The translations under genes and the position numbers were made by a program. Source: Thalassotalea ponticola (GTDB lineage Bacteria > Pseudomonadota > Gammaproteobacteria > Enterobacterales > Alteromonadaceae). From it: DNA of 64,000 nt. Positions 1 through 64,000 of this stretch are shown here, piece after piece. Numbering within the stretch: position 1 is the stretch's first letter; each line of letters starts with the position of its first letter. The notes under the pieces are model-generated. The model was not told the origin of the DNA. It searched no databases and was given only the letters and a program-made list of their open reading frames with translations. Location: NCBI RefSeq assembly GCF_041379045.1, contig NZ_CP166871.1:2976001-3040000 (forward strand). Reading direction: 5' to 3'.

Positions 1-136
1 CTTTCAACTTAGTTGAACGAACCATGAACTTACCGTAGATAGGGTGCTTAACACGACGCTCAATCAGTACAGTGATAGACTTGTCCATTTTGTTACTGAT
101 AACGGTGCCTTGTAGAGTACGAATAGTTTCGCTCAT
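1..136 (-). CDS. rpsQ: 30S ribosomal protein S17 (partial, C-terminus outside window)
   Basis: The reverse strand from 136 reads [20 protein letters not shown] and continues as a typical S17 N-terminus; the gene runs off the window edge after about 45 codons. S17 is a primary 16S rRNA-binding protein of the 30S subunit with an OB fold. Its ATG overlaps the rpmC stop by one base (TAATG), so it is translationally coupled to L29 as in the conserved S10 operon order rplP-rpmC-rpsQ. Confidence 0.95.
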
Positions 137-327
137 TATGAAGCCGCCTTCTGATTTAGGATTGTCTTAACACGTGCGATATCGCGACGTACGTTACGTA
201 GCAAATGCGTTTGAGCTAGCTGACCAGTGCTTGCTTGCATGCGATAGTTAAACTGTTCGCGCAATAAACTTAGCAATTCAGCATTAAGCTCTTCAATGCT
301 TTTATCTTTTAGTTCACTAGCTTTCAT
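136..327 (-). CDS. rpmC: 50S ribosomal protein L29
   Basis: 63 residues, the usual L29 length, starting [10 protein letters not shown] and carrying the helical-hairpin pattern with [11 protein letters not shown] and a basic C-terminal helix ([14 protein letters not shown]). L29 lies near the peptide exit tunnel and contributes to the docking site for trigger factor and SRP. It overlaps rplP upstream and rpsQ downstream by one base each, so the three are probably translated in a coupled manner. Confidence 0.97.
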
Positions 328-740
328 TACATTACCTTACGAGTTACGAAAGTTGTTTTGAAAGGAAGTTTAGCAGCTGCTAAAGCAAATGCTTCGCGTG
401 CAAGTTCTTCGCTTACACCTTCCATTTCATAAAGAACGCGACCTGGTTGGATTTGACAAACCCAATACTCAACGCCACCTTTACCTTTACCCATACGAAC
501 CTCAAGAGGCTTCTTGGTAATTGGCTTGTCAGGGAAAACACGAATCCAGATTTTACCTTGACGTTTAATGTGACGAGTCATCGCTCGACGTGCTGCTTCG
601 ATTTGACGAGCAGTCATACGACCACGCTCAACAGATTTCAAACCGAACGAACCGAAGTTTACAGTGCTACCAGTGTGAGCTAGACCACGGTTACGCAGTT
701 TCATCTGCTTGCGGAATTTAGTACGTTTTGGTTGTAACAT
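327..740 (-). CDS. rplP: 50S ribosomal protein L16
   Basis: 137 residues beginning [20 protein letters not shown], with the family-typical [21 protein letters not shown] stretch and the conserved Arg-rich surface. L16 organises the A-site region of 23S rRNA and is needed late in 50S assembly. It lies in the S10 operon between rpsC (12-nt gap) and rpmC (one-base overlap). Length and ends match the E. coli protein closely; no odd features. Confidence 0.97.
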
Positions 741-752
741 GACTTACTTTCC

Positions 753-1448
753 TTACTTACTGCTCTTGCCTTTGCCTTTTCTCTTCGGCTTAGCTGGTGC
801 TTCAGCCTGTAGAGGCATACCACCGATAACTTCGCCTTTGAAGATCCAGACTTTAACACCAATAACACCATAGGTAGTGTCTGCACGAGCTGTTGCGTAA
901 TCGATATCAGCACGTAAAGTGTGTAATGGTACACGACCTTCACGATACCACTCAGCACGTGCGATATCCGCACCGCCAAGACGACCGCTAACTTGTACTT
1001 TGATACCTTTGGCACCTAAACGCATAGCGTTTTGTACAGCACGCTTCATTGCGCGACGGAACATAACACGACGCTCTAATTGGCTCGCAATGCTGTCTGC
1101 AACTAGTTGCGCATCCATTTCTGGCTTGCGAACTTCAGCGATGTTGATTTGTGCAGGTACACCAGCGATTTGAGAAACTTTCTTACGTAACTTCTCAACG
1201 TCTTCACCTTTCTTACCAATCACAACACCTGGACGTGCAGTGTGGATAGTTACGCGAATAGACTTAGCTGGACGCTCAATAACAATTTTCGACAAAGATG
1301 CACGCTTTAACTCTTCAGTTAGGTAAGCACGAACTTCGTGGTCACCTTTGATGTTAGCTGCATATTCTTTAGTATTTGCATACCAAGTAGACGCGAAAGG
1401 TTTAGTGATACCTAGGCGAATACCGGTAGGATGTACTTTCTGACCCAT
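753..1448 (-). CDS. rpsC: 30S ribosomal protein S3
   Basis: 231 residues with N-terminal [18 protein letters not shown], the KH domain around residues 60-110 (the [18 protein letters not shown] region includes the GxxG loop), and a lysine-rich C-terminal tail. S3 sits at the mRNA entry channel and contributes to ribosomal helicase activity. It is placed in the S10 operon directly after rplV with an 11-nt gap. Confidence 0.98.
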
Positions 1449-1459
1449 TCGAATATCTC

Positions 1460-1792
1460 CTAGCTATCAGATACAACCACAGTGATGTGGCTAGTACGCT
1501 TAAGGATACGATCCGCGCGACCTTTCGCACGAGGTTTAATACGTTTCATTGTTGGACCATCGTCAACCATAATGGTTTTTACGAATAGTTCATCAATGTC
1601 TGCACCTTCGTTGTGCTCAGCATTAGCGATTGCAGAGTTAAGAACTTTCTTAACTAGAACAGCAGCAGACTTGTTGCTGTATTCTAGAATTTCAAGAGCT
1701 TTCTCAACATGTAAACCGCGGATTTGGTCAACAACCAAACGAGCTTTTTGAGCTGAACCACGGGCAAATTTATGTTTAGCGATAGCTTCCAT
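1460..1792 (-). CDS. rplV: 50S ribosomal protein L22
   Basis: 110 residues with the conserved [13 protein letters not shown] core and the long beta-hairpin segment ([18 protein letters not shown]) that lines the peptide exit tunnel and is the site of macrolide-resistance deletions in other bacteria; no deletion is visible here. It lies in the S10 operon between rpsS and rpsC with 11-nt gaps on both sides. Confidence 0.97.
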
Positions 1793-1803
1793 TTAATTTC
1801 CCC

Positions 1804-2082
1804 TTATCTTTTCTTCGCTTTCTTATCAGCAGCGTGGCCGCGATAAGTACGAGTAGGTGCAAATTCACCCAGCTTGTGACCGATCATTTCATCGGTAACG
1901 AATACTGGAACGTGTTGACGGCCATTATGGACAGCAATGGTCAATCCGATCATCGAAGGGATGATCATTGAACGACGAGACCAAGTTTTGATAGGTTTCT
2001 TGTTCCCGCTTTCCAGAGCTTTCTCTACCTTCGTTAACAAGTGCAGGTCAATAAAAGGACCTTTCTTGAGAGAACGTGGCAT
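1804..2082 (-). CDS. rpsS: 30S ribosomal protein S19
   Basis: 92 residues starting [20 protein letters not shown], with the conserved [21 protein letters not shown] core and [10 protein letters not shown] motif. S19 forms a heterodimer with S13 in the head of the 30S subunit and contacts A-site tRNA. S10 operon order rplB-rpsS-rplV is conserved. No anomalies. Confidence 0.97.
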
Positions 2083-2110
2083 GGTAATTCCTCTTAATTA
2101 AAAATTAGTA

Positions 2111-2935
2111 CTACTTAGTACGACGACGTACGATGAACTTGTCAGTACGCTTGTTCTTACGAGTCTTGTAACCTTTAGTAGGTACGCCCCATGGAGATAC
2201 AGGGTGACGACCACCAGAAGTACGACCTTCACCACCACCGTGTGGGTGATCTACCGGGTTCATCGCAACACCACGAACGGTTGGACGAACACCACGCCAG
2301 CGAGTTGCACCCGCTTTACCTAGTGAACGCAACATGTGTTCTGCGTTACCGATTTCACCTAATGTCGCACGACACTCAGCTTCAACTTTACGCATTTCGC
2401 CTGAACGAAGACGTAGAGTTACGTAAGCGCCATCTTTTGCTACTAACTGTGCGTAAGTACCCGCAGCACGAGCGATTTGTGCACCTTTACCAGGCTTAAG
2501 CTCGATTGCGTGAATTACAGAACCTAGTGGCACGTTACGAAGTGGCATAGTGTTACCAGCAGAGATTGGTGCATCTACACCAGACTGCACTGTATCACCA
2601 GCTTTCAGGCCTTTAGGAGCCAAGATGTAACGACGCTCACCGTCTGCGTAAAGTACAAGTGCGATGTTTGCACTGCGGTTTGGATCATATTCCAAACGCT
2701 CTACTTTCGCAGGGATACCATCTTTAGTACGTTTAAAGTCAATCAAACGATAGTGATGCTTGTGACCACCACCAACGTGACGAACTGTAATACGACCAGT
2801 ATTGTTACGACCACCAGACTTAGAGTTTTTCTCTAAAAGAGGCGCGTAAGGCTTACCTTTGTAAAGCTCAGGGTTTACCACCTTAACAACGTGGCGACGA
2901 CCCGGAGAAGTAGGTTTACATTTTACAATAGCCAT
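2111..2935 (-). CDS. rplB: 50S ribosomal protein L2
   Basis: 274 residues, starting [19 protein letters not shown]. The C-terminal half has the highly conserved [17 protein letters not shown] segment that contains the His implicated in peptidyl-transferase centre assembly. L2 is a primary 23S rRNA-binding protein needed for subunit association. It follows rplW with an 11-nt gap in the S10 operon. Confidence 0.98.
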
Positions 2936-2946
2936 TACTCAATCTC

Positions 2947-3249
2947 CTATTGCTCAGCGCCAACGAAGTCGATGTCGCTGCCTTCTTTAAGAGTAACGTA
3001 AGCTTTTTTCCAATCGCTACGACGACCCATGCGCATACCTGTGCGCTTGGTTTTACCCTTAACATTTAGAGTGCGAACACCAGTTACTTCAACTTCGAAA
3101 AGTTTTTCAACGGCAGCTTTGATTTCTGCTTTAGTTGCATCGGTAGCTACTTTGAAAACAACAGTGTTGTTTGCTTCAGCAGATACAGTTGCTTTTTCAG
3201 AAATGTTTGGTGCTAAAAGCACCTTCAACAAACGTTCTTCGTTGATCAT
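2947..3249 (-). CDS. rplW: 50S ribosomal protein L23
   Basis: 100 residues beginning [20 protein letters not shown], with the L23 pattern [19 protein letters not shown] and a basic extended loop. L23 is the main docking site of trigger factor and SRP at the tunnel exit. Its ATG overlaps the rplD stop codon by four bases, indicating coupled translation. Confidence 0.97.
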
Positions 3250-3851
3250 GCTAACATCTCCTCGATTTGCTTAACTGCAGCTTCAGTTACCAAAACTTTT
3301 TCGAAGCCAACTAGGCTTACTGGATCAATACCAGCTACGTCACGAACGTCAACTTTGTATAAGTTGCGAGCCGCTAAGAATAGGTTCTCGTCAACTTCTT
3401 CAGCAACGATCAACACATCTTTAAGCTCAAGTTCTTTTAACTTAGCTACTAATTCTTTTGTTTTTGGCGTCTCTACCGCGAAATCCTTAACAACAACTAA
3501 ACGCTCTTGACGTACTAGTTCAGAAAGGATGCTTTGGATCGCACCGCGATACATTTTACGGTTAACCTTCTGGCTGTGATCTTGTGGCTTCGCTGCGAAA
3601 GTTACACCACCAGTACGCCAGATTGGGCTACGAGTTGTACCAGCACGTGCGCGGCCAGTACCTTTTTGACGCCATGGCTTTTTGCCACCGCCACTAACTT
3701 CAGAACGAGTCTTTTGAGCTACAGTACCTTGACGAGCACCTGCTGCGTAAGCAACAACTACTTGGTGTACTAGAGCTTCGTTAAACTCACGTCCAAAGGT
3801 AGCTTCAGAAACTTCAAGAGCGCCTGACGCGTCTTTTAATGCTAATTCCAT
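3246..3851 (-). CDS. rplD: 50S ribosomal protein L4, autogenous S10-operon regulator
   Basis: 201 residues from the ATG at 3851 ([16 protein letters not shown]); a GTG one codon upstream is a less likely start because E. coli L4 begins MELVLKD. The gene has the conserved [10 protein letters not shown] and [18 protein letters not shown] segments; the latter forms the extended loop in the exit tunnel. In E. coli L4 also represses its own operon by binding the S10 leader. A structured leader is present here at 4837-5096, so the same control is plausible. Confidence 0.97.
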
Positions 3852-3869
3852 CACTAATCTCCTCAGACG

Positions 3870-4508
3870 TTAGGCTTTAACAGCTGGTTTAACGATTACG
3901 TTACCGTTAACAGCACCTGGTAACGCGCCCTTAATAAGAAGCAAGTTACGCTCAGCGTCAACGCGAACTAATTCAAGGTTTTGAGTAGTAACTTTCTCAG
4001 CACCCATGTGACCAGACATCTTTTTGCCTTTAAATACACGACCAGGTGTTTGACACTGACCGATTGAACCGTTTGAACGGTGAGACAAAGAGTTACCGTG
4101 AGTAGCGTCTTGCATACGGAAATTCCAACGCTTGATACCACCTTGGAAACCTTTACCTTTCGAGGTACCGGTAACGTCTACTAATTTGGTCTCGTTTAAA
4201 ACTTCAACAGTTAACTCACTGCCAGCTGCGAAATCTTCACCTTCACCGTCTTTAAGACGGAATTCCCACAAACCACGACCAGCTTCGATGCCAGCTTTAG
4301 CGAAGTGACCCGCCATTGGCTTGTTTACACGGTTAGCTTTCTTAGCACCAGTGGTAACTTGAATTGCGCGATAACCATCGTTTTCAAGTGTTTTAACTTG
4401 AGCAACGCGGTTCGCTTCAACTTCTACGACTGTAACTGGAATTGAAACGCCATCTTCAGTGAAGATACGAGTCATACCAACTTTACGTCCGACTAAACCA
4501 ATAGTCAT
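3870..4508 (-). CDS. rplC: 50S ribosomal protein L3
   Basis: 212 residues starting [20 protein letters not shown] with the diagnostic [17 protein letters not shown] segment and the [13 protein letters not shown] motif. L3 is one of the first proteins to bind 23S rRNA, and its loop reaches toward the peptidyl-transferase centre. The Gln that PrmB methylates in E. coli lies in the G-x-S-x-SHR-x-x-GSIG region seen here. Second gene of the S10 operon, 16 nt after rpsJ. Confidence 0.97.
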
Positions 4509-4524
4509 AGTTGTACTCCCCTTA

Positions 4525-5096
<572 letters not shown>

Positions 5097-5101
5097 GGCG
5101 T

Positions 5102-5129
5102 ATTATACTTAAATAGCTAACCAATGCAA
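5102..5129 (-). promoter_or_regulatory. S10 operon sigma-70 promoter
   Basis: On the minus strand TTGCAT (5129-5124), a 16-bp spacer and TATAAT (5107-5102) form a near-consensus promoter. The expected start is near 5095, at the foot of the first leader hairpin. Confidence 0.85.
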
Positions 5130-5224
5130 GTTTATTTTATGTACAGGGCCAGAGAATATTGTATAAAAATTGTTAACGGGCTTAATGGGTGCTTCGACGT
5201 AATAATTTTGTAGAAACTGTTCAC

Positions 5225-5375
5225 CGTCGTCCCACCATGTCTTTGTGTGGGATCTCGTGCAGTTTCGAAGTGACTTCGTTGTAGGCGCACTATTACCCAA
5301 GGAGGTCCCACCCTCGGCAACTGCTCCATGGGTTGCTCTACCTCCTGCATCCGTGCAGTCGAAAAGCATGATGGG
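5225..5375 (-). repeat. Intergenic hairpin-repeat cluster upstream of the S10 promoter
   Basis: No reading frame is convincing here. On the minus strand 5360-5312 is a 49-nt unit: palindrome TGCACGGATGCA, then GGTAGA, then stem GCAAC/GTTGC closed by CCATGGAGCA, ending CGAGG. It matches the unit at 17471-17518 almost base for base over GGTAGA..GAGCA..TTG.CGAGG. It is flanked by a stem TCCCAC/GTGGGA (about 5231-5253) and by GTCATCCC/GGGATGAC-type sequence. I read it as a member of the family described at 17.4 and 52 kb. Confidence 0.75.
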
Positions 5376-5521
5376 ATGACGCTGTATATTTTTAAAGATA
5401 GTTCTAAATTGCAATGTGATTTAGTTATAGCCCACTATAGCAACACGAGGTACCGGACATCCGCAGAGCTGATTCCGAGATGACGGTGAGCAAGTTGTTA
5501 GCTCGTTAATACGCCTCTAAC

Positions 5522-5547
5522 AAAACGCCAGCTTGTGCTGGCGTTTT
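5522..5547. terminator. Rho-independent terminator downstream of uvrA
   Basis: AAAACGCCAGC-TTGT-GCTGGCGTTTT is a perfect 11-bp inverted repeat 13 nt past the uvrA stop. It has a T-run on either strand and could act in both directions. Confidence 0.9.
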
Positions 5548-5559
5548 CTATGAAGCTTA

Positions 5560-8382
5560 TTATAGAAGAGGTTTCAGGAACCTTGCGGTATGCGACGTTT
5601 TGTCATCGGCCACCTGCTCTGGCGTGCCGGTAACTAAAATTTGCCCACCACCCGAGCCCCCTTCAGGCCCTAAGTCGACAATCCAGTCGGCGGTTTTGAT
5701 CACATCTAAATTATGTTCAATGATCACAACCGTGTTACCGTGATCGCGCAAGCGATGTAAAACCGCTAACAGTTGTTTAATGTCGTGAAAGTGCAAGCCA
5801 GTAGTCGGTTCATCTAAAATATAGAGAGTTTTGCCCGTGTCGCGTTTCGATAACTCTTTAGATAACTTCACCCGTTGGGCTTCACCACCAGACAAGGTTG
5901 TCGCCGACTGACCTAACTTAATATAGGACAAACCGACATCCATTAGTGTCTGTAATTTACGTTTGACCGCCGGTATAGCGTGAAAAAACTCAAACGCTTC
6001 TTCAATGGTCATATCGAGAACTTCATGAATATTTTTGCCTTTGTAACGAATTTCTAAGGTTTCTCGATTGTATCGCTTGCCCTTACACACATCACAAGGA
6101 ACATACACATCCGGTAAAAAGTGCATTTCAACTTTAATAACGCCATCGCCTTGGCACGCTTCGCATCGTCCACCTTTAACGTTAAAGCTGAAGCGACCTG
6201 GTTTGTAACCGCGCGAGCGCGCTTCTTGCGTAGCGGAAAATATATCGCGGATATTGGTAAAAATCCCCGTATACGTAGCAGGATTGGAACGCGGCGTTCG
6301 TCCGATTGGGCTTTGGTCGATATCGATGACCTTATCAAGTAGCTCTAAACCGGTTATCGATTGATAAGGCGCGGGTTCATCCAATGTCGCGTTATTCAAT
6401 TCTAGGTGCGCTATTTTGTATAAAGTGTCGTTAATTAGCGTAGACTTGCCCGATCCCGATACCCCGGTAATACAAGTCATTAATCCCACCGGAATAGTCA
6501 AATCGACGTTTTTCAAGTTATTACCACTAGCGCCTGTTAGCTCGACAACTGCATCACTGTTATAGGGTGTTCGTGTTTTGGGAACACCGATAGCTTCTTT
6601 GCCACTTAAATACTTACCTGTAAGCGAGTGCTCACTTGACAATATATCTTCTAAAGGTCCACTAGCCACGACCTCGCCACCGTGTACACCGGCACCGGGG
6701 CCAATATCAATGATGTAATCCGCTTCTTTAATTGCGTCTTCATCGTGTTCAACCACAATTACTGTATTACCCAAATCGCGCAGGTGTATCAAGGTTTGTA
6801 GTAGTCGTTCATTGTCGCGTTGATGCAGACCGATAGAGGGTTCATCTAACACGTACATTACACCGACAAGGCCAGCGCCAATTTGCGAAGCGAGACGAAT
6901 GCGTTGAGCTTCACCGCCGGATAGGGTATCGGCACTGCGAGATAAGGTTAAATAATTCAGCCCCACGTTGACCAGAAACCCAAGTCTGTCGTTGATTTCT
7001 TTTAGTATTTTCTCAGCGATCTTTCCCTTCTGCCCCGGTAACTCCAAAGTTTGGAAAAACGCAGAGCAATCGGCTATTGAGTAGTCAACGATATCGTGTA
7101 GTGGTTTGTTATCGACAAAAACATTGCGAGCTTCCAAGCGCAATCGCGATCCGTGACAGCTTGGGCAGTCTTGATTGTTGAGATATTTTGCTAACTCCTC
7201 TCGTACCGCATTCGATTCCGTTTCGCGATAGCGTCGATCCATGTTAACCAAGATACCTTCAAATGGGTGTTTGCGAACCACAATATCACCTCGATCATTC
7301 ATGTACTTGAACTCAACTTCGGTCTTGCCACTACCGTTCAAAATTATTTGTTGAATGTCAGTATCAAGCTGTTCAAATGGAACATTGAGGTCAAAGTCAA
7401 AATGATCCGCGAGCGAGGTTAACATTTGAAAATAATAAAAGTTGCGCTTATCCCAGCCGCGGATGGCTCCGCCCGCTAAGCTTAGTTCTGCATTACTCAC
7501 TACACGTGCAGGATCAAAAAACTGTTTATGGCCTAAACCATCACAGCTTTGACAAGCGCCTGCGGGGTTGTTAAATGAAAATAACTTGGGTTCGGGCTTG
7601 GCCATTGAATAACCACATTGAGGACAAGCAAAGTTGGCAGAAAACAGCAGTTCGTCTTGTTCCGGGTGGTCCATAAAGGCAATCGATGCAATCCCATCGG
7701 TCAACGATAAAGCGGTCTCAAACGACTCGGCTAAGCGAGTTTGAATGTCATCGCGAACTTTTAAGCGGTCGACAACCACTTCAATGGTGTGTTTTTTGTG
7801 TAAATCTAATGGCGGCGGATCCGATAAGTCGCACACTTCGCCGTCAATACGGGCGCGAATGTAGCCTTGAGCGGCTAAATTATCGAGTAATTTAATATGC
7901 TCGCCTTTGCGGTCAACCACCACAGGGGCTAACAGCATTACCTTGCTACCCTCGGGTAACTCAAGCACTTTATCAACCATTTGACTGATAGTTTGTGCAG
8001 CCAGTGGTTCTGCGTGCGTTGGACAGCGAGGTTCACCGACCCGAGCGAATAACAAACGCAAATAGTCGTACACTTCGGTGATGGTTCCGACCGTCGATCT
8101 AGGATTGTGTGATGTCGACTTTTGCTCAATTGAAATTGCTGGGGATAAGCCTTCGATATGATCGACATCTGGTTTTTCCATCAATGACAGAAACTGGCGC
8201 GCGTAAGCAGACAAAGACTCTACGTAACGTCGTTGTCCTTCCGCGTATAATGTGTCAAAGGCGAGTGACGATTTGCCAGAGCCAGATAAGCCGGTAATAA
8301 CAATTAATTTATCACGTGGAATATCAAGATCGATATTTTTTAAGTTGTGGGTACGTGCGCCACGCACTTCAATTTGCTTCAT
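5560..8382 (-). CDS. uvrA: Excinuclease ABC subunit A
   Basis: 940 residues from the ATG at 8382 ([20 protein letters not shown]), identical in length to E. coli UvrA; a longer frame starting at 8466 adds 28 non-conserved residues. It is the damage-recognition ATPase of nucleotide excision repair. Visible are the first Walker [10 protein letters not shown] (residues 31-39), a Cys pair CPQC...CQSC zinc finger, the first LSGGEAQR signature, the second Walker [10 protein letters not shown], the C-terminal CEAC...CDVC zinc finger and a second LSGGEAQR. It is transcribed alone; no clear LexA box was found, but an unusual palindrome lies upstream (8457-8496). Confidence 0.98.
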
Positions 8383-8456
8383 GCCAAATCCTGAAAGCTT
8401 ACTGTCGGGAGAAAGTGGGTCTGCTACACCACTGGTTATACACCTATCTACAAAAA

Positions 8457-8496
8457 TGCGTTGCAAACAACGCTTAACGCCGTGATTTGCAACGCA
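8457..8496. promoter_or_regulatory. Nested inverted repeat upstream of uvrA
   Basis: TGCGTTGCAAA (8457-8467) is the perfect reverse complement of TTTGCAACGCA (8486-8496). GCGTTG-CAAA-CAACGC (8458-8473) is a second, overlapping hairpin using the same left arm. It lies 75-114 nt before the uvrA ATG. It could be an operator or two alternative RNA folds; the function is unknown. Confidence 0.55.
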
Positions 8497-8581
8497 CTAG
8501 GTTAACATATTTTTACGCTTGAAAAAGCCATTGGCGCAATATATGTAATTTGCCCCATCGTCATTGGCGCGTTTACATGAG

Positions 8582-10711
<2,130 letters not shown>

Positions 10712-10744
10712 AAATGCACAGCACCCGGTTCAGGGAAAGACGGT

Positions 10745-12094
10745 TTAATACACCAAATTCGCCACCATCACTATAACCGGTAAAGTAACTAGCGTTCGCA
10801 ATAAGAAAATAACAAACAGTTCAAAAATATTTACGGGTATTTTAGTGCCGAGTAGCATCGCCCCTACTTCAGATAAATAAATTAGCTGAGTAATCGACAA
10901 AGCGGCGACAATAAAACGGGTCATTTCGTTATCAACTGATGCGACCAAAATAGCTGGTAAAAACATATCGGCAAAACCGATAACAACAGTTTTCGAGGCA
11001 GCAACGGCCTCAGGTACGCCCAGCAACTCGAGATAAGGAACAAACGGTTTACCCAGCCAATCAAACACCGGTGTGTATTCAGCGCAAATTAATGCCATTG
11101 TACCCACACCCATAACAACCGGAATAACCACTAACACCATCTCTAACGCATTCTTGACGCCATCCTTTAACACGTTACTGACGCTGTCGACTTGCGCCGC
11201 CCGATTCATTGCCAGCTTCAAGCCGTGGCTAAATACATTTTCATGGTCTGGAACTTTATCGGCTTCGGCGTCTGGAACGGTGCCATCGATATATTGATGT
11301 TTTTTCCAACACAGTGGCGGTAAACGGGGCACGATAATGGCGGCGACAAAGCCGGCTAAACACACTGCCGCATAAAATGGGACAAACATATGAATCAAAC
11401 CCACTTCGGCAATAACGATTAAGCTAAAGGTTATCGATACCGCGGAAAATGTGGTACCGACAATCGCCGCTTCTCGTTCGGTATAGACTTTTTGCTCGTA
11501 CTGCTTGCTGGTAAGTAATACGCCCACGGTGCCATCACCTAGCCATGAGGTGGTACAATCAACAGCGGCGCGACCGGGTAACTTAAACAGAGGACGCATT
11601 ACCTTACTGAATAAACTACCCACTAATTCAAGCAAACCAAAATTCAGTAATAAAGGTAAAAATAGACCGGCAAAAATAAACACCGAAAACAACACCGGCA
11701 TTAGGTCATGTAGCAACAAACCTCCAGTTGCTTTGCTCCATATTTGTTCTGGACCTAATTGTAAATAAACCAATAGCGCAAATACGGCTCCTAAACAGCG
11801 AATCAGCAACCACGCTGGACTTACCGTAAACAAGCTCGCCATAAACGAGTCGGCTTTAAAGCGTCCTTTGGCAACCACCGAGTAGGCAAGCGATAGTAAA
11901 GCACTGACAATAGTCACTAAGCATATTATTTCTATGACGATGCCAGAGACTTGCGATTGAAACCACTTGGCCAACACCGCGACAGGGATGCTTGTTTGAT
12001 CCTTGTATTCGATGGGAAACATAAATAGCAACATACCCAATAACGAGGGTACGAGGAATATCAATAGGTTACGAACGCTGATGGGGTTTTGCAT
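10745..12094 (-). CDS. YjiH-family inner membrane protein with nucleoside-recognition (Gate) domains
   Basis: 449 residues if started at the ATG at 12094 (MQNPISVRNLLIFLVPSLLG); the open frame extends 43 codons further without family-like sequence. The protein is strongly hydrophobic with about ten membrane segments. It has two Gate-like regions (LLLNFGLLELVGSLFSKVMRPLF and a C-terminal half with ADMFLPAILVAS). Related proteins include spore-maturation-type and nucleoside-transporter gates; the substrate of YjiH proteins is not established. Divergent from trmA. Confidence 0.8.
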   Translation of the reverse strand: MQNPISVRNLLIFLVPSLLGMLLFMFPIEYKDQTSIPVAVLAKWFQSQVSGIVIEIICLVTIVSALLSLAYSVVAKGRFKADSFMASLFTVSPAWLLIRCLGAVFALLVYLQLGPEQIWSKATGGLLLHDLMPVLFSVFIFAGLFLPLLLNFGLLELVGSLFSKVMRPLFKLPGRAAVDCTTSWLGDGTVGVLLTSKQYEQKVYTEREAAIVGTTFSAVSITFSLIVIAEVGLIHMFVPFYAAVCLAGFVAAIIVPRLPPLCWKKHQYIDGTVPDAEADKVPDHENVFSHGLKLAMNRAAQVDSVSNVLKDGVKNALEMVLVVIPVVMGVGTMALICAEYTPVFDWLGKPFVPYLELLGVPEAVAASKTVVIGFADMFLPAILVASVDNEMTRFIVAALSITQLIYLSEVGAMLLGTKIPVNIFELFVIFLLRTLVTLPVIVMVANLVY

Positions 12095-12239
12095 AATCTT
12101 AAAAGTAGGTAAATATCTAAAAAACACGCCATAATATGCTAAAAAACGTGCGTTTTCCATTTGTTTCGCGAAAATTACTGTCAAATTTATGCACAAATGG
12201 CTACAATCCGCGGCAAAGTTCAAAAGGTATCGATCCGCT

Positions 12240-13334
12240 ATGCTAAGTCACATTAACCCTGACCATTATCAAACTCAACTCGAGCAAAAGAAACACGCCA
12301 TGCGAGAGCTATTTGCATCGTTCAATATGCCTGAGCCCCAAGTGTTTGCATCAGAGCCACTACATTATAGGTTAAGAGCAGAGTTTCGTGTGTGGCACGA
12401 CGGCGATGATCTTTACTACATCATGTTTGATCAACAGACTCGACAAAAGTTTCGAGTGGATCAGTTCCCTGTCGCGTCAACGCTAATCAACGCCGCTATG
12501 CAGCGCTTAGTTGATTACATTCGCGATAAGGAGGCGTTGAGACGCAAATTGTTTCAGGTCGACTTCTTATCAACACTGAGCGGTGAATTACTGATTAGCT
12601 TGTTATATCACCGCCAATTAGATGACCAATGGCTGAACCACTGTAAACAGTTAAAGCAGCATTTAGCTGATCTTGGTTCGATTGATATTATCGGCAGAGC
12701 GCGCAAGCAAAAGATCATTGTCGATAAAGACTATGTGACGGAGCGACTGCAAGTAAAAGGCAAAGAATTAATCTATCAACAAGTAGAAAATAGCTTTACC
12801 CAACCCAACGGCAAGGTAAATGAACAGATGCTTGAGTGGGCTATTGACGCCAGTACCACTCCCGATGCGGATTTGGTTGAACTCTATTGTGGCAACGGCA
12901 ATTTTTCAATCGCGCTAGCCCCATACTACAAAAAGGTATTAGCGACTGAAATATCCAAGTCATCTGTACAGTCGGCGCAGTTTAATATCGCAGCAAACCG
13001 CGTTGAAAACCTAGCGATCATTCGCATGTCGGCAGAAGAATTTAGTCAGGCGATGAATGGTGAGCGAACATTTCGACGTTTAGAAGGCTTTGATCTTAGT
13101 CATTACAGCTACGACACGGTACTCGTTGACCCGCCGCGCGCTGGTATGGATATCGATTCATGTCGACTTGCCGCCCGCTTTGATAAAATTATTTATATCT
13201 CGTGTAACCCGCAAACCTTACACGACAATCTGAACGTCCTAACTCAAACTCACAATGTCGATAAATTCGCACTGTTTGATCAATTTCCTTATACCGATCA
13301 CATCGAGTGCGGTGTGGTATTAACCCGTAAATAA
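12240..13334 (+). CDS. trmA: tRNA (uracil-5-)-methyltransferase
   Basis: 364 residues from the ATG at 12240 ([17 protein letters not shown]), close to the 366 of E. coli; the frame extends 17 codons upstream without homology. It forms the T54 ribothymidine of the T-loop using S-adenosylmethionine. Visible are [21 protein letters not shown], the substrate-binding [10 protein letters not shown], the SAM motif [20 protein letters not shown], the catalytic Cys in YISCNPQTL and the general-base Glu in HIECGVVL. It ends 33 nt before the convergent fabR stop. Confidence 0.97.
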
Positions 13335-13367
13335 ACAGCGACTTGATGAACGCTGGAAATGTAACCG

Positions 13368-14006
13368 TCAACCTTGATCGTTGACGGTTTCCGATTGCTG
13401 CTTGCGCTGCGCCATGTCAAGAGCACCGCGAGCAATAAAGCGCAATTGCGTAATCATCCGTTGCGCGAGTTCGACTCGCTCTTCTGGTGTCGCATCGAGC
13501 GCTTCGGCACCAGTGCTAAAGACGATGGTCACTGCCGCATTGGCTTGCAAATAGCTAATTTCAGCATCGAGTTTATTGGCCTGCTGTAAATAATCACATA
13601 ACTCCATAGTAAAGTAGCGAATTTCTCGATTTACCGCAGCCCGAAATTCAGCTGAGGTACCCGAACGCTCGCGCAGTAGTAAGCGAAATTCATTGCCGTT
13701 AGACTCTATGAATTCCATAAACGTTTTTACCGATATCTGAATAACCGAACCGCCTTTTTCGATGCGTTGCCTGGCTTGGCGCATCAATTGACGCAATGTG
13801 AGACCCGCTTCGTCTACCAAGGTTAAGCCCAATTCCTCCATATCAGTAAAATGACGATAAAACGAAGTCGCCGCCAAGCCGGCTTCTTTGGTGACTTCGC
13901 GTAAACTCAAACTCGAAAAACTGCGATCAGCACTCAACTGACTCAATGCCGCATCGATTAGTAAACGTCTCGTCTTTTCTTTTTGCTTGGCTCTAATTCC
14001 TGACAT
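13368..14006 (-). CDS. fabR: TetR-family repressor of unsaturated fatty acid synthesis
   Basis: 212 residues, close in sequence and length to E. coli FabR ([43 protein letters not shown] helix-turn-helix at about residues 30-55; [38 protein letters not shown]). FabR senses acyl-CoA/acyl-ACP pools and represses fabA/fabB in enteric bacteria. Here it is divergent from a fatty acid desaturase with a clear FabR-type operator between them, so the desaturase is its likely local target. Confidence 0.95.
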
Positions 14007-14073
14007 TACCCTTATACATCCGTTAGTTACCTTGAAAGCCTATTAATGGTAACACAATTAATTGAAATTATAC

Positions 14074-14119
14074 TTGACCCAAATGCACTAACAACTAAAA
14101 TAGCGAACACTTGTACACT
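14074..14119 (+). promoter_or_regulatory. Desaturase promoter with FabR operator
   Basis: TTGACC (14074-14079), 16 bp and TAAAAT (14096-14101) form a promoter reading toward the desaturase. Directly after it, AGCGAACA-CT-TGTACACT (14102-14119) is an almost perfect palindrome matching the FabR/DesT-type site AGCGTACA..TGTTCGCT. A repressor bound there would cover the transcription start. Sequence match seen; repression inferred. Confidence 0.8.
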
Positions 14120-14145
14120 GAAATTAACAGATAATTAATAGTTCA

Positions 14146-15264
14146 ATGAATAAACCTCGCCCAATTTGGCTTAATATCACTCTATTTTTAACCACTTTCT
14201 TAATTGCTGTCATTTGGGTTCCATACCGCGCATTGACTCATGGATTCGATAGCTTTGAAATTATCGCTGCCATTGCCTGTTTTTCATACTGCGGTATGTC
14301 TATTACCGCCGGCTATCACCGCCTTTGGTCACATCGCACCTACAAGGCACATGCGAGTGTTCGTTTCTTATATGCAATAGGCGGAGCTTTTGCATTGCAA
14401 AACAGTATTTTACATTGGAGTTCTGATCACCGTGTGCACCACAAGCACGTTGATAACAACGACATCGACCCATATTCAGCCAAGCGTGGATTTTGGTTCT
14501 CACATATCGGTTGGATGTTGCGAGACTATCAAGGCGATACGTACCACAACTACGACAATGTACGTGACTTACAAAAACAAAAGATTGTCACTTGGCAACA
14601 TCGCTATTACCTACCTTTGGCGATGATTACCAATGTCGGCATCCCTGTTGCGTTAGGTTGGTTAAACGGTGATATATTGTCTGCTGTACTGCTTATTGGC
14701 GTGTTGCGATTAGTGTTGAGCCATCACACCACATTTTTTATTAATTCGTTAGCGCATGTGTGGGGGCGTCAAACCTATACCGATAAAAATACCGCTCGAG
14801 ACAACGGATTTTTAGCGCTGTTTACCTTTGGCGAGGGTTATCACAATTTTCATCATATTTTCGAAAACGATTATCGCAACGGTATTCGCTGGTTTGATTT
14901 TGACCCAACAAAATGGTTGATCCAAGGTTTAGCTCGTGTCGGTCTTGCCGAGCAGCTGCGCACGACGCCAGAAGATAAAATAGCCAAAGCAAAAGCTGCG
15001 ATGCAATTAAAGTTAATTCAGCAAAAAGCTGCGCAACTGAGCAATGCAGAGGAGCTGTTGCAAAAACTGCAAACTGAGTATGACTTATTAGTAGAGCAAC
15101 TTGCTGTTTATTACGAAGCGAAGAAAAACTTGCTTAATAGTAAGCGCGATCAACTTGCTAAAGACGTTGAAAAGTCAATGTTAATGTGCCGCTATAAAGA
15201 GGTGAAAGCAGAGTTGGCTGAGCGTAAAAAGCAGTGGGATTTAGTGCGAGCGGCCTATGCTTAA
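14146..15264 (+). CDS. Acyl-CoA delta-9-type fatty acid desaturase
   Basis: 372 residues. The three histidine boxes of membrane di-iron desaturases are present: HRLWSH (residues 58-63), HRVHH (95-99) and HNFHH (about 236-240). Four or so hydrophobic segments surround them. An unusual lysine/glutamine-rich C-terminal extension (about residues 280-370) looks like a coiled coil and is absent from the shortest homologues. The enzyme introduces a double bond into saturated acyl chains for membrane fluidity, a cold-adaptation trait. Divergent from fabR, and its stop overlaps the next gene by eight bases. Confidence 0.92.
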   Translation: MNKPRPIWLNITLFLTTFLIAVIWVPYRALTHGFDSFEIIAAIACFSYCGMSITAGYHRLWSHRTYKAHASVRFLYAIGGAFALQNSILHWSSDHRVHHKHVDNNDIDPYSAKRGFWFSHIGWMLRDYQGDTYHNYDNVRDLQKQKIVTWQHRYYLPLAMITNVGIPVALGWLNGDILSAVLLIGVLRLVLSHHTTFFINSLAHVWGRQTYTDKNTARDNGFLALFTFGEGYHNFHHIFENDYRNGIRWFDFDPTKWLIQGLARVGLAEQLRTTPEDKIAKAKAAMQLKLIQQKAAQLSNAEELLQKLQTEYDLLVEQLAVYYEAKKNLLNSKRDQLAKDVEKSMLMCRYKEVKAELAERKKQWDLVRAAYA

Positions 15265-15766
15265 GCACCGCTTGCTGTTACTGCTGACCTTGTGTCTGAC
15301 TAGCGCAACCAGCGTTAGTGAGGAGACCTTGGCGGATTATCAGCTGTATTTAATTCGCCATGCGGAAAAACAGACAACCGATATTGATCCCGCTTTAACT
15401 CACTGCGGTCTACAACGAGCGAAATTTTTGGCTAGGTACTTTAGCGATAAGCAAATCAAAACCGTTTACACAACTGACTACAAGCGAACTCAACAAACGG
15501 CTAGCGCGATTAGCCAAGCGAATGAATTAACGCTACAAGAGTATGACCCTGGCAAGCTATCTGAGTTAGTAACAAGAGTTAAAAACCAACAACAAAGCGC
15601 TGTTGTTGTTGGCCACAGTAATACCACGCCAAACTTAGCAGCACTGATTATCAGTGATGACGTGGCTCCGCTATCGGAAGAGATATACGATACAATATAC
15701 TACATCCAAGTAAGTGGTTCTGAAACGAGTTTACGCGTGTTGAAGCAAGACTTTAGCTGCCAATAA
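15257..15766 (+). CDS. Histidine phosphatase family protein (SixA/phosphoglycerate-mutase fold), exported
   Basis: 169 residues. A signal peptide (MLKHRLLLLLTLCLTSATSVS) precedes the catalytic YLIRHAEK motif (about residues 31-38), YTTDYKRTQQTA, and the second catalytic His in VVVGHSNTTPNL. Such small periplasmic members have varied or unknown phosphate substrates. It starts eight bases inside the desaturase gene, so the two are probably co-transcribed and coupled. No substrate can be named from the sequence. Confidence 0.85.
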   Translation: MLKHRLLLLLTLCLTSATSVSEETLADYQLYLIRHAEKQTTDIDPALTHCGLQRAKFLARYFSDKQIKTVYTTDYKRTQQTASAISQANELTLQEYDPGKLSELVTRVKNQQQSAVVVGHSNTTPNLAALIISDDVAPLSEEIYDTIYYIQVSGSETSLRVLKQDFSCQ

Positions 15767-15777
15767 CAGCGTGTTGT

Positions 15778-15810
15778 AAACGCTCATAAGTTTGGGTTAT
15801 GAGCGTTTTT
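15778..15810. terminator. Bidirectional terminator overlapping a stop codon
   Basis: AAACGCTCATAA / TTATGAGCGTTT pair around a 7-nt loop between two convergent genes. The hairpin contains the stop and last codons of the minus-strand lipoprotein gene, so the two genes share it. Confidence 0.8.
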
Positions 15811-16257
15811 ACCCGCTTCTAATAATTCCGCTTTTAGCACTTTAAACGGTTGGCCCCACTGCTCAATGGTCATCATATTTTTTGCAGGGTAACCATAGAC
15901 TTTGATTTTGGCACCGTCTTGCAACAACGACTTGTCCAAGCCTATTAGCAATAACCGTTCCCCCGTTTCACCGTGAAAACCATAAAAGCCCCCTTCTAAC
16001 GCGTAGTAGCGCAACTTACCAACATACCAAGCCGCTTTTAATTCGCCTTTGCTCAATTGATCTACTGGGGGAGTATTATCACGCATAACGGGATCCTGTT
16101 CAGTCTTCTCTACTTTGCGCAACGGCGCTTTTTTAACCTCTGATGCGGTTACCTTTGGTTGTTGCTGGTCTTGTCGCTCGTCAGCACATCCCGTTGATGT
16201 GACCAACGTTAAAGCGCTGCCCAACAGAACAATTAATAGCTGATTCGAAATTTTCAT
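15784..16257 (-). CDS. Hypothetical lipoprotein
   Basis: 157 residues, not recognised. A hydrophobic N-terminus ends at Cys24 (LVTSTGC), a fair but not perfect lipobox. A charged linker (residues 26-70) follows, then a compact C-terminal region with KLRYYALEGGFYGFHGETGERLLLIG and KIKVYGYPAKNMMTIEQWG that could be a small beta-barrel. It lies between the desaturase operon and mscS and appears to be transcribed alone. Confidence 0.65.
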   Translation of the reverse strand: MKISNQLLIVLLGSALTLVTSTGCADERQDQQQPKVTASEVKKAPLRKVEKTEQDPVMRDNTPPVDQLSKGELKAAWYVGKLRYYALEGGFYGFHGETGERLLLIGLDKSLLQDGAKIKVYGYPAKNMMTIEQWGQPFKVLKAELLEAGKNAHNPNL

Positions 16258-16358
16258 AGTTACCTATAACCTCAATACGTGTGTTTTATTGATCCGTATA
16301 AGCTCTATTGTTATCAAGACTGACCGCGCAAAGCAAATTGTTCTGATCAGCGACACTA

Positions 16359-17174
16359 TCATTCGGGCTTGTGTAAATGGACATCCATCTGCGGAAACGG
16401 AATATTAAGCCCCTCTTGATTAAAGCGTTTATAGATATTTTCATTCATGTCGAAAAACACATCCCAGTAGTCAGATGCTTGTACCCATGCTCTGACCGTA
16501 AAGTTAACCGAACTGTCAGCGAGCGCCGACACCGCAATAAGCACTTCAGGCTCATTTAAAATGCGTTGATCAGCGTCACACAATTTTCGAATAACTGCTT
16601 TAGCTTGATCAATATCATCTCCGTAAGCTATGCCAAACGTCCAATCAACACGTCTGGTTTGTTCGGTTGAATAGTTAATCATCGACCCAGTTGCCAAGCC
16701 ACCATTGGGGATAATGATGGTTTTGTTATCTGGTGTTTTTAAAATCGTGTTAAAAATCTGAATTTCACTGACTTTGCCTACGTAGCCTTGGGCATCAATA
16801 ACGTCGCCTATTTTGTAGGGTTTAAACAGTAAAATCATGACTCCGCCAGCAAAGTTTTGCAGTGTACCCGATAATGCCATACCCACCGCTAAGCCGGCGG
16901 CACCAAGGATAGCCACAAACGAGGTCATCTCTATACCGAGCATGCTCAATACGGTGATCACTAACAGGATTTTTAATAGTGCCTCACACAGGCCGCGAAT
17001 AAACGGTCTTAGTGATGCGTCAGCATCTGCCTTGTCTAACGCTCTATTTAATGCCAGCATAACGCCTTTGATGACCCAAGAGCCAACAATGAATATCACT
17101 ATCGCCGCGATTAATTTCGGCCCATAGAAGACAACCATATTGGTCAAGTCACTCACAACTTTATCGTAATCCAC
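16359..17174 (-). CDS. mscS: Small-conductance mechanosensitive channel
   Basis: 271 residues (E. coli MscS 286). Three N-terminal membrane helices are followed by the pore helix GAAGLAVGMALSGTLQNFAGG (about residues 92-112) with the Ala/Gly packing pattern. After it come the beta-domain signature PYKIGDVIDAQGYVGKV and PNGGLATGSMINYS. The channel opens under hypo-osmotic membrane tension. It is followed by 190 nt without a gene and then the tuf-associated repeat array. Confidence 0.95.
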   Translation of the reverse strand: MDYDKVVSDLTNMVVFYGPKLIAAIVIFIVGSWVIKGVMLALNRALDKADADASLRPFIRGLCEALLKILLVITVLSMLGIEMTSFVAILGAAGLAVGMALSGTLQNFAGGVMILLFKPYKIGDVIDAQGYVGKVSEIQIFNTILKTPDNKTIIIPNGGLATGSMINYSTEQTRRVDWTFGIAYGDDIDQAKAVIRKLCDADQRILNEPEVLIAVSALADSSVNFTVRAWVQASDYWDVFFDMNENIYKRFNQEGLNIPFPQMDVHLHKPE

Positions 17175-17255
17175 TGTTTTTTCTCCGAGTTTTTTAGTTA
17201 TCTTTATTTAAAATAGCACATTATTTTGCCTGCGCTCAAACTACTCTCCGTCATT

Positions 17256-17364
17256 GCGGCATGTCGTTGGCCGTAACCTCGTGACACTGAAAAGTGCATA
17301 TAACAGGGGCACTTCATAATTGGCCACTGAAAAGTGGTTAAAAGGGATTTTTATGGACGTACAA
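17256..17364. repeat. Region shared with the tufA 3' flank
   Basis: TTGCGGCATGT, then ACACTGAAAAGTGC, then GGACG(T/C)ACAAACAAAA recur in the same order at about 32200-32274 beside tufA. Two CACT-GAAA-AGTG hairpins occur here (17286-17297, 17323-17334), one at 32. kb. The homology to the tufA flank extends beyond the terminator, so a segment larger than the gene was copied. Confidence 0.6.
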
Positions 17365-17436
17365 ACAAAAAGAGCAGCCATTGGCTGCTCTTTTCAGGTT
17401 TAGTGTTTAAAAATCATTATTCAATGATTTTTGATA
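17365..17436 (-). pseudogene. Dead duplicate of the tuf 3' end with its terminator
   Basis: 72 bases identical to 17801-17872: the tuf terminator hairpin GAGCAGCC/GGCTGCTC, the short trailer and the last codons of tuf (SKIIE-stop). Beyond 17436 the tuf sequence is broken by hairpin unit A, then resumes as CAACACCAGCAC (17533-17545) and CTGTACGAC (17599-17607). It is a relic, not a functional gene. Confidence 0.85.
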
Positions 17437-17470
17437 AACCGCCACGGAAGGTGAGAATGCAAAAAACGCA

Positions 17471-17518
17471 CTAACACATGGACGTGTTTAGGTAGAACAA
17501 TGTAGGAGCAATTGTCGA
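17471..17518 (+). mobile_element. Hairpin unit B nested in the loop of unit A
   Basis: At 52038-52055 unit A reads CAAAAAACGCA-GGAGCAGTTTTTTG without interruption. Here the same sequence is split between CGCA and GGAGCAG by exactly these 48 bases. The inserted unit has CACATGGACGTG, then GGTAGAACAA, a GGAGCA loop and TTGTCGA. It matches the minus-strand unit at 5312-5360. Confidence 0.75.
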
Positions 17519-17547
17519 GGAGCAGTTTTTTGTCAACACCAGCACTA

Positions 17548-17598
17548 TGACCGCCATGGATGGTGGAAATGCCGAAAATGCATGGAGCAATTTTCGGC
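17548..17598 (+). mobile_element. Hairpin unit C inserted in tuf-derived sequence
   Basis: tuf and the 52-kb copy read CAGCACCTACTGTAC; here about 51 bases separate CAGCACTA from CTGTAC. The unit has palindrome CCATGGATGG, then stem CCGAAAA/TTTTCGG with loop TGCATGGAGCAA. It aligns with unit A (CCGCCA-GGA-GGTG...GCA-GGAGCA). Confidence 0.7.
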
Positions 17599-17802
17599 CT
17601 GTACGACTCAAATAAATCATAAATGATTTAGCCCCATGCCGGAGTCATGTGGCAAATTCGGAAAAATTCTTATGGAAAGAATTTTCACAGCTTCGCTGCC
17701 TTTAGGTGGTTGGCATGGATGCCTGACATACAAATTGTCCACTAGGACATTTTTCTCATCGAATTTGTCATCACGGAACACCGTGAAGCCGGCCGTACAT
17801 AC

Positions 17803-17830
17803 AAAAAGAGCAGCCATTGGCTGCTCTTTT
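17803..17830. terminator. Terminator of the extra tuf gene
   Basis: AAAAAGAGCAGCC-ATT-GGCTGCTCTTTT, a perfect 8-bp GC-rich stem with flanking A/T runs, 22 nt after the tuf stop. It is nearly identical to the tufA terminator at 32274. Confidence 0.9.
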
Positions 17831-17852
17831 CAGGTTTAGTGTTTAAAAATCA

Positions 17853-19037
17853 TTATTCAATGATTTTTGATACAACACCTGCACCTACTGTACGACCACC
17901 TTCACGGATAGCGAAGCGTAAACCTTCGTCCATCGCGATTGGGTTGATTAGCTCAACAACAAACTTTAAGTTGTCGCCTGGCATTACCATTTCTACACCT
18001 TCTGGTAACTCTACTGCACCAGTGATGTCCGTTGTACGGAAGTAGAACTGTGGACGGTAGCCTTTGAAGAATGGCGTGTGACGACCACCTTCATCTTTAG
18101 TTAGTACGTATACTTCTGACTCGAACTTAGTGTGAGGAGTGATTGAACCTGGCTTAGCAAGTACTTGACCACGTTGTACTTCATCACGCTTAGTACCACG
18201 AAGAAGAACACCACAGTTCTCACCAGCACGACCTTCGTCAAGAAGCTTACGGAACATCTCAACACCAGTACACGTTGTTGAAGTAGTGTCTTTGATACCT
18301 ACGATTTCTACGTCGTCACCTACGCGGATGATACCACGCTCAACACGACCTGTTACAACAGTACCACGACCTTGGATTGAGAATACGTCTTCAATCGGAA
18401 GGATGAAGTCACCGTCAATCGCACGCTCTGGCTCTGGGATGTAAGTGTCTAAGTGGTTCGCTAGCTCAAGGATTTTCTCTTCCCATTGAGCTTCGCCGTT
18501 CAATGCACCTAGTGCTGAACCTTGAACTACTGGTAAGTCATCACCTGGGAAGTCGTACTCAGATAGAAGTTCACGTACTTCCATTTCTACTAGCTCTAGA
18601 AGCTCTTCGTCGTCTACCATGTCACATTTGTTCATGAATACGATGATGTAAGGTACACCAACCTGACGAGAAAGTAGGATGTGCTCACGTGTTTGTGGCA
18701 TTGGACCATCAGTTGCTGCAACTACTAAGATAGCGCCGTCCATTTGAGCCGCACCAGTGATCATGTTTTTAACGTAGTCGGCGTGGCCTGGACAGTCTAC
18801 GTGCGCGTAGTGACGGTCAGCTGTGTCGTACTCGATGTGAGAAGTATTGATTGTGATACCACGCTCACGCTCTTCTGGAGCGTTATCGATTTGTGCGAAA
18901 TCACGAACTTCACCACCGTGAGTTTTAGTTAGAACTGCAGAAATCGCAGCTGTTAGAGTTGTTTTACCGTGGTCAACGTGACCGATAGTACCAACGTTAA
19001 CGTGCGGTTTCGAACGTTCAAATTTTTCTTTAGCCAT
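17853..19037 (-). CDS. tuf: Elongation factor Tu (third copy in this window)
   Basis: 394 residues, protein identical by eye to the copies at 32324 and 52264. It is a GTPase that delivers aminoacyl-tRNA to the ribosome: GHVDHGKT (19-26), the RGITI switch, DCPGH, NKCD and the C-terminal barrels are intact. Silent differences cluster at the 5' end (about 18927-18997), showing a genuine separate copy. Gammaproteobacteria usually have two tuf genes, in the str and tRNA-tufB operons; this third stands alone, divergent from fusA2, with its own promoter and terminator. Confidence 0.98.
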
Positions 19038-19178
19038 TTTAAAAATACCTTAAAAGTTATAAACAAGCGGGCGGCAACCCGAATTTACTGCTTAATTATC
19101 GCTCAAAAAACAGCGAATTATTAGTAAATCGTCTATTTTTTTCCTGTTAAAAACAGGCTAGCGAATTTTCAGGGGCAC

Positions 19179-19207
19179 AATTTAGCAAACTGAAGGCTAA
19201 TTGTCTA
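19179..19207 (-). promoter_or_regulatory. Probable promoter of the extra tuf gene
   Basis: On the minus strand TAGACA (19207-19202), 17 bp and TAAATT (19184-19179) are followed by a GC-rich discriminator (GTGCCCC). That suits a growth-rate-controlled translation gene. It leaves a leader of about 135 nt containing a CCTG/CAGG hairpin. Confidence 0.55.
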
Positions 19208-19234
19208 AACTTTATGCTTTTATGAGGGGATAAA

Positions 19235-19263
19235 ATGGCAAAAAATTACATTTTTTTTGCCAT
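19235..19263. promoter_or_regulatory. Long palindrome between tuf and fusA2
   Basis: ATGGCAAAAAA and its reverse complement face each other across a 7-nt centre, midway between the two divergent genes. It has terminator-like runs on both strands; it may equally be an operator or an insulator between divergent transcripts. Confidence 0.5.
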
Positions 19264-19352
19264 GTCTCATTTTGTCAGCGGAGTTTACAAACTTTCTTGG
19301 CTTTATTGCTTATTTTTTATCAATTTTTGATGTTAGTTTGTCGCAACTGATG

Positions 19353-19400
19353 TATAATCCGCGCAAAAATTTTTTCGAACCGCGCAAAAAATTTTACGAA
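19353..19400 (+). promoter_or_regulatory. fusA2 promoter -10 and 21-bp tandem repeat
   Basis: TATAAT at 19353-19358 is followed at once by two head-to-tail 21-bp copies (19359-19379, 19380-19400) of CCGCGCAAAAA-type sequence ending CGAA, 19 of 21 bases equal. The start of transcription would lie in the first copy. No good -35 is seen at standard spacing. Confidence 0.55.
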
Positions 19401-19427
19401 ACGTTAAATTTAACATAGAGAAATGTA

Positions 19428-21515
19428 ATGGCTGATTTATCAAAATACAGAAACATTGGTATTTTCGCTCACGTTGATGCTGGTAAAACCACCACAACCG
19501 AGCGTATCCTTAAACTTACAGGTAAGATCCATAAACTTGGTGAAGTTCACGACGGTGAGTCAACAACTGACTTCATGGAACAAGAAGCTGAGCGTGGTAT
19601 TACTATCCAGTCTGCTGCTGTTACTTGTGAGTGGAACAAGCACCGTTTTAACGTAATCGACACCCCGGGCCACGTTGACTTCACAGTTGAAGTTTATCGT
19701 TCTCTTAAAGTTCTTGACGGTGGTATCGGTGTATTCTGTGGTTCTGGTGGTGTAGAGCCTCAATCAGAAACTAACTGGCGTTACGCGAACGAGTCAAAAG
19801 TAGCTCGTTTGATCTTCGTTAACAAACTAGACCGCTTAGGTGCTAACTTCTTCCGCGTTAAGGATCAAGTTAAGAAAGTACTTGGCGCTAACCCTCTTGT
19901 TATGACACTTCCAATTGGTGAAGAAGACAACTTCGTAGGTGTTGTAGACGTACTAAGTCAAAAAGCGTACGTTTGGGATGATTCAGGTCAACCAGAAAAC
20001 TACGAAATCACTGATATTCCAGCAGACCTAGTTGATCAAGCGGCAGAATACCGCGAGCAACTAATCGAAACTGCTTTAGAAGCAGACGAAGACATGCTAA
20101 TGGACTACTTAGAAGGTGAGTTAGACCCAACTGAAGAGCAAATTAAAGCGTGTATCCGCAAAGGTACTAACGAACTATTGTTCTTCCCTACTTACTGTGG
20201 TTCTGCATTCAAGAACAAAGGTATGCAACTTCTTCTTGACGCTGTTGTTGATTACCTACCTTCACCAACTGAAGTTCCACCTCAACCGTTAACTGACGAA
20301 GAAGGTGAGCCTACTGGTGAATACGCAATCGTAGACGCTGATGAGCCATTCCGCGCATTAGCATTCAAAATCATGGATGACCGTTTCGGTGCTCTTACCT
20401 TCGTACGTATCTACTCTGGTCGTCTGAAGAAAGGTGATACTGTTCTTAACTCATTCACTGGTAAAACAGAACGTATCGGCCGTATGGTTGAGATGCAAGC
20501 TGATGACCGTACTGAGCTTACTGAAGCACAAGCAGGTGACATCCTAGCTATCGTTGGTATGAAGAACGTTCAAACTGGTCACACTTTATGTGATGTTAAA
20601 CAACCTTGTACGCTTGAAGCAATGGTATTCCCAGAGCCAGTAATCTCAATCGCTGTTTCTCCTAAAGAGAAAGGTGGCGCTGAGAAGATGGGTATCGCTA
20701 TCGGTAAAATGGTTGCTGAAGATCCAACGTTCCAAGTTGAAACTGACGAAGATTCAGGCGAAACCATCCTTAAAGGTATGGGTGAACTTCACTTAGATAT
20801 CAAAGTAGATATCCTTAAGCGTACTTACGGTGTTGAGTTAGAAGTTGGTAAGCCTCAGGTAGCATACCGTGAGACTATCACTCAAGAAATTGAAGATTCT
20901 TACACGCACAAGAAGCAATCTGGTGGTTCAGGTCAATTCGGTAAGATCGATTACCGCATCAAGCCAGGCGAGCCAAACACAGGCTTCAAATTCACCTCAA
21001 CAGTTGTTGGTGGTAACGTTCCTAAAGAATTCTTCCCTGCTATCGAAAAAGGCTTCGCGAGCATGATGGAAGAAGGTCCAGTAGCTGGCTTCCCAGTACT
21101 AGACGTTGAAGTTGAACTATTTGACGGTGGCTACCACGCGGTTGACTCATCAGCAGTTGCGTTTGAAATCGCTGCTCGTGGCGCGTTCCGTCAATCAATG
21201 CCAAAAGCTGGTGCTCAATTACTAGAGCCAGTGATGAAGGTTGACGTGTTCACTCCAGAAGACAACGTTGGTGACGTTATCGGTGACTTAAACCGTCGTC
21301 GTGGTATGATCAAAGACCAAGAAGCTGGCACTACCGGTGTTCGCATTAAAGCTGACGTTCCTCTATCAGAAATGTTCGGTTACATTGGTCACTTACGTAC
21401 TATCACTTCAGGTCGTGGTCAATTCTCTATGGAATTCAGCCACTACTCAGCAGCTCCAGCAAACATCGCTGAGCAAGTTGTTGCAGAAGTAAAAGAGCGT
21501 AACGCTAACAAGTAA
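19428..21515 (+). CDS. fusA2: Elongation factor G, second paralogue
   Basis: 695 residues, starting [21 protein letters not shown]-domain motifs [22 protein letters not shown] and NKLD are present, as are domains II-V ([28 protein letters not shown]). It differs clearly from the str-operon EF-G at 33586 and belongs to the second EF-G type found in many marine gammaproteobacteria. A translocation role is expected from the intact motifs; the division of labour with FusA is unknown. Codon use is strongly biased like its tuf neighbour, suggesting high expression. Confidence 0.94.
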
Positions 21516-21535
21516 CAACAACTTTGTTATTCATG

Positions 21536-21563
21536 AAAAAAGGTCGCATTTGCGACCTTTTTT
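21536..21563. terminator. Terminator of fusA2
   Basis: AAAAAAGGTCGCATTTGCGACCTTTTTT, with stem AGGTCGCA/TGCGACCT. A near-identical hairpin terminates the tufB copy at 52217. Confidence 0.9.
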
Positions 21564-21629
21564 ATTATCTCAATAACCAGTACAGCTGTTTTGATTGAGC
21601 AGTTAAACAACAACGCAATTAATAGCGTG

Positions 21630-22478
21630 TTAATTTCCCTTGCGTATCGATTTCGTATCCATCATCAAGCTCATATTCTGCATATTGGCTGGTACGACAA
21701 TCACTCCGCCTTCGTTATTAGCAAACATTTTCAGCGCTTCATTTAGCTCGTGTTGTAAGTACTCTGGCGTTAACGATGAATTTATAATGGCATTTGCCTC
21801 TGCAATACCGCGGGCTCTGGCTATTTCAATTTCCGCGTCTTTGCCAGCTATTTCCACTTCAACCTTTTTCGCCTCAAGTGTTTTTTGCGCCTGAACCGCT
21901 TTTTGAATCGCCGCTTCAATGGTAGGATCAGTATTAAGAGCGCGAATAGCTACGCGGGTAATAGTGAAGATGCCCGGATCTTTATCGTCAAGTTTCAACT
22001 GCAACTCCGTTGCTATACCCAAGCGCAATTGGTCGCGATTTCGGTGTAGCGCTAGCGAATCAATTTTGGTCACCTCTTCGTAGATGACGTCACGCCCCTC
22101 GCGGTAAACAACATTATAAGCCGGCAGCAACGCGTCTTTACCCTTGGTATACGACGCCGCATATTTAACCATCATTTCTGATATCTTACTCGGGTCAACC
22201 TTGTAATAAATACTGATATCAAGATCTTGTAAACGCAGGTTATCACGTGCTTTAGGACGCAGATCATTAAAGTCTATCGCTATTTCTTTTGCAGAGAATT
22301 CATAGGCTTGAGTCAGTAAGGGCAACTTCCAGTTTAACCCAGCTGGAACTTCTTCCATATCCACCGTACCTAAGGTTTTTTCGACGGCGATATGGCCGGT
22401 ATCAACAACGTACCAAGACGTAAAGAGCATTAAAGCGATGATCAATACGGTAATCGAGCTAAACACTTTTGAAATCAT
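21630..22478 (-). CDS. SPFH/prohibitin-family membrane protein
   Basis: 282 residues. A single N-terminal membrane segment (residues 5-22) precedes the SPFH core (VDTGHIAVEKTLGTV ... AIDFNDLRPKARDNLRLQDLDISIYYKVD). A long helical stretch rich in E/K/A (about residues 190-235) could form the coiled coil of oligomeric rings. It resembles prohibitin/HflC-like proteins, which scaffold membrane microdomains and protease complexes, but hflK/hflC partners are not adjacent. Convergent with fusA2. Confidence 0.85.
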   Translation of the reverse strand: MISKVFSSITVLIIALMLFTSWYVVDTGHIAVEKTLGTVDMEEVPAGLNWKLPLLTQAYEFSAKEIAIDFNDLRPKARDNLRLQDLDISIYYKVDPSKISEMMVKYAASYTKGKDALLPAYNVVYREGRDVIYEEVTKIDSLALHRNRDQLRLGIATELQLKLDDKDPGIFTITRVAIRALNTDPTIEAAIQKAVQAQKTLEAKKVEVEIAGKDAEIEIARARGIAEANAIINSSLTPEYLQHELNEALKMFANNEGGVIVVPANMQNMSLMMDTKSIRKGN

Positions 22479-22635
22479 TCAATTCACCTTTATTATTTTT
22501 TTCAATAGGTTAACAAAACACTATTGAAAAGAGTAGGTAAATGTTTAGTCGATAAATGAAAGGGTTAACACAGTAAAGCAAAGACTTCGCCTGTGACTAA
22601 CAAAGACGTTTGATAATGCGTTCATGTTACCACAT

Positions 22636-22659
22636 AAAAAAGGCGCCATCAGGCGCCTT
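22636..22659 (-). terminator. Terminator downstream of the TonB-dependent receptor
   Basis: The minus strand reads AGGCGCCT-GAT-GGCGCCT followed by a T-run, 27 nt past the receptor stop. Confidence 0.8.
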
Positions 22660-22685
22660 GATATGCTTGTGAACACATCACTAAC

Positions 22686-24857
22686 TTAAAATGAGTAGCT
22701 ATAACCCAAGGTTAGGGTACGTGGCTTGCCAACCATCGTTGAACCATGGGTGCGACTGGTCACGTAAGTTTGATCAAACACGTTATCGACAGTTAACGAT
22801 AGTTTTTGCGCTTTATCCAATGCGTAGTGTGCGCTTAAGTCCGTTATGGTACGGCTATCGATACGCTGGTCAGCAACCAAAGTGCCTTGGCCTGCTTGCG
22901 TGCGCATGTCACCCATGTAACGAACTAAGACATTCGCAGTGAACTGTTCAAACTCTACGCCTACGGTTAATTGCAGTTGTTGTTCCGGAACATACGGCAA
23001 TTCATCACCAGAGCTTACATCACCCCAAGTATCTAGACCTGACGAAAATGAGTTTTGGAATTCCGTCTCGGTAAAGGTGTAAGCTAAATCAACTGGGATA
23101 ACGAAACTACCAAATGCAAAACTGTCACCCAATTTAATTTCAACACCGCTAATTTCAACTTCACCAGCGTTGTACTGATTACCAATATTATCTTCATCAC
23201 AACCTTGGCTAGCAGTACAGTTACCGTGCATGTTGTCGTAATCAGAATAGAAAGCGATTGCTTCAGCATGTAAGCTATCAACAATGTAACGCGCACCGAA
23301 TTCGTAGTTTACACTTTCCTCGTTTTCTGCTTGCTCGTTGCCTGGTGCTGGAGGTGCAAAACCTTTTTGTACACCAGCTAACAAAATCAATTCGTCAGTC
23401 AGCTTGTAGGTTAATGCAAGTGACGGTAAAACTACGTCAACGTTATTTTTCTTGCGACTTGGGTCCAGGTCACGACCGCTGTCGTTTTTACCCCAATCTT
23501 TGCGCTTAATGATTATATCTTCGTAACGAAGACCGGCGTTAACCACAAAATTGCCAATAGTCCACTCATCGTGAACAAATAACGCCAGCGCCTCAGCACT
23601 GTCAATGCGGTTTGAGTCTGTACCTGGTACGCCAGCACTGCTCAACGTCATCGTATAGTCGGCGCCTAACTCGTACTTATCTACCCACTGGAAACGATCC
23701 ATTTGATCTTCGTGATAGCGCACACCAAACTTCATTTGGTGATCATTAAGATCGGCGTTTAATACCGTTTGCACACCTTGCGATAAGTAGTCGCGATTGT
23801 TGGCTTTAATGTCAACGGCCAAGGTATCTGCGCCAGCGCCTTGATCAAATTCGGCTGCAGCTTCGACACCGCCTGAGCCCAAGCTCAAACCACCGATTTT
23901 GCTCGCTTTGTACCAATTGCGGTGAAAATCATTGTAATAAGCATTAGTGCTTAACGTTAACCGCTCTGATAGGTTGATAAAGTGGTTTACTTGCAATTGC
24001 TTGTGCTCGGTTGCCATGTTATCGAGCTGTGACGCTGAATAACGGCTATATGGATTACTAGCAAAATCAGCGTCAGTTAAACCGATATAGGTTTCATTTG
24101 AATCTTCGTCAGAGTATTTTAATTTGAACTCTAATTCCTGATAATACTTGGCGTTGTCGTCACTGTTAAAGCGAACTTTCGTTAGCACATCATTTTTTTC
24201 AAAACCACTATCGCGATCGGTGTGATTAATATTTTTAAAGCCATCCGCTTGATAGTGGAATACCTCAAAAACTGAGCTAACATTATCGCCTTTTCCGCCG
24301 GCATAAGCGTGTAGCTTGGCAAAACCGTCTTCGCCCAAGTTGGCTTTGAATTGACCAGCAAAATCTTGCTCGGGTATTTGACGCGATAACATATTTACCA
24401 CACCACCGGTCGTGCGCGGGCCATACATAGCACTAGACGTACCTTTTAGTACTTCAATTTGAGTCATACGACCTGAGGTTGGAAAATAATAAGCAGAAGG
24501 CGCAGCATAAGGAGCTGGAGCAGCCAATACATTATCTTCCATAATAGTGACTTTTTCGCTGCGGTTTTGACCGGTACCACGCATGCCGACATTTGGACGT
24601 AAACCGTAACCGTCTTCTTCAAGAACGTATACACCTGGTACCGCTGTTAAGGTACGCATGATATCGGTGTAATCAAACTTCTCTAATGTTTTCGCATCGA
24701 GCATATGAGCAGAGCCAGGCACATCATTAACTGGGTTAGATTTTGAAAAGATAGTGACGAGTTCAATATCTTTCACCTGCTCTTTTGCCATTGCCGGCAT
24801 AGCGGCTACAACAGCTAAACAAATCAAGCTTGGTTTAATAAATGTTGCGGTTTTCAT
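22686..24857 (-). CDS. TonB-dependent outer-membrane receptor, FecA-like
   Basis: 723 residues. A signal peptide (cut near AMA, residue 24) is followed by a plug domain (about 40-160: DIMRTLTAVPGVYVLEEDG, GMRGTGQNRSEKVTIMEDN, IEVLKGTSSAMYGPRTTGGVVNM). A 22-strand barrel then ends in an aromatic residue (YSYSF). The plug resembles receptors of the ferric dicitrate/siderophore group. A Fur-like box lies 64-82 nt upstream, supporting iron or haem-siderophore uptake. The ligand is not certain. It lies downstream of an arsR gene but has its own upstream terminator. Confidence 0.88.
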   Translation of the reverse strand: MKTATFIKPSLICLAVVAAMPAMAKEQVKDIELVTIFSKSNPVNDVPGSAHMLDAKTLEKFDYTDIMRTLTAVPGVYVLEEDGYGLRPNVGMRGTGQNRSEKVTIMEDNVLAAPAPYAAPSAYYFPTSGRMTQIEVLKGTSSAMYGPRTTGGVVNMLSRQIPEQDFAGQFKANLGEDGFAKLHAYAGGKGDNVSSVFEVFHYQADGFKNINHTDRDSGFEKNDVLTKVRFNSDDNAKYYQELEFKLKYSDEDSNETYIGLTDADFASNPYSRYSASQLDNMATEHKQLQVNHFINLSERLTLSTNAYYNDFHRNWYKASKIGGLSLGSGGVEAAAEFDQGAGADTLAVDIKANNRDYLSQGVQTVLNADLNDHQMKFGVRYHEDQMDRFQWVDKYELGADYTMTLSSAGVPGTDSNRIDSAEALALFVHDEWTIGNFVVNAGLRYEDIIIKRKDWGKNDSGRDLDPSRKKNNVDVVLPSLALTYKLTDELILLAGVQKGFAPPAPGNEQAENEESVNYEFGARYIVDSLHAEAIAFYSDYDNMHGNCTASQGCDEDNIGNQYNAGEVEISGVEIKLGDSFAFGSFVIPVDLAYTFTETEFQNSFSSGLDTWGDVSSGDELPYVPEQQLQLTVGVEFEQFTANVLVRYMGDMRTQAGQGTLVADQRIDSRTITDLSAHYALDKAQKLSLTVDNVFDQTYVTSRTHGSTMVGKPRTLTLGYSYSF

Positions 24858-24900
24858 GTGGTTTTCTACCTGATTAAAACAGTCTTATACGACAATGAGG

Positions 24901-24939
24901 CGCATTTAAACACAAACCTAAATGCGAATCAATCTTATT
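24901..24939. promoter_or_regulatory. Fur-like box and overlapping palindrome upstream of the receptor
   Basis: AATGCGAATCAATCTTATT (24921-24939) matches the 19-bp Fur consensus AATGATAATCATTATCATT at 14 positions. Overlapping it, CGCATTTA (24901-24908) and TAAATGCG (24919-24926) form a perfect 8-bp inverted repeat with a 10-bp spacer. Confidence 0.5.
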
Positions 24940-24993
24940 TACAATTTTATTCTCTATTTTTGATCTGGCGCAAAATTGTTGCTAACCACAAGC

Positions 24994-25021
24994 AAATAAG
25001 GCCGCATTGCGACCTTATTTT
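24994..25021. terminator. Terminator downstream of the arsR-family gene
   Basis: The minus strand reads AAATAAGGTCGC-AAT-GCGGCCTTATTTT, one mismatch in the stem, 23 nt past the regulator stop. Confidence 0.8.
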
Positions 25022-25043
25022 GTTTTATACAGGATGAGTTGCA

Positions 25044-25346
25044 TCAACAGAACTGCTGCTGCAGAAATTGGATCAGTAGAATGGCTGTTGGGTTGGCGAT
25101 CGAATAGTAAATCGTTTGCGACTCGCGCCGAGTCTTCACCAGGCCCTCTTGTCTTAACTTAGCTAAATGCTGTGATAAACTCGACTGGCTTAAGTCAACA
25201 CATTGATTCAGCTCTCCTACGGACATCTCCTTTTCGCCAAGGTGACACAGAATCAATAAGCGATTTTCATTGCTTACCGCTTTGAGCAAATCAACCGCTT
25301 GGCGGGCATTAGCTCTCATGTCATCAATATCTAATTGCGCTTGCAT
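25044..25346 (-). CDS. ArsR-family winged-helix transcriptional regulator
   Basis: 100 residues. The family core LLKAVSNENRLLILCHL...SVGELNQCVDLSQSSLSQHLAKLRQEGLVKTRRESQTIYYSI is complete, including the recognition helix and beta-wing. Two cysteines (one in LILCHL, one in LNQC) are placed as in some thiol- or metal-sensing members such as the BigR/YgaV group. It has its own promoter and terminator and sits between an RND pump operon and a TonB receptor. Its target is unknown; autoregulation is likely. Confidence 0.9.
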   Translation of the reverse strand: MQAQLDIDDMRANARQAVDLLKAVSNENRLLILCHLGEKEMSVGELNQCVDLSQSSLSQHLAKLRQEGLVKTRRESQTIYYSIANPTAILLIQFLQQQFC

Positions 25347-25379
25347 AACATCCCTAGTCTCTCGTCCGCAGTTAGTAGT

Positions 25380-25408
25380 ATATTAGATCAGGATTGGGGT
25401 CTGGTCTA
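25380..25408 (-). promoter_or_regulatory. Promoter of the arsR-family gene
   Basis: On the minus strand TAGACC (25408-25403), 17 bp and TAATAT (25385-25380), 34 nt before the ATG. The AT-rich TAATATACTA around the -10 is the sort of site an ArsR protein binds. Confidence 0.55.
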
Positions 25409-25452
25409 TAGTCGAAGCGGTAGCGCTTGCATTGCAATCCGGTTTTGCGCTA

Positions 25453-28400
25453 TTAAACGCCATTGTCATTCACCTCATCTGCAACCAGCGTCACTAACAG
25501 TGACGGTAAAAACGTTAAAGTGAGAATTGTTGAAGCAAAAATACCACTCAATACAATAATACCAACCCCGCGATAGAGTTCAGTACCTTCCCCTGGGATC
25601 AACACCAAGGGTGCTAGACCAAAAATAGTCGTTGCGGTTGACATCATAATTGGCTTAATCCGTTTTTGTAATGCCTGTGCGACCGCCTCTTTTACCGCTA
25701 AGCCATCACTGACAAAGCGTCGGGTTTGATCGACAATGAGTATCGGGTTATTAACCACCGTCCCCAGCAAAATTAAAAACCCCAGCATCGTAATCATATC
25801 AAATGGTTGATGGAGAGCATTCATTCCCAACGTGGCAAGTAAACCATTTACCCCATTAACAGTAATAAGGCCAAGCAAGCCTCCCGCCATACCCAACGGC
25901 ACGGTTGCTAAGATAAATAGCGGGTAACGCCAATGATTAAAAATGGCCACTAGCAACAGATAACAGAGCACCAGAGCAATGGCAAAGTTACCGGTCAACG
26001 CCCCCCGAGTTTGCTCCAATTGATCAGCCGCACCACTGATGCTGACATTGACACCTTGAGCTATTTGTCCTTGTCGCCACAATGCAGGTAGCAGTTGCTC
26101 ACGTACCCGCTTTTCAGCATTTTCCAATGCTACACTGCGCGGTGGAATAATATAAACGGTGACGGTTCGATTGCCGTCGATACGGCGCACGGAATTACTG
26201 TTTTGGCTGGTGATTAAATCAGCAAGTGCGTTGAGTGGCAATATTTGTCCATCGCTTACCGCAATAGGCGTAAATGCGAGCGAGTCTAAGTCTTGTTCAT
26301 AACCACGACCACTAAACATAAAAATATCAATTTTGTCATCGTTCAATATAAACTCGTCGACATAGGCACCGTCACTCATTGCTGCAACGGTGTAGCCAAA
26401 GTCGCGGTTACTCATACCTAACTCCGCTAAGCGATGCCAGCGCGGTTTTATTTCAATCAGCGGCTGATCTAAGGTTAAAGAGCCAGGTTGCGAGTTAATT
26501 TGAGGATTATCAAATAACTGTTTGGCTTGTTGGTATACTGCTTCGGCGGCTTGGTACAATTCAACGATATTACTACCTGAAATATCGACGGCTACCGCGC
26601 GCGTCCCCCCGTCATTACTTGAAATAATCGAACCGCGAGCAGAAAACGCTCGCATGTTGTCATAGCTGCGAAACTTTTCGGTGATTGCATCCATCATCGC
26701 ACCAATGTGTTCGGCGTCCACCGGCGCACTTAAAAACCAAATACGCCCCACCGATACCGACATCGAATAATAGGCAAGTGGTGGCATATTGGTGTTGCCG
26801 TTGACAAAATCATCATCGTCGGCATTGAGGTACTGGGCAAAATAACTGCGCAATTCATCACCGATGCGTTCCATCTCCGTAAGGTTGTAGTTAGGGGGTG
26901 CAATCATCATTGAAAACGCCTTGGGCTCCTCGCCTTCGGGCAAATATTCAGCAGCCGGCATAAAATAATACGCCGCTGCCAAGATAACTAGCGAAATAGC
27001 GATAACACTGGTCAAAGCCCGCTGGCGCGTTGCGTAAAACTTACTGGATACCTTCAGCCAAACCGCTGACAACTTAAACTGACGCCCCTTTTCTAGGTCA
27101 GCAGCACCGACCAAGCCATTAAGCAACACTGGGACCACAAAAATCGCCACTAACATTGACGCAATGATCGCGCCTGATATGGCAATGGCGATATCTGAGT
27201 AAAGTTGCCCAGCTTCTTGTTCAACAAACAGAATGGGAGCAAATACTAATACCGTTGTTGCTGTTGACGCCAGTACTGCCGGCCACACATCTTGCACACC
27301 GCTAACCGCTGCTTGAAAGCGACTTACCCCCTTGCGCTTTGCCTGTACAATCGACTCGAGTACGACGATGGTATTATCGACCGTCATACCTATTGCAAAG
27401 GCAACCCCAGCTAGCGAAATAACATTAATGGTTCGGTTGAACACCATAAGTGCCCAAAACGCAGCTATGGTACAAATCGGAATACCTAGCACGCCGACCA
27501 AGGTCGCTTTGCCCGAGCGCAAAAAGTAATACATCACTAATGTCGCCAAAAGTGCGCCTAAAATTAGATTAATCCACACGTTTTCAAGTGAACTTTGCAC
27601 ATATTGTACATCGTCGCTAGTCAAGTTCAGCTGCAAGCCGTTTTGGCTCAGTAAATCTCGATTGATTTGCTCAACCACCTGCAGCATATCGCGCTTGATG
27701 TTAATCACATTGGAGCCGTCTTCACGACGCACCGACAAGGTTAAGGTACGCTCACCATTGTTAAACGATATACTGCGCGTTTCAAAGTGGTCTAAGCGAA
27801 CAGTGGCGACATCCTTGAGTAAAATATTGGCCCCGTCAATGCGCTTAATGATCAAATTCTCCAGTTGTTCTAACTGTTCAAAACGGCTCACCACGCGCAG
27901 TAAATAACGACTTGTGCCAGTCTCGATATCACCGGCTGACGCATCTTTATTGCGATTGCGAATCGCGTCGCGCAGCTCGGGTAAACTGATATTGCGTTGG
28001 GCTAGTTTGCTGGCGTCAACTTTTATTTGAATTTGACGCTCTGCCCCACCGCGCACATCCACCTCAGACACGCCTTCGACACTTTCCATGCGAGGGCGAA
28101 TGTAATCATCGGCAAAATCGCGCAGTAAATCGACATCGAGGTCCAACGGGTTACCGGGTAAGGGCTTGAGTACAAAATACATGAAGGCATTACCCGAAAA
28201 CGAACTTGAAAAAATTCTTGGTTGGTCGACGTTTTCAGGATAAGACGGTACCTGACTCAATGCGTTATTGACACGTATCAGCGCATCGTTAACATCGATA
28301 CCAAAGGGAAACTCTAATTCAATAGAGGCACTGCCCATATCGGCAAATGATGTCATCCGCTTTAGATTAGTGACGCTGCGCAAATAGCGCTCTTGCTCTA

Positions 28401-28587
28401 TCAAGATTTCCTTCTCAATATCTTGAGGCGTAGCGCCAGGCCAACCGGTTTGCACGGTAATCGTGCGAACTTGCAGGTCAGGTATCATTTGCACAGGGAT
28501 GTTCAACGCTGCAACAATCCCCAACAAACAGGCGATAGATAAGATAACCGCGACCAGTGTACCGCGCTGTACCGCTTGCACTATCAT
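25453..28587 (-). CDS. RND-family efflux transporter, inner-membrane pump
   Basis: 1044 residues, typical of HAE1-type AcrB relatives. An N-terminal helix is followed by periplasmic porter domain 1 (TVQTGWPGATPQDIEKEILIEQE), helices 2-6 with GMTVDNTIVVLESI, and FVEQEAGQLYSDIA. The second half is a duplication with LLGTVVNNPILIVD and TATTIFGLAPLVL. It would pump compounds out by proton motive force with the adaptor encoded just upstream, whose stop overlaps this ATG by four bases. No outer-membrane channel gene is adjacent. The substrate cannot be read from the sequence. Confidence 0.93.
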   Translation of the reverse strand: MIVQAVQRGTLVAVILSIACLLGIVAALNIPVQMIPDLQVRTITVQTGWPGATPQDIEKEILIEQERYLRSVTNLKRMTSFADMGSASIELEFPFGIDVNDALIRVNNALSQVPSYPENVDQPRIFSSSFSGNAFMYFVLKPLPGNPLDLDVDLLRDFADDYIRPRMESVEGVSEVDVRGGAERQIQIKVDASKLAQRNISLPELRDAIRNRNKDASAGDIETGTSRYLLRVVSRFEQLEQLENLIIKRIDGANILLKDVATVRLDHFETRSISFNNGERTLTLSVRREDGSNVINIKRDMLQVVEQINRDLLSQNGLQLNLTSDDVQYVQSSLENVWINLILGALLATLVMYYFLRSGKATLVGVLGIPICTIAAFWALMVFNRTINVISLAGVAFAIGMTVDNTIVVLESIVQAKRKGVSRFQAAVSGVQDVWPAVLASTATTVLVFAPILFVEQEAGQLYSDIAIAISGAIIASMLVAIFVVPVLLNGLVGAADLEKGRQFKLSAVWLKVSSKFYATRQRALTSVIAISLVILAAAYYFMPAAEYLPEGEEPKAFSMMIAPPNYNLTEMERIGDELRSYFAQYLNADDDDFVNGNTNMPPLAYYSMSVSVGRIWFLSAPVDAEHIGAMMDAITEKFRSYDNMRAFSARGSIISSNDGGTRAVAVDISGSNIVELYQAAEAVYQQAKQLFDNPQINSQPGSLTLDQPLIEIKPRWHRLAELGMSNRDFGYTVAAMSDGAYVDEFILNDDKIDIFMFSGRGYEQDLDSLAFTPIAVSDGQILPLNALADLITSQNSNSVRRIDGNRTVTVYIIPPRSVALENAEKRVREQLLPALWRQGQIAQGVNVSISGAADQLEQTRGALTGNFAIALVLCYLLLVAIFNHWRYPLFILATVPLGMAGGLLGLITVNGVNGLLATLGMNALHQPFDMITMLGFLILLGTVVNNPILIVDQTRRFVSDGLAVKEAVAQALQKRIKPIMMSTATTIFGLAPLVLIPGEGTELYRGVGIIVLSGIFASTILTLTFLPSLLVTLVADEVNDNGV

Positions 28588-29669
28588 GGCTGACCACCTT
28601 GATTGTCATCATTGATGGTCACCGGTTCACCGTCTTTCAACAGCTCGACAGCCGATACGACAATAGGGTGTGTGGTGGGAATGCCCACTACCCCCATTTG
28701 TTGTTGCTTTTGCTGAACGACATCAACTATATAGCGCTTGGCTTTACTATCAACCACTGCAAAAACACTAAAGCCACCATCGGGGTGTTGCTTTACCGCT
28801 TGCTTGGGCAACCAAACCACCGCGGTTGCAGCGGTCGGTAGTTGAACATTAACCGTTGCCGACATACCGGCCAACAAAGGGCTATTAATGGGTAAGTTGA
28901 CATAACCTAGTAAAGCGCGCGTGTTGCGATTGGATACGGTGACCAATCGATCGAGTTCTGTCGCTATCGGTTGTGCACCAGTAAAATCTGGCAATACGGT
29001 TACCGCCACATTGTGGTTACTGGCCAGTAAGCCGTAATATTCTTGGGGGATAGCAACTCTTACTCTTAACCGGTTTTGCTCCACTAAGGTAAACGTTGCA
29101 GATTGTTGCGTAACCCACTCGCCGACATCGATAAGGCGCTCGCTAATAATACCGTTAAACGGTGCGTAAAGCGTATGCTGTTGGAGAATCGCTTGTTGCA
29201 AATCCATGTGCGCTTTTAAGCGAGCGAGCTTTGATTCAGCTGTAGCAATTAGAGCACGGCGCTCCTGTAACTGAGTTGCAGGTACCAGTTGCTGCTTCGA
29301 TAACGTCACCGATTCTTGATACTGGCGCTTTGCTTCGCTTACCTCAATCAATGCCGCATCAACGTCAGCTTTGGCTTGCGATAGGTCAAGCTGAGCCAGT
29401 GTATTGTCTATCTCTAATAACTTTTGTCCTGCTTGTACTCTATCACCCACTTCAACAAAGATTTCGGCAACAACACCGGCTTGAAGAGTGGCTAAATTTG
29501 CATTTTGATGCGCTTCAACTGTGCCACTTAAACTCACCAACTTTTGACTGTCGATCGCCTTAGTACTAACCACATCGACCGCGACGGGCTGTGCGTGTAC
29601 TGTTGCTGGTAGCGACATCGACCAAATCGCGACAAATACAGTTAATAAACGATAAGCATACAAGGACAT
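28584..29669 (-). CDS. RND efflux periplasmic adaptor (membrane fusion protein)
   Basis: 361 residues. A signal peptide (cut after VHA, residue 26) precedes the first lipoyl half-motif (VEAHQNANLATLQAGVVAEIFVEVGDRVQAGQKLLEID), a coiled-coil hairpin (about 95-165), the second lipoyl half (LYAPFNGIISERLIDVGEWV) and beta-barrel domains. It links the RND pump to an outer-membrane channel. It is first gene of a two-gene operon with the pump, overlapping by four bases. Confidence 0.93.
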   Translation of the reverse strand: MSLYAYRLLTVFVAIWSMSLPATVHAQPVAVDVVSTKAIDSQKLVSLSGTVEAHQNANLATLQAGVVAEIFVEVGDRVQAGQKLLEIDNTLAQLDLSQAKADVDAALIEVSEAKRQYQESVTLSKQQLVPATQLQERRALIATAESKLARLKAHMDLQQAILQQHTLYAPFNGIISERLIDVGEWVTQQSATFTLVEQNRLRVRVAIPQEYYGLLASNHNVAVTVLPDFTGAQPIATELDRLVTVSNRNTRALLGYVNLPINSPLLAGMSATVNVQLPTAATAVVWLPKQAVKQHPDGGFSVFAVVDSKAKRYIVDVVQQKQQQMGVVGIPTTHPIVVSAVELLKDGEPVTINDDNQGGQP

Positions 29670-29927
29670 GAAAAAAATCTCATAGTTTCAGAATGATAGA
29701 CTGTTATCAACTATAAGTGGAAGGTGCATCGATAATCAATATAAAAAATACTGATGGCAAGAACTCTCCAATAGCAACCCTATCCACGGTTCTGTCGCAA
29801 AACACGGTATAGCATATACTGGGCGTTTATAACGACTGTACAAGTGGTACTTACCGTCGTTGCAATTAGATCATATCTTTTCTGTTGACTAGAATATAAC
29901 CATTAAATTGGTGAAAGGGGCTTAGTG

Positions 29928-30146
29928 ATGAAACTTCACGATTTACACAACGAAGTTCAAACGGGTATTCTCGACTACCTTGCTGCCCACCCTAATGCGA
30001 TGGGATCTGTTGAACATATTTGTAACGGATGGCTTGCTAATGAGAAATATCAACACAACCTAGAACAGGTAAAAAGCGCCGTCGACATCATGGTAAAGCG
30101 CGGTGAACTGATACCTCGACTTGGCGGTGACTTTTATTCGCTCTAA
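29928..30146 (+). CDS. Small hypothetical protein
   Basis: 72 residues from the ATG at 29928 (MKLHDLHNEVQTGILDYLAA); a GTG one codon upstream is in frame. A GAAAGGGG Shine-Dalgarno at 29913-29920 fits. The pattern (helix, VEHICNGWL, helix, VKRGELIPRLGGDFYSL) looks like a winged helix-turn-helix, but the function is not recognised. It stands alone between divergent and convergent neighbours and has its own terminator. Confidence 0.7.
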   Translation: MKLHDLHNEVQTGILDYLAAHPNAMGSVEHICNGWLANEKYQHNLEQVKSAVDIMVKRGELIPRLGGDFYSL

Positions 30147-30150
30147 AAAA

Positions 30151-30180
30151 AATGCCCGATACTTTTTTGATCGGGCATTG
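30151..30180. terminator. Terminator between the small protein gene and the S9 peptidase
   Basis: AATGCCCGAT...ATCGGGCATT type hairpin (10-bp stem, T-rich loop) between convergent genes, with an A-run on the left and T on the right. Confidence 0.8.
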
Positions 30181-30201
30181 TTATATCAACCTAAAATACA
30201 C

Positions 30202-32106
30202 TTAGATATGCTTAGCAATAAATTTATCAATAGCTTTGAGTGCTTGCATTCGATTATTACTGTTACTTAGATAATGATCGCCTTGCTCGAGCTCGATATA
30301 TTCGACTGAGCGCCTTTTGTCTTCAAGCTCATCTGCCATAGCTTCAGACTGGTGGCTAGGAACGACTTTGTCGTGCTCACCGTGAATAAGTAATATTGGA
30401 ATTTTTACTTTTTCAACGTGATTGATAGGCGAAATTTGTTGCAAGTGATTATCGGCCAAATTATCGGCCGCAATTACATTGCGCCAATATTCCACCACCC
30501 AGTGATTTGAACCATAGTCTCGTTTTTCGTCGCGCATCATACGTTCGATATCAGCAACACCATTAATAGACACCGCACACTGATATACATCAGGCGTAAA
30601 TGTTGCCCCAGCTAACGCAGCATAGCCCCCGTAACTGAGTCCAACAATACAAACGCGATCTTGATCAACATAGCCCGATTTAACTAACGTACGCACCGCG
30701 TCTGTCAGGTCATCCTGCATTTTACGACCCCATTCGCCACGACCTTTGGCTTTAAAATCCCAACCAAAACCATCTGAACCGCGAAATTGTGGCTGAATAA
30801 CCAAATAGCCTCGACTGGAAAAATACTGCGCCAACCAGTCAAAACGAACTCTGTCGTAAGCCTCCGGACCACCGTGTGGTAACATAATCGCTGGTAACTT
30901 TTTTAGCTCTTTATTTGGTAGGGTTAATAGCGTAGGAATTTTTAGACCATCGCGTACTTTAATCTCAGTTTTGACAATTTGATGCACGCGCTCCGATGGT
31001 ATTTTCGGCCGCTGACTTGCGATAAAATTAAAACCATTTTTATCGTATAGGTAGTAATCACCTGCGCTGCCATTACCCTCTACTAAAAATAGTATCTTCT
31101 GCCAATCTGGAGTGTAATCCACTAAGGTTACTGAGTTGTCAGGAAGCATTTCGACAACCTCATTAACCACGGTTGCAATATTACTATCAATAAAGTCATA
31201 GCTCGGGGTAAAACCAGAGTAGCGCACACCGTAAACGATGCGGTTTATGTCGGTGATCACCGACTCAACATCTTTACTATCGTGGTTAAAATGCGGAGCA
31301 CTTATTTTACCGTCCTTTAAGGCCATCGTGTGATAGGCAACACGACCGTTCTCGTGATATTGAAGCATCACTAAATGTTTTATATCTGCCGTTAAGCCAA
31401 CAAACGATTTGGTTCGAATACTTGCCGTTTCACTAAATATCTCATGCCAATCACCGTCATCATGTACCTCAATACGGTGCTTGTTCGATCTTTCATCGTA
31501 GCGTTCTCTGGCAATCACCGTGTCGTTGTGAATGAAAAAATCGATCGTATCATCATGACCTCGGGCGAAGCGACGAGGACCACGTCTCGAATCTAATTTA
31601 GATTCATACAAGTTAAAATTGGTCGAGTCTTCCCATGCGGGCATATAAACCGATTTACCGTCATTGGCAACTCCGACAATCCGCCCTAGTGCCGTTTGTC
31701 CCTCATAGATATCATCTCCTCGACGCAGTAACTGCTTAATCGACTTATCGCTAATGTTATAGCTAAATGCCACGCTAACGTCATGTCTGCCGCGATACCC
31801 CAACAGTTTAGCGTTGTCACTGACCACCAAAATCAATCGTTGGTCGTCGATAAAATAGGCATTTGTAGGACGAATCTCGCTGAGATCTACCGCCGCTATC
31901 GACTTCTTCTGCTTTAAGTCGTAGACCATATAAAAGTCTTTACCCGCTGAGCCATCGGTAACTCGGTAAGCTATTCTGTCGCCACTCGGTGCGATGCGCA
32001 TCATACTGGTGCGTTCTAACTCGCCAAACACATCCAAAGGCAACTCAGACTGTGCACATACCGCACAACTTAGCCAAAATAAGCAAAAAGACAGGAATCG
32101 TTTCAC
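30202..32106 (-). CDS. S9-family prolyl-oligopeptidase-like serine peptidase, exported
   Basis: 635 residues from a GTG at 32106 (VKRFLSFCLFWLSCAVCAQS) with AAGGAAG before it; this start gives a clean signal peptide, while the longer open frame adds a second hydrophobic stretch. The N-terminal two thirds is a beta-propeller-like region. The C-terminal alpha/beta-hydrolase domain shows HGGPEAYDRVRFDW, the nucleophile Ser in GLSYGGYAAL, the Asp in HGEHDKVVP and the His in QGDHYLS. It probably degrades oligopeptides in the periplasm. Confidence 0.9.
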   Translation of the reverse strand: MKRFLSFCLFWLSCAVCAQSELPLDVFGELERTSMMRIAPSGDRIAYRVTDGSAGKDFYMVYDLKQKKSIAAVDLSEIRPTNAYFIDDQRLILVVSDNAKLLGYRGRHDVSVAFSYNISDKSIKQLLRRGDDIYEGQTALGRIVGVANDGKSVYMPAWEDSTNFNLYESKLDSRRGPRRFARGHDDTIDFFIHNDTVIARERYDERSNKHRIEVHDDGDWHEIFSETASIRTKSFVGLTADIKHLVMLQYHENGRVAYHTMALKDGKISAPHFNHDSKDVESVITDINRIVYGVRYSGFTPSYDFIDSNIATVVNEVVEMLPDNSVTLVDYTPDWQKILFLVEGNGSAGDYYLYDKNGFNFIASQRPKIPSERVHQIVKTEIKVRDGLKIPTLLTLPNKELKKLPAIMLPHGGPEAYDRVRFDWLAQYFSSRGYLVIQPQFRGSDGFGWDFKAKGRGEWGRKMQDDLTDAVRTLVKSGYVDQDRVCIVGLSYGGYAALAGATFTPDVYQCAVSINGVADIERMMRDEKRDYGSNHWVVEYWRNVIAADNLADNHLQQISPINHVEKVKIPILLIHGEHDKVVPSHQSEAMADELEDKRRSVEYIELEQGDHYLSNSNNRMQALKAIDKFIAKHI

Positions 32107-32273
32107 GTGTTCTTCCTTGAAGATCAAAATTATTATTATCAGTAAATCAAACATAGCACAGTGGCCACTGGTTGGTAAATAATCCGTTATGTAATTGGTA
32201 TTGCGGCATGTTGTAAACCTAAACCTCGAAACACTGAAAAGTGCTTAAATGGGAATTTTAAGGACGCACAAAC

Positions 32274-32301
32274 AAAAAGAGCAGCCAATGGCTGCTCTTT
32301 T
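32274..32301. terminator. Terminator of tufA (str operon)
   Basis: AAAAAGAGCAGCC-AAT-GGCTGCTCTTTT, 22 nt after the tufA stop. The loop triplet is the reverse complement of that at 17803. Confidence 0.9.
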
Positions 32302-32323
32302 CAGGTTTAGTGTTTAAAAATCA

Positions 32324-33508
32324 TTATTCAATGATTTTTGATACAACACCAGCACCTACTGTACGACCACCTTCACGGATAGCGAAGCGTAAACCTTCGT
32401 CCATCGCGATTGGGTTGATTAGCTCAACAACAAACTTTAAGTTGTCGCCTGGCATTACCATTTCTACACCTTCTGGTAACTCAACTGCACCAGTGATGTC
32501 CGTTGTACGGAAGTAGAACTGTGGACGGTAGCCTTTGAAGAATGGCGTGTGACGACCACCTTCATCTTTAGTTAGTACGTATACTTCTGACTCAAACTTA
32601 GTGTGAGGAGTGATTGAACCTGGCTTAGCAAGTACTTGACCACGTTGTACTTCATCACGCTTAGTACCACGAAGAAGAACACCACAGTTCTCACCAGCAC
32701 GACCTTCGTCAAGAAGCTTACGGAACATCTCAACACCAGTACACGTTGTTGAAGTAGTGTCTTTGATACCTACGATTTCTACGTCGTCACCTACGCGGAT
32801 GATACCACGCTCAACACGACCTGTTACAACAGTACCACGACCTTGGATTGAGAATACGTCTTCAATCGGAAGGATGAAGTCACCGTCAATCGCACGCTCT
32901 GGCTCTGGGATGTAAGTGTCTAAGTGGTTCGCTAGCTCAAGGATTTTCTCTTCCCATTGAGCTTCGCCGTTCAATGCACCTAGTGCTGAACCTTGAACTA
33001 CTGGTAAGTCATCACCTGGGAAGTCGTACTCAGATAGAAGTTCACGTACTTCCATTTCTACTAGCTCTAGAAGCTCTTCGTCATCAACCATGTCACATTT
33101 GTTCATGAATACGATGATGTAAGGTACACCAACCTGACGAGAAAGTAGGATGTGCTCACGAGTTTGTGGCATTGGGCCGTCAGTTGCTGCAACTACTAAG
33201 ATCGCGCCGTCCATTTGAGCAGCACCAGTGATCATGTTTTTAACGTAGTCGGCGTGACCTGGACAGTCTACGTGCGCGTAGTGACGGTCAGCTGTGTCGT
33301 ACTCGATGTGAGAAGTGTTGATTGTGATACCACGCTCACGCTCTTCTGGAGCGTTATCGATTTGTGCGAAATCACGAACTTCACCACCGTGAGTTTTAGT
33401 TAAAACTGCAGAGATAGCAGCAGTTAGAGTTGTTTTACCGTGGTCAACGTGGCCGATTGTACCAACGTTAACGTGCGGTTTCGAACGTTCAAATTTTTCT
33501 TTAGCCAT
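32324..33508 (-). CDS. tufA: Elongation factor Tu, str-operon copy
   Basis: 394 residues, last gene of rpsL-rpsG-fusA-tufA, 77 nt after fusA. All GTPase motifs ([22 protein letters not shown]) are present, and the protein is identical to the other two copies in the window. Synonymous differences from both other copies concentrate between about 33080 and 33320, whereas its first 110 bases equal the tufB copy, a mosaic expected from gene conversion. No repeat array lies downstream of this copy. Confidence 0.98.
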
Positions 33509-33585
33509 CTTAAATGTACCTTAAAGTTAAAGTTGTCTGCATGGCAGACGCGTAATTGAATTTTTATTTTTTGCTATCCAGCGGC

Positions 33586-35691
33586 CTAAAAATGGCCACC
33601 TTCAATAATTGCATCAGTAACGTTTTTCGGTGCTTCAGCGTATTGCTTAAACTCCATAGAGTATGATGCACGGCCCTGCGTTGCACTGCGAAGGTCGGTT
33701 GCGTAACCGAACATTTCGCCAAGTGGTACAACGGCATTAACCAATTTCATGCCGGCAGGACCTTCATCCATACCTTCAATCATGCCGCGACGACGGTTTA
33801 AGTCGCCAACAACATCACCCATGTTTTCTTCAGGGGTGGTTACTTCAACCTTCATCATCGGCTCTAACAAGACTGGATTTGCATCCATTGCACCTTGTTT
33901 GAAACCCATAGATGCGGCGATTTTAAATGCCATCTCATTAGAGTCAACATCGTGGAACGAACCATCAAATAATGTGACTTTAATGTCTAGCATTGGGAAT
34001 CCGGCCAACACACCGTTTTCCATTTGTTCTTGACAACCTTTTTCAACGGCTGCCCAGTATTCTCTCGGAACTGCGCCACCAACGATTTCAGATTCAAACT
34101 GGAATCCTTCGCCTTCGCCAATAGGCTCCATGCGCAACCAAACATGACCAAACTGACCGCGGCCACCAGATTGACGCACAAACTTACCTTCAACTTCAAC
34201 TGATTTGCGAATCGTTTCGCGGTAAGACACTTGTGGTTTACCAACATTCGCGTCAACCTTGAATTCACGCTTCATCCGATCAACGATAATGTCTAGGTGT
34301 AGCTCGCCCATACCAGAAATAATTGTTTGCCCTGTTTCCTCGTCGGTTTCAACGCGGAACGACGGATCTTCAGCCGCAAGTTTACCCAAAGCAATACCCA
34401 TTTTTTCTTGGTCGGCTTTAGTTTTCGGCTCTACTGCTACCGAGATTACCGGCTCAGGGAATTCCATGCGCTCTAAGGTAATCACGTTTTGCTGATCACA
34501 TAAGGTATCACCCGTGGTAACGTCTTTCATACCGATCAGTGCGGCGATATCACCGGCGCGAACTTCTTTAATTTCTTCGCGGTTGTTTGAGTGCATTTGC
34601 ACGATACGGCCAATGCGCTCTTTTTTGCCTTTAACAGGGTTATACACCATGTCGCCGGTTTTCAGGATACCTGAATAGACGCGAACAAACGTTAACGTAC
34701 CAACAAACGGGTCTGTTGCGATCTTAAACGCAAGCGCGGCAAACGGTGCCTTGTCATCTGCCTCGCGGGTGTCTTCGGTTTCGTTTTTGTCGTCTTTAAT
34801 ACCTTTAATCGCTTCAACTTCGGTTGGCGACGGTAAATATTCAACCACAGCGTCTAGTACCGCTTGTACACCTTTGTTTTTGAAAGCACTACCACAGGTA
34901 GTTAACACAATGTCATTTCTCAATGTCAGTTGACGCAACGCAGCTTTGATCTCTTGCTCAGACAACTCACCTTCTTCAAGGTATTTGTCCATAAGTTCGT
35001 CGCTTGCTTCGGCAGCAGACTCAACTAAGTGTTCATGCCACTCTTGCGCAAGGTCGACCATATCCGCTGGAATTTCTTCGTATTCAAAGGTCATACCTTG
35101 GTCGGCTTCATTCCAGTTGATGGCTTTCATTTTGACTAAGTCAATAACACCGGTGAAGTCTTCTTCACTACCAATTGCCAATTGAATTGGTACAGCATTG
35201 GCTCCTAAGCGGTCTTTACATTGTTTTACAACGTTTAAGTAGTCAGCGCCCATGCGATCCATCTTGTTGACGAAAACCATACGCGGAACTTTGTATTTTT
35301 CCATCTGACGCCAAACGGTTTCAGTTTGCGGTTGTACGCCTGATGAGCCACACAGAACTAATACGGCGCCATCTAACACGCGTAGTGAACGTTCCACTTC
35401 AATGGTAAAGTCAACGTGGCCTGGGGTGTCGATAATGTTAATACGGTGGTCTTCGAATTGGCCTTGCATGCCTTTCCAAAAACACGTAGTCGCCGCTGAG
35501 GTAATGGTAATACCGCGCTCTTGTTCTTGTTCCATCCAGTCCATGGTAGCAGCGCCATCATGCACTTCACCAATCTTGTGAGATAAACCGGTATAAAACA
35601 AAACGCGTTCTGTTGTTGTCGTTTTACCTGCATCTACGTGTGCAGCAATACCTATGTTACGGTAACGTTCAATAGGGGTTGTACGAGCCAC
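33586..35691 (-). CDS. fusA: Elongation factor G
   Basis: 701 residues, starting [23 protein letters not shown], the canonical str-operon EF-G that drives translocation and, with RRF, ribosome recycling. Motifs: [39 protein letters not shown] and the domain IV/V signatures ([37 protein letters not shown]). It follows rpsG by 173 nt and precedes tufA. A second EF-G is encoded at 19428. Confidence 0.98.
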
Positions 35692-35864
35692 TGATGGATT
35701 CCTCTATAGTCGGCGTGTTCCTTAAACTAACTTTCGAAAATACTAAAGATACTTTAGAAAGTAAGCTTCTAAAACCATTAACTGTTGTTGATTTTTTGGT
35801 CTAGAACTGACAGTTGAAAAACGAGAAAAGCGCAGCGGCTAACGCCGCTACGCTTAACATTATA

Positions 35865-36392
<528 letters not shown>

Positions 36393-36421
36393 TTAGTTTG
36401 GCCTTACTTGACGGAGAACCG

Positions 36422-36796
36422 TTAAGATTTAGGGCGCTTAGCACCGTACTTAGAACGGCCTTGTCTACGATCGTTAACACCAGAACAATCTAGTGCACCA
36501 CGAACGGTGTGATAGCGAACACCAGGTAAGTCTTTAACACGACCACCACGGATTAAGATAACGCTATGCTCTTGTAAGTTGTGACCTTCACCACCGATGT
36601 ATGATGTAACTTCGTAGCCGTTAGTTAAACGAACACGAGCTACTTTACGTAGTGCTGAGTTAGGTTTTTTAGGTGTAGTAGTGTACACACGAGTACATAC
36701 ACCGCGACGTTGAGGACAGGCTTGTAACGCTGGAACGTTACTTTTCTGAACCTGCTTAACACGTGGCTTACGTACTAATTGGTTAATAGTTGCCAT
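36422..36796 (-). CDS. rpsL: 30S ribosomal protein S12
   Basis: 124 residues, first gene of the str operon. It contains [19 protein letters not shown] (the Lys of PKKPNS is the streptomycin-resistance position, wild type here), the [31 protein letters not shown] core with the usual modified Asp site, and the [10 protein letters not shown] tail. S12 governs decoding accuracy at the A site. A perfect -35 promoter lies 109-137 nt upstream. Confidence 0.98.
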
Positions 36797-36904
36797 TATA
36801 GCTCCTGATTAGTTAAAACTGGTGAATCAATCCAGCGTCTTCGCTGATTTTGAACTCACCCTCATAAACGTGATAAAACCTTGCCATCACAGCAAGGTCG
36901 CAGA

Positions 36905-36933
36905 ATTCTATTAGTGATGGGGGTCACTGTCAA
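36905..36933 (-). promoter_or_regulatory. str operon promoter
   Basis: On the minus strand TTGACA (36933-36928), 17 bp and TAGAAT (36910-36905): consensus -35, optimal spacing and a one-mismatch -10. It means rpsLG-fusA-tufA has its own start and does not depend on rpoBC read-through. Confidence 0.88.
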
Positions 36934-36978
36934 GCAAAGAGTAAAAGATCAGCGATCTTTTTTGATCGAATATTAAAC

Positions 36979-37007
36979 AAAAAGGGATCTAAACGATCCC
37001 TTTTTTT
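36979..37007. terminator. Terminator downstream of rpoC
   Basis: AAAAGGGATC-TAAAC-GATCCCTTTTTTT region, with an 8-bp stem and run of T on either side, 36 nt past the rpoC stop. Confidence 0.88.
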
Positions 37008-37042
37008 ATTCATTTCGCCACGGCGGTTAACGCCGTACTGAA

Positions 37043-40000
37043 TTATTCGTTATCCGTTAACGCGTCGGTATCAGAACCGCCTAACATTTCCGCATTTAAT
37101 GCGTCAGTTAGTGCTTGTTCTGCATCTTCTGCTGAAACCGTTGCTTCTACAGGCACTTGAGCTGCCTTAGCTGCGCGGTTCTTGTGGTACGCATAACCGG
37201 TACCAGCTGGAATCAAACGACCAACAATAACGTTTTCTTTCAAACCGCGTAAGTCATCTTTCTTACCAGCAACAGCTGCTTCGGTAAGCACGCGCGTTGT
37301 CTCTTGGAACGATGCCGCTGAGATAAACGATTCTGTCGCTAGTGACGCTTTAGTGATACCCATTAGCATGGTTTGGAACTCAGCAGGTTTCTTACCTTCG
37401 GCTTCAAGTTCGCGGTTGGCGATTTTAACACGCGCAACTTCTACTTGTTCACCAGGTAGGAAATCACTGTCACCACCATCCATAATCTCACATTTGCGGA
37501 TCATTTGACGAACGATAACTTCGATGTGCTTATCGTTGATCTTAACACCTTGTAAGCGATATACGTCTTGAACTTCGTTCACGATGTAATTGGCAACATC
37601 AGAAATACCGCGCAAACGCAGGATATCGTGTGGCGACTCAGGACCGTCAGCGATAACTTCACCTTTTTGTACAGCTTCACCTTCGAATACGTTAAGTTGA
37701 CGCCACTTAGGAATCATCTCTTCGTATACATCACCGTTTGTTTGGGTGATTTGTAAGCGACGTTTACCTTTGGTTTCCTTACCAAAACCGATAATACCGG
37801 TTTTCTCAGCAAGAATTGCCGGCTCTTTCGGCTTACGCGCTTCGAACAAGTCAGCTACACGTGGTAGACCACCGGTAATATCACGAGTTTTTGACGACTC
37901 TTGAGGAATACGCGCTAACGCATCACCGATATTTACCGCAGAGCCATCTTCTAGGTTAACAATCGCGTTACCCGGTAAGAAGTACTGTGCCGGAATATCT
38001 GTACCAGCGATCATTACGTCATTGCCTTTGCCATCGACAAGTTTAACCATTGGGCGCATTTCTTTACCCGCTGATGGACGCTGACCGACATCGGTGATAA
38101 CGATGCTTGATAGACCCGTTAACTCATCTGTTTGACGAGTCATGGTAACGCCTTCAACTAAGTCAACAAACTTGATCTTACCAGCAACCTCAGTGATGAT
38201 TGGGTGAGTATGCGGATCCCAGTTTGCAACGGTTTCACCCGCTTCAATACTTTCGCCGTCACCTTTACCTAAAATCGCACCGTAAGGGACTTTATAACGC
38301 TCTTTCTCACGACCTAACTCGTCAATAACCGTTAGTTCAGATGAACGCGAGGTAATAACTAGCTTGCCGTCAGAGTTACTTACGAACTTCGCATTTTGTA
38401 ACTTGATGGTACCGTTGTTCTTAACCTGAACACTGTTTTCTGCTGACGCTCGTGATGCCGCACCACCGATGTGGAACGTACGCATGGTAAGCTGTGTACC
38501 CGGCTCACCGATTGACTGAGCCGCTACAACACCGATTGCTTCACCTTCATTGATTAGGTGACCACGTGCTAAGTCACGACCGTAACACTGTGCACAAATA
38601 CCGTAGTCAGTATCACAGGTGATGATTGAGCGAACCCAAACTTGGTCAACTGAGTTTTCTTCTAAGGTGTCACACTTCGCTTCGTCTAATAACGTGTTAC
38701 GAGCAAACAACACATCTTCCGTACCCGGTACGAAGACATCTTGCGCAACAACACGACCTAGTACGCGCTCGCGCAATGGTTCTACAACGTCACCACCTTC
38801 GATAAGAGGTGTCATCAATAGACCTTCTTCAGTGCCACAGTCGTTTTCAGTAACAACCAAATCTTGTGCCACGTCAACGAGACGACGAGTCAAGTAACCC
38901 GAGTTCGCTGTTTTAAGTGCGGTATCGGCCAAACCTTTACGCGCACCGTGAGTTGAGATGAAGTACTGTAGTACGTTCAGACCTTCACGGAAGTTCGCGG
39001 TAATTGGTGTTTCGATGATTGAACCATCTGGTTTTGCCATTAGACCACGCATACCCGCTAGCTGACGAATCTGAGCCGCACTACCACGAGCACCCGAGTC
39101 AGCCATCATGTAGATCGAGTTAAACGAGTCTTGTGCTTCCATTTCGCCATCGCGATTTTCAACGTAATCTTTCGATAAGTTGTCCATCATCGCTTTCGAA
39201 ACTTTTTCGTTGGCTGATGACCAAATATCGATAACTTTGTTGTATTTCTCACCCGCAGTTACAAGACCTGAGTCAAACTGAGATTGGATTTCTTCAACTT
39301 CTTTCTCAGCGGCTTCGATGATGGTGTATTTCTCATCTGGAATTACCATATCGTCGATACCAACTGACGCACCCGCGATCATCGCATAGTGGAAACCTGT
39401 GTACATAATGTGGTCGGCAAAGATAACGGTATCTTTAAGACCAAGGTTACGGTACGCATGGTTAATTAGGTTAGAGATTTGCTTCTTACCTAATGTGCGG
39501 TTGATGATCTCAAACGGTAGACCTTTAGGACATACCATCCACAAGATCGCACGACCAACTGTAGTGTCGATTAACGAGGTTTGCTCTTCGCCTTTTACAA
39601 GCTGGGTAATGCGCACTTTAACGCGCGAGTGAAGACCCGCTACTTCTGTGCGATACGCCTTTTCCGCTTCTTCAGGTGAGCCAAAAACCATACCTTCGCC
39701 TTTGCCGTTTACGCGGTCACGGGTAAGGTAGTACAAACCTAGTACAACGTCCTGTGAAGGTACGATGATTGGATCACCGTTCGCAGGAGATAGAACGTTG
39801 TTGGTTGACATCATTAGGGCACGTGCTTCTAATTGAGCTTCAATCGTCAACGGCACGTGAACAGCCATTTGGTCACCATCGAAGTCAGCGTTGTACGCCG
39901 CACACACTAGTGGGTGTAACTGAATCGCTTTACCTTCAATCAGTACCGGTTCAAACGCTTGGATACCCAATCTGTGAAGTGTCGGTGCACGGTTAAGCAT

Positions 40001-41263
40001 TACCGGATGTTCACGGATAACTTCGTCAAGAACATCCCAAACCTCTGCCACTTCGCGCTCTACTAATTTCTTCGCCGCTTTGATTGTGGTTGCTAAACCG
40101 CGAGTTTCAAGCTTGCCGTAGATAAATGGCTTGAATAGTTCTAACGCCATCTTCTTCGGTAAACCACACTGGTGTAGACGAAGTGTAGGACCAACGGTAA
40201 TTACAGAACGGCCTGAGTAGTCAACACGCTTACCAAGAAGGTTTTGACGGAAACGACCTTGCTTACCTTTGATCATATCAGCAAGTGATTTCAACGGACG
40301 CTTATTCGAGCCAGTGATGGCGCGACCGCGACGACCGTTATCTAATAGTGCATCAACAGACTCTTGTAGCATACGCTTTTCGTTGCGTACGATAATGTCT
40401 GGTGCAACTAAGTCTAATAGACGCTTCAAACGGTTGTTACGGTTGATTACACGACGGTATAAGTCGTTCAAATCAGACGTCGCAAAACGACCGCCATCTA
40501 GTGGAACTAGTGGACGTAGGTCTGGTGGAAGGATCGGTAGAACCGACATGATCATCCACTCAGGCTTATTACCTGATTGAGCGAAGGCTTCCATAAGCTT
40601 AAGACGCTTAGTGATCTTCTTGCGCTTGGTTTCGCTACCAATTTCAGGTAGTTCTTCACGCATCTGCTCAATTTCACCGAGTAAGTCAATTTCTTTTAAC
40701 AAGGCTAAAATGGCTTCTGCACCCATTTTCGCATCGAACTCATCACCGTGCTCTTCTAACGCATCTAGATACTCTTCTTCAGTTAGAATTTGACCTGTTT
40801 CTAGCGTTGTCATACCCGCTTCGGTTACAACATACGATTCAAAATACAACACGCGCTCGATATCGCGCAATGTCATATCAAGCAATAAACCAATGCGAGA
40901 CGGCAATGATTTTAAGAACCAAATGTGGGCTACTGGGCTAGCCAGTTCAATGTGACCCATACGGTCACGACGAACTTTAGTAAGCGTCACTTCAACGCCA
41001 CATTTTTCACAAATAACACCGCGGTGCTTTAAGCGCTTATACTTTCCACATAAACACTCATAATCTTTTACTGGGCCGAAAATACGTGCACAGAAAAGGC
41101 CGTCGCGTTCTGGTTTGAACGTACGGTAGTTGATAGTTTCAGGCTTTTTAACTTCACCGTATGACCATGAACGGATCATATCTGGTGAAGCTAAACCGAT
41201 GCGGATACCATCGAATTCTTCAGTTTGATTTTGTTGCTTAAGAAACTTAAGTAAATCTTTCAC
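37043..41263 (-). CDS. rpoC: DNA-directed RNA polymerase subunit beta-prime
   Basis: 1406 residues (E. coli 1407). The N-terminal zinc finger ([22 protein letters not shown]), the clamp, the catalytic NADFDGD motif with its three Mg-binding aspartates, the bridge helix/trigger-loop region ([33 protein letters not shown]) and the second zinc-binding site ([19 protein letters not shown]) are all present. It follows rpoB by 76 nt in the rplKAJL-rpoBC cluster. Confidence 0.99.
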
Positions 41264-41339
41264 ACTCTATCTCCTGTCGGAGTTAACATCTGGGAGGGTT
41301 TTCACCCTCCCGTTATATACTTTAACGAGAACCTAAGCT

Positions 41340-44300
41340 CTACTCTTCGTCCAACTCAATGTTGATACCTAGAGAGCGAATCTCTTTCAACAATACGTTG
41401 AATGATTCTGGCATGCCAGGTTCCATGCGATGGTCGCCATCAACAAGGTTTTTGTACATCTTCGTACGGCCGTTAACATCATCTGACTTAACTGTTAGCA
41501 TTTCTTGTAGAGTATATGCGGCACCGTATGCTTCTAATGCCCACACCTCCATCTCACCGAAACGCTGACCACCGAACTGAGCTTTACCACCAAGTGGTTG
41601 CTGAGTAACAAGTGAGTAAGAACCAGTTGAACGAGCGTGCATCTTGTCATCAACCAAGTGGTTAAGTTTCAACATGTACATGTAACCAACAGTCACAGGA
41701 CGCTCAAACGCGCGACCAGTACGACCATCATAAAGCGTGAATTGTCCGCTTTCTGGCATATCCGCTAGGCGGAATAGCTCTTTAATTTCTTTTTCTGCCG
41801 CACCGTCAAATGCTGGTGTTGCAATTGGTAAACCGGCTCTTAAGTTATTCGCAAGACGCATAACTTCATCGTCTGAGAAACTGTCAATATCAACATCTTG
41901 GCGAGATTCGCCAACCGCGTAGACATCTTTCAAGAAACTGCGAAGTTTGGCCAGCTCTTGCTGTTCTTTAATCATGCGATCGATCTTCTCACCGATACCG
42001 CGTGCCGCCATACCTAAGTGAGTTTCCAAGATTTGACCGATGTTCATACGCGACGGTACACCCAGTGGGTTAAGCACGATATCTACCGGCTCACCGTTTT
42101 CGTCGTAAGGCATGTCTTCAACCGGAACAACATTCGAGATTACACCCTTGTTACCGTGACGACCAGCCATCTTGTCACCAGGTTGTAATTGACGCTTAAC
42201 GGCTAAGTAAACCTTAACGATCTTAAGCACGCCCGGCGCTAAATCATCACCTTGAGTGATCTTACGACGCTTGGTTTCAAACTTCTTATCGAAGTCGGCT
42301 TTAATCGCATCGTATTGCTCTGCGATTTGCTCAAGTTCAGTTTGCTGTGCTTCGTCAGCTAAACTTTGCGTCAACCACTGATCACGAGACATACCGTTAA
42401 GGTCGCTCTCGTTCATGCCTGCAGCCATTAACAGCTTCTTGGCACGAGCGTAGATACCGTCTTCTAGAATGCTAAATTCATCGCCTAAGTCTTTCTTGAC
42501 TTCGCTCAGTTGCATCTCTTCAATTTCAAGTGCGCGCTTGTCTTTTTCAACACCGTCGCGAGTGAAAATTTGTACGTCGATGATGGTACCTGACACTGAG
42601 TTAGGTACGCGTAACGAACTGTCTTTTACGTCGGCAGCTTTTTCACCAAAGATTGCACGTAAAAGCTTCTCTTCAGGTGTTAGTTGAGTTTCGCCTTTCG
42701 GTGTTACTTTACCAACTAGGATGTCGCCACCCTTAACTTCAGCACCGATGTAAACAACACCAGACTCATCAAGTTTGCTAAGTGCTGATTCACCTACGTT
42801 CGGTATATCAGAGGTAATTTCTTCTGCACCGAGTTTGGTATCACGTGCGATACAGCTAAGCTCTTGAATGTGAATTGTGGTAAAGCGATCTTCCTTGGTT
42901 ACACGCTCAGAGATCAACATCGAATCCTCGAAGTTGTAACCGTTCCAAGGCATGAATGCGATACGCATGTTTTGACCAAGAGCAAGTTCACCAAGGTCTG
43001 TTGAAGGACCATCAGCTAATACGTCACCGCGTTCTACCGGCTCACCAACTTTACAAGTTGGACGCTGGTTGATACACGTATTTTGGTTTGAACGCGTGTA
43101 CTTGGTTAGGTTGTAGATATCAATACCTGCTTCACCTGGAACCATCTCACTTTCGTTTACGCGAACTACGATGCGCGAAGCATCTACGTAATCCACTACA
43201 CCGCCACGCTTAGCTACGGCTGTAACACCAGAGTCTACTGCGATGGTTTTTTCCATACCTGTACCAACAAGTGGCTTATCAGCCTTCAATGTAGGTACCG
43301 CTTGACGTTGCATGTTCGCACCCATCAATGCACGGTTCGCATCATCGTGTTCAAGGAATGGAATAAGTGACGCAGCCACAGAAATAATTTGCTGTGGTGA
43401 TACATCCATATACTGAACTTGATCAGATTGCATTAAGGTGAATTCGTTCTTGTGACGACATGGCACTAGGCCGTCAACAAGTTTGTTATCGGCATCAACT
43501 TCAGCGTTTGCCTGTGCAACTACGAAGTTACCTTCTTCAATCGCTGATAAATAATCGATATCATCAGTTACCACACCATCGACAACTTTGCGATAAGGCG
43601 TTTCAAGGAAACCGTAATCATTGGTACGAGCGTAACAAGATAACGAGTTAATCAAACCGATGTTTGGACCTTCCGGCGTTTCGATTGGACACACACGACC
43701 GTAGTGAGTTGGATGTACGTCTCGAACCTCAAAGCCTGCGCGTTCACGAGTTAGACCACCTGGGCCTAACGCTGAAATACGACGCTTGTGCGTTACTTCA
43801 GACAGCGGGTTGTTTTGGTCCATAAATTGTGACAATTGCGATGAACCAAAGAATTCTTTAACAGCGGCAGAGATAGGCTTAGCGTTAATTAAATCTTGTG
43901 GCATTACTGCATCAAGATCACCAAGAGATAAACGCTCACGAACCGCACGTTCTACACGTACAAGACCTACGCGGAACTGGTTCTCGGCCATTTCACCAAC
44001 CGAACGAATACGACGGTTACCTAAGTGGTCGATATCGTCAACTTCACCTTTACCATCGCGAATCGTGATCAAGGTTTTCATCACGTCAATGATATCGTCG
44101 TTCGATAATACGCCTTCGCCAGTTGACTCATCACGGCCAACGCGACGGTTAAACTTCATACGACCAACATTTGACAGGTCATAGCGCTCTTCTGAGAAGA
44201 ATAAGTTGTCAAAAAGCGCTTCCGCTGCTTCTTTCGTTGGCGGCTCACCTGGGCGCATCATACGGTAAATTTCAACTAGCGCCTCTAAGCGGTTAGTCGA

Positions 44301-45368
44301 ACTATCGATACGCAATGTATCCGACATGTACGAGCCACAGTCGAATTCGTTCATGTACAAGGTTTCAAGCGACTTATAGCCAGCCTCAACTAACTCAGCA
44401 ACTAACTCTAGGGTTAGTTCTGTGTTCGCTGCGGCAACTAGCTCGCCTGTGCTCTTGTTGACGTAGTCTTTGGCCAATACGCGACCAACAATGTAGTCTG
44501 CTGGTACGTCTAAAGTATTAACGTTTTCTTTTTCTAATGCACGGATATGACGAGCAGTAATACGACGGCCTTGTTCAACGAGCACATCACCGTTTGGCAT
44601 TTTAATATCGAACGTTGCTGTTTCACCGCGAAGACGTTCTGGAACCAATTCCATAACCATCTTGCTTTTCTTAATATCGAAACGCGTGGTGCTGTAGAAC
44701 ATCGCCAGAATTTCTTCTGTGCTGTACTCAAGCGCACGTAAGATGATCGATGCAGGTAGCTTACGACGACGGTCAATACGAACAAATAGATTGTCTTTCG
44801 GATCAAACTCAAAATCTAACCACGAACCGCGGTAAGGAATTACGCGTGCGTTGTAAAGCACTTTACCCGATGAGTGAGTTTTGCCTTTGTCGTGATCAAA
44901 GAATACACCAGGTGAACGGTGTAACTGAGATACGATTACACGTTCCGTACCATTGATAACGAACGTACCGTTCTCTGTCATCAATGGGATTTCGCCCATG
45001 TAAACTTCTTGTTCTTTAATATCTTTAATGGTACCTGGCGCAGCTTCTTTATCGTAAATAACTAAACGCAAAGTAACGCGTAAAGCCGCTGAGTAGGTAA
45101 CGCCACGGATTTGACATTCTTTCACATCAAATAGAGGCTCACCTAAGCGGTAACTTACGTATTGTAATTCTGAATTACCAGAATAACTTTTAATTGGAAA
45201 TACACTACGGAATGCAGCTTCTAAACCAACTGTACCCATTTCATCGATATCAATAAACTTGCGGAAAGATTCGAGTTGGATAGACAACAGGAATGGATAA
45301 TCCATTACCTGAGCGCTCTTACCAAAATCCTTTCGAATACGCTTCTTCTCAGAATAAGAGTAAACCAT
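41340..45368 (-). CDS. rpoB: DNA-directed RNA polymerase subunit beta
   Basis: 1342 residues from the ATG at 45368 ([20 protein letters not shown]), the same length as E. coli RpoB; the open frame runs 16 codons further upstream without conservation. The rifampicin pocket [33 protein letters not shown] reads as wild type. The [13 protein letters not shown] active-site segment and the C-terminal anchor that meets beta-prime are present. Confidence 0.99.
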
Positions 45369-45620
45369 GGGTTCCTCATCTTGCTCGTTATGGCCAACCT
45401 GGCAGCCGGGTGGCATCGCCAGGAGTAAATCTCTTTAAATCTTAAGCAAATATCTCTTGGGTCATTTGCTTAAAACTCAGATATAGCTCTCACCGTAAAC
45501 TGCGCTTTGATTGACTCAAAGAACGCAATGTTGTGATGTAAGAACTTGTATTCACGTTAAAAAAGACGATAACTTTAAACATTATCAACTAACCGTTTAA
45601 AAAACAATCTCTTTTAGCGC

Positions 45621-45650
45621 AAAAAGGCCGGTGACATTAGTCACCAGCCA
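45621..45650 (-). terminator. Attenuator hairpin between rplL and rpoB
   Basis: The minus strand reads GGCTGGTGAC-TAAT-GTCACCGGCC followed by TTTTT, inside the 319-nt rplL-rpoB spacer. In E. coli an attenuator and an RNase III site in the same spacer set polymerase below L7/L12 levels. The remaining 250 nt hold no gene. Confidence 0.75.
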
Positions 45651-45687
45651 TTGCCTAAATTAGGCAGCTAATCTGTATGTATACAGA

Positions 45688-46053
45688 TTACTTGATAGCA
45701 ACAGTTGCGCCTGCTTCTTCAAGTTCAGCTTTAAGAGCTTCAGCTTCTTCTTTAGAAACGCCTTCTTTAAGAGCTTTAGGAGCTGATTCAACAACTTCTT
45801 TAGCTTCTTTAAGACCAAGACCAGTAGCACCACGTACTGCTTTGATAACAGCAACTTTGTTGCCACCGAAGCTTTCTAGAACTACGTCGAACTCAGTTTG
45901 TTCTGCAGCAGCAGCACCTGCGTCAGCAGCAACTGCAACAGCAGCAGCAGCAGAAACGCCGAACTTCTCTTCCATTGCTTCGATAAGTTCAACAACTTCC
46001 ATTACTGACATTTCAGCAACAGCATTTAAGATATCGTCTTTAGAGATAGACAT
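45688..46053 (-). CDS. rplL: 50S ribosomal protein L7/L12
   Basis: 121 residues from the ATG at 46053 ([20 protein letters not shown]). It has the N-terminal dimerisation helices, an Ala/Val-rich hinge ([19 protein letters not shown]) and the globular C-terminal domain ([36 protein letters not shown]) that recruits EF-Tu and EF-G. It is third in the rplKAJL series and the only multi-copy ribosomal protein. Confidence 0.98.
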
Positions 46054-46131
46054 AATCATCTTTCCTATAAAATTTAAACAGCCAACACGCTGTTAGATAA
46101 AAAACTATATAAATACAAGCTAACAGCGCAA

Positions 46132-46626
46132 TTAAGCTGCTTCTTGCTCTTTCTGATCGCGAATTGCAGCAATAGTGCGTACAAGTTTGCCAGCAGATGC
46201 TTCTTTCATTGCGCTCATCAAGCGTGCAATTGCTTCGTCGTAAGTAGGTAGCTTAGCTAGTACTTGTACGTCAACAACTTCACCTTCGTATGCAGCAGTT
46301 TTCAGTTCAAAGATTGCGTTTTCTTTAGCGAAATCATTGAAGATACGCGCTGCAGCACCTGGGTGCTCGCTTGAGAATGCGATTAATGAAGGACCTACGA
46401 ATGATTCTTTCAAACATTCGAATGGAGTACCTTCAACTGCGCGACGTGCTAACGTGTTACGAACGACTTTCATCCATACACCGTTTTCACGAGCTTGCTT
46501 ACGCAATGCAGTAATCGCTTCAACTGTTACACCGCGCGAGTCGGCAACAACAGCTGAAAGAGCGCCAGAGGCAGCTTCTTGAACTTCAGCAACAATTGCT
46601 TTTTTATCATCAAGATTAATAGCCAT
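46132..46626 (-). CDS. rplJ: 50S ribosomal protein L10
   Basis: 164 residues from the ATG at 46626 ([20 protein letters not shown]); seven further upstream codons of the frame are not conserved. It has the [15 protein letters not shown] and [22 protein letters not shown] segments and the C-terminal helix that carries L7/L12 dimers. L10 bound to L7/L12 represses its own mRNA through the leader at 46627-46918. Confidence 0.97.
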
Positions 46627-46918
46627 TGGCTTTAACTCCTGGTTCACCGGATAACCGGTATTTAACTCTCCTAAAACGCACGCGTCTTAGGCCTCTACGG
46701 CGAGAGCCAGAAATTTAGGAAAATATCTGGGTAATCACCATCTACGTAGGAAATTAAGCTGTGTTAATCACACTCATGAAGTGCTTAAGATCTCAACAAC
46801 ACCTACGGTCTTTGACGGGAGCTGAACAGTGTTTACATTGTAAACCGCGTTGTTCAACACCTACCAAAAATTTAGGGGGCGAATTATAGATTAAAATTCA
46901 CCCACTGTAAACGCTTTA
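46627..46918 (-). promoter_or_regulatory. rplJ leader (L10-type autoregulatory region)
   Basis: 292 nt between rplA and rplJ without a gene. It contains several complementary blocks, for example GGTGTTGTTGAGATC/GTTGAACAACGCGG-type pairs, and GGTTAT(C)CGG/CCGGATAACC at about 46645-46660 close to the rplJ ribosome-binding site. Position and length fit the L10 leader known from E. coli; the exact binding site is inferred. Confidence 0.65.
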
Positions 46919-47617
46919 TTAGATGTCTGACAAAGAGTTTTGAGCGATAGTTACACCAGCGCCCATAGTCGTTGAAAGAGATACCTTCTTGAAGTAAGCG
47001 CCTTTTGCTTGTGCAGGCTTAGCTTTCTTAAGCGCAGCTAGCAATGCAACTAGGTTTTCTTCAATTTGGTTAGCGTCGAAATCTACCTTACCGATAGTAG
47101 AATGGATGATACCATTCTTGTCGTTGCGGTAACGGATCTGACCAGCTTTTGCGTTCTTAACAGCAGTAGCTACGTCTGGAGTTACAGTACCAACTTTAGG
47201 GTTTGGCATTAGACCACGTGGACCTAATACTTGACCTAGTTGACCTACAACACGCATCGCATCTGGAGTTGCGATAACAACGTCGAAGTTCATTTCGCCA
47301 GCTTTTACTTGCTCAGCTAGATCTTCCATACCAATGATGTCTGCACCAGCTTCTTTAGCTAGTTCTACGTTTGCGCCCTGTGTGAACACAGCAACACGAA
47401 CGTCACGGCCAGTACCGTGAGGTAGTACAGTTGCACCACGAACGTTTTGGTCAGATTTACGAGCGTCGATGCCTAGCTTAACAGCAACATCTACAGACTC
47501 TTTGAAGTTAGCTGTAGCTAACTCTTTCAATAAAGCGATTGCTTCATTGATTTCGTATTCTTTCAATACGTCTACTTTTTCACGGATTAGACGAGCGCGT
47601 TTTGATAATTTAGCCAT
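46919..47617 (-). CDS. rplA: 50S ribosomal protein L1
   Basis: 232 residues, starting [20 protein letters not shown], with the conserved [31 protein letters not shown] and [20 protein letters not shown] motifs. L1 forms the mobile stalk at the E site and represses rplKA translation by binding the rplK leader. It starts three nt after the rplK stop, so coupling is expected. Confidence 0.98.
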
Positions 47618-47620
47618 TGA

Positions 47621-48049
47621 TTAGTCCTCTACTACCAAACCCATTGCACGAGCTGAACCTGCAATAGTACGCACAGCCGCTTCCATTGAACCAGCAGTTA
47701 AGTCTGGCTCTTTCATCTTAACGATTTCTTCAAGTTGAGCTGTTGTAACAGTACCAACTTTTTCAGTGTTAGGACGACCTGAACCGCTCTTGATACCAGC
47801 AGCTTTCTTAAGTAAGTAAGAAGCAGGTGGAGTCTTAGTTTCAAAAGTGAAAGAGCGATCGTTGTAAACTGTGATTACAACTGGAACTGGAGCGCCTTTA
47901 TCTAAAGAATCTGTACGTGCGTTAAACGCTTTACAGAATTCCATGATGTTTACACCATGTTGACCTAGAGCAGGACCAACTGGTGGTGACGGGTTAGCTG
48001 CACCAGCAGCAACCTGTAGCTTGATTAAAGCTTGGACTTTCTTAGCCAT
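47621..48049 (-). CDS. rplK: 50S ribosomal protein L11
   Basis: 142 residues beginning [30 protein letters not shown]. The Pro-rich N-terminal domain and the C-terminal rRNA-binding domain ([19 protein letters not shown]) are intact. L11 forms part of the GTPase-associated centre and is needed for RelA activation on starved ribosomes. First gene of rplKAJL-rpoBC, with its own promoter about 100 nt upstream. Confidence 0.98.
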
Positions 48050-48145
48050 TGTTTAATACCTTTAGTTTGGGTGATAACGCTGAAACAATTCAGCTCCCCG
48101 GTTAATAAAAACGATTTTACTTGCGTTAAATAAAATCGGCAGCGG

Positions 48146-48175
48146 ATTATATATTAATCAATGAACAATAAGCAA
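48146..48175 (-). promoter_or_regulatory. Promoter of rplKAJL-rpoBC
   Basis: On the minus strand TTGCTT (48175-48170), 18 bp and TATAAT (48151-48146). The rest of the 354-nt gap between rplK and the permease gene (48050-48403) shows no gene or clear repeat. Confidence 0.75.
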
Positions 48176-48403
48176 GCACGGACGACATTTTTTTAATTCG
48201 CCGTTGGTGACAAGGTACTAAGGACTTAGCTCAGGTGGGTAAATATTCGCGTGATGGCTCCTGAAAATCATTGTTTTGACAACGCTTTAGAGCCGATTAA
48301 TAGGGATAAACTGCTGTTATTACGTTGGCCGATATAGGCCCAATTAATGTCTCGAAATCGAACTAATCCCCAGTCTGTCAGGCTATTTCTAGCGGTACAA
48401 TAA

Positions 48404-49297
48404 TTAAGCGATACCGGCGATGCCCACGAGTAGAATCCAGCTACCGAGAAATAGCTTAAGCCGCTGTGCGCCGAGCCACAGTGCTAAATAGCGAGCTAAT
48501 AACGCGCCAACCATCGCACCGGGTGCAGCAAACATTAACACCTGCGTGTTGATTAGAGACAATTCGATAAAATAAGGTACGCCACAGATCACGGAAATTG
48601 CCGAGACAATAACCCCGGTGGCGACGGAAAACATCACAGAAAAGCCGCGGATTAACAAGATAACCGCGACAATTTCACCGACGCCAACCGAAATCCACGC
48701 GGTAATAATACCACCGATAAAACTAACAAAGGCAATTAAGGCGACTTCTTTCGCCGTGAGCGTTTTTGCGCCTCGATGCGTGGAGCGCTTATTCAAATAG
48801 GCACAGTGGTACAAAACGACTATGCCAAACACCAATGAAAACACACTGAATATCAGATTGATTGATGCAACTGGTGCAATCGGTAAATACTGGACTAGCA
48901 ATAGACCCGCAATCGAAAACGGCACACTTGCCAATAAGGCTTGATAAAGCAGATTTACCCGCTCGACTCTCTGCTTACTGTTTGAATTAAAAAAGAGCAA
49001 CCAAGATATACTGCCAACCGTCATGCCAAAGCATTGAATAGCAAAACTGGTGGCAATCACTTGGTCAATGTGCATGCCGATGGCATCAAAGAATGGCACA
49101 AACACCACACCACCACCGGCCCCGGTTGAATTGGCCGCTATCGCGCCGCCTATACCCAGAAAGAAGAATGCAAAGTAATCACTTACTAACGTACCGATAT
49201 TTGGCTGTACACTCAGCACCGCCCCCCAAGCGATAAATACAGTGATAAGGGAGGCCGCAATGTATTGCGTGCGATTAGTGAATAATTGGGAAATCAT
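48404..49297 (-). CDS. TauE/SafE-family sulfite/anion exporter-like permease
   Basis: 297 residues, about eight membrane helices. The family pattern GIGGAIAANSTGAGGGVVFVPFF near residues 47-70 is repeated in weaker form in the second half (FIGGIITAWISVGVGEIVAVILL), as expected for the internal duplication. Members export sulfite, sulfoacetate or related anions; the substrate here is unknown. It interrupts the usually adjacent nusG and rplKAJL groups and has a terminator (49405-49432) before it. Confidence 0.85.
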   Translation of the reverse strand: MISQLFTNRTQYIAASLITVFIAWGAVLSVQPNIGTLVSDYFAFFFLGIGGAIAANSTGAGGGVVFVPFFDAIGMHIDQVIATSFAIQCFGMTVGSISWLLFFNSNSKQRVERVNLLYQALLASVPFSIAGLLLVQYLPIAPVASINLIFSVFSLVFGIVVLYHCAYLNKRSTHRGAKTLTAKEVALIAFVSFIGGIITAWISVGVGEIVAVILLIRGFSVMFSVATGVIVSAISVICGVPYFIELSLINTQVLMFAAPGAMVGALLARYLALWLGAQRLKLFLGSWILLVGIAGIA

Positions 49298-49404
49298 AGC
49301 AAATAGAGATACGTCAAAAAACTAGGCCGACAAGGCGATGATAATTGATGTAGTGCCATTACGCAATTAGCGAGGCGTAAGTTCAGTGTTCATCGTACAG
49401 ATAC

Positions 49405-49432
49405 AAAAAAGCCGTGCTTAGCACGGCTTTTT
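49405..49432. terminator. Terminator downstream of nusG
   Basis: AAAAAAGCCGTGC-TTA-GCACGGCTTTTT, a 7-bp GC-rich stem 15 nt past the nusG stop. Confidence 0.92.
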
Positions 49433-49446
49433 CATCGATAACTCGA

Positions 49447-49992
49447 CTAGGTTTTCTCAACCTGAGAAAACTCCAGTTCAACAGGGGTTGAACGACCGAA
49501 AATCGATACCGATACTTTGATTCGGCTTTTTTCGTAATCCAACTCTTCAACCACACCGTTAAAGTCAGCGAATGGACCGTCGATAACACGTACCACTTCG
49601 CCTGGTTCGAATAAGGTTTTTGGACGTGGCGCTTCTGAAGACTCATCAAGACGCTGTAAAATACGATCCGCTTCGGCTTTAGTAATTGGTGCTGGACGAT
49701 CTGACGTCCCACCAATAAAGCCCAGTACGCGAGGTACGCTTTTTACTAAGTGCCACGCTTCTTCATCCATAGCCATTTCAACTAACACGTAGCCAGGGAA
49801 GAATTTGCGCGCACTTTTGCGTTTTTGACCAGCACGCATTTCAACAACTTCTTCGGTCGGCACTAATACCTGGCCAAACTTGTCTTCCATGCCATGGATT
49901 TTAATATGCTCTAAAAGCGTTTTTTGAACGCGGGCTTCGTAGCCAGAAAAAGCTTGAACTACATACCATCTTAATTTGATTTCTTCAGACAT
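49447..49992 (-). CDS. nusG: Transcription elongation and antitermination factor NusG
   Basis: 181 residues, the standard length. The NGN domain ([24 protein letters not shown] ... [31 protein letters not shown]) binds the polymerase clamp. The C-terminal KOW domain ([25 protein letters not shown]) binds Rho or S10. It starts eight nt after secE in a tRNA-Trp-secE-nusG unit. Confidence 0.98.
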
Positions 49993-50000
49993 TAGTGCAC

Positions 50001-50375
50001 CTATAGCGAAGTAATAAAGCTTACGATTTCATATAATAGACTATCTAGTCCCCAAAGAATCAGTGACATAATTAATGTTGCAACGATAACAATACCGGTT
50101 GTCTGCATAGATTCTTGTTTTGTAGGCCATACAACTTTGCGTACTTCAGTACGAGATTCCTTAGCAAAACTAAAAAACGCTTTACCCTTTTCGGTTTGCA
50201 AAGCGATAATTGCAGCAATAGCAACTGCGGCAACAACTCCTAACGCACGGAATAATACCGACTCTTCACCAAAGTAGTAGTTGCCGAACACGGCACCACC
50301 TAAAAGTAGAAAAACAACAATCCACTTAACTGTATCTAGAGAACCACCTTGTGAGGTTTCTGTACTTGCATTCAT
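50001..50375 (-). CDS. secE: Preprotein translocase subunit SecE
   Basis: 124 residues from the ATG at 50375 ([20 protein letters not shown]), as in the three-helix enterobacterial type. Two N-terminal membrane helices precede the conserved cytoplasmic amphipathic segment ([24 protein letters not shown]) and the essential third helix. The open frame extends into the tRNA-Trp gene and is not used. SecE holds SecY together in the translocon. Confidence 0.96.
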
Positions 50376-50444
50376 AACTTCTGACCTGTTCCTGTCAACA
50401 TCAAGACAAACGCACCTCGCTCCTATAGCGAGATTGAAAATATT

Positions 50445-50521
50445 TGGCAGGGGTGGAGAGACTCGAACTCCCAACCGTCGGTTTTGGAGACCGCCGTTCT
50501 ACCAATTGGAACTACACCCCT
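50445..50521 (-). tRNA. tRNA-Trp (CCA anticodon)
   Basis: 77 nt including an encoded CCA. The acceptor stem AGGGGTG/CACCCCT, D-loop, anticodon loop CTCCAAA (CCA) and T-arm GTTCGAGTC all pair. It has one more D-loop base than the E. coli gene. It lies just before secE, as in several marine gammaproteobacteria, and shares the promoter at 50620-50647. Confidence 0.97.
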
Positions 50522-50619
50522 AAATCTTTGTGGTACCTCGATGGTACCGATACACTTATCATGTGTTTTTTCTGCGCTTTCGAAGGGAAAATTGAGAATT
50601 ACATGAGAAGTGAACGGTT

Positions 50620-50647
50620 ATTATACTTAGCTTATCCAATTACTCAA
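50620..50647 (-). promoter_or_regulatory. Promoter of tRNA-Trp-secE-nusG
   Basis: On the minus strand TTGAGT (50647-50642), 16 bp and TATAAT (50625-50620), with start near 50613 and about 90 nt before the tRNA. The rest of the 534-nt gap 50522-51055 shows no gene. Confidence 0.75.
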
Positions 50648-51055
50648 GATTTAATTGTCGTTCGATACCGCTAAAGTGTGATGTTTTTGTAAACCGAGAA
50701 CGCGATATACAAAAGGGTAAAGTCTTACTGCAGTACGTGCGATGTACAACGCCAGATAAGATAGAGCCAAGAGACGAAAGGGGTTGTCTTTGGCAAAACA
50801 CAAACAGCGCCTGTTAACGGAGTGTGCCTTGGCCACCGCTCTTTAATACATAGGTTTAATCATTGATTGGATTTGTTACTGTATCTATTGTCTTTGCCTA
50901 TGATATTGCTCTTAGCTATGCCCTCTTCTCGTCAACATCAGTAACGCATAAGTTATGACCTGATAGACGATTTTACCAAGATCATTTGGACTATTGCCAC
51001 CCACCACAAAAAGCAGTAACGTACTAATAATTAAAACGAAAAATAACAAGGATGT

Positions 51056-51892
51056 ATGATGCAAAAAGCAATTATTGCCATTTTGATAGCCGCGCTTTAC
51101 GGTTGCGGTGGCGGCGATAGCACCGACACGGTTAGCGCCAAAACGCCTAATTATCCCGATTATACGCCAAGTATTTCTCAACTAGCAGGGGTTTGGGATT
51201 CGTCAGCGCAAATCGATGGATTAGTTGACGTAGCCTACATGGTATTTCGCAGCAACTACAGTGCAGAATTTTACGATTACCTCGGTGATGAATATGACCT
51301 AGGAGAAGACTGCTATTACACAGGTGAATCAATAGAAAACGAGCTAAATGTTAGCCTGTATACCCAACTGGTCGACTTAGACGATGGATATTACGATTTG
51401 ATCACCGTTACGGAAGATCTGTACGTCGATTACCACGGCACGGCTAGCGTGTTGGGTCAGTATACGTTAGAAGATGAAGATACCTTAACAGTAACAGTCT
51501 TCTCAACCAATCTGATATTACATTCAGCAGCTGACGAGGTTATTTATTATGAGACTATGACGGTGGATACTCCCAACCAACGGAGCTTTGAACTTTTCGA
51601 AAATGGTGAATATTTTGATGTTGTATTAACTCGCTCCAACAGCGATGCTGCTTGGCAAGTCGACAGTGGCTTTTACTATGATATGGCCTACTTAATCGAT
51701 ACTGCTGAAGATTATCAACTGACAAGCATGTACCAACGCAGTGACAAGCGCGAAAGCGATCTAAGCCCGGTTTGCAGTGGCGCATCGTATGCCATTGCAC
51801 AACCTCTAGCCAATAGTGACGGCCAAGTGCGTGACAATCGCAACGCAAAGCTGGCGACCAAGCTGAAGCGGTTGAGCAAATACGCATACTAA
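51056..51892 (+). CDS. Hypothetical lipoprotein
   Basis: 278 residues, not recognised. The N-terminus MMQKAIIAILIAALYGCGGG is a short lipoprotein signal with Cys17 in a LYGC lipobox; two adjacent ATGs (51056, 51059) are possible starts after AAGGATG. The mature protein is acidic, rich in Asp/Tyr, with a SQLAGVWDSS opening and alternating strands suggesting a beta-barrel such as a lipocalin-like fold. It is the only plus-strand gene between 36 and 58 kb, wedged between tRNA-Trp and tufB, so probably acquired locally. Confidence 0.75.
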   Translation: MMQKAIIAILIAALYGCGGGDSTDTVSAKTPNYPDYTPSISQLAGVWDSSAQIDGLVDVAYMVFRSNYSAEFYDYLGDEYDLGEDCYYTGESIENELNVSLYTQLVDLDDGYYDLITVTEDLYVDYHGTASVLGQYTLEDEDTLTVTVFSTNLILHSAADEVIYYETMTVDTPNQRSFELFENGEYFDVVLTRSNSDAAWQVDSGFYYDMAYLIDTAEDYQLTSMYQRSDKRESDLSPVCSGASYAIAQPLANSDGQVRDNRNAKLATKLKRLSKYAY

Positions 51893-51902
51893 CGCTTAGT
51901 AC

Positions 51903-51941
51903 AAACATACAAAAAGAGCAGCCGTGAAGCCGGCCGTACAT
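51903..51941 (+). repeat. Partial duplication at the edge of the 52-kb array
   Basis: ACATACAAAAAGAGCAGCC occurs twice in a row (from 51904 and 51938), separated by GTGAAGCCGGCCGT. The same run, GTGAAGCCGGCCGTACAT, borders the tuf terminator at 17783-17800. It looks like a footprint of recombination between the 17-kb and 52-kb arrays. Confidence 0.65.
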
Positions 51942-52013
51942 ACAAAAAGAGCAGCCAATGGCTGCTCTTTTCAGGTTTAGTGTTTAAAAATCATTATTCA
52001 ATGATTTTAGATA
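51942..52013 (-). pseudogene. Dead duplicate of the tuf 3' end with its terminator
   Basis: 72 bases matching 17801-17872 except for a few substitutions: terminator hairpin GAGCAGCC/GGCTGCTC, trailer and terminal tuf codons. Beyond 52013 hairpin unit A interrupts it, then tuf sequence resumes at 52063-52083 (CAACACCAGCACCTACTGTAC) and stops. The real tufB lies further on at 52264. Confidence 0.85.
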
Positions 52014-52062
52014 AACCGCCACGGAAGGTGAGAATGCAAAAAACGCAGGAGCAGTTTTTTGT
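52014..52062 (+). mobile_element. Hairpin unit A inserted in the dead tuf tail (uninterrupted copy)
   Basis: 49 bases separate GATA and CAACACC, which are contiguous in the intact tuf genes. The unit has CCGCCACGGAAGGTG, then stem CAAAAAA/TTTTTTG around CGCAGGAGCAG. The same unit at the same tuf position occurs at 17437-17532, there split by unit B, so both loci descend from one event. Confidence 0.8.
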
Positions 52063-52083
52063 CAACACCAGCACCTACTGTAC

Positions 52084-52200
52084 AGGTTAACCATCAATGG
52101 TTAATCCAAATACCTGAGGCATTTGGCAAATTCTGGAAAATTGTCCACTAGGACATTTTTCTAATCGAATTTGTCATCACGGAACTCCGTGAAGTCGTAC
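52084..52200 (+). repeat. Hairpin-rich remainder of the 52-kb array
   Basis: Consecutive hairpins: TTAACCAT/ATGGTTAA (52087-52104), CAAATTC/GAATTTG (about 52126-52174) enclosing TGTCC-ACTA-GGACA, and TCACGG/CCGTGA (52177-52192). Each has a positional counterpart at 17611-17785, with compensating changes in the first. The 17-kb version carries 67 extra bases (17668-17734). Confidence 0.7.
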
Positions 52201-52216
52201 GTACTTTTGTCGGCGT

Positions 52217-52249
52217 AAAAAAAAGGTCGCAAATGCGACCTTCTTTTTT
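52217..52249. terminator. Terminator of tufB
   Basis: AAAAGGTCGC-AAA-TGCGACCTTCTTTTTT. The stem equals that of the fusA2 terminator (21536) rather than the other tuf terminators, so this tuf copy acquired a different 3' end. Confidence 0.88.
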
Positions 52250-52263
52250 AGCTATTTCAAAAA

Positions 52264-53448
52264 TTATTCAATAATTTTTGATACAACGCCAGCGCCTACA
52301 GTACGGCCGCCTTCACGGATAGCGAAGCGTAAACCTTCGTCCATCGCGATTGGGTTGATTAGCTCAACAACAAACTTTAAGTTGTCGCCTGGCATTACCA
52401 TTTCTACACCTTCTGGTAACTCAACTGCACCAGTGATGTCCGTTGTACGGAAGTAGAACTGTGGACGGTAGCCTTTGAAGAATGGCGTGTGACGACCACC
52501 TTCATCTTTAGTTAGTACGTATACTTCTGACTCGAACTTAGTGTGAGGAGTGATTGAACCTGGCTTAGCAAGTACTTGACCACGTTGTACTTCATCACGC
52601 TTAGTACCACGAAGAAGAACACCACAGTTTTCACCAGCACGACCTTCGTCAAGAAGCTTACGGAACATCTCAACACCTGTACAAGTTGTTGAAGTAGTGT
52701 CTTTGATACCAACGATTTCTACGTCGTCACCTACACGGATGATACCACGCTCAACACGACCTGTTACAACAGTACCACGACCTTGGATTGAGAATACGTC
52801 TTCAATCGGAAGGATGAAGTCACCGTCAATCGCACGCTCTGGCTCTGGGATGTAAGTGTCTAAGTGGTTCGCTAGCTCAAGGATTTTCTCTTCCCACTGA
52901 GCTTCGCCGTTCAATGCACCTAGTGCTGAACCTTGAACTACTGGTAAGTCATCACCTGGGAAGTCGTACTCAGATAGAAGTTCACGTACTTCCATTTCTA
53001 CTAGCTCTAGAAGCTCTTCGTCGTCTACCATGTCACATTTGTTCATGAATACGATGATGTAAGGTACACCAACCTGACGAGAAAGTAGGATGTGCTCACG
53101 TGTTTGTGGCATTGGACCATCAGTTGCTGCAACTACTAAGATCGCGCCGTCCATTTGAGCAGCACCAGTGATCATGTTTTTAACGTAGTCGGCGTGGCCT
53201 GGACAGTCTACGTGCGCGTAGTGACGGTCAGCTGTGTCGTACTCGATGTGAGAAGTATTGATTGTGATACCACGCTCACGCTCTTCTGGAGCGTTATCGA
53301 TTTGTGCGAAATCACGAACTTCACCACCGTGAGTTTTAGTTAAAACTGCAGAGATAGCAGCAGTTAGAGTTGTTTTACCGTGGTCAACGTGGCCGATTGT
53401 ACCAACGTTAACGTGCGGTTTCGAACGTTCAAATTTTTCTTTTGCCAT
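52264..53448 (-). CDS. tufB: Elongation factor Tu, tRNA-operon copy
   Basis: 394 residues from the ATG at 53448 ([10 protein letters not shown]); an in-frame TTG two codons upstream is not used. Protein identical to the other two copies. It sits downstream of tRNA-Thr/Tyr/Gly/Thr exactly as E. coli tufB. Its last about 50 bases differ from the other copies by synonymous changes, while the interior alternately matches the copy at 17853 or the one at 32324, as expected from repeated gene conversion. Confidence 0.98.
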
Positions 53449-53673
53449 TTTCAATTACCTTTAAAGTACAAAACAATAGTTTGCATAGCGCGTTATCAAT
53501 TGACACTGTTGTTACAGATCGAAAATTCACGCTGTTTTCAGATTCAGGCCTGTATTAATCACTAAATCTCTTGTATTCATAGGCAAGAGAAAATCAACAC
53601 ACCCTAAAATGTTTCGCGTTAAAAACAAAGAATAGACGGACTAGGAAGGTTCTTCAAAAAAGCGAGTCAGGAG

Positions 53674-53749
53674 TGGTGCTAATGGGGAGATTCGAACTCC
53701 CGACCTCACCCTTACCAAGGGTGCGCTCTACCAACTGAGCTACATCAGC
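53674..53749 (-). tRNA. tRNA-Thr (GGT anticodon)
   Basis: 76 nt with encoded CCA; acceptor GCTGATG/CATTAGC (one G-U pair), anticodon loop around GGT, T-loop GTTCGAATC. Last tRNA before tufB, equivalent to E. coli thrT. Confidence 0.97.
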
Positions 53750-53764
53750 ATCCTGAATTCCAAA

Positions 53765-53839
53765 TGGAGCGGGTGACGGGAATCGAACCCGTTTCTCTAG
53801 CTTGGAAGGCTAGGGTAATAGCCAGTATACGACACCCGC
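53765..53839 (-). tRNA. tRNA-Gly (TCC anticodon)
   Basis: 75 nt with CCA; acceptor GCGGGTG/CACCCGC, anticodon loop CTTCCAA, T-arm GGGTTCGATTCCC. Equivalent to E. coli glyT. Confidence 0.97.
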
Positions 53840-53865
53840 GCGTCTATCTGCTATCTAGCGAAATA

Positions 53866-53950
53866 TGGTGGAGGGAGGTGGATTCGAACCACCGAAGGCA
53901 GAGCCGTCAGATTTACAGTCTGATCCCTTTGGCCACTCGGGAACCCCTCC
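53866..53950 (-). tRNA. tRNA-Tyr (GTA anticodon)
   Basis: 85 nt with CCA and the long variable arm of class II tRNAs; acceptor GGAGGGG/CCTCC, anticodon loop CTGTAAA. Equivalent to E. coli tyrU. Confidence 0.97.
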
Positions 53951-53992
53951 AAAATTCTTTCGTCACCAACGTTTAGGAACGAGGTGAGTTAA

Positions 53993-54068
<76 letters not shown>

Positions 54069-54087
54069 ACTGCATTAAGTGAGGCGA

Positions 54088-54116
54088 ATTCTAGAGTAAT
54101 GTTTTGCACCTTGCAA
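54088..54116 (-). promoter_or_regulatory. Promoter of the tRNA-tufB operon
   Basis: On the minus strand TTGCAA (54116-54111), 17 bp and TAGAAT (54093-54088), then a GC-rich discriminator TCGCCTC. That composition is typical of stringently controlled stable-RNA promoters. The start would be about 12 nt before tRNA-Thr. Confidence 0.82.
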
Positions 54117-54208
54117 TAGCAAAATCAAAAAAAATTGGAGTTTTTTTTCGTTTGCTATTTTTTTGTACAATAACTGTACTAAATTTTAGCGCCATCGATT
54201 TTGCGCGG

Positions 54209-54955
54209 TTAATTTAACTGCTCGCAGTGCTGTGAATCACGCAAAAAACGCGCGATACCGTGAAAAACTAAGTCGGGTATCACCGCGCCGTTAAAGTCAC
54301 CTAACTTATTTAGCTCTGCACCGTTGCCGCCGGTGAACAACAGCAGAGGATCAGTTAATTGGTGTTGCTCACACAATCGCTGTGCCTGCACAACCAAGCC
54401 AACCGCACTAGACCACACACCGAAATTTACGTTGTCAGAGGTTGAGGTGCCAAAGGCTAAACGGCTCACCGAGCTTACCTCGCCAAATACCTTATCCGTA
54501 TGACTAAACAGACTGTTGGCCATAAGTTGAATACCAGGTGCAATCCAACCACCTAGGTGTTGCTTATTCGCCGATAGCACATCAACGGTCGTCGCAGTAC
54601 CAGAGTCAATTATGATGGCGTTGCGATGGGGATATAGCCACTGTGCCCCAACCACGGCCAACCAGCGGTCTACTCCCATAGTGTGATAATTGGCGTAGCT
54701 GTTTTTTATCGCAAACGACTCGGCTTGTGTTTCTAACAAGATAAAATTGACTTGTTGTTGTTGCGCCCATTGCGCAATTTGCTCGTTAAACGCGTCATTG
54801 GCAACACTGGCCAACGCAATGGCCTTAAGGTCGGTAAAGGCGGCAAGTCGTTCCAGGAACTCGCGATTACTGCACTGCGCTAACTCGCCAATACCACCAT
54901 CGATTGAGAGCATATACTTGAGCCGCGTATTGCCGGCATCGACTAGTAAATACAT
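54209..54955 (-). CDS. coaX: Type III pantothenate kinase
   Basis: 248 residues. The ASKHA-fold phosphate motif DAGNTRLKYML at the N-terminus, the NSYANYHTMGVDRWLAVVGA segment and IIDSGTATTVDVL identify CoaX, which makes 4-phosphopantothenate in the first step of CoA synthesis. E. coli has the unrelated CoaA at this chromosomal position, so coaX replaces it functionally. It begins four nt after birA in the murB-birA-coaX operon. Confidence 0.95.
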   Translation of the reverse strand: MYLLVDAGNTRLKYMLSIDGGIGELAQCSNREFLERLAAFTDLKAIALASVANDAFNEQIAQWAQQQQVNFILLETQAESFAIKNSYANYHTMGVDRWLAVVGAQWLYPHRNAIIIDSGTATTVDVLSANKQHLGGWIAPGIQLMANSLFSHTDKVFGEVSSVSRLAFGTSTSDNVNFGVWSSAVGLVVQAQRLCEQHQLTDPLLLFTGGNGAELNKLGDFNGAVIPDLVFHGIARFLRDSQHCEQLN

Positions 54956-54959
54956 GGTT

Positions 54960-55937
54960 TTACTCCACTCCCCTCAAACTTATTTCACCACCGTAAATCG
55001 ACTGTACCTTACCATCTATTTCTAACAATAGTGCACCATTTTGATTAATGCCTCGGCAAACGCCTTTACTGGTTTTGTTAGCTGAGTTGATCTGCACATC
55101 GCGATTGTAAAAGTAATCGCGCTTACGCCAGTCGTCGAGCATCGGCGCTAAACCGTTGCGCCGGTGTTGGTTAAGGCGAATATTGAGCTGGTAAATAAGT
55201 TGTGCTGACAATAAATTGCGATCGAGAGGTGTTCCAACGTGTTGGTTTAAGTCCGTCCACGGTTGACCTATCTTACTTGCTGCCAGCGATGGCATGTTAA
55301 CGTTAAGCCCCAAGCCAATTACACAGTGTGCAGCGCCTGCGCTGGCCCCTTCTAATTCCAGTAAGATACCGGCTAATTTCTTACCGTTAATATAAATATC
55401 GTTTGGCCACTTTACTTGCGCGGGTAATTGATATTGATTGATCAACACATCACTAACCGCCAACCCTACCACAAGCGAAATGCCCATGGCCGTCGCTAAA
55501 CCTTGCTCTAGTTGCCAATACATCGACATATACAAATGTGACGCAAACGGTGAATGCCATTGTTTCCCCCTGCGACCGCGCCCCGCTGATTGGTATTCTG
55601 CGATACACACTTGCTGATGCGCCACTCTATTGGGTAAACGTCGCATCAAGTAGCTGTTGGTTGAATCAATCAAGGTGTGCACATCAACGACATTGGTAGC
55701 TCCGAGTGTGGCTAAATGCTTTGATATACATTGTTGATCAAGCAGCGTTATCGGTTGTGCGAGTTTATAACCTTTGCCGCGAACCGAAAAAATATCAAGG
55801 CCCATTTCGGTCAAGGCTTTGACGTGCTTGGCAATGGCAGTACGAGATACCCCGAGTTGTTCCGCTAATTGTTGGCCAGAGACAAACTGCCCCGTTGCCA
55901 AATGCTTAATTAGTTGCTCGCGCAATAGTTTGGCCAC
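54960..55937 (-). CDS. birA: Biotin-[acetyl-CoA-carboxylase] ligase and biotin repressor
   Basis: 325 residues from a GTG start at 55937 preceded by GAGAGG. The N-terminal winged helix (SGQQLAEQLGVSRTAIAKHVKALTEMG) marks the repressor-type BirA. The catalytic core has YQSAGRGRRGKQWHSPF (biotinyl-AMP loop), KWPNDIYINGKKLAGILLE and a C-terminal SH3-like domain. It charges AccB with biotin and, as a dimer, can repress bio genes. Thirteen nt after murB. Confidence 0.96.
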   Translation of the reverse strand: MAKLLREQLIKHLATGQFVSGQQLAEQLGVSRTAIAKHVKALTEMGLDIFSVRGKGYKLAQPITLLDQQCISKHLATLGATNVVDVHTLIDSTNSYLMRRLPNRVAHQQVCIAEYQSAGRGRRGKQWHSPFASHLYMSMYWQLEQGLATAMGISLVVGLAVSDVLINQYQLPAQVKWPNDIYINGKKLAGILLELEGASAGAAHCVIGLGLNVNMPSLAASKIGQPWTDLNQHVGTPLDRNLLSAQLIYQLNIRLNQHRRNGLAPMLDDWRKRDYFYNRDVQINSANKTSKGVCRGINQNGALLLEIDGKVQSIYGGEISLRGVE

Positions 55938-55950
55938 TTTAACCTCTCAG

Positions 55951-56970
55951 TCAGCTAAATTGCGCAAGTGTCATTTCACCGTTGCGACCCACAAAGCGTA
56001 CTTCCGGTTGCAAGGTAACGGCAAACTTGTCATATACCGCTTGTTGCACGTGTTTAGCCAATGCGATTACGTCATCGCCTTTTGCGTTATTGACGTTAAC
56101 TAACACCAACGCCTGTTTGACGTGCACGGCTGCACCTTTGTGCTGGTAGCCTTTTAATTGGCATTGATCAATCAACCAGCCAGCGGCCAATTTGACCGTG
56201 TTATCCGCTTGCACATAACACGGCAGATGTTCAAATTCACTCAACAATGCTTGATAGGTCGAATAATCAACAATGGGATTTTTAAAAAAGCTTCCAGCGT
56301 TGGGCATCACATCAGGATCGGGCAGTTTACTTTGCCGAATAGCCACTACTGTATCAAATACGTGGCGCGGTGTGACGGCACCGGTTAAATCGCTTAACCC
56401 GGCATAACTCAGTTTGGGCTGCCACTGCTTTGCCAACCTAATGCCTATGGCACAAATTATCCCTTTATCTTTCAAACGGCGCTTAAAAACACTATCTCGA
56501 TAAGCAAATTCACACTGATTTAGCGACAGTCTGTGCATTTTGCCGGTGCTAAATTCGAACCAATCAACATACTGACAAACATCGCTAAATTCGACACCAT
56601 AAGCACCGATATTTTGGATAGGCGCGGCACCACAGTCACCGGGGATCAATGCTAAATTTTCCAAACCGGGCATCTTGTTGGCTAAACAGTAGCACACCAA
56701 TTGATGCCAATTTTCACCACTGGCGACATGCAGATAATAAGCCTGGTCGTCTTCTTTGACACTGATCCCTTCAAACTTAGGACAAATAATCGTGCCGTTA
56801 AAGTCCTCGATAAATAAGGTATTGCTGCCACCGCCAAGAACGTAACGCGGTTCAGGTAAGTTAGCGGATAAACGCTCGAGATCGGCAAGCGATGATAATT
56901 CAACCAGATGAGCTGCCTTTGCCTCAAGAGCAAAGCTGGTTAACGATTTTAACGAATGATAATATTGCAT
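55951..56970 (-). CDS. murB: UDP-N-acetylenolpyruvoylglucosamine reductase
   Basis: 339 residues, E. coli-type (type I) MurB. The FAD-binding segment (YVLGGGSNTLFIEDFNGTII), GAAPIQNIGAYGVEFSD, YRDSVFK and the catalytic Ser in PNAGSFFKNPIVD are all visible, with a C-terminal Glu region QPEVRFVG. It makes UDP-N-acetylmuramate for peptidoglycan. First gene of murB-birA-coaX; synteny matches E. coli. Confidence 0.97.
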   Translation of the reverse strand: MQYYHSLKSLTSFALEAKAAHLVELSSLADLERLSANLPEPRYVLGGGSNTLFIEDFNGTIICPKFEGISVKEDDQAYYLHVASGENWHQLVCYCLANKMPGLENLALIPGDCGAAPIQNIGAYGVEFSDVCQYVDWFEFSTGKMHRLSLNQCEFAYRDSVFKRRLKDKGIICAIGIRLAKQWQPKLSYAGLSDLTGAVTPRHVFDTVVAIRQSKLPDPDVMPNAGSFFKNPIVDYSTYQALLSEFEHLPCYVQADNTVKLAAGWLIDQCQLKGYQHKGAAVHVKQALVLVNVNNAKGDDVIALAKHVQQAVYDKFAVTLQPEVRFVGRNGEMTLAQFS

Positions 56971-57040
56971 CGGCGTGCTGCCTTGTGGGTTGTGCCGTTA
57001 TTAAAGCGCAAAACCGATTAACTTGGAATAGCTTTAATAA

Positions 57041-57060
57041 AAAAGGGGCATCTGCCCCTT
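57041..57060. terminator. Terminator downstream of hemE
   Basis: AAAGGGGCA-TC-TGCCCCTT hairpin flanked by an A-run, 33 nt past the hemE stop. Confidence 0.85.
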
Positions 57061-57092
57061 AATTGATACGAAACTGATATGTCGATTGCCAA

Positions 57093-58160
57093 TTACTTAT
57101 GGAACGGTTTACTGAAGCGGTGAACCGCATCAATAAAGTAACCTGCGTGCTCTGGATTAACATCAGGGTGAATACCGTGCCCTAAATTAAACACGTGGCC
57201 GGTTCCTTTATCACCAAAACCCGTCAAGATACGCTGTACTTCCTCTTCAATGCGCTCTTTTGGCGCATAAAGCATTGATGGATCCATATTGCCTTGTAGT
57301 GCCACTTTGTCACCGACGCGGGCAACCGCATCTTCAATGTTAATGGTCCAATCTAAGCCAACCGCATCACAGCCCGTTGCAGCAATAGATTCTAACCACA
57401 TACCACCATTTTTGGTGAACAGTGTGACAGGAACTTTGCGACCGTCGTTCTCGCGAGTTAAGCCATCAACAATTTTCGCCATGTATTGCAATGAGAACTC
57501 TTTATACATGTTTGGCGATAGGACTCCACCCCATGTATCAAATACCATTACCGACTGAGCACCGGCAGCAATTTGTGCATTCAAATAAGAAATAACCGAA
57601 TCTGCTAGCTTATCGAGCAGTAGGTGCAAAGTTTGTGGCTCTGCAAACATCATTTTCTTAATTTTGGTAAACGCTTTTGAGCTACCACCTTCAACCATAT
57701 AGGTTGCCAGCGTCCACGGGCTACCAGAGAAGCCAATTAACGGTACTGAGCCATCGAGCGCTTTGCGGATAGAGCGAACAGCGTTCATCACGTATTGCAA
57801 TTCACCTTCAGGATCTGGTTGACCAATTTTTTTTACATCTGCGGCACAAGTAATTGGGCGTTCAAATTTAGGACCTTCGCCTGTTTCAAAGTACAAGCCT
57901 AAACCCATTGCATCAGGAATGGTCAAGATATCACTGAACAGAATTGCCGCATCGAGGTCAAAACGGCGCAATGGTTGCAGCGTAACCTCGGTAGCCAATT
58001 CAGTATTGCGGCACAATGACATAAAGTCACCGGCGTCTTTGCGCGTTTCTTTATACTCTGGCAAATAACGTCCCGCTTGGCGCATCATCCATACCGGAGT
58101 GTAGTCCACTGGCTGACCTAATAGCGCGCGTAAATAGGTATCATTTTTTAATTGTGTCAT
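57093..58160 (-). CDS. hemE: Uroporphyrinogen decarboxylase
   Basis: 355 residues. Signatures [21 protein letters not shown] (N-terminal), [34 protein letters not shown] and [14 protein letters not shown] are intact. It removes four carboxyl groups from uroporphyrinogen III to give coproporphyrinogen III in haem synthesis. In E. coli hemE neighbours rsd with nudC between; here a nuclease gene and a candidate small RNA take that interval. Confidence 0.97.
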
Positions 58161-58303
58161 CGATTTTTCGCCCTAAAAAAAATTGCCGACATTCTACCCA
58201 AAAGCCACAACAGTTACTATAAAAGAAAGCAAAATTTAAGCACTTGTTAAACCGATAAATTTAAAAAAAACAAAATAAAATGAAATATTTTTGTAAAAAC
58301 AGG

Positions 58304-58332
58304 TTGCTTAACAACACATGCTTTGATATAAA
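58304..58332 (+). promoter_or_regulatory. Strong promoter in the hemE-nuclease gap
   Basis: TTGCTT (58304-58309), 17 bp and TATAAA (58327-58332), preceded by about 45 nt of A/T-tracts (58255-58300) that resemble an UP element. It faces away from hemE. Confidence 0.8.
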
Positions 58333-58338
58333 CAAAGG

Positions 58339-58426
58339 CAAGTTAAGAATAACTAATAAGAAGCTAGTTGAACTAGACCATACAGCGAGCATTTCAGGCC
58401 TTAAAGTTTTTTAAGGCCTTTTTATT
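58339..58426 (+). ncRNA. Candidate intergenic small RNA (about 88 nt)
   Basis: The promoter above would start near 58339, and a rho-independent terminator AGGCCTTAAA-GTT-TTTAAGGCCT plus T-run (58396-58426) ends the transcript about 88 nt later, 92 nt before the next ATG. No reading frame with a ribosome-binding site fits inside. The 5' part is unstructured and purine-rich (around AAGTTAAGAATAACTAATAAG), then CTAGTTGAACTAG can fold. Alternatively it is an attenuated leader of the downstream nuclease gene. No known family recognised. Confidence 0.6.
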
Positions 58427-58518
58427 TCCCCAAATATCGCTTTTGCCAACCTTATTGTTCTCATTTCCAGCTATAGTAACAGCTTCAACTCTCTTTGCTC
58501 GGTAAACAAAACACGCTC

Positions 58519-59424
58519 ATGTTGCGCATCTTGATATGGCTAATTGGCCTATCGACTATCGTCTCACCAAACGCTATGGCGCTGGGTAAGCAAGGTCATT
58601 CGTTAGTATGCGACCTCACATGGTTGCAACTTGACACAGGTGAGAGACAACAACTGCAGGCGTTACTGCAATTCATCCCTGACACCGAGCAGCGGCGTAT
58701 AAAGCGCTATATAAATAAACCTCACACAAATCCCCTTTCATTCGCCGATGCCTGTAACTGGGCCGATGCGATAAAAGACGATAAGCGCTTTGCCCACTAC
58801 AAACCTTGGCACTATGTCAACGTAGACCGAGAGGTGACCCAGATAGTTCAAGACCTTTGTCGAGCAGATACACCGTGTATAACCTATGCGATAACTCAGC
58901 ACGTTAAGCAACTGTGGCACAGCGATTCGGGGCACGATAAGTGGCAGCCGTTATTATTTATCAGCCACTGGGTGGGGGATATTCATCAACCGTTACACAT
59001 CGGCTTTCAGTCTGATAAGGGAGGTAATTTGATTTCAACGGTGCACCCAGACCAGGGTTGCGACAATTTACACGCCATATGGGATCGCTGCCTGCTGTAC
59101 GGACAACATTACCGCCATTGGCTCGGATTATTATCCGCCCGCCTCGATGTGCTATCGAAGCAGCCGCTGGTAACGCACTCTTCTAACCAAACATTAGACG
59201 CCAACGTTGCTACTTGGCCAGTTCATCTGTGGGCGACCGAAACACTAGCCATCACTCGCCACCCAAAAACACACTATTGTAGCTTGGTTGAGCAGCGGTG
59301 CTCGCTTATTCACACGCCGTTAAAGATCAGCCCTGATTACGTTAAATACAATCAAAACATACTGTTAGAGCAGATACTTAAAGCATCTGTTCGACTAAAA
59401 ATAATTATCAAAAATTTATTGTAA
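58519..59424 (+). CDS. S1/P1-family zinc nuclease, exported
   Basis: 301 residues from the ATG at 58519 (MLRILIWLIGLSTIVSPNAM), giving a signal peptide cut after AMA; a TTG eight codons upstream is less likely. The mature N-terminus LGKQGHSLVCDL, then DACNWAD, FAHYKPWHYVNVD, HWVGDIHQPLHIGF and GGNLISTV...NLHAIWD supply the His/Asp ligands of the trinuclear zinc site. The usual first residue Trp (or Phe) is Leu here. Such enzymes digest single-stranded nucleic acids and 3'-nucleotides outside the cytoplasm, probably for phosphate or nucleoside scavenging. Confidence 0.9.
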   Translation: MLRILIWLIGLSTIVSPNAMALGKQGHSLVCDLTWLQLDTGERQQLQALLQFIPDTEQRRIKRYINKPHTNPLSFADACNWADAIKDDKRFAHYKPWHYVNVDREVTQIVQDLCRADTPCITYAITQHVKQLWHSDSGHDKWQPLLFISHWVGDIHQPLHIGFQSDKGGNLISTVHPDQGCDNLHAIWDRCLLYGQHYRHWLGLLSARLDVLSKQPLVTHSSNQTLDANVATWPVHLWATETLAITRHPKTHYCSLVEQRCSLIHTPLKISPDYVKYNQNILLEQILKASVRLKIIIKNLL

Positions 59425-59589
59425 TCAGCGACTGGAAGCTATACTAGATATAAATCGATTCCGCCTTTCCAGCATTATAATCGACAAATCATATACTTAT
59501 AATCAGATATAAAAATGTGTTGCATTTGTGAACAAAATTCAGTCTTATAGTAAGTGTCTCAAATGCTGCATACGACTAACGGAGGGGAC

Positions 59590-60063
59590 ATGCTTACACG
59601 TTTAGAACAAGCACAACAACAATGGGGTGGGTCTCACAGCGCCATCGATAACTGGCTCGGTGAACGGCAGCAAGTGCTCATTAACTACTGTCAGTTAGCA
59701 GGTATACCTCCGTACGAAAAAGATAAGCACTCTTTACCTAGCCAAAACGAAATTCAATCGTTTTGTCAGTTGCTTATGGACTACCTATCCGCCGGTCACT
59801 TTGAAGTGTACGATCAAATAGTCAGTCAATGCGAAGAGCGGGGTCCCGAATCACTCGCCTTAGCGCGTAAGCTTTATCCGCAAATTTCAGCGTCTACGGA
59901 CGCAGCACTTAATTTTAATGACAAGTACGCCGATATTGAGGCTGTTGATGCCGTTGAAGGCTTTGATGCCGAACTATCCAGCTTGGGACAAATGCTAGAA
60001 CAGCGCTTTGAGCTCGAAGATAGGTTAATTGAAACGCTCTACGTTAAACACACTGAAGCTTGA
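59590..60063 (+). CDS. rsd: Regulator of sigma D (Rsd/AlgQ family)
   Basis: 157 residues from the ATG at 59590 (MLTRLEQAQQQWGGSHSAID) behind GGAGGGG; an upstream frame of 12 codons is not conserved. It shares with E. coli Rsd the VLINYCQLAGI helix, FCQLLMDYLSAGHFEVYDQI and the C-terminal LEQRFELEDRLIETL. Rsd sequesters the housekeeping sigma factor in stationary phase. Synteny with hemE supports the assignment. Confidence 0.92.
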   Translation: MLTRLEQAQQQWGGSHSAIDNWLGERQQVLINYCQLAGIPPYEKDKHSLPSQNEIQSFCQLLMDYLSAGHFEVYDQIVSQCEERGPESLALARKLYPQISASTDAALNFNDKYADIEAVDAVEGFDAELSSLGQMLEQRFELEDRLIETLYVKHTEA

Positions 60064-60082
60064 TAACACGTTCTGGTGTTAG

Positions 60083-60107
60083 TGGTTAACCGCGCTAACG
60101 TTAACCA
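60083..60107. repeat. Inverted repeats downstream of rsd
   Basis: TGGTTAAC/GTTAACCA with a 9-nt centre lies just past rsd, and ATCC-GTG-CTGT-AG-ACAG-TG-GGAT follows at about 60168-60190. Neither has a T-run; the true terminator is at 60231. Function unknown. Confidence 0.45.
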
Positions 60108-60230
60108 TCACCTCAGTTGCTCGGCAGGCTGTTTCTCGTCTGAAGATCTCCTCAAAGTTATCGTACCATCCGTGCTGTAGACAGTGGATACGACATGCGC
60201 TACTGGGCAAAAAAACGTTATTGTTACAGA

Positions 60231-60264
60231 AGTAAAAACGCCGGTATTAACCGGCGTTTTTACT
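60231..60264. terminator. Bidirectional terminator between rsd and fkpA
   Basis: AGTAAAAACGCCGGT-ATTA-ACCGGCGTTTTTACT, a perfect 15-bp inverted repeat with T-runs on both strands, serving the convergent genes. Confidence 0.92.
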
Positions 60265-60281
60265 TCTATTGGTGCAAGTTA

Positions 60282-61028
60282 TTAAGAGTCTGATTGCTCA
60301 GCCGGTTTGATCACTTCAAGCAATTCAACTTCAAAGATCAAGGTTGCATTACCAGGAATAGGCCCTGTACCTTGTTCGCCGTATGCCAAATCGGCTGGAA
60401 TAACAAATTTGTAGTGAGAACCTGGGCTCATTAACTGAACACCTTCCGTCCAACCTTTAATTACGCGGTTTAACGGAAATTCAATCGGCTGATTGCGCTT
60501 GTAAGAGCTATCAAATTCAGTACCGTCAATTAAAGTACCTTTATAGTGTACTTTTACCGTATCGGTCGCTGCTGGCTTATCGCCTTCACCTTCTGTTAAT
60601 ACTTGATACTGTAAACCGCTTTCAGTTACCACAACACCATCTTGCTCTGCGTTGTTGGCCAAAAATGCTTTGCCTTCAGTTAGTGCTTTTTCGCGTTCGC
60701 TCGCGGCTAGTGCTTCGCGCTTGCCACGAACGCGTTGATCCAATGCCATCAACATATCTTGCATTTGCTGCTCGTCAAACTGGCCCTTGCCATTCATGGT
60801 TTCTTCAAAACCGGCTAAGATCAACTCTTTATCTAGATTGATTTCAAGCTTGTCATTTTCAGCTAAGTTATTGGTCATGTAATTGCCAAGTGATGCGCCT
60901 AACGCATAAGCTTGCTTTTGATCTTCAGTGTCTAATGTGACGGCTTGCTTTTCTGCTTGTTGTTGGTTACAACCGATAAGGGCAAGTACCGCGACTGCGA
61001 CCATCGTTGGTTTGGTAATAAATTTCAT
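60282..61028 (-). CDS. fkpA: FKBP-type peptidyl-prolyl isomerase FkpA, lipoprotein form
   Basis: 248 residues from the ATG at 61028 (MKFITKPTMVAVAVLALIGC); the signal ends in LIGC, so the mature protein is probably lipidated, unlike soluble periplasmic E. coli FkpA. The N-terminal dimerisation helices (QAYALGASLGNYM ... ALTEGKAFLANN) precede the FKBP domain (VKVHYKGTLIDGTEFDSSYKRNQPIEFPLNRVIKGW...VIPADLAYG). It is a chaperone and prolyl isomerase of the periplasm. Divergent from slyX. Confidence 0.94.
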   Translation of the reverse strand: MKFITKPTMVAVAVLALIGCNQQQAEKQAVTLDTEDQKQAYALGASLGNYMTNNLAENDKLEINLDKELILAGFEETMNGKGQFDEQQMQDMLMALDQRVRGKREALAASEREKALTEGKAFLANNAEQDGVVVTESGLQYQVLTEGEGDKPAATDTVKVHYKGTLIDGTEFDSSYKRNQPIEFPLNRVIKGWTEGVQLMSPGSHYKFVIPADLAYGEQGTGPIPGNATLIFEVELLEVIKPAEQSDS

Positions 61029-61272
61029 CTCTTTCTCCAAAACTTCGTATATCAGGAGAAGCCCCCTAAATACTTTTCATTGTTATTAAAGTTACCCAAT
61101 ACTAGCGATAAATTCGCTCATTGCATAGGCTTATTATGCGATTGGTCAACATATCTGTTGATAAGGAATCATATTGGGACAAAAATCTATTTTTAAACGT
61201 CACCAGCAATAAAAGGTTTACTTCGTATCTTGGTGAGCGATAATGACCACAAATTTTTGCTAGGAGTGTGTT

Positions 61273-61506
61273 ATGAATCAAAACAACACATTAATATCTG
61301 CGCTAGAGGTTCGCATTGATGAGCTGGAAGCCAAAATTGCATTTCAAGATGATGTGATTGAACAACTAAACACGGAAATCGCCATACATCAAGAGAACAT
61401 CAGCCAGCTTAAAGATCAACTGCATTTGATCATCGACAAAGTGAAAAGTTTGAATGTATCGCAAATTGCTCGACAAGAAGACGAGGCGCCACCGCCACAT
61501 TACTAG
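61273..61506 (+). CDS. slyX: SlyX family protein
   Basis: 77 residues with the family pattern LEVRIDELEAKIAFQDDVIEQLN and the C-terminal tail ending PPPHY. It is nearly all coiled coil. TAGGAG lies 7 nt before the ATG. The function of SlyX is unknown; its place beside fkpA is conserved in gammaproteobacteria. Confidence 0.93.
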   Translation: MNQNNTLISALEVRIDELEAKIAFQDDVIEQLNTEIAIHQENISQLKDQLHLIIDKVKSLNVSQIARQEDEAPPPHY

Positions 61507-61551
61507 CCCGTTATCAGTTACAAAATCGTCAACTGATACCCATAACTAAAA

Positions 61552-61743
61552 TTAGGGCTTGAATACGCCAATCACGGTCTCGTCATCACGTGTTTGCGGT
61601 GCAACTTGTTCATCGGGTTGAGTCATTAACATATTACAGGCAACACAGGTTACTTTTTCTACGCCGTCTTCTTTATACAGCGCTAGAGTGTCAACCTTTT
61701 TACATTCTGGGCAGGTAGCGCCAGCAATAAATCGTTTTTTCAT
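61552..61743 (-). CDS. yheV: YheV-family small zinc-ribbon protein
   Basis: 63 residues from the ATG at 61743 (MKKRFIAGATCPECKKVDTL); a TTG two codons upstream is in frame. Two Cys pairs (CPEC near residue 11 and CVAC near residue 32) would bind zinc. The C-terminal DDETVIGVFKP is family-typical. Function unknown; adjacent to yheS as in E. coli. Confidence 0.85.
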   Translation of the reverse strand: MKKRFIAGATCPECKKVDTLALYKEDGVEKVTCVACNMLMTQPDEQVAPQTRDDETVIGVFKP

Positions 61744-61815
61744 ATTCAAGCTAAAATACCATGTTACATTGCGCGTATTTTATCGTGTTTAGCGACCGAG
61801 AAAAAGGATTAAAGT

Positions 61816-63717
61816 TTGATCAAAGCATCACAAATCACCTTAGACAGAGGCGTCAAGACTCTTATCAGCGACTCGAGTTTTACCATATACCCAGGTCACA
61901 AAGTTGGTTTAGTAGGCAAAAATGGCTGCGGTAAATCCTCGCTTTTTGCGGCCATACTAGGACAACTGCAAGTAGACAAAGGCAACTTAGACATCCCCAA
62001 ACAATGGGCTGTTGCGACGGTAAAACAAGAAACACCAGCGCTAATACAAAGCGCCATCGATTATGTCATTGACGGCGATCAGCAATTCAGAGCTTTGGAA
62101 AAACAGTTATCATCGGCACGACAAGCGAATAACGGCGCCCTCGAAGCGACGTTACTCGACCAAATCGACGCCATAAATGGCTACTCTCTCAATGCGCGTG
62201 CAGGCGAGTTACTGCACGGTCTAGGTTTTACTCAGGACCAACTCACTGAGCCTGTTAAAAGTTTTTCCGGTGGTTGGCGGATGCGTTTAAACTTAGCTCA
62301 AGCACTGATAAGTCGAGCCGATTTGATGTTGCTCGACGAACCAACTAACCACTTAGATTTAGATGCTGTCCTTTGGTTACAAAAGTGGTTAAATCGCTAC
62401 CAAGGTACCCTAGTGCTCATTTCTCACGACCGCGACTTCCTTGACGCTGTGGTTAACGAAGTACTGCATATAGAGCATGCGACGGCGAAACTATACAACG
62501 GCAATTATTCCGCGTTTGAGCGCCAGCGAGCCGAACACCTTGCCCAGCAAGACGCAATGTATCAAAAGCAAGTAAAAGAACGGCAACAGTTAACGGCGTT
62601 TGTCGATAGATTTCGCGCCAAAGCATCGAAAGCCAAACAAGCACAAAGTCGCCTGAAACGCTTAGAAAAATTACCCGACTTAACGCCGGCCCACGTTGAC
62701 AGCCAATTTAGTTTTGAGTTCAGCAATCCGTCGTATATGCCATACCCTTTGTTGTCGCTTGAAAACAGTGATTGTGGTTATGGCGACGAGGCAAAAATTT
62801 TATCTCAAGTATCGCTCAATTTAGTACCCGGCAGTCGCATTGGTTTACTCGGTCGCAATGGCGCTGGTAAATCAACACTGATCAAATCGCTCGCCGGCGA
62901 GTTGGCGCTAATGTCAGGTACTCGCTTTAGCGCTCAAGAGCTCAATATTGGCTATTTTTCTCAACACCAGTTAGAGCAACTGCACACTCTTGATACCGCT
63001 GTTAATCAGGTGTTACTTGCGCACCCGAGCTTAACCGAGCAACAAGCGCGTAATCACTTAGGTCGCTTTGGCTTTAGTGGCGATCAAGCGTTGAGTGTTA
63101 TTGATACCATGTCAGGTGGTGAAAAAGCGCGTTTGGTTCTCGCTTTAATCGTACTCGATCAACCTCAATTGCTATTACTCGATGAACCGACAAACCATTT
63201 AGATTTGGAAATGCGTCAAGCACTGGTGCTGGCCTTGCAGAATTTTAATGGCGCAATCATTCTCATCGCCCACGATCGCTATTTACTCGAATCGTGTGTT
63301 GATGAGTTCTATTTAGTTGGTCAAGGCTTAGTACAACCATTTGATGGCGACATTGACGACTATCAAAAATGGTTAGACGACGACAAAAAGGCGCTGCAAA
63401 GTAAGCAAAACCCTACCGACAACGTCGATAAGGTAGATAAAAAAGAACAACGTCGCTTACAGGCTGAATTACGCAAAAAAGCCGCTCCGTTAAAGAAGCA
63501 AGCCGATAAGCTTGAACAACAAATCGAATCGTGGCAGCAATCACTCGACGAAATCGAACAGCAAATGGCAGATCCGGCTACCTACGACGAGCAAAACAAA
63601 GACAAACTCAGCCAACTGTTGAAGCAACAATCTGAGCTAAAACCAAAACTCGAACAAGCTGAAGAAACCTGGATGACGTTACTCGAGCAAATTGAGGATA
63701 TCATGGCAGCCGAGTAG
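61816..63717 (+). CDS. yheS: ABC-F family ATPase, YheS-type
   Basis: 633 residues (E. coli YheS 637) from a TTG start at 61816 preceded by AAGGA; no ATG nearby fits the conserved N-terminus IKASQITLDRGVKTLI. Two ABC domains: Walker A GKNGCGKSS and GRNGAGKST, signatures SFSGGWRMR and MSGGEKARL, Walker B LMLLDEPTNHLD and LLLLDEPTNHLD, joined by the ABC-F linker (about residues 235-300). A coiled-coil C-terminal tail (about 530-630) follows. No membrane domain; acts on the ribosome as a translation factor. Confidence 0.94.
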   Translation: MIKASQITLDRGVKTLISDSSFTIYPGHKVGLVGKNGCGKSSLFAAILGQLQVDKGNLDIPKQWAVATVKQETPALIQSAIDYVIDGDQQFRALEKQLSSARQANNGALEATLLDQIDAINGYSLNARAGELLHGLGFTQDQLTEPVKSFSGGWRMRLNLAQALISRADLMLLDEPTNHLDLDAVLWLQKWLNRYQGTLVLISHDRDFLDAVVNEVLHIEHATAKLYNGNYSAFERQRAEHLAQQDAMYQKQVKERQQLTAFVDRFRAKASKAKQAQSRLKRLEKLPDLTPAHVDSQFSFEFSNPSYMPYPLLSLENSDCGYGDEAKILSQVSLNLVPGSRIGLLGRNGAGKSTLIKSLAGELALMSGTRFSAQELNIGYFSQHQLEQLHTLDTAVNQVLLAHPSLTEQQARNHLGRFGFSGDQALSVIDTMSGGEKARLVLALIVLDQPQLLLLDEPTNHLDLEMRQALVLALQNFNGAIILIAHDRYLLESCVDEFYLVGQGLVQPFDGDIDDYQKWLDDDKKALQSKQNPTDNVDKVDKKEQRRLQAELRKKAAPLKKQADKLEQQIESWQQSLDEIEQQMADPATYDEQNKDKLSQLLKQQSELKPKLEQAEETWMTLLEQIEDIMAAE

Positions 63718-63805
63718 TGGTTATTTCGTCGATATATAGACAAAGTCGGCAGATGTTGTGCAAAACCGACTATTCTTAAAAAGACAATTTTGATGGAGCA
63801 TTAAA

Positions 63806-64000
63806 ATGAAACTGTTACATACAAGTGTGTTGCCGATTGCATTATTGGCTTTGACAGCCTGCCAAGAGGCGACGAATACCAGCGCCCCGGCAGAAAGCGC
63901 ACCACTAATCGGTTCTGTTTGGAACTTGGTTGAACTTGCAGGCAATCCCGAATCAACCGGTGATGAGGGCAAAACGATCTTTGTTGAATTTAACCAAGAA
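63806..64000 (+). CDS. META-domain lipoprotein (partial, C-terminus outside window)
   Basis: 65 codons visible. MKLLHTSVLPIALLALTACQ is a lipoprotein signal with LTAC lipobox. After a Ser/Ala linker, IGSVWNLVELAGNP matches the start of META/HslJ-like domains found in heat-shock-associated and protease-inhibitor-like periplasmic proteins. It is cut off by the window end, so domain content beyond this is unknown. Confidence 0.7.
   Translation, partial: MKLLHTSVLPIALLALTACQEATNTSAPAESAPLIGSVWNLVELAGNPESTGDEGKTIFVEFNQE

Follow-up and report, generated by a model that had tools for sequence, protein, structure and literature searches.

A widespread two-hairpin repeat of about 48 nt in Thalassotalea ponticola, probably a gene-less mobile element

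The DNA analysed here (the window) is a stretch of 64,000 nt of the Thalassotalea ponticola contig NZ_CP166871.1. Two of its regions (17355..17852 and 51932..52263, both repeat D4) contain a duplicated tuf terminator together with a stub of the tuf 3' end, the first hosting the hairpin units A, B and C and the second another copy of A. The initial annotation had described five units of one design in the window, and all five were confirmed, with coordinates checked by script. Its delimitation of A as a unit of 96 nt (17437-17532) has to be corrected, since A is 47 nt long and holds B inside the loop of its second hairpin. Unit B (48 nt, 17471..17518, plus strand) was inserted at CGCA^GGAG and separates the 5' part of A, with hairpin 1 and the left arm of hairpin 2 (17440..17470, plus strand, identical in its letters to 52017-52047), from the 3' part with GGAGCA and the right arm (17519..17534, plus strand, repeat D9). 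Since A is split by B at 17440-17534, while the same A is found whole at 52017..52063 (plus strand), where it represents the empty site for B, the window contains five copies but four sequences. Unit C (47 nt, 17552..17598, plus strand) scores 64 bits with our covariance model. The remaining unit E (48 nt, type I, 5314..5361, minus strand) scores 67.1 bits and sits within a host palindrome, CGTCATCCCA...(unit)...TGGGACC (5301..5381, minus strand), with a paired run of 5 bp; by eye this is a CGTC-type REP, a label taken from the definitions given in PMC3733652.

The element has a length of about 47-51 nt and is composed, in this order, of hairpin 1, a linker and hairpin 2. In the window units the stem of hairpin 1 measures 4-5 bp and encloses the six-base loop A-N-GGA-N. 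Hairpin 2 combines a 4-9 bp stem with the loop GC-A(N)-GGA-GC, which adjoins an A; the hairpin-2 loop of E carries CC instead of GC. From hairpin 1 to the hairpin-2 loop the spacing is 13-14 nt, including the left arm of hairpin 2.

Blocks of terminator and tuf 3' end are often duplicated downstream of tuf in the genus of the window, with or without units, and those of G010 (L403) are free of them. In the tuf blocks of other genomes units were seen by eye at two positions, the unit of G008 (L392) being placed like A. Units also adjoin 5S genes in antisense orientation (L042, L047, L074, L079). The copies at tuf and 5S genes are partly inherited or duplicated and do not all represent fresh insertions. 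Stubs similar to those of tuf were noticed by eye at tRNA-Phe (L071) and 5S (L047). The tuf blocks contain in addition a second hairpin element, AAATTGTCCACTAGGACATTTTTCTCATCGAATTTG followed by CACGGAACACCGTG (17732-17798 and 52138-52204 in the window), whose stems differ by eye between relatives and stay paired. Elsewhere in the window, positions 45625-45680 on the minus strand match the Pseudomonas sRNA P26 in Rfam (RF00630, 44 bits).

A covariance model (R1) was built from five sequences, three window copies and two further copies from the same genome. Its E-values are rough, and it recovers all five window units, the split A weakly (30-nt match, 16.3 bits, E 0.017). Thirteen matches at E ≤ 0.01 were obtained in the own genome; together with arm pairing far above that of shuffled arms (see below) this is more than chance would give. 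The word CATGGAGCA by itself is mildly enriched, with 20 occurrences against 11 for the reversed control. A covariance-model scan had been proposed in the initial annotation, and it returned tens of sites per genome with compensatory stem changes. In the relative G002 the count is 79 at E ≤ 0.1, rising to 80 at E ≤ 1, and G005 reaches 47 at E ≤ 0.1. Within the set of 39 relatives, own genome included, the model finds the unit in 32 genomes at E ≤ 1 and in 23 at the stricter E ≤ 1e-6, the latter comprising all 15 genomes of the window's genus. At E ≤ 1e-6 the class sample contains 74 carriers among 369 genomes; the phylum sample has 29 among 398, of which 11 come from outside the class; in both scans 15-16 candidates were scored per genome under stricter filters, so that counts per genome are lower bounds.

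At least 116 stretches of named genomes share one exact 48-mer, which is common to several orders. Among 80 listed stretches 25 belong to Methylobacter and 24 to Shewanella, and the other listed carriers are Lysobacteraceae, Methylococcaceae, Methylovulum, Thiotrichaceae and unassigned MAGs. The units of L127 and L164 are identical over 50 nt, while the neighbouring pieces are only 70-73% alike. Head-to-tail arrays occur with a period of 47 (L123) or 50-51 (G009). In the plasmid collection the unit is present on five Pseudoalteromonas replicons, with 36-nt matches in two other plasmids. The family is real, very widespread, and found among many water and soil bacteria. Three viral contigs carry a unit as well, and two of them have a 6.7-kb region in common, in which the unit has a Baseplate_J gene on one side and, on the other, a gene matching Tail_P2_I just below the cut-off. 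This type I copy among phage tail genes (L238 ~7965-8012, IMGVR_UViG_3300004175_000006; also L236) means that phages could carry the element from host to host; a blastn search of 50,697 phage records found no unit.

The initial annotation had noted variable stems that stay self-complementary under fixed loops, and this is borne out over 137 distinct units, which were picked from all loci and the window by their loop sequence alone, without demanding pairing. Stem positions are paired in 94% of cases in hairpin 1, compared to a mean of 63% and a maximum of 67% for shuffled arms, and likewise in 94% in hairpin 2, compared to a mean of 75% and a maximum of 78% (right arms dealt to other units, 200 shuffles, G-T counted as a pair). 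Full stems are present in 117 of the 137 units for hairpin 1 (4 bp) and in 116 for hairpin 2 (5 bp), with 24 and 14 different full-stem sequences, respectively. As most loci were obtained via the covariance model or by matching an exact pattern, these figures under-represent units with broken stems. Folding of single sequences beats shuffles for A (z -2.3) and C (z -3.0) but not for B (z 0.4) and E (z -0.6), and the structural claim therefore rests on the comparison. The wobble counts (GT/TG 18, AC/CA 11) do not indicate which strand folds.

Filled and empty sites document individual insertions. In the window the pair is provided by B and the two copies of A, and since B ends in A, a possible duplication is limited there to one base (A). 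In pglX of the BREX-1 system on a Moellerella plasmid (L239 1718-5428) a 48-nt variant of the unit follows GCAGA^CAAC, whereas pglX of E. coli and Klebsiella is without the unit and matches the sequence on both sides of the insertion. The insertion keeps the reading frame and adds 16 residues. MAFFT drew the gap 9 nt further left, but the placement at GCAGA^CAAC matches the flank letters exactly; as left flank and unit both end in GA, a possible duplication is limited to two bases. The same insertion, plus a further upstream loss, is found in pglX of a Salmonella plasmid (L243). In L071 units split tRNA 3'-end stubs at CCCA^GAGG, with an intact tRNA-Phe gene in the same locus. Exact insertions with the same ends were also observed in many unrelated hosts.

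For site statistics, 274 motif matches in 317 loci were reduced to 216 with both stems and 204 with full flanks, of which 70 were dropped because they shared a 15-nt flank with another site, leaving 134 flank-distinct sites. With the ends set at fixed distances from the loops, A precedes the unit in 93 and G follows it in 108 of these 134 sites. For the 92 sites with recognisable ends (start CGAC or CTA(A/G), finish (C/T)CGA) the numbers are 77 and 85, and the units measure 47 nt (65 sites), 48 nt (25) or 49 nt (2); other unit types reach about 51 nt, as in the G009 arrays. The start is CGAC in 77 of the 134, and CTAG, CTAA or other in the rest. Part of the preference for A could stem from the element's own terminal A. 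The preceding base is not A in 15 of the 92 sites, which speaks against a constant one-base duplication. Insertion is exact, mostly between A and G, and no duplication beyond 1-2 bases accompanies it. The element is almost certainly mobile.

The two flanks of a unit are often complementary to each other. Looking 20 nt to either side, arms of 7 bp or more are present at 25 of the 134 sites (1.9 expected with right flanks swapped), and arms of at least 5 bp at 66 (24.6 expected). Forty sites have arms of 6 bp or more; both gaps are no longer than 8 nt in 22 of these, and the other 18 are not tight loops. Twenty sites lie inside CGTC-type REPs according to a loose pattern; 11 have the form [GC][CT]A^(N)GGAGC, eight of which by eye in the hairpin-2 loop of another unit, and five the form GGA^GG, where the L120 site by eye splits another unit just past hairpin 1 and the L155 site lies in other sequence. 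Units also split, judging by eye, a stem resembling a terminator (L317) and the CTCCC..GGGAG palindromes of Methylovulum (L130). Units are enriched inside palindromes and nest in each other, although the preference for palindromes could partly reflect places that tolerate insertion. A host palindrome TTTCTTTT...AAAAGAAA with arms of 12-13 bp, split by units in L154, L132 and L204, is probably another repeat family.

Taken as a whole, these observations are probably best explained by a non-autonomous miniature mobile element with two-hairpin recognition and structure-guided insertion. The initial annotation had proposed that either the structure is under selection or the units move as a folded single strand; that they move is shown by the filled and empty sites, and for the route we infer a single-stranded intermediate and a hairpin-binding (HUH-like) enzyme. 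The element would be recognised as two folded hairpins with fixed loops ANGGAN and GC-A(N)GGA-GC, the stems being free to vary provided that they pair. A trans-acting enzyme would cut at the element ends, and insertion would occur mostly between A and G, with the 1-2 shared bases attributable to the element's own end. Favoured sites would be in or beside palindrome loops, such as CGTC-type REPs, a terminator, or the element's own hairpin-2 loop (GCA^GGAGC), and because of the latter copies would nest. That the element moves as a folded single strand is proposed as the likelier course of events, whereas it seems rather doubtful that a Y1-type HUH enzyme moves it.

A moving enzyme was looked for next to the units and, for the Y1 family, genome-wide. 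Clustering of 643 ORFs (≥ 90 aa) from 112 loci gave no recurring family recognised as a transposase; the largest ORF family is present in 7 loci, and none of the 25 largest is a transposase by eye. Autonomous copies had been considered at L138, L150 and L184 and were rejected, since paired units enclose ordinary ORFs there (LysR, GyrI-like, ABC transporter, ParB, one lacking a Pfam match) besides a single IS110 transposase. The latter, an IS110-family gene at L150 2404-3494, has its stop codon about 30 bp from a unit.

The RAYT/IS200-like link suggested by the initial annotation found support in a whole-genome statistical association but not in the gene neighbourhoods. The corresponding alternative treats the unit as a doublet of the GTAG REP type that RAYT (TnpA-REP) would move, hairpin 2 being the REP and GTAG of the linker the tag, and we judge it unlikely. 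According to PMC8266576 the hairpins bound by RAYT enzymes are single-stranded and have a 5' GTAG, and 44 of 74 distinct units show [GT]TAG immediately in front of hairpin 2. The linkers of these 74 contain GTAG (35), TTAG (10), another TAG (2) or no TAG at all (27), the last group being at odds with a tag. In the class sample the Y1 domain (PF01797) was found at E ≤ 1e-5 in 61 of 74 carriers and in 164 of 295 other genomes (odds ratio 3.7, p = 1.6e-5, with no correction for descent or genome size). The 13 carriers without such a match speak against RAYT and include G401, a single contig rated 100% complete with at least five unit matches; G001 and G019 likewise have 14-20 units yet no Y1 match at E ≤ 0.001. 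In the relatives, Y1 counts do not follow unit counts. In 20 chosen Y1 loci of carriers, some clipped by contig ends, there were four model matches at E ≤ 1, two of them at E > 0.5; within about 3 kb, L356 has a strong unit (53 bits), which the Y1 domain follows or precedes at about 0.9 kb, and L361 a weak match (21.5 bits) at about 2 kb, and a RAYT gene flanked by repeats did not occur among these 20. Since the chosen Y1 genes are not flanked by units, RAYT is possible but unsupported by the usual sign. Insertion mostly at A^G also contrasts with cleavage of single-stranded REPs by RAYT at CT or CA, as described in PMC8266576.

Among 30 loci from the Y1 search, ten have a hairpin with a GGA loop whose stem is 5 bp or longer, and the proteins of these ten loci have 237-277 aa in seven cases and 140, 153 and 205 aa in the others. 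In four genomes of the window's genus a conserved leader with GGA hairpins lies about 0.3-0.7 kb upstream of a Y1-domain gene (L109 ~1107-1200; L111 741-832; L112 ~2190-2290, minus strand; L114 1006-1098). None of the four loci has an Rfam match at E ≤ 1; the leader resembles a CsrA-binding RNA. Among the 20 carrier loci, 18 of which are outside this genus, a GGA-loop hairpin was found outside the genus only in L367, and we therefore treat the Y1 leader as a feature separate from the unit.

The CsrA consensus is A(N)GGA, and this word is present in both loops of the unit, which would fit an RNA element whose GGA loops serve as CsrA/Rsm sites, regulatory or as decoys in transcripts. The hairpin cluster upstream of the Y1-domain gene in the same genus would agree with such a role. 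Orientation does not. From the 216 units, 121 are intergenic between two called ORFs and 77 are at a locus edge; the former lie in convergent (46) or divergent (11) gaps or, between genes of the same direction, are sense (30) or antisense (34), with array copies not collapsed, and 18 of the 216 are inside ORFs of 450 nt or more, several of these ORFs seeming spurious. The 134 flank-distinct sites comprise 24 convergent, 7 divergent, 25 sense and 25 antisense sites, 12 in ORFs and 41 at an edge. As sense and antisense are even, nothing points to a need for transcription of one particular strand, and units are antisense to tuf (window), tRNA-Phe (L071) and the four 5S loci named above. The units gave no Rfam match, and self-nesting and exact insertion demand mobility anyway, so that we regard an RNA element as very unlikely.

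Orientation relative to replication was analysed in nine genomes, merging 294 matches at E ≤ 0.01 into 212 clusters, with the origin set by dnaA and the terminus assumed opposite; G019, whose origin was not placed, was left out. Units run against the fork in 133 clusters compared to 79 (p = 2.5e-4), with differences between genomes (G005 33/41, G001 8/9, G004 18/33, and G010 12/34, where the bias is reversed). Of 62 units checked, 44 have genes on both sides, and for these fork direction is confounded with gene orientation. The replication-strand bias, striking by eye in G005 and G002, was therefore rejected as proof, being uneven and confounded with gene direction. An origin of the unit as a coding motif (DDCMDAGGRATQEQLPR) was also rejected, since the motif stems from the in-frame pglX insertion and from ORFs several of which look spurious; no gene of origin for it was found. 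In L222 (7234-7283) a unit without a stop is antisense to the reading frame and lies in a protein linker, the host protein being presumably of the phosphomannomutase type.

A site-specific recombinase, of IS110 or tyrosine type, that moves a circular double-stranded unit would account for the little or absent target duplication, the short preferred core, the hairpin targets and the head-to-tail arrays, and the L150 unit does lie close to an IS110 gene. However, this is the sole IS110 gene seen in the unit neighbourhoods examined, no family recognised as a transposase recurs in the clustered ORFs, and paired stems of free sequence argue for recognition of a fold, which makes a recombinase highly improbable. 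Spread solely via recombination or duplication of REP-rich intergenic DNA, without transposition, would suit the blocks repeated in tandem at the 3' ends of tRNA, 5S and tuf genes and the arrays of L123 and G009, but was already disfavoured and is extremely improbable given an exact 48-nt insertion in the otherwise aligned coding sequence of pglX and the same ends in many unrelated hosts.

We return to the miniature mobile element guided by structure. It is conceivable, without our leaning towards it, that the units represent a widespread gene-less class of about 48 nt, with no linked transposase, which targets loops of folded DNA via a single-strand route and depends on a trans-acting or host enzyme. 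PMC3733652 describes CGTC REPs as apparently without a dedicated transposase, which raises the question of how gene-less palindromic repeats multiply. The present family offers clean insertions with known ends, e.g., in the defence gene pglX and in each other, and with carrier genera including Shewanella and Methylobacter the question of multiplication is now testable with a small marked element. The element adds an in-frame peptide in pglX and may mislead gene calling in intergenic DNA.

The initial annotation did not recognise a named family, and in agreement with this no Rfam match covers the units (window at gathering score; four-copy Shewanella array at E ≤ 1). Neither the unit words nor the peptide were found in the open literature, and keyword searches brought up no description either; since supplements, subscription papers and preprints lay outside the search, a description may exist. 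Rickettsia palindromic elements (RPE) and similar intragenic repeats are palindromic and lie in frame inside genes, like the unit in pglX, but RPE belong to an unrelated host group and presumably differ in unit length and sequence. MITEs are likewise short, non-autonomous and of high copy number; the unit, by eye, has no terminal inverted repeats, duplications longer than 1-2 bases are absent at pglX and at B in A, and no autonomous element sharing the unit ends was seen in the neighbourhoods examined. A paper on Thiomargarita MITEs (PMC4853749) was considered as a match and rejected, since it describes other elements.

For the REPs, PMC3733652 (Di Nocera et al. 2013) defines GTAG and CGTC types and notes that some REP dimers lie inside palindromes. 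CGTC-type REPs are palindromic, occupy the same intergenic gaps and have no known dedicated transposase, as is the case for the unit, but a CGTC REP is one hairpin of 20-40 bp that serves as host, whereas the unit has two hairpins. The unit does not fit their design of a single 8-9 bp stem, a loop of 4-5, a CGTC tag and a short tail. GTAG REPs or REPINs with RAYT resemble it in tens of short palindromic extragenic repeats per genome with covarying stems, which are likely read as single-stranded hairpins. The unit, in contrast, has two unlike hairpins, conserves its loops instead of one tag, inserts mostly at A^G and has the same sequence across orders; an unpaired GTAG at the foot of each palindrome was not observed, as no such constant tag stands before hairpin 1. 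The unit differs from IS608 by having no transposase gene between its hairpins and no target word beyond A^G and, at some sites, GCA^GGAGC, but the IS200/IS605 family (IS608) works alike in its two subterminal hairpins, its lack of target duplication and its proposed single-stranded route (partly after PMC8266576).
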